Shown: piece after piece, positions 1 through 6,258 of the stretch | How positions within the stretch are numbered: position 1 is the stretch's first letter | Layout: each line of letters starts with the position of its first letter | Origin: Lachnospiraceae bacterium UBA2868 | GTDB taxonomy: Bacteria > Bacillota_A > Clostridia > Lachnospirales > Lachnospiraceae | DNA length: 6,258 nt | Assembly: GCA_002350465.1 (NCBI GenBank) | Contig: DEEW01000031.1 | Location: 1 to 6,258, forward strand | Direction of reading: 5' to 3' | Made by a program: the position numbers and the translations under genes | Notes under the pieces: model-generated | The model's input: the letters and a program-made list of their open reading frames with translations, nothing else | What the model was told of the DNA's origin: nothing | Databases searched by the model: none

Positions 1-26
1 AAAAAGATTTAAGATCCCGGAGGCTG

Positions 27-1457
27 ATGAACGATCAGATGACGGCGGAGGATCTGGAGCGGATAAACAGGCTTGTTGCGGATACAAAGCGTTTCCTTGA
101 GATGTATGCAACACTTCCCTATGTAAGGGACGAGTTTAACGAAGATTCAGAAGCATTCCTTGCAAAACATCATCTTGATGTCGATCCCGAGGAAATGAAA
201 TTCCTCGTTAATGATGAGTATGCACAGGAGCGTAAAAGGCTGGACGAGGATCCCGATGCCATCGATCTTCTTCCCGAAGCGGCATTTCGATTCAGGCAGT
301 TTCTTGCCAACAAATTCGCGGCAAGAGACATGATGATTGATAAATATTGCAAACCTTCAAACCCCCGCATGATCAAATGGCGCGAGAGGCAGATGAATAG
401 GTGTCTCGCCGGAGTCGGAGGAGTCAACAAGGCATTCGTTCACTGCCCCCTTGCAATCGAGCTGGATCTGGGATGCTCGGTAGGCTGTGATTTCTGCGGG
501 TTGGGAGCTCCGAAACTGCAGAAGATATGCCGTTATACTGAAGAAAATGCCGCAATGTTCAGACAGATCCTGGCCGATGCACACAGGATAATAGGAGATG
601 CGGCAGGGTTCGGAACGCTCTATCTTGCGACGGAGCCGCTTGATAATCCCGATTACGAACTGTTCGAAGGGGATTTTGTCAAAGAGTTCCGGTTCATCCC
701 GCAGATAACCACAGCGGTTGCCGACAGGGATATCGAGAGGACTCGCAGGCTCGTACACAAGCTTTATTCCAGTGCCGGATTCATCCACAGGTTTACATTA
801 AGATCGGTTGAAATGGCGGAGAAGATATTCGCAGAGTTTACTCCCATGGAACTGCTTCGCGTGGAACTCCTACCCATGTTTCCCGAAGCACCGACATTTG
901 TGCCCTTTACCGTTGTAGGCGGCCAGGCAAAACACGTTAAGGAAGAAGATGTAAGGGAGGGTGATCCCGGAACCATATGCTGTGCGGACGGTTTCGTGAT
1001 AAACATGGCTGAAAAGAGCATCAGGCTAATCACGCCATGCCATATGACCGATAAGTTCCCCAACGGTGTTGCCGAGCCGGTGAAGAGATATTTTGAAAGT
1101 GCGGATGAATGTGCAAAGATCATGGAAGAGATAATTGATGAATACATGATAACGGACATTCCGGATGAAGAGCCGCTGCGGCTGTATCCTTATCTTGAAC
1201 GCTGTGAAACGATGTACGGTGACTCGCTGCAAAGCAGGTTCGGGGGCATGATATTTGCGCTCGACAAGCTGTCAAGGCCGTATGCGAAGCGGGTGATCGA
1301 ACTTCTGCAGGACGGTACCTGGAACAAGCATGAAATAGTTCGTATTGTTACCGGCGAATATGATGCGAAACCTGAAAATGTATTCTGGATGCTCAATCAG
1401 TTCTGGAAACAGGGATATATATATGACAGCAGACTTTTCGGAAGCATACAGGCATAA
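27..1457 (+). CDS. Radical SAM RiPP maturase, PoyD-like peptide epimerase family (first paralogue)
   Basis: Probable radical SAM enzyme acting on the precursor encoded two genes downstream. Seen: 476 residues with a CxxxCxxC iron-sulfur/SAM motif at Cys150, Cys154 and Cys157 (GCSVGCDFCG), then GTLYLATEPLDNPDYE near residues 199-214 as a core strand motif, and a C-terminal block with Cys318, Cys319 and Cys338 (TICCADGF...ITPCHMTD). Residues about 410-470 look like a winged-helix or PqqD-like end. Residues 23-60 resemble the precursor leader. Known: CSVGC-x-FCG and the C-terminal TIxCxxGFxINM block recall the RiPP epimerases of the PoyD type, which convert L- to D-residues and use a C-terminal Cys as hydrogen donor. 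Epimerase activity is inferred from these motifs. Start: ATG at 27 has GGAGG only 3 bases upstream, which is tight, and the frame stays open to the left edge, so a more upstream start cannot be excluded. It is followed 17 bases later by its paralogue. Confidence 0.85.
   Translation: MNDQMTAEDLERINRLVADTKRFLEMYATLPYVRDEFNEDSEAFLAKHHLDVDPEEMKFLVNDEYAQERKRLDEDPDAIDLLPEAAFRFRQFLANKFAARDMMIDKYCKPSNPRMIKWRERQMNRCLAGVGGVNKAFVHCPLAIELDLGCSVGCDFCGLGAPKLQKICRYTEENAAMFRQILADAHRIIGDAAGFGTLYLATEPLDNPDYELFEGDFVKEFRFIPQITTAVADRDIERTRRLVHKLYSSAGFIHRFTLRSVEMAEKIFAEFTPMELLRVELLPMFPEAPTFVPFTVVGGQAKHVKEEDVREGDPGTICCADGFVINMAEKSIRLITPCHMTDKFPNGVAEPVKRYFESADECAKIMEEIIDEYMITDIPDEEPLRLYPYLERCETMYGDSLQSRFGGMIFALDKLSRPYAKRVIELLQDGTWNKHEIVRIVTGEYDAKPENVFWMLNQFWKQGYIYDSRLFGSIQA
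93..206 (+). other. Leader-like segment inside the first radical SAM protein
   Basis: Residues 23-60 contain VRDEFNEDSEAFLAKHH, which aligns without gaps with the second paralogue and, more weakly, with the precursor leader (E, F, D and K conserved over 17 positions). Homology is inferred by eye. Confidence 0.5.
632..658 (+). repeat. Direct repeat, copy 1, in the first radical SAM gene
   Basis: The last 20 bases, cttgataatcccgattacga (639-658), recur exactly at 2054-2073, and the bases just upstream differ by only one in the next eight. Both copies encode EPLDNPDY. It marks the two genes as paralogues, and may reflect gene conversion or simply strong constraint. Confidence 0.75.
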
Positions 1458-1460
1458 GAC

Positions 1461-1466
1461 AGGGAG
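1461..1466 (+). promoter_or_regulatory. Ribosome binding site deciding the start of the second radical SAM gene
   Basis: AGGGAG lies 8 bases before the ATG at 1475. A GTG at 1466 is in frame and would add three residues, but it overlaps this site and would have no spacing. I therefore place the start at 1475. Confidence 0.7.
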
Positions 1467-1474
1467 TGGATACC

Positions 1475-2848
1475 ATGGCAGGAAAAGATGTGTATGATGA
1501 TGACAGGGAAGCGATAGGTTGGGTCAAGAGAGTACTGGAATATATAACTATGATCCCCGGATTCGAGGAAGAACTTAAAAAGGATCCGAAGGGCACACTT
1601 GATAAGTACGGCTTTCCTCTTACACCGGAAGATGTAGCACTTTCGCATACGGATCCTGATGATCCGATGCGTCTTGTGGCTGTTTACCCCGAATCAAAGG
1701 GGAAACTGTATGCCGATTTTGTAAATAGGAAGATCAGGACCGTAGCAAAGACAAGGGAAGACTGTACTCCTTCGGAACCAAAGTTTCAAAAATGGAGACA
1801 GCGTCAGATGGATAGGTGCCTTCTGGATCTCGGCCCTCAGAATATGATGATCATCCATACACCTTTGACGTTTGAACTTGCAAATGGATGCTCGGTGGGA
1901 TGCGAATTCTGCGGCCTTAACGCCGGACCTCTTCGCGGACTGTTCAGATATACCGATGAAAATGCCGCACTTTGGAAGGATATACTTGCCCGGGCAAAGG
2001 AACTGTTTGGAAGCGCCGCGGGTGAGGGGACACTGTATTTTGGAACGGAGCCTCTTGATAATCCCGATTACGAGCATTTTAAGGATGATTATTTTAAGGA
2101 ATTCGATAATCTCCCGCAGATAACGACGGCAGTATCCACGAGGAATATTGAAAGGCTTAAGCCGCTTATTAAGGAACTTAATGAGGACGGCAGGTTTATC
2201 TACCGTTTTTCGATCCTCTCGCAGGATATGTTCAAACAGGTATGTGAAGCCTTTACACCGGAGGAGCTTGCGCTGGTGGAACTCCTGCCACAGTATGATG
2301 AGGCTCCGGGAAATCATTTTGCCGATGTCGGAAGAAACGAAGGAAGAACCGGCAAGGAGGCAATAAGCGGGACCATATCATGTGTTTCGGGATTTCTTAT
2401 CAATATGTGCACGAGGACAGTAACACTCACAACGCCAACGTGGGCCAATGATGAGCACCCGGAGGGAATGATCATACTGGCGAAGGAAGAGTTTACTGAT
2501 GCGGAGGATCTCTTTGATAAGATAGGACGGATGATAAAGGAGAATATGAAAGTAACTCTGGAGCCTGATGATATCATATATGCTCCGCCGTATCTTAATG
2601 TAGTACAAAAGGAAGATGATCTGTATGTGGAGAGCGATCGTGGCTCAGCCCTTGTGATACGCGAGAAGAACGGTGAAGCGCTTGTGAAAAAAGTGTTTGA
2701 ATTGGCAAAACAGGGGTGCTATACTAGACGTGAAATTGTGACTGAAATTGTAAATGATACAAAAGTTCCGGCTATCCAGTCTCAATATCTGTTCTTTATG
2801 ATAAACAGGTTGTGGAAAAAGGGCATTTTATCCGTAAAGGAGGGTTAA
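1475..2848 (+). CDS. Radical SAM RiPP maturase, PoyD-like peptide epimerase family (second paralogue)
   Basis: A 457-residue paralogue of the preceding protein, probably acting on the same precursor. Seen: CxxxCxxC at Cys139, Cys143 and Cys146 (GCSVGCEFCGL), the shared blocks WRQRQMDRCL, FRYTDENAA, GTLYFGTEPLDNPDYE and QITTAVS, and a C-terminal TISCVSGFLINM block with Cys303. Where the first paralogue has ITPCHMTD, this one has TTPTWAND (Thr322), so one conserved-looking Cys is missing; Cys312 is private to this copy. The C-terminal 60 or so residues again look like a PqqD-like/winged-helix end. Near the N-terminus, FEEELKKDPKGTLDKYG closely matches the precursor leader. The gene ends directly against the precursor start and its last codons contain that gene's ribosome binding site, so the two are probably translationally coupled. 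Epimerase assignment is inference from motifs; two copies may divide core regions or have different chemistry. Confidence 0.85.
   Translation: MAGKDVYDDDREAIGWVKRVLEYITMIPGFEEELKKDPKGTLDKYGFPLTPEDVALSHTDPDDPMRLVAVYPESKGKLYADFVNRKIRTVAKTREDCTPSEPKFQKWRQRQMDRCLLDLGPQNMMIIHTPLTFELANGCSVGCEFCGLNAGPLRGLFRYTDENAALWKDILARAKELFGSAAGEGTLYFGTEPLDNPDYEHFKDDYFKEFDNLPQITTAVSTRNIERLKPLIKELNEDGRFIYRFSILSQDMFKQVCEAFTPEELALVELLPQYDEAPGNHFADVGRNEGRTGKEAISGTISCVSGFLINMCTRTVTLTTPTWANDEHPEGMIILAKEEFTDAEDLFDKIGRMIKENMKVTLEPDDIIYAPPYLNVVQKEDDLYVESDRGSALVIREKNGEALVKKVFELAKQGCYTRREIVTEIVNDTKVPAIQSQYLFFMINRLWKKGILSVKEG
1532..1645 (+). other. Leader-like segment inside the second radical SAM protein
   Basis: The encoded FEEELKKDPKGTLDKYG matches FKKEFIADPKKVFDKYG of the precursor leader at 9 of 17 positions without gaps. 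This is the F..E...DPK....DKYG pattern typical of nitrile-hydratase-like leaders. Confidence 0.65.
2047..2073 (+). repeat. Direct repeat, copy 2, in the second radical SAM gene
   Basis: Partner of the repeat at 632-658, same reading frame and same encoded motif; identical over 2054-2073. Confidence 0.75.
2836..2844 (+). promoter_or_regulatory. Strong ribosome binding site of the precursor gene
   Basis: AAAGGAGGG lies within the last codons of the second radical SAM gene, 4 bases from the ATG at 2849. The upstream TAA (2846-2848) touches that ATG. This is the strongest Shine-Dalgarno match in the window, fitting a substrate made in larger amounts than its enzymes, and suggests coupled translation. 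Confidence 0.8.
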
Positions 2849-3520
2849 ATGGAAGATAAGAAGAACGTGTCTAAGGAAGAACTGAAGGACTATCTGGGAG
2901 ATCAGGCGACCAAGCTTGGTGAGGTATTCTCACAGTGCTGGGAATCAGAGGATTTCAAGAAGGAGTTCATCGCCGATCCCAAGAAGGTATTTGACAAATA
3001 CGGACTGGAATACAATGATGACAAGGAATACCGTGTTCTCGACACTCCACCCAAGACTGTCATTCAGGTTCTGCCTTATGAGAATACCAAGGCTGGTGTT
3101 AAGGCTATGACTGACAGAATCAACAAGACCGTGGAGGATCTTGCGGATGACGAATCCAAACAGATTCTGCTTGAGGATTGGAAATGGGAAGTATATCAGA
3201 ACACGGAAGATGTATACTACATTCCCATACCGCACAGTCCCGAGAACCTTTCACCGGAAGAGCTTGAGATGGTAAACGGCGGATGTATCATATTTGCCAT
3301 CCTGTTTCTGTTTGAGGCTCAGTCAATAGCTACCACAACGACAGCCGTAACGGAAGCCGAAGTATTTGTCCTTCTTGCCATTGATGTGGCAGTTGCACTC
3401 GAAGCGGCTCTTGCCGCCGCTATAGGTGTGATCGTGGTTGAAGCTTTGGGAGTACTGTCATCGGTTGCCTTTGCCACGCAGGCTACTGCAAATGATTTTG
3501 CGAAGTCGGGGAAAAAATGA
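2849..3520 (+). CDS. RiPP precursor peptide with NHLP (nitrile-hydratase-like) leader, proteusin type
   Basis: A 223-residue substrate peptide. Seen: a leader of 145 residues ending LSPEELEMVNGG, the usual double-glycine site of C39 exporters, then a 78-residue core (Cys146-Lys223). The leader has the NHLP pattern FKKEFIADPKKVFDKYG (residues 36-52) and a strand-like TVIQVLP (70-76). The core is about 64% Ala, Val, Leu, Ile and Phe, with Ala about a quarter. It has a single Cys, as first residue after Gly-Gly, a TTTT run, scattered Glu/Asp, and a short basic tail (KSGKK). Context: directly behind two radical SAM maturases and upstream of an NHLM-type exporter with a C39 peptidase. A hydrophobic core with only one Cys fits epimerisation rather than thioether bridges, and suggests a membrane-active product; both are inference. 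The leader is longer than the roughly 70-90 residues usual for the family. A strong terminator follows the gene. Confidence 0.88.
   Translation: MEDKKNVSKEELKDYLGDQATKLGEVFSQCWESEDFKKEFIADPKKVFDKYGLEYNDDKEYRVLDTPPKTVIQVLPYENTKAGVKAMTDRINKTVEDLADDESKQILLEDWKWEVYQNTEDVYYIPIPHSPENLSPEELEMVNGGCIIFAILFLFEAQSIATTTTAVTEAEVFVLLAIDVAVALEAALAAAIGVIVVEALGVLSSVAFATQATANDFAKSGKK
3272..3286 (+). other. Predicted leader cleavage site (VNGG/Cys)
   Basis: These bases encode Val142-Asn-Gly-Gly145-Cys146, preceded by LSPEELEM. C39 peptidases cut after such Gly-Gly pairs, which would release a core with an N-terminal Cys. The catalytic residues of the matching peptidase are seen at the right edge of the window. 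Confidence 0.8.
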
Positions 3521-3547
3521 TAGATGATTCATACCGCAATAGTGAAC

Positions 3548-3580
3548 AAAAGCGCAGACTTAGTCTGCGCTTTTATTATT
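3548..3580 (+). terminator. Intrinsic terminator after the precursor gene
   Basis: AAAAGCGCAGA (3548-3558) and TCTGCGCTTTT (3564-3574) form a perfect 11-bp stem with a CTTAG loop, followed by a T-rich stretch (TTTTATTATTT from 3571). It lies 27 bases after the precursor stop. It would end most transcripts before the immunity and export genes, or stabilise the 3' end of the precursor mRNA. Confidence 0.92.
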
Positions 3581-3628
3581 TCAACTGAAGTAATAAAGCG
3601 TCACTTTGAATTTGTATCATAGAGAATC

Positions 3629-3658
3629 TTTACAATGAAGCACATCATATGGTATTAT
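3629..3658 (+). promoter_or_regulatory. Candidate sigma-A promoter for the immunity/export block
   Basis: TTTACA (3629-3634) and TATTAT (3653-3658) are each one base from consensus, with an 18-base spacer. The position between a strong terminator and the next gene supports it. Transcription would start near 3665, leaving a leader of about 80 bases. Confidence 0.6.
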
Positions 3659-3668
3659 TCTTCTTGTG

Positions 3669-3697
3669 CGGGACACAATATAGTGTCTTGGCGTTTT
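3669..3697 (+). promoter_or_regulatory. Palindrome or leader hairpin downstream of the promoter
   Basis: GACACAATATAGTGTC (3672-3687) is a near-perfect palindrome, symmetric at 14 of 16 positions, lying roughly +7 to +23 from the predicted start. It could be an operator for a dimeric repressor. As RNA the stem extends by two G-U pairs and one C-G pair (CGGGACAC with GUGUCUUG), and a run of five T follows, so a weak 5'-leader terminator or attenuator is the alternative. I cannot choose between them and do not recognise the site. Confidence 0.45.
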
Positions 3698-3747
3698 TAT
3701 GTATTTATTCAGCTGTGGATTTCAATCGAAGATAACGGAGGCAAAAT

Positions 3748-4119
3748 ATGTTAATGGGGCTTAATATAATGTTTGTGGTTTGTCTGATAATTATTCCTGT
3801 TGTTGCGATCATTACCGGTTATATCATGAAAACAAGACCTCCCAAAGAGATTAATAACACTGTAGGATACAGAACCAGACGTTCAAAGGCAAGTCAGGAG
3901 GCCTGGGATTTCGCCAACGTATATTGCGGTAAGAATACGTTTATCTATGGAATCGTATCTCTTCCGGTAAGCATAGTTTTCTATGCACTGTTAACAGTGT
4001 CTGTACACTGGGGTGAGCTTCTGGCAATGCTCGTTGTTATCCTTGTGCAGACTGTAACGATGACAATAGCTATGATTGTATCGACTGAGATGAAGCTCAA
4101 GGAAAAGTTCGGCGAGTAG
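3748..4119 (+). CDS. SdpI-family small membrane protein, candidate self-immunity protein
   Basis: A 123-residue protein with three predicted membrane segments (about residues 5-25, 64-85 and 88-111). Between the first two lies NNTVGYRTRRSKASQEAWDFAN-type sequence (residues 36-57), whose N..VGYRT......EAW..AN pattern is the signature of the SdpI family. In Bacillus subtilis SdpI protects cells from the SdpC killing peptide. Here, between a hydrophobic precursor and its exporter, it most likely protects the producer from its own product; this is inference from context, since other SdpI-family proteins have unknown roles. Start: ATG at 3748 has GGAGG 6 bases upstream; a second ATG two codons later is possible. 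It is the first gene after the promoter and 29 bases ahead of the secretion gene, so probably co-transcribed with export. Confidence 0.82.
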   Translation: MLMGLNIMFVVCLIIIPVVAIITGYIMKTRPPKEINNTVGYRTRRSKASQEAWDFANVYCGKNTFIYGIVSLPVSIVFYALLTVSVHWGELLAMLVVILVQTVTMTIAMIVSTEMKLKEKFGE

Positions 4120-4135
4120 AAGTTTAGGGGATAAT

Positions 4136-4141
4136 AAGGGG
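4136..4141 (+). promoter_or_regulatory. Ribosome binding site supporting a TTG start
   Basis: AAGGGG stands 7 bases before the TTG at 4149. There is no suitable ATG upstream in frame, and the next Met (residue 22) would remove a conserved-looking N-terminus. The rare start may limit expression of the secretion protein. Confidence 0.65.
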
Positions 4142-4148
4142 AATATAA

Positions 4149-5855
4149 TTGAAGGGCGCATATAACAAAGAAGCACTGAATAGAGTTGCTGCACAGGACA
4201 AGCTTGACCGGATGATCATTCTTGTATCTCCTGTTGCGTGGATATCTATCATCGGTGCTTTTATCATTATTGCAGGGCTTTTGATATGGGGTAATTTCGG
4301 CTCACTTCCGACAAAGGTTGATACAAGCGGGATATATCTTAATGCAGAGGGAGCCGATTATATTTATTCGCAGATCGAAGGGTTTGTTGTTTCTGTAAAC
4401 ATAAATGACGAGGATTTTGTTCATGTCGGAGATGTGGTAGCAACCATAGGGGATGAAGAGGATATATTCAAGATCAAACAGCTTGATACAAGGATTCAGT
4501 ATGTCGAGAATATGACTTTTGATTCCGAAATGGACGTTGTGACAACGGATACCGAAAATATGGCACAGATCAAGCTGTCGGCTCAAAATGCTGATAAGGA
4601 TGCCATAAGTGCCAAGGCAGAACTTGAGCTCAAGAAGGAAAAACTTCCCGAGGCTAAGGCGGTTGCCGAGGAGAAGGAAGCACAGATGCTTGCATACAAG
4701 CAGCAGTTTTTTGCTACATTAAGTATTACAGATCAGGAGCCGCAGCTTAAATATAACGAAGCCAATACAGATTACGAAACATATTACTCCAGATACGAGT
4801 CTGCCAAGAATAACTATATTTCCTTGCAGGAAGCTTATTATTCGGCGCAGGAGGCTTTTGATGCCAGGTACTACAACTTCGATGCCCTTGAGCATACCGA
4901 AGAGGAGAGAAACGCATACGATGCAGGTCTTGCAGATCTTGAAGCCAAGGAAGCGGCCGCCAATGATGCAAGAGTATTAATGGAGAGAGAAGAAGAGAAT
5001 GTAAGGTCTGCAAACACCAGCCTTGACGCAGCCAGAAAATCATACCTTGAATACGTGAACGGACTGTCCGCTACAACGGCTCAAAATACCATTGCTTCAA
5101 CCGAGTATTCCGAAGTTTTGCAGGATTACTATAACGCCAAAGCGGCTTACAAGTCGTTAAAGGACGAGATAGATGAACTGGAGCTTAAGAGCGTTCTTGC
5201 GGAGGGCGAGGGAGAGCTCGATGCGGAGAACTATGAGCAGCAGTTTAATAATGAGAAATCCGCGGTGCTTATCGACCTTAAGGCCCAAAGGGAGGCTCTT
5301 CTGAATAAGGCTGCAAAGGGTGAGATCAAATCTACCGTGGACGGTAAAGTATATGATGTTGCAATTTCAGAAGGTCAGGCCATAAGCGAAGGAGGAAGGG
5401 TTGCATCCCTGCTGTCGGGAGATTTGGGCAATGATCAGGCTATCTGCTATGTAAAGCTTGCTGACGCATTCAAGCTCCAGCCGGGTATGAAGGCATACAT
5501 TTATCCTTCCACAGTTGATAAGCAGGAGTACGGGCATATTGAGGGTGTTGTTGATACTATCAGCAGTCATGTTGCATCTGAGGAAGATCTGAAAATGCAG
5601 ATCGCAAGTGATGAAGTAATAAGGGATATAGAGAAGGAAGGATCGGTTGTGGAGGTCAGATGCCGCTTGGAGCGTGATCCCATGACTGCAAGCGGATATA
5701 CATGGAGCACCAAAAAAGGAAAAGATATCAAGCTTTCCACAGGTACACTTGTGTCCGCCACTATCATTACAGAGAACAAGAAGCCCATAGAATTATTGAT
5801 TCCGTATCTGAAAAACAAGCTTGATTTTGTCGAGGAAGAAGATGAAACAACCTAA
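4149..5855 (+). CDS. HlyD-like secretion (membrane fusion) protein of NHLM type
   Basis: Accessory protein that would pair with the downstream ABC exporter to move the mature peptide across the envelope. Seen: 568 residues with a short cytoplasmic N-terminus (NKEALNRVAAQDKLDRM), a single membrane anchor at about 23-48, a first lipoyl-like half (about 72-102), a long Ala/Glu/Lys-rich coiled coil (about 135-385), the second lipoyl half (KAAKGEIKSTVDGKVYDVAI, about 387-424) and a beta-barrel region ending in PIELLIPYLK. The N-terminus (KEAL.R....DKLD), the W..WG anchor end and the closing SGYTWS...PIELLIPYLK fit the NHLM-system HlyD proteins. As I recall that family is nearer 400 residues, so the coiled coil is enlarged here. 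The start is TTG, chosen for its ribosome binding site and family-like N-terminus. It overlaps the exporter gene by 14 bases, indicating tight coupling. Confidence 0.87.
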   Translation: MKGAYNKEALNRVAAQDKLDRMIILVSPVAWISIIGAFIIIAGLLIWGNFGSLPTKVDTSGIYLNAEGADYIYSQIEGFVVSVNINDEDFVHVGDVVATIGDEEDIFKIKQLDTRIQYVENMTFDSEMDVVTTDTENMAQIKLSAQNADKDAISAKAELELKKEKLPEAKAVAEEKEAQMLAYKQQFFATLSITDQEPQLKYNEANTDYETYYSRYESAKNNYISLQEAYYSAQEAFDARYYNFDALEHTEEERNAYDAGLADLEAKEAAANDARVLMEREEENVRSANTSLDAARKSYLEYVNGLSATTAQNTIASTEYSEVLQDYYNAKAAYKSLKDEIDELELKSVLAEGEGELDAENYEQQFNNEKSAVLIDLKAQREALLNKAAKGEIKSTVDGKVYDVAISEGQAISEGGRVASLLSGDLGNDQAICYVKLADAFKLQPGMKAYIYPSTVDKQEYGHIEGVVDTISSHVASEEDLKMQIASDEVIRDIEKEGSVVEVRCRLERDPMTASGYTWSTKKGKDIKLSTGTLVSATIITENKKPIELLIPYLKNKLDFVEEEDETT

Positions 5856-6258
5856 GCAGGCTTCCCCCGAAGAGATCGCGCGCAGATATCACAAGGAGAG
5901 CAAAAAAGAGAAGAAGAGGAAGGTACATGTAGAGTACGTCAAGACTCCCACCGTATACCAGATGGAGGTCAATGAATGCGGAGCAGCATCCCTTTCAATG
6001 ATACTCCAGTATTACGGGAGATACGTGCCCCTTGAAGAACTCCGCGTGGAAACCGGTGTGTCCAGAAACGGCTGTAACGCCAAGAACATATACTATGCAG
6101 CAGAAAAATACAATCTCGAGGTGACGGCCAGTCGCAGGGATCTGGATCGTATGCTCGCCAAGAATCATCCACCCTGCATCCTGCACTGGAATTTCTCGCA
6201 CTTTGTCGTTTTTGAGGGCGAGAAGTTCGGAAAGTATTATATTAATGATCCCCAGCAG
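5842..6258 (+). CDS. C39-peptidase ABC exporter of NHLM type, N-terminal part (cut by window edge)
   Basis: The first 139 residues of a bacteriocin exporter that cleaves leaders and transports the product. Seen: a lysine-rich N-terminus (KKEKKRK), then a C39 peptidase domain with oxyanion-hole Gln40, catalytic Cys46 (VYQMEVNECGAASL), His120 (SHFVVF) and Asp136 (NDPQ), so the peptidase appears intact. The frame is open to the edge, and the membrane and ATP-binding domains should lie beyond it. Start: ATG at 5842, with AGGA 5 bases upstream, overlapping the end of the HlyD gene by 14 bases. It should cut after Gly-Gly145 of the precursor. NHLM systems often have a second ABC protein, which could follow outside the window. 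Confidence 0.9.
   Translation, partial: MKQPKQASPEEIARRYHKESKKEKKRKVHVEYVKTPTVYQMEVNECGAASLSMILQYYGRYVPLEELRVETGVSRNGCNAKNIYYAAEKYNLEVTASRRDLDRMLAKNHPPCILHWNFSHFVVFEGEKFGKYYINDPQQ

What the first reader, a model, noticed from the sequence alone, without database searches (positions are those of the whole stretch)
27..3520. Tandem PoyD-like enzymes with a hydrophobic proteusin: a candidate D-amino-acid membrane-active peptide
Two radical SAM paralogues with CSVGCxFCG, one NHLP-leader precursor with an aliphatic core, an SdpI-like protein and an NHLM exporter make a compact, coherent cluster. Known proteusins such as polytheonamides combine epimerases with Val/Ala-rich cores, but the long Ala/Leu/Ile core seen here, paired with SdpI-type protection, is not one I recognise. 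No methyltransferase or dehydratase is visible in the window.
Basis: partly seen in the sequence, partly recalled or inferred. Interest (0 to 1): 0.75.

Follow-up and report, generated by a model that had tools for sequence, protein, structure and literature searches.

The report
Double-epimerase peptide cluster in Lachnospiraceae
A gut bacterium carries genes for a long, oily peptide that two related enzymes probably rewrite with mirror-image amino acids, and the spacing of its polar residues suggests that it coils into a gramicidin-like tube; it extends a known peptide class with an unusual pair of enzymes and a surface-protein partner.

Summary
Both radical SAM proteins pass the PoyD-family cut-off (TIGR04517: 378 and 414 bits, cut-off 325) and keep the family's conserved extra cysteine; the precursor passes the NHLP-leader cut-off; SdpI, HlyD and C39-ABC genes follow. 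A close relative (95-97% identical) in a Lachnospiraceae MAG adds a second exporter ATPase and an InlB-repeat lipoprotein.

New: (1) the enzymes fall in sister clades (96 and 105 sequences); each of ten complete loci has one of each. (2) Polar core residues recur about every 6.3-6.4 positions (lag 6 significant in 43 of 54 cores, 0 of 127 membrane controls), the pitch of a D,L beta-6.3 helix. (3) The repeat protein's C-terminal domain, without family match, is in 9 of 11 tandem-type genomes (6 of the 9 supplied the model) and 0 of 7 others. (4) SdpI lies in 6 of 11 loci. (5) A RiPP C-methyltransferase is in 2 of 11 tandem genomes, 4 of 5 others.

Best reading: a proteusin epimerised by two paralogues into a long gramicidin-like helix. 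D-residues, channel and immunity are inferred. New variant of a known kind.

The parts
27..1457 (+). rSAM1: PoyD-family radical SAM peptide epimerase, paralogue 1 (possibly 11 codons longer, start off the window)
   Evidence: TIGR04517 377.6 bits, cut-off 325; clade of 96, support 0.993; model pLDDT 88
474..497 (+). [4Fe-4S] motif CSVGCDFC of rSAM1 (C150, C154, C157)
   Evidence: each cysteine in 312 of 312 aligned PoyD-family sequences
981..983 (+). rSAM1 Cys319, proposed hydrogen-atom donor
   Evidence: Cys in 308 of 312; role of PoyD Cys372 from passages of PMC8326336; that the two positions correspond is inferred from conservation, PoyD itself was not aligned
1466..2848 (+). rSAM2: PoyD-family radical SAM peptide epimerase, paralogue 2
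   Evidence: TIGR04517 413.6 bits; clade of 105, support 1.0
1889..1912 (+). [4Fe-4S] motif CSVGCEFC of rSAM2 (C142, C146, C149)
2381..2383 (+). rSAM2 Cys306, proposed hydrogen-atom donor
   Evidence: Cys in 105 of 105 of the rSAM2 clade
2849..3283 (+). NHLP leader of the precursor (145 aa, ends ...NGG)
   Evidence: TIGR03793 55 bits, cut-off 50.9; alignment of 37
3284..3517 (+). core peptide (78 aa, starts with Cys; first 74 aa taken as hydrophobic part, with polar residues 6 apart)
   Evidence: Cys1 in 102 of 103 cores; lag-6 p = 0.0005 for this core alone; the 12 polar pairs are listed
3548..3574 (+). terminator-like hairpin after the precursor gene
   Evidence: 12-pair stem and T-rich tail
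3629..3658 (+). promoter-like site before SdpI and the exporter genes (weak)
   Evidence: 10 of 12 consensus matches; 4 sites found in the stretch against 2.1 expected
3748..4119 (+). SdpI/YfhL-type membrane protein (123 aa), probable self-protection
   Evidence: PF13630 56.9 bits, cut-off 28.2; in 6 of 11 tandem loci
4149..5855 (+). NHLM HlyD-type export adaptor
   Evidence: TIGR03794 219.8 bits, cut-off 156.2
5842..6258 (+). NHLM ABC1 exporter with C39 peptidase, 5' part only (window ends)
   Evidence: TIGR03796 150 bits over profile positions 1-104; Peptidase_C39 98 bits; the full L001 gene scores 884 against 853

Best explanation
The window holds most of a proteusin cluster. The ribosome makes a 223-aa precursor: an NHLP leader and a 78-residue Ala/Val-rich core. 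Two PoyD-family radical SAM epimerases, old paralogues kept as a pair, abstract C-alpha hydrogens along the core and return them from an enzyme cysteine on the other face, giving many D-residues, probably alternating. The NHLM exporter cuts after Gly-Gly, leaving Cys1, and secretes the peptide. The D,L core coils into a beta-6.3 helix, about 12 turns in its 74-residue hydrophobic part, in which polar residues six apart line up along the tube, so it should insert into membranes like gramicidin or polytheonamide. The SdpI/YfhL protein probably protects the producer, and the InlB-repeat surface protein encoded next to the cluster in relatives is an external partner (receptor, display scaffold or sink). 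Shown by sequence: families, motifs, paralogue history, periodicity, gene association. Inferred: epimerisation and its pattern, helix, membrane action, protection, partner role.
For: Family matches above cut-off. Cluster cysteines in 312 of 312, further cysteine in 308 of 312. Sister clades for the two enzymes, one of each in all ten loci L001-L010. Weak best PDB fold matches of rSAM1: BtrN, EpeE, RRE domains. Polar autocorrelation in 54 non-redundant cores: lag 6 z = 16, lag 7 z = 10, lag 1 z = 9, lag 13 z = 4, nothing at 3 or 4; 127 membrane controls peak at 3-5. Lag 6 at p < 0.05 in 43 of 54 cores, 0 of 127 controls; this core alone p = 0.0005; six cores beside PoyD genes in other phyla z = 6.0. 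Estimated repeat 6.37 (95% 6.30-6.42) from the first turn and 6.39 (6.21-6.66) from the second; 27 leaders of the same proteins have a lag-6 deficit. Gramicidin's helix has 6.3 residues per turn, and polar residues six apart are proposed to brace it (PMC7531004, passages). SdpI in 6 of 11 tandem loci, against about 0.4% expected per locus.
Against: No product is known and no D-residue has been measured. A 74-residue beta-helix would be about 68 A long by scaling (polytheonamide: 49 residues, about 45 A), longer than a bilayer. Charged Glu/Asp in the core would be costly in lipid. The cores are homologous, so z-scores overstate independence; in the 27-core and 7-core sets lag 6 stays at z 12.8 and 5.9 but lag 13 falls to 1.5 and 0.8, and the 27-core second-turn estimate is wide (6.26, 5.94-6.74). 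The Fourier scan is less clean: z at period 6.3 is 6.0, 2.4 and -0.2 in the three sets, and the window's core alone peaks at 3.0 with maxima at 5.1 and 6.8. Even-lag parity, expected if polar residues share one chirality, is absent in the family (even fraction 0.490 against 0.497), present only in L009. No SdpI gene was found in the fetched stretch of 5 of 11 tandem loci. Neither enzyme passes Pfam's general Radical_SAM cut-off.
Confidence: 0.6

Rival explanations
1. The enzymes epimerise only a few residues, and the product is an ordinary membrane-active or signalling peptide that does not form a beta-helix; the polar periodicity reflects enzyme recognition spacing rather than fold.
For: The epimerases PlpD, OspD and AvpD give products with a limited number of epimerisations (PMC8326336 passages); the relative CcaD was inferred to act late, with one residue reported largely in the D-form (PMC10676384 passages).
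Against: The estimated repeat is 6.3-6.4, not an integer, and persists to a second turn in the 54-core set; the cores are long and Val/Ala-rich.
Confidence: 0.2
2. One or both enzymes do another C-alpha-radical reaction, for example linking the invariant core Cys1 to an alpha-carbon (thioether), so the family match misleads.
For: Cys1 is in 102 of 103 cores and usually the only core Cys (5 cores have another), which epimerisation does not explain. Four rSAM1 proteins (one clade, including that of L007) lack the conserved Cys but have two others nearby.
Against: Both window enzymes keep the conserved Cys and exceed the epimerase cut-off.
Confidence: 0.08
3. The core is an all-L hexapeptide-repeat or fibre-forming surface peptide that works with the InlB-repeat protein in adhesion or biofilm, not a channel.
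For: A repeat surface protein is the steady neighbour; lag 6 dominates.
Against: A hexapeptide left-handed beta-helix (recalled) would give lags 6, 12, 18; here 7 and 13 are enriched and 12 and 18 are not in the full 54-core set (without the first 25 residues lag 12 has z 2.7). It gives no role to the epimerases.
Confidence: 0.08

Closest known systems
Polytheonamide cluster (PoyA/PoyD, Entotheonella) and aeronamide
   Same: NHLP leader, PoyD-family epimerase, hydrophobic core; beta-helix known there and expected here; N-terminus more hydrophobic than C-terminus (PMC8183687 section 6; aeronamide called a beta-helical peptide in PMC10676384 passages)
   Different: No methyltransferase or dehydratase in the window and no RiPP C-methyltransferase over cut-off in the held genome of the nearest relative; two epimerases; hydrophobic part about 75 residues instead of 49; SdpI gene and repeat surface protein; Cys1. 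The Poy gene set is recalled, not fetched
Cyanobacterial proteusins of the OspD/PlpD/AvpD type
   Same: PoyD-family enzyme with the same conserved Cys (L053, a Kamptonema locus, used as stand-in)
   Different: Limited number of epimerisations reported (PMC8326336 passages); L053 enzyme 34% identical to rSAM1
Selenomonadaceae proteusins (L011-L030, L033)
   Same: PoyD-family enzyme, NHLP leader, NHLM-like exporter genes in several; lag-6 and lag-7 polar excess (z 5.0 and 4.8 in 12 of 16 cores, besides lags 3 and 10)
   Different: Usually one epimerase (L029 has two, outside both clades); the gene beside it is a RiPP C-methyltransferase (TIGR03975, 2 of 2 scanned); cores of median 48 aa (16 cores)
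Epipeptides (EpeE/YydG)
   Same: Radical SAM C-alpha epimerisation with an enzyme Cys; EpeE is the second-ranked fold match of rSAM1
   Different: Different leader and enzyme family; two iron-sulfur clusters in EpeE (PMC8326336 passages)

Membership tests
PoyD-type RiPP epimerase (TIGR04517) | Whole-protein score above the curated cut-off | tested here: met
   377.6 and 413.6 bits against 325
PoyD-type RiPP epimerase (TIGR04517) | CxxxCxxC radical SAM motif | tested here: met
   312 of 312 at each Cys, both window proteins included
PoyD-type RiPP epimerase (TIGR04517) | Single further conserved Cys (hydrogen donor) | tested here: met
   C319 and C306 in the column with Cys in 308 of 312; identity with PoyD Cys372 inferred, PoyD not aligned
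PoyD-type RiPP epimerase (TIGR04517) | C-terminal RRE | tested here: inconclusive
   RRE chains (6jx3, 5v1v, 5sxy) among fold matches of rSAM1, prob 0.97-1.0 but E 0.018-0.21; aligned range not shown
PoyD-type RiPP epimerase (TIGR04517) | L-to-D conversion of core residues | not testable with these tools
   needs D2O labelling and LC-MS
Proteusin (NHLP RiPP) | Nitrile-hydratase-like leader above cut-off | tested here: met
   TIGR03793 55 bits against 50.9
Proteusin (NHLP RiPP) | Double-Gly site and C39/NHLM export genes | tested here: met
   NGG followed by Cys in 102 of 103; TIGR03794 and C39 domain; TIGR03796/97 in L001
Polytheonamide-type channel | RiPP C-methyltransferase (TIGR03975) with the epimerase | tested here: not met
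   none in the window; over cut-off in 2 of 11 tandem-type genomes (G403, on another contig than the cluster; G408, contig relation not checked), not in G001. N-methyltransferase and dehydratase: only by reading
Polytheonamide-type channel | D,L beta-6.3 helix | tested here: inconclusive
   polar spacing 6.3-6.4 is consistent; no structure
SdpI/YfhL immunity protein | PF13630 domain | tested here: met
   56.9 bits, cut-off 28.2
SdpI/YfhL immunity protein | Protection against the cognate peptide | not testable with these tools
   needs a sensitivity test with and without the gene

The most novel reading that the evidence does not exclude
Lachnospiraceae make a class of extra-long, unmethylated D,L beta-helical tubes by epimerisation alone: two paralogous epimerases divide the core (by segment or by register), Cys1 ties the N-terminus to a partner, and a repeat lipoprotein holds the roughly 70 A tube at the cell surface as a wall-spanning channel or weapon.
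Probability: 0.2. Interest if true: 0.85.

Novelty: new variant of a known kind. Interest (0 to 1): 0.62.

Why it matters
It suggests that gramicidin-like D,L beta-helices can be ribosomal products of gut bacteria made with one kind of modification only, so the sequence rules of such tubes (polar ladders about 6.3 residues apart) become testable in a minimal system of one precursor and two enzymes. A fixed pair of epimerase paralogues gives a natural experiment on how D-patterns are chosen. The associated surface protein offers a lead on what proteusins do for their producers, which a review calls largely unknown (PMC8326336 passages).

Tried and rejected

The literature claim rests on searches of the open-licence library only: no listed paper showed, in its title or abstract start or in the passages I read, a two-epimerase Lachnospiraceae proteusin. 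The JACS 2018 PoyD paper and the Sci Rep 2014 channel paper were not held.

Full report
WHAT IS THERE. The window reads rSAM1 (27-1457), rSAM2 (1466-2848), precursor (2849-3520), a terminator-like hairpin (3548-3574), SdpI-type protein (3748-4119), HlyD adaptor (4149-5855) and the start of a C39-ABC exporter (5842-6258, cut by the window). Both radical SAM proteins exceed the cut-off of TIGR04517, 'radical SAM family RiPP maturation amino acid epimerase', with 377.6 and 413.6 bits against 325; the precursor exceeds TIGR03793; the SdpI and HlyD assignments pass their cut-offs and the C39 domain is clear. Neither enzyme passes Pfam's general Radical_SAM cut-off. No whole genome of the window is held. 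The nearest locus, L001, in an uncultured Lachnospiraceae MAG, matches 97.2% over the first 3534 bases and 94.9% over most of the rest. It completes the cluster: full ABC1 (TIGR03796, 884 bits against 853), ABC2 (TIGR03797, 723 against 709), then a 788-aa protein with a lipobox-like start (by eye) and five InlB B-repeat stretches (PF18998).

THE TWO ENZYMES ARE OLD PARALOGUES. In an alignment of 312 PoyD-family proteins (window, the listed relatives over 420 aa, and ORFs of the 78 loci; identical ones dropped) the three cluster cysteines are in 312 of 312, and one further cysteine (C319 of rSAM1, C306 of rSAM2) in 308 of 312. A review states that PoyD homologues share a single strictly conserved Cys, Cys372, proposed as hydrogen donor, whose Ala mutant fails in vivo (PMC8326336, passages read); I take the two to be the same site, by conservation, not by aligning PoyD. 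A FastTree tree, rooted at its midpoint, puts rSAM1 in a clade of 96 (support 0.993) and rSAM2 in a clade of 105 (1.0), which are sisters (203 tips, 0.993; two more tips from the rSAM1 list join the rSAM1 side with support 0.007). So one duplication preceded the spread of the cluster. Each of the ten loci L001-L010 has exactly one of each clade and a precursor; L035 is an eleventh, cut inside rSAM1. The usual order is rSAM1-rSAM2; it is reversed in L006, and L007 has other genes between them. In the lists pairs share the same longest-contig length (my count), which suggests further pairs. The four exceptions to the further cysteine form one rSAM1 clade (P0186, P0188, P0189, P0191) that has Ala there and two cysteines 5 and 9 residues on. 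The rSAM1 model (pLDDT 88) finds only weak PDB matches, BtrN, EpeE and RRE domains first.

THE CORE. Of 105 precursors gathered (window, 103 relatives, L009), 103 show the GG pattern; Cys follows it in 102 of them (L009 has Phe). The cores are 54-121 aa with a hydrophobic part of median 76, made mostly of Ala and Val, several with a basic tail. In 54 non-redundant cores polar residues are in excess at lag 6 (z 16), lag 7 (z 10), lag 1 (z 9) and lag 13 (z 4), with nothing at lags 3 and 4; without the first 25 residues lag 6 is still z 12.8; in 27 and 7 stricter representatives it is 12.8 and 5.9, while lag 13 fades to 1.5 and 0.8. Membrane stretches from other ORFs of the loci (127) peak at 3, 4 and 5 with nothing at 6. 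One by one, 43 of 54 cores and 0 of 127 controls pass p < 0.05 at lag 6; the window's core has p = 0.0005, the floor of 2000 shuffles; six hand-chosen cores from other phyla give z 6.0. The repeat is estimated at 6.37 (6.30-6.42) from lags 6-7 and 6.39 (6.21-6.66) from lags 12-13; an estimate from lags 6-7 must fall between 6 and 7, so the second one is the more telling, and in the 27-core set it is wide (6.26, 5.94-6.74). Twenty-seven leaders of the same proteins have a deficit at lag 6. Gramicidin's helix has 6.3 residues per turn, and polar residues six apart were proposed to brace it (PMC7531004, passages). Against this: no even-lag parity in the family, and a less clean Fourier scan. The pattern may be a property of epimerase-linked proteusin cores in general, since 12 Selenomonad-type cores show lags 6 and 7 too, with lags 3 and 10.

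THE PARTNERS. The repeat protein's C-terminal domain (alignment A3, six loci, 23-38% identity to the first) has no Pfam or NCBIfam match when scanned from L003 alone. In 18 genomes behind the loci it is found in 9, those of L001-L007, L009 and L010; six of these supplied the model, so the independent count is 3 of 5 tandem-type genomes (L002, L004, L007 yes; L008, whose gene runs off its contig, and L035 no) against 0 of 7 of other types. In 397 genomes drawn from the family of G001 it is found in 5, strongly in 3 (G001, itself in the model; G002; a 96-aa open frame in G030); TIGR04517 is found in 3 of the 397. An InlB-repeat or A3-domain gene sits beside the cluster in each of L001-L010; PF18998 was confirmed in the nine of them that were scanned (all but L007). 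In L002 the gene seems split over two contig ends (inference). SdpI-domain genes: 103 places in 72 of 150 family genomes, so one within about 17 kb by chance has a probability near 0.4%; it is there in 6 of 11 tandem loci (L001, L003, L005-L008). The chance figure for 6 of 10, about 7e-13, assumes a 3-Mb genome and independent loci. A RiPP radical SAM C-methyltransferase (TIGR03975) is over cut-off in 2 of 11 tandem-type genomes (in G403 on another contig than the cluster) and in 4 of 5 other-type genomes searched, which supports a pathway without C-methylation; MAGs may be incomplete.

HOW IT PROBABLY WORKS. Shown: gene families, conserved residues, paralogue history, core periodicity and steady neighbours. 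Inferred: the epimerases rewrite the core, probably at alternate positions as PoyD does (PMC8326336 passages); the exporter cuts at Gly-Gly; the D,L core forms a beta-6.3 helix that enters membranes; SdpI protects; the repeat protein meets the peptide outside the cell. Two enzymes may serve two segments or two registers of a long core, but short tandem cores (L002, 54 aa) show that length alone does not explain the pair.

WHAT IS KNOWN. Proteusins and PoyD epimerases are established (PMC8326336 and PMC10676384: passages; PMC8183687: section 6 and passages). Two ruminant surveys were seen in passages only: one lists proteusin as a class with a count of 2, the other names it among classes absent from digesta MAGs (PMC13289728, PMC12918008). 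I found no held paper on this cluster type, but most subscription journals are not in the library. Verdict: a new variant of a known kind, well supported as a gene system, untested as chemistry.

Noticed in passing
window 1466-1640 (rSAM2 N-terminus) and the same region of the family: The N-terminus of the PoyD family resembles the NHLP leader (rSAM2: NF038399 19.5 bits, below its cut-off of 40; hhalign probability 85%), as if the enzyme carried a copy of its substrate's leader fold.
   Followed up: partly
P0186 (L007), P0188, P0189, P0191: One clade of rSAM1 enzymes has Ala in place of the family-wide conserved Cys and two cysteines 5 and 9 residues on; their chemistry may differ.
   Followed up: partly
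L009:3005-3736: This precursor has Phe instead of Cys1 and Asn residues spaced 6, 6, 6, 4, 2, 4, 2, all even, the clearest beta-helix-like ladder seen.
   Followed up: partly
L001 upstream flank and L090: In the nearest relative a large cobalamin-biosynthesis gene set (named by reading) lies just upstream of the cluster, although no B12-dependent enzyme is seen in the cluster; not checked in others.
   Followed up: no
L001:9747-9917: Small ORF (56 aa from its internal ATG) just before rSAM1 without NCBIfam match; no phmmer relative among the other loci.
   Followed up: partly
L089:14778-16517 (minus): 580-aa lipoprotein-like protein without Pfam or NCBIfam match, directly downstream of the repeat lipoprotein.
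   Followed up: partly
core C-termini of several relatives (for example P0022, P0028, P0030): Recurrent basic tails (DPRKRGR, DPRRRGR) end several cores; possible anchor or orientation signal.
   Followed up: no
G403:C382:1134-3005 and G408:C129:1030-2805: Two tandem-type genomes also hold a RiPP C-methyltransferase gene; in G403 it is away from the cluster, perhaps part of another RiPP cluster.
   Followed up: no
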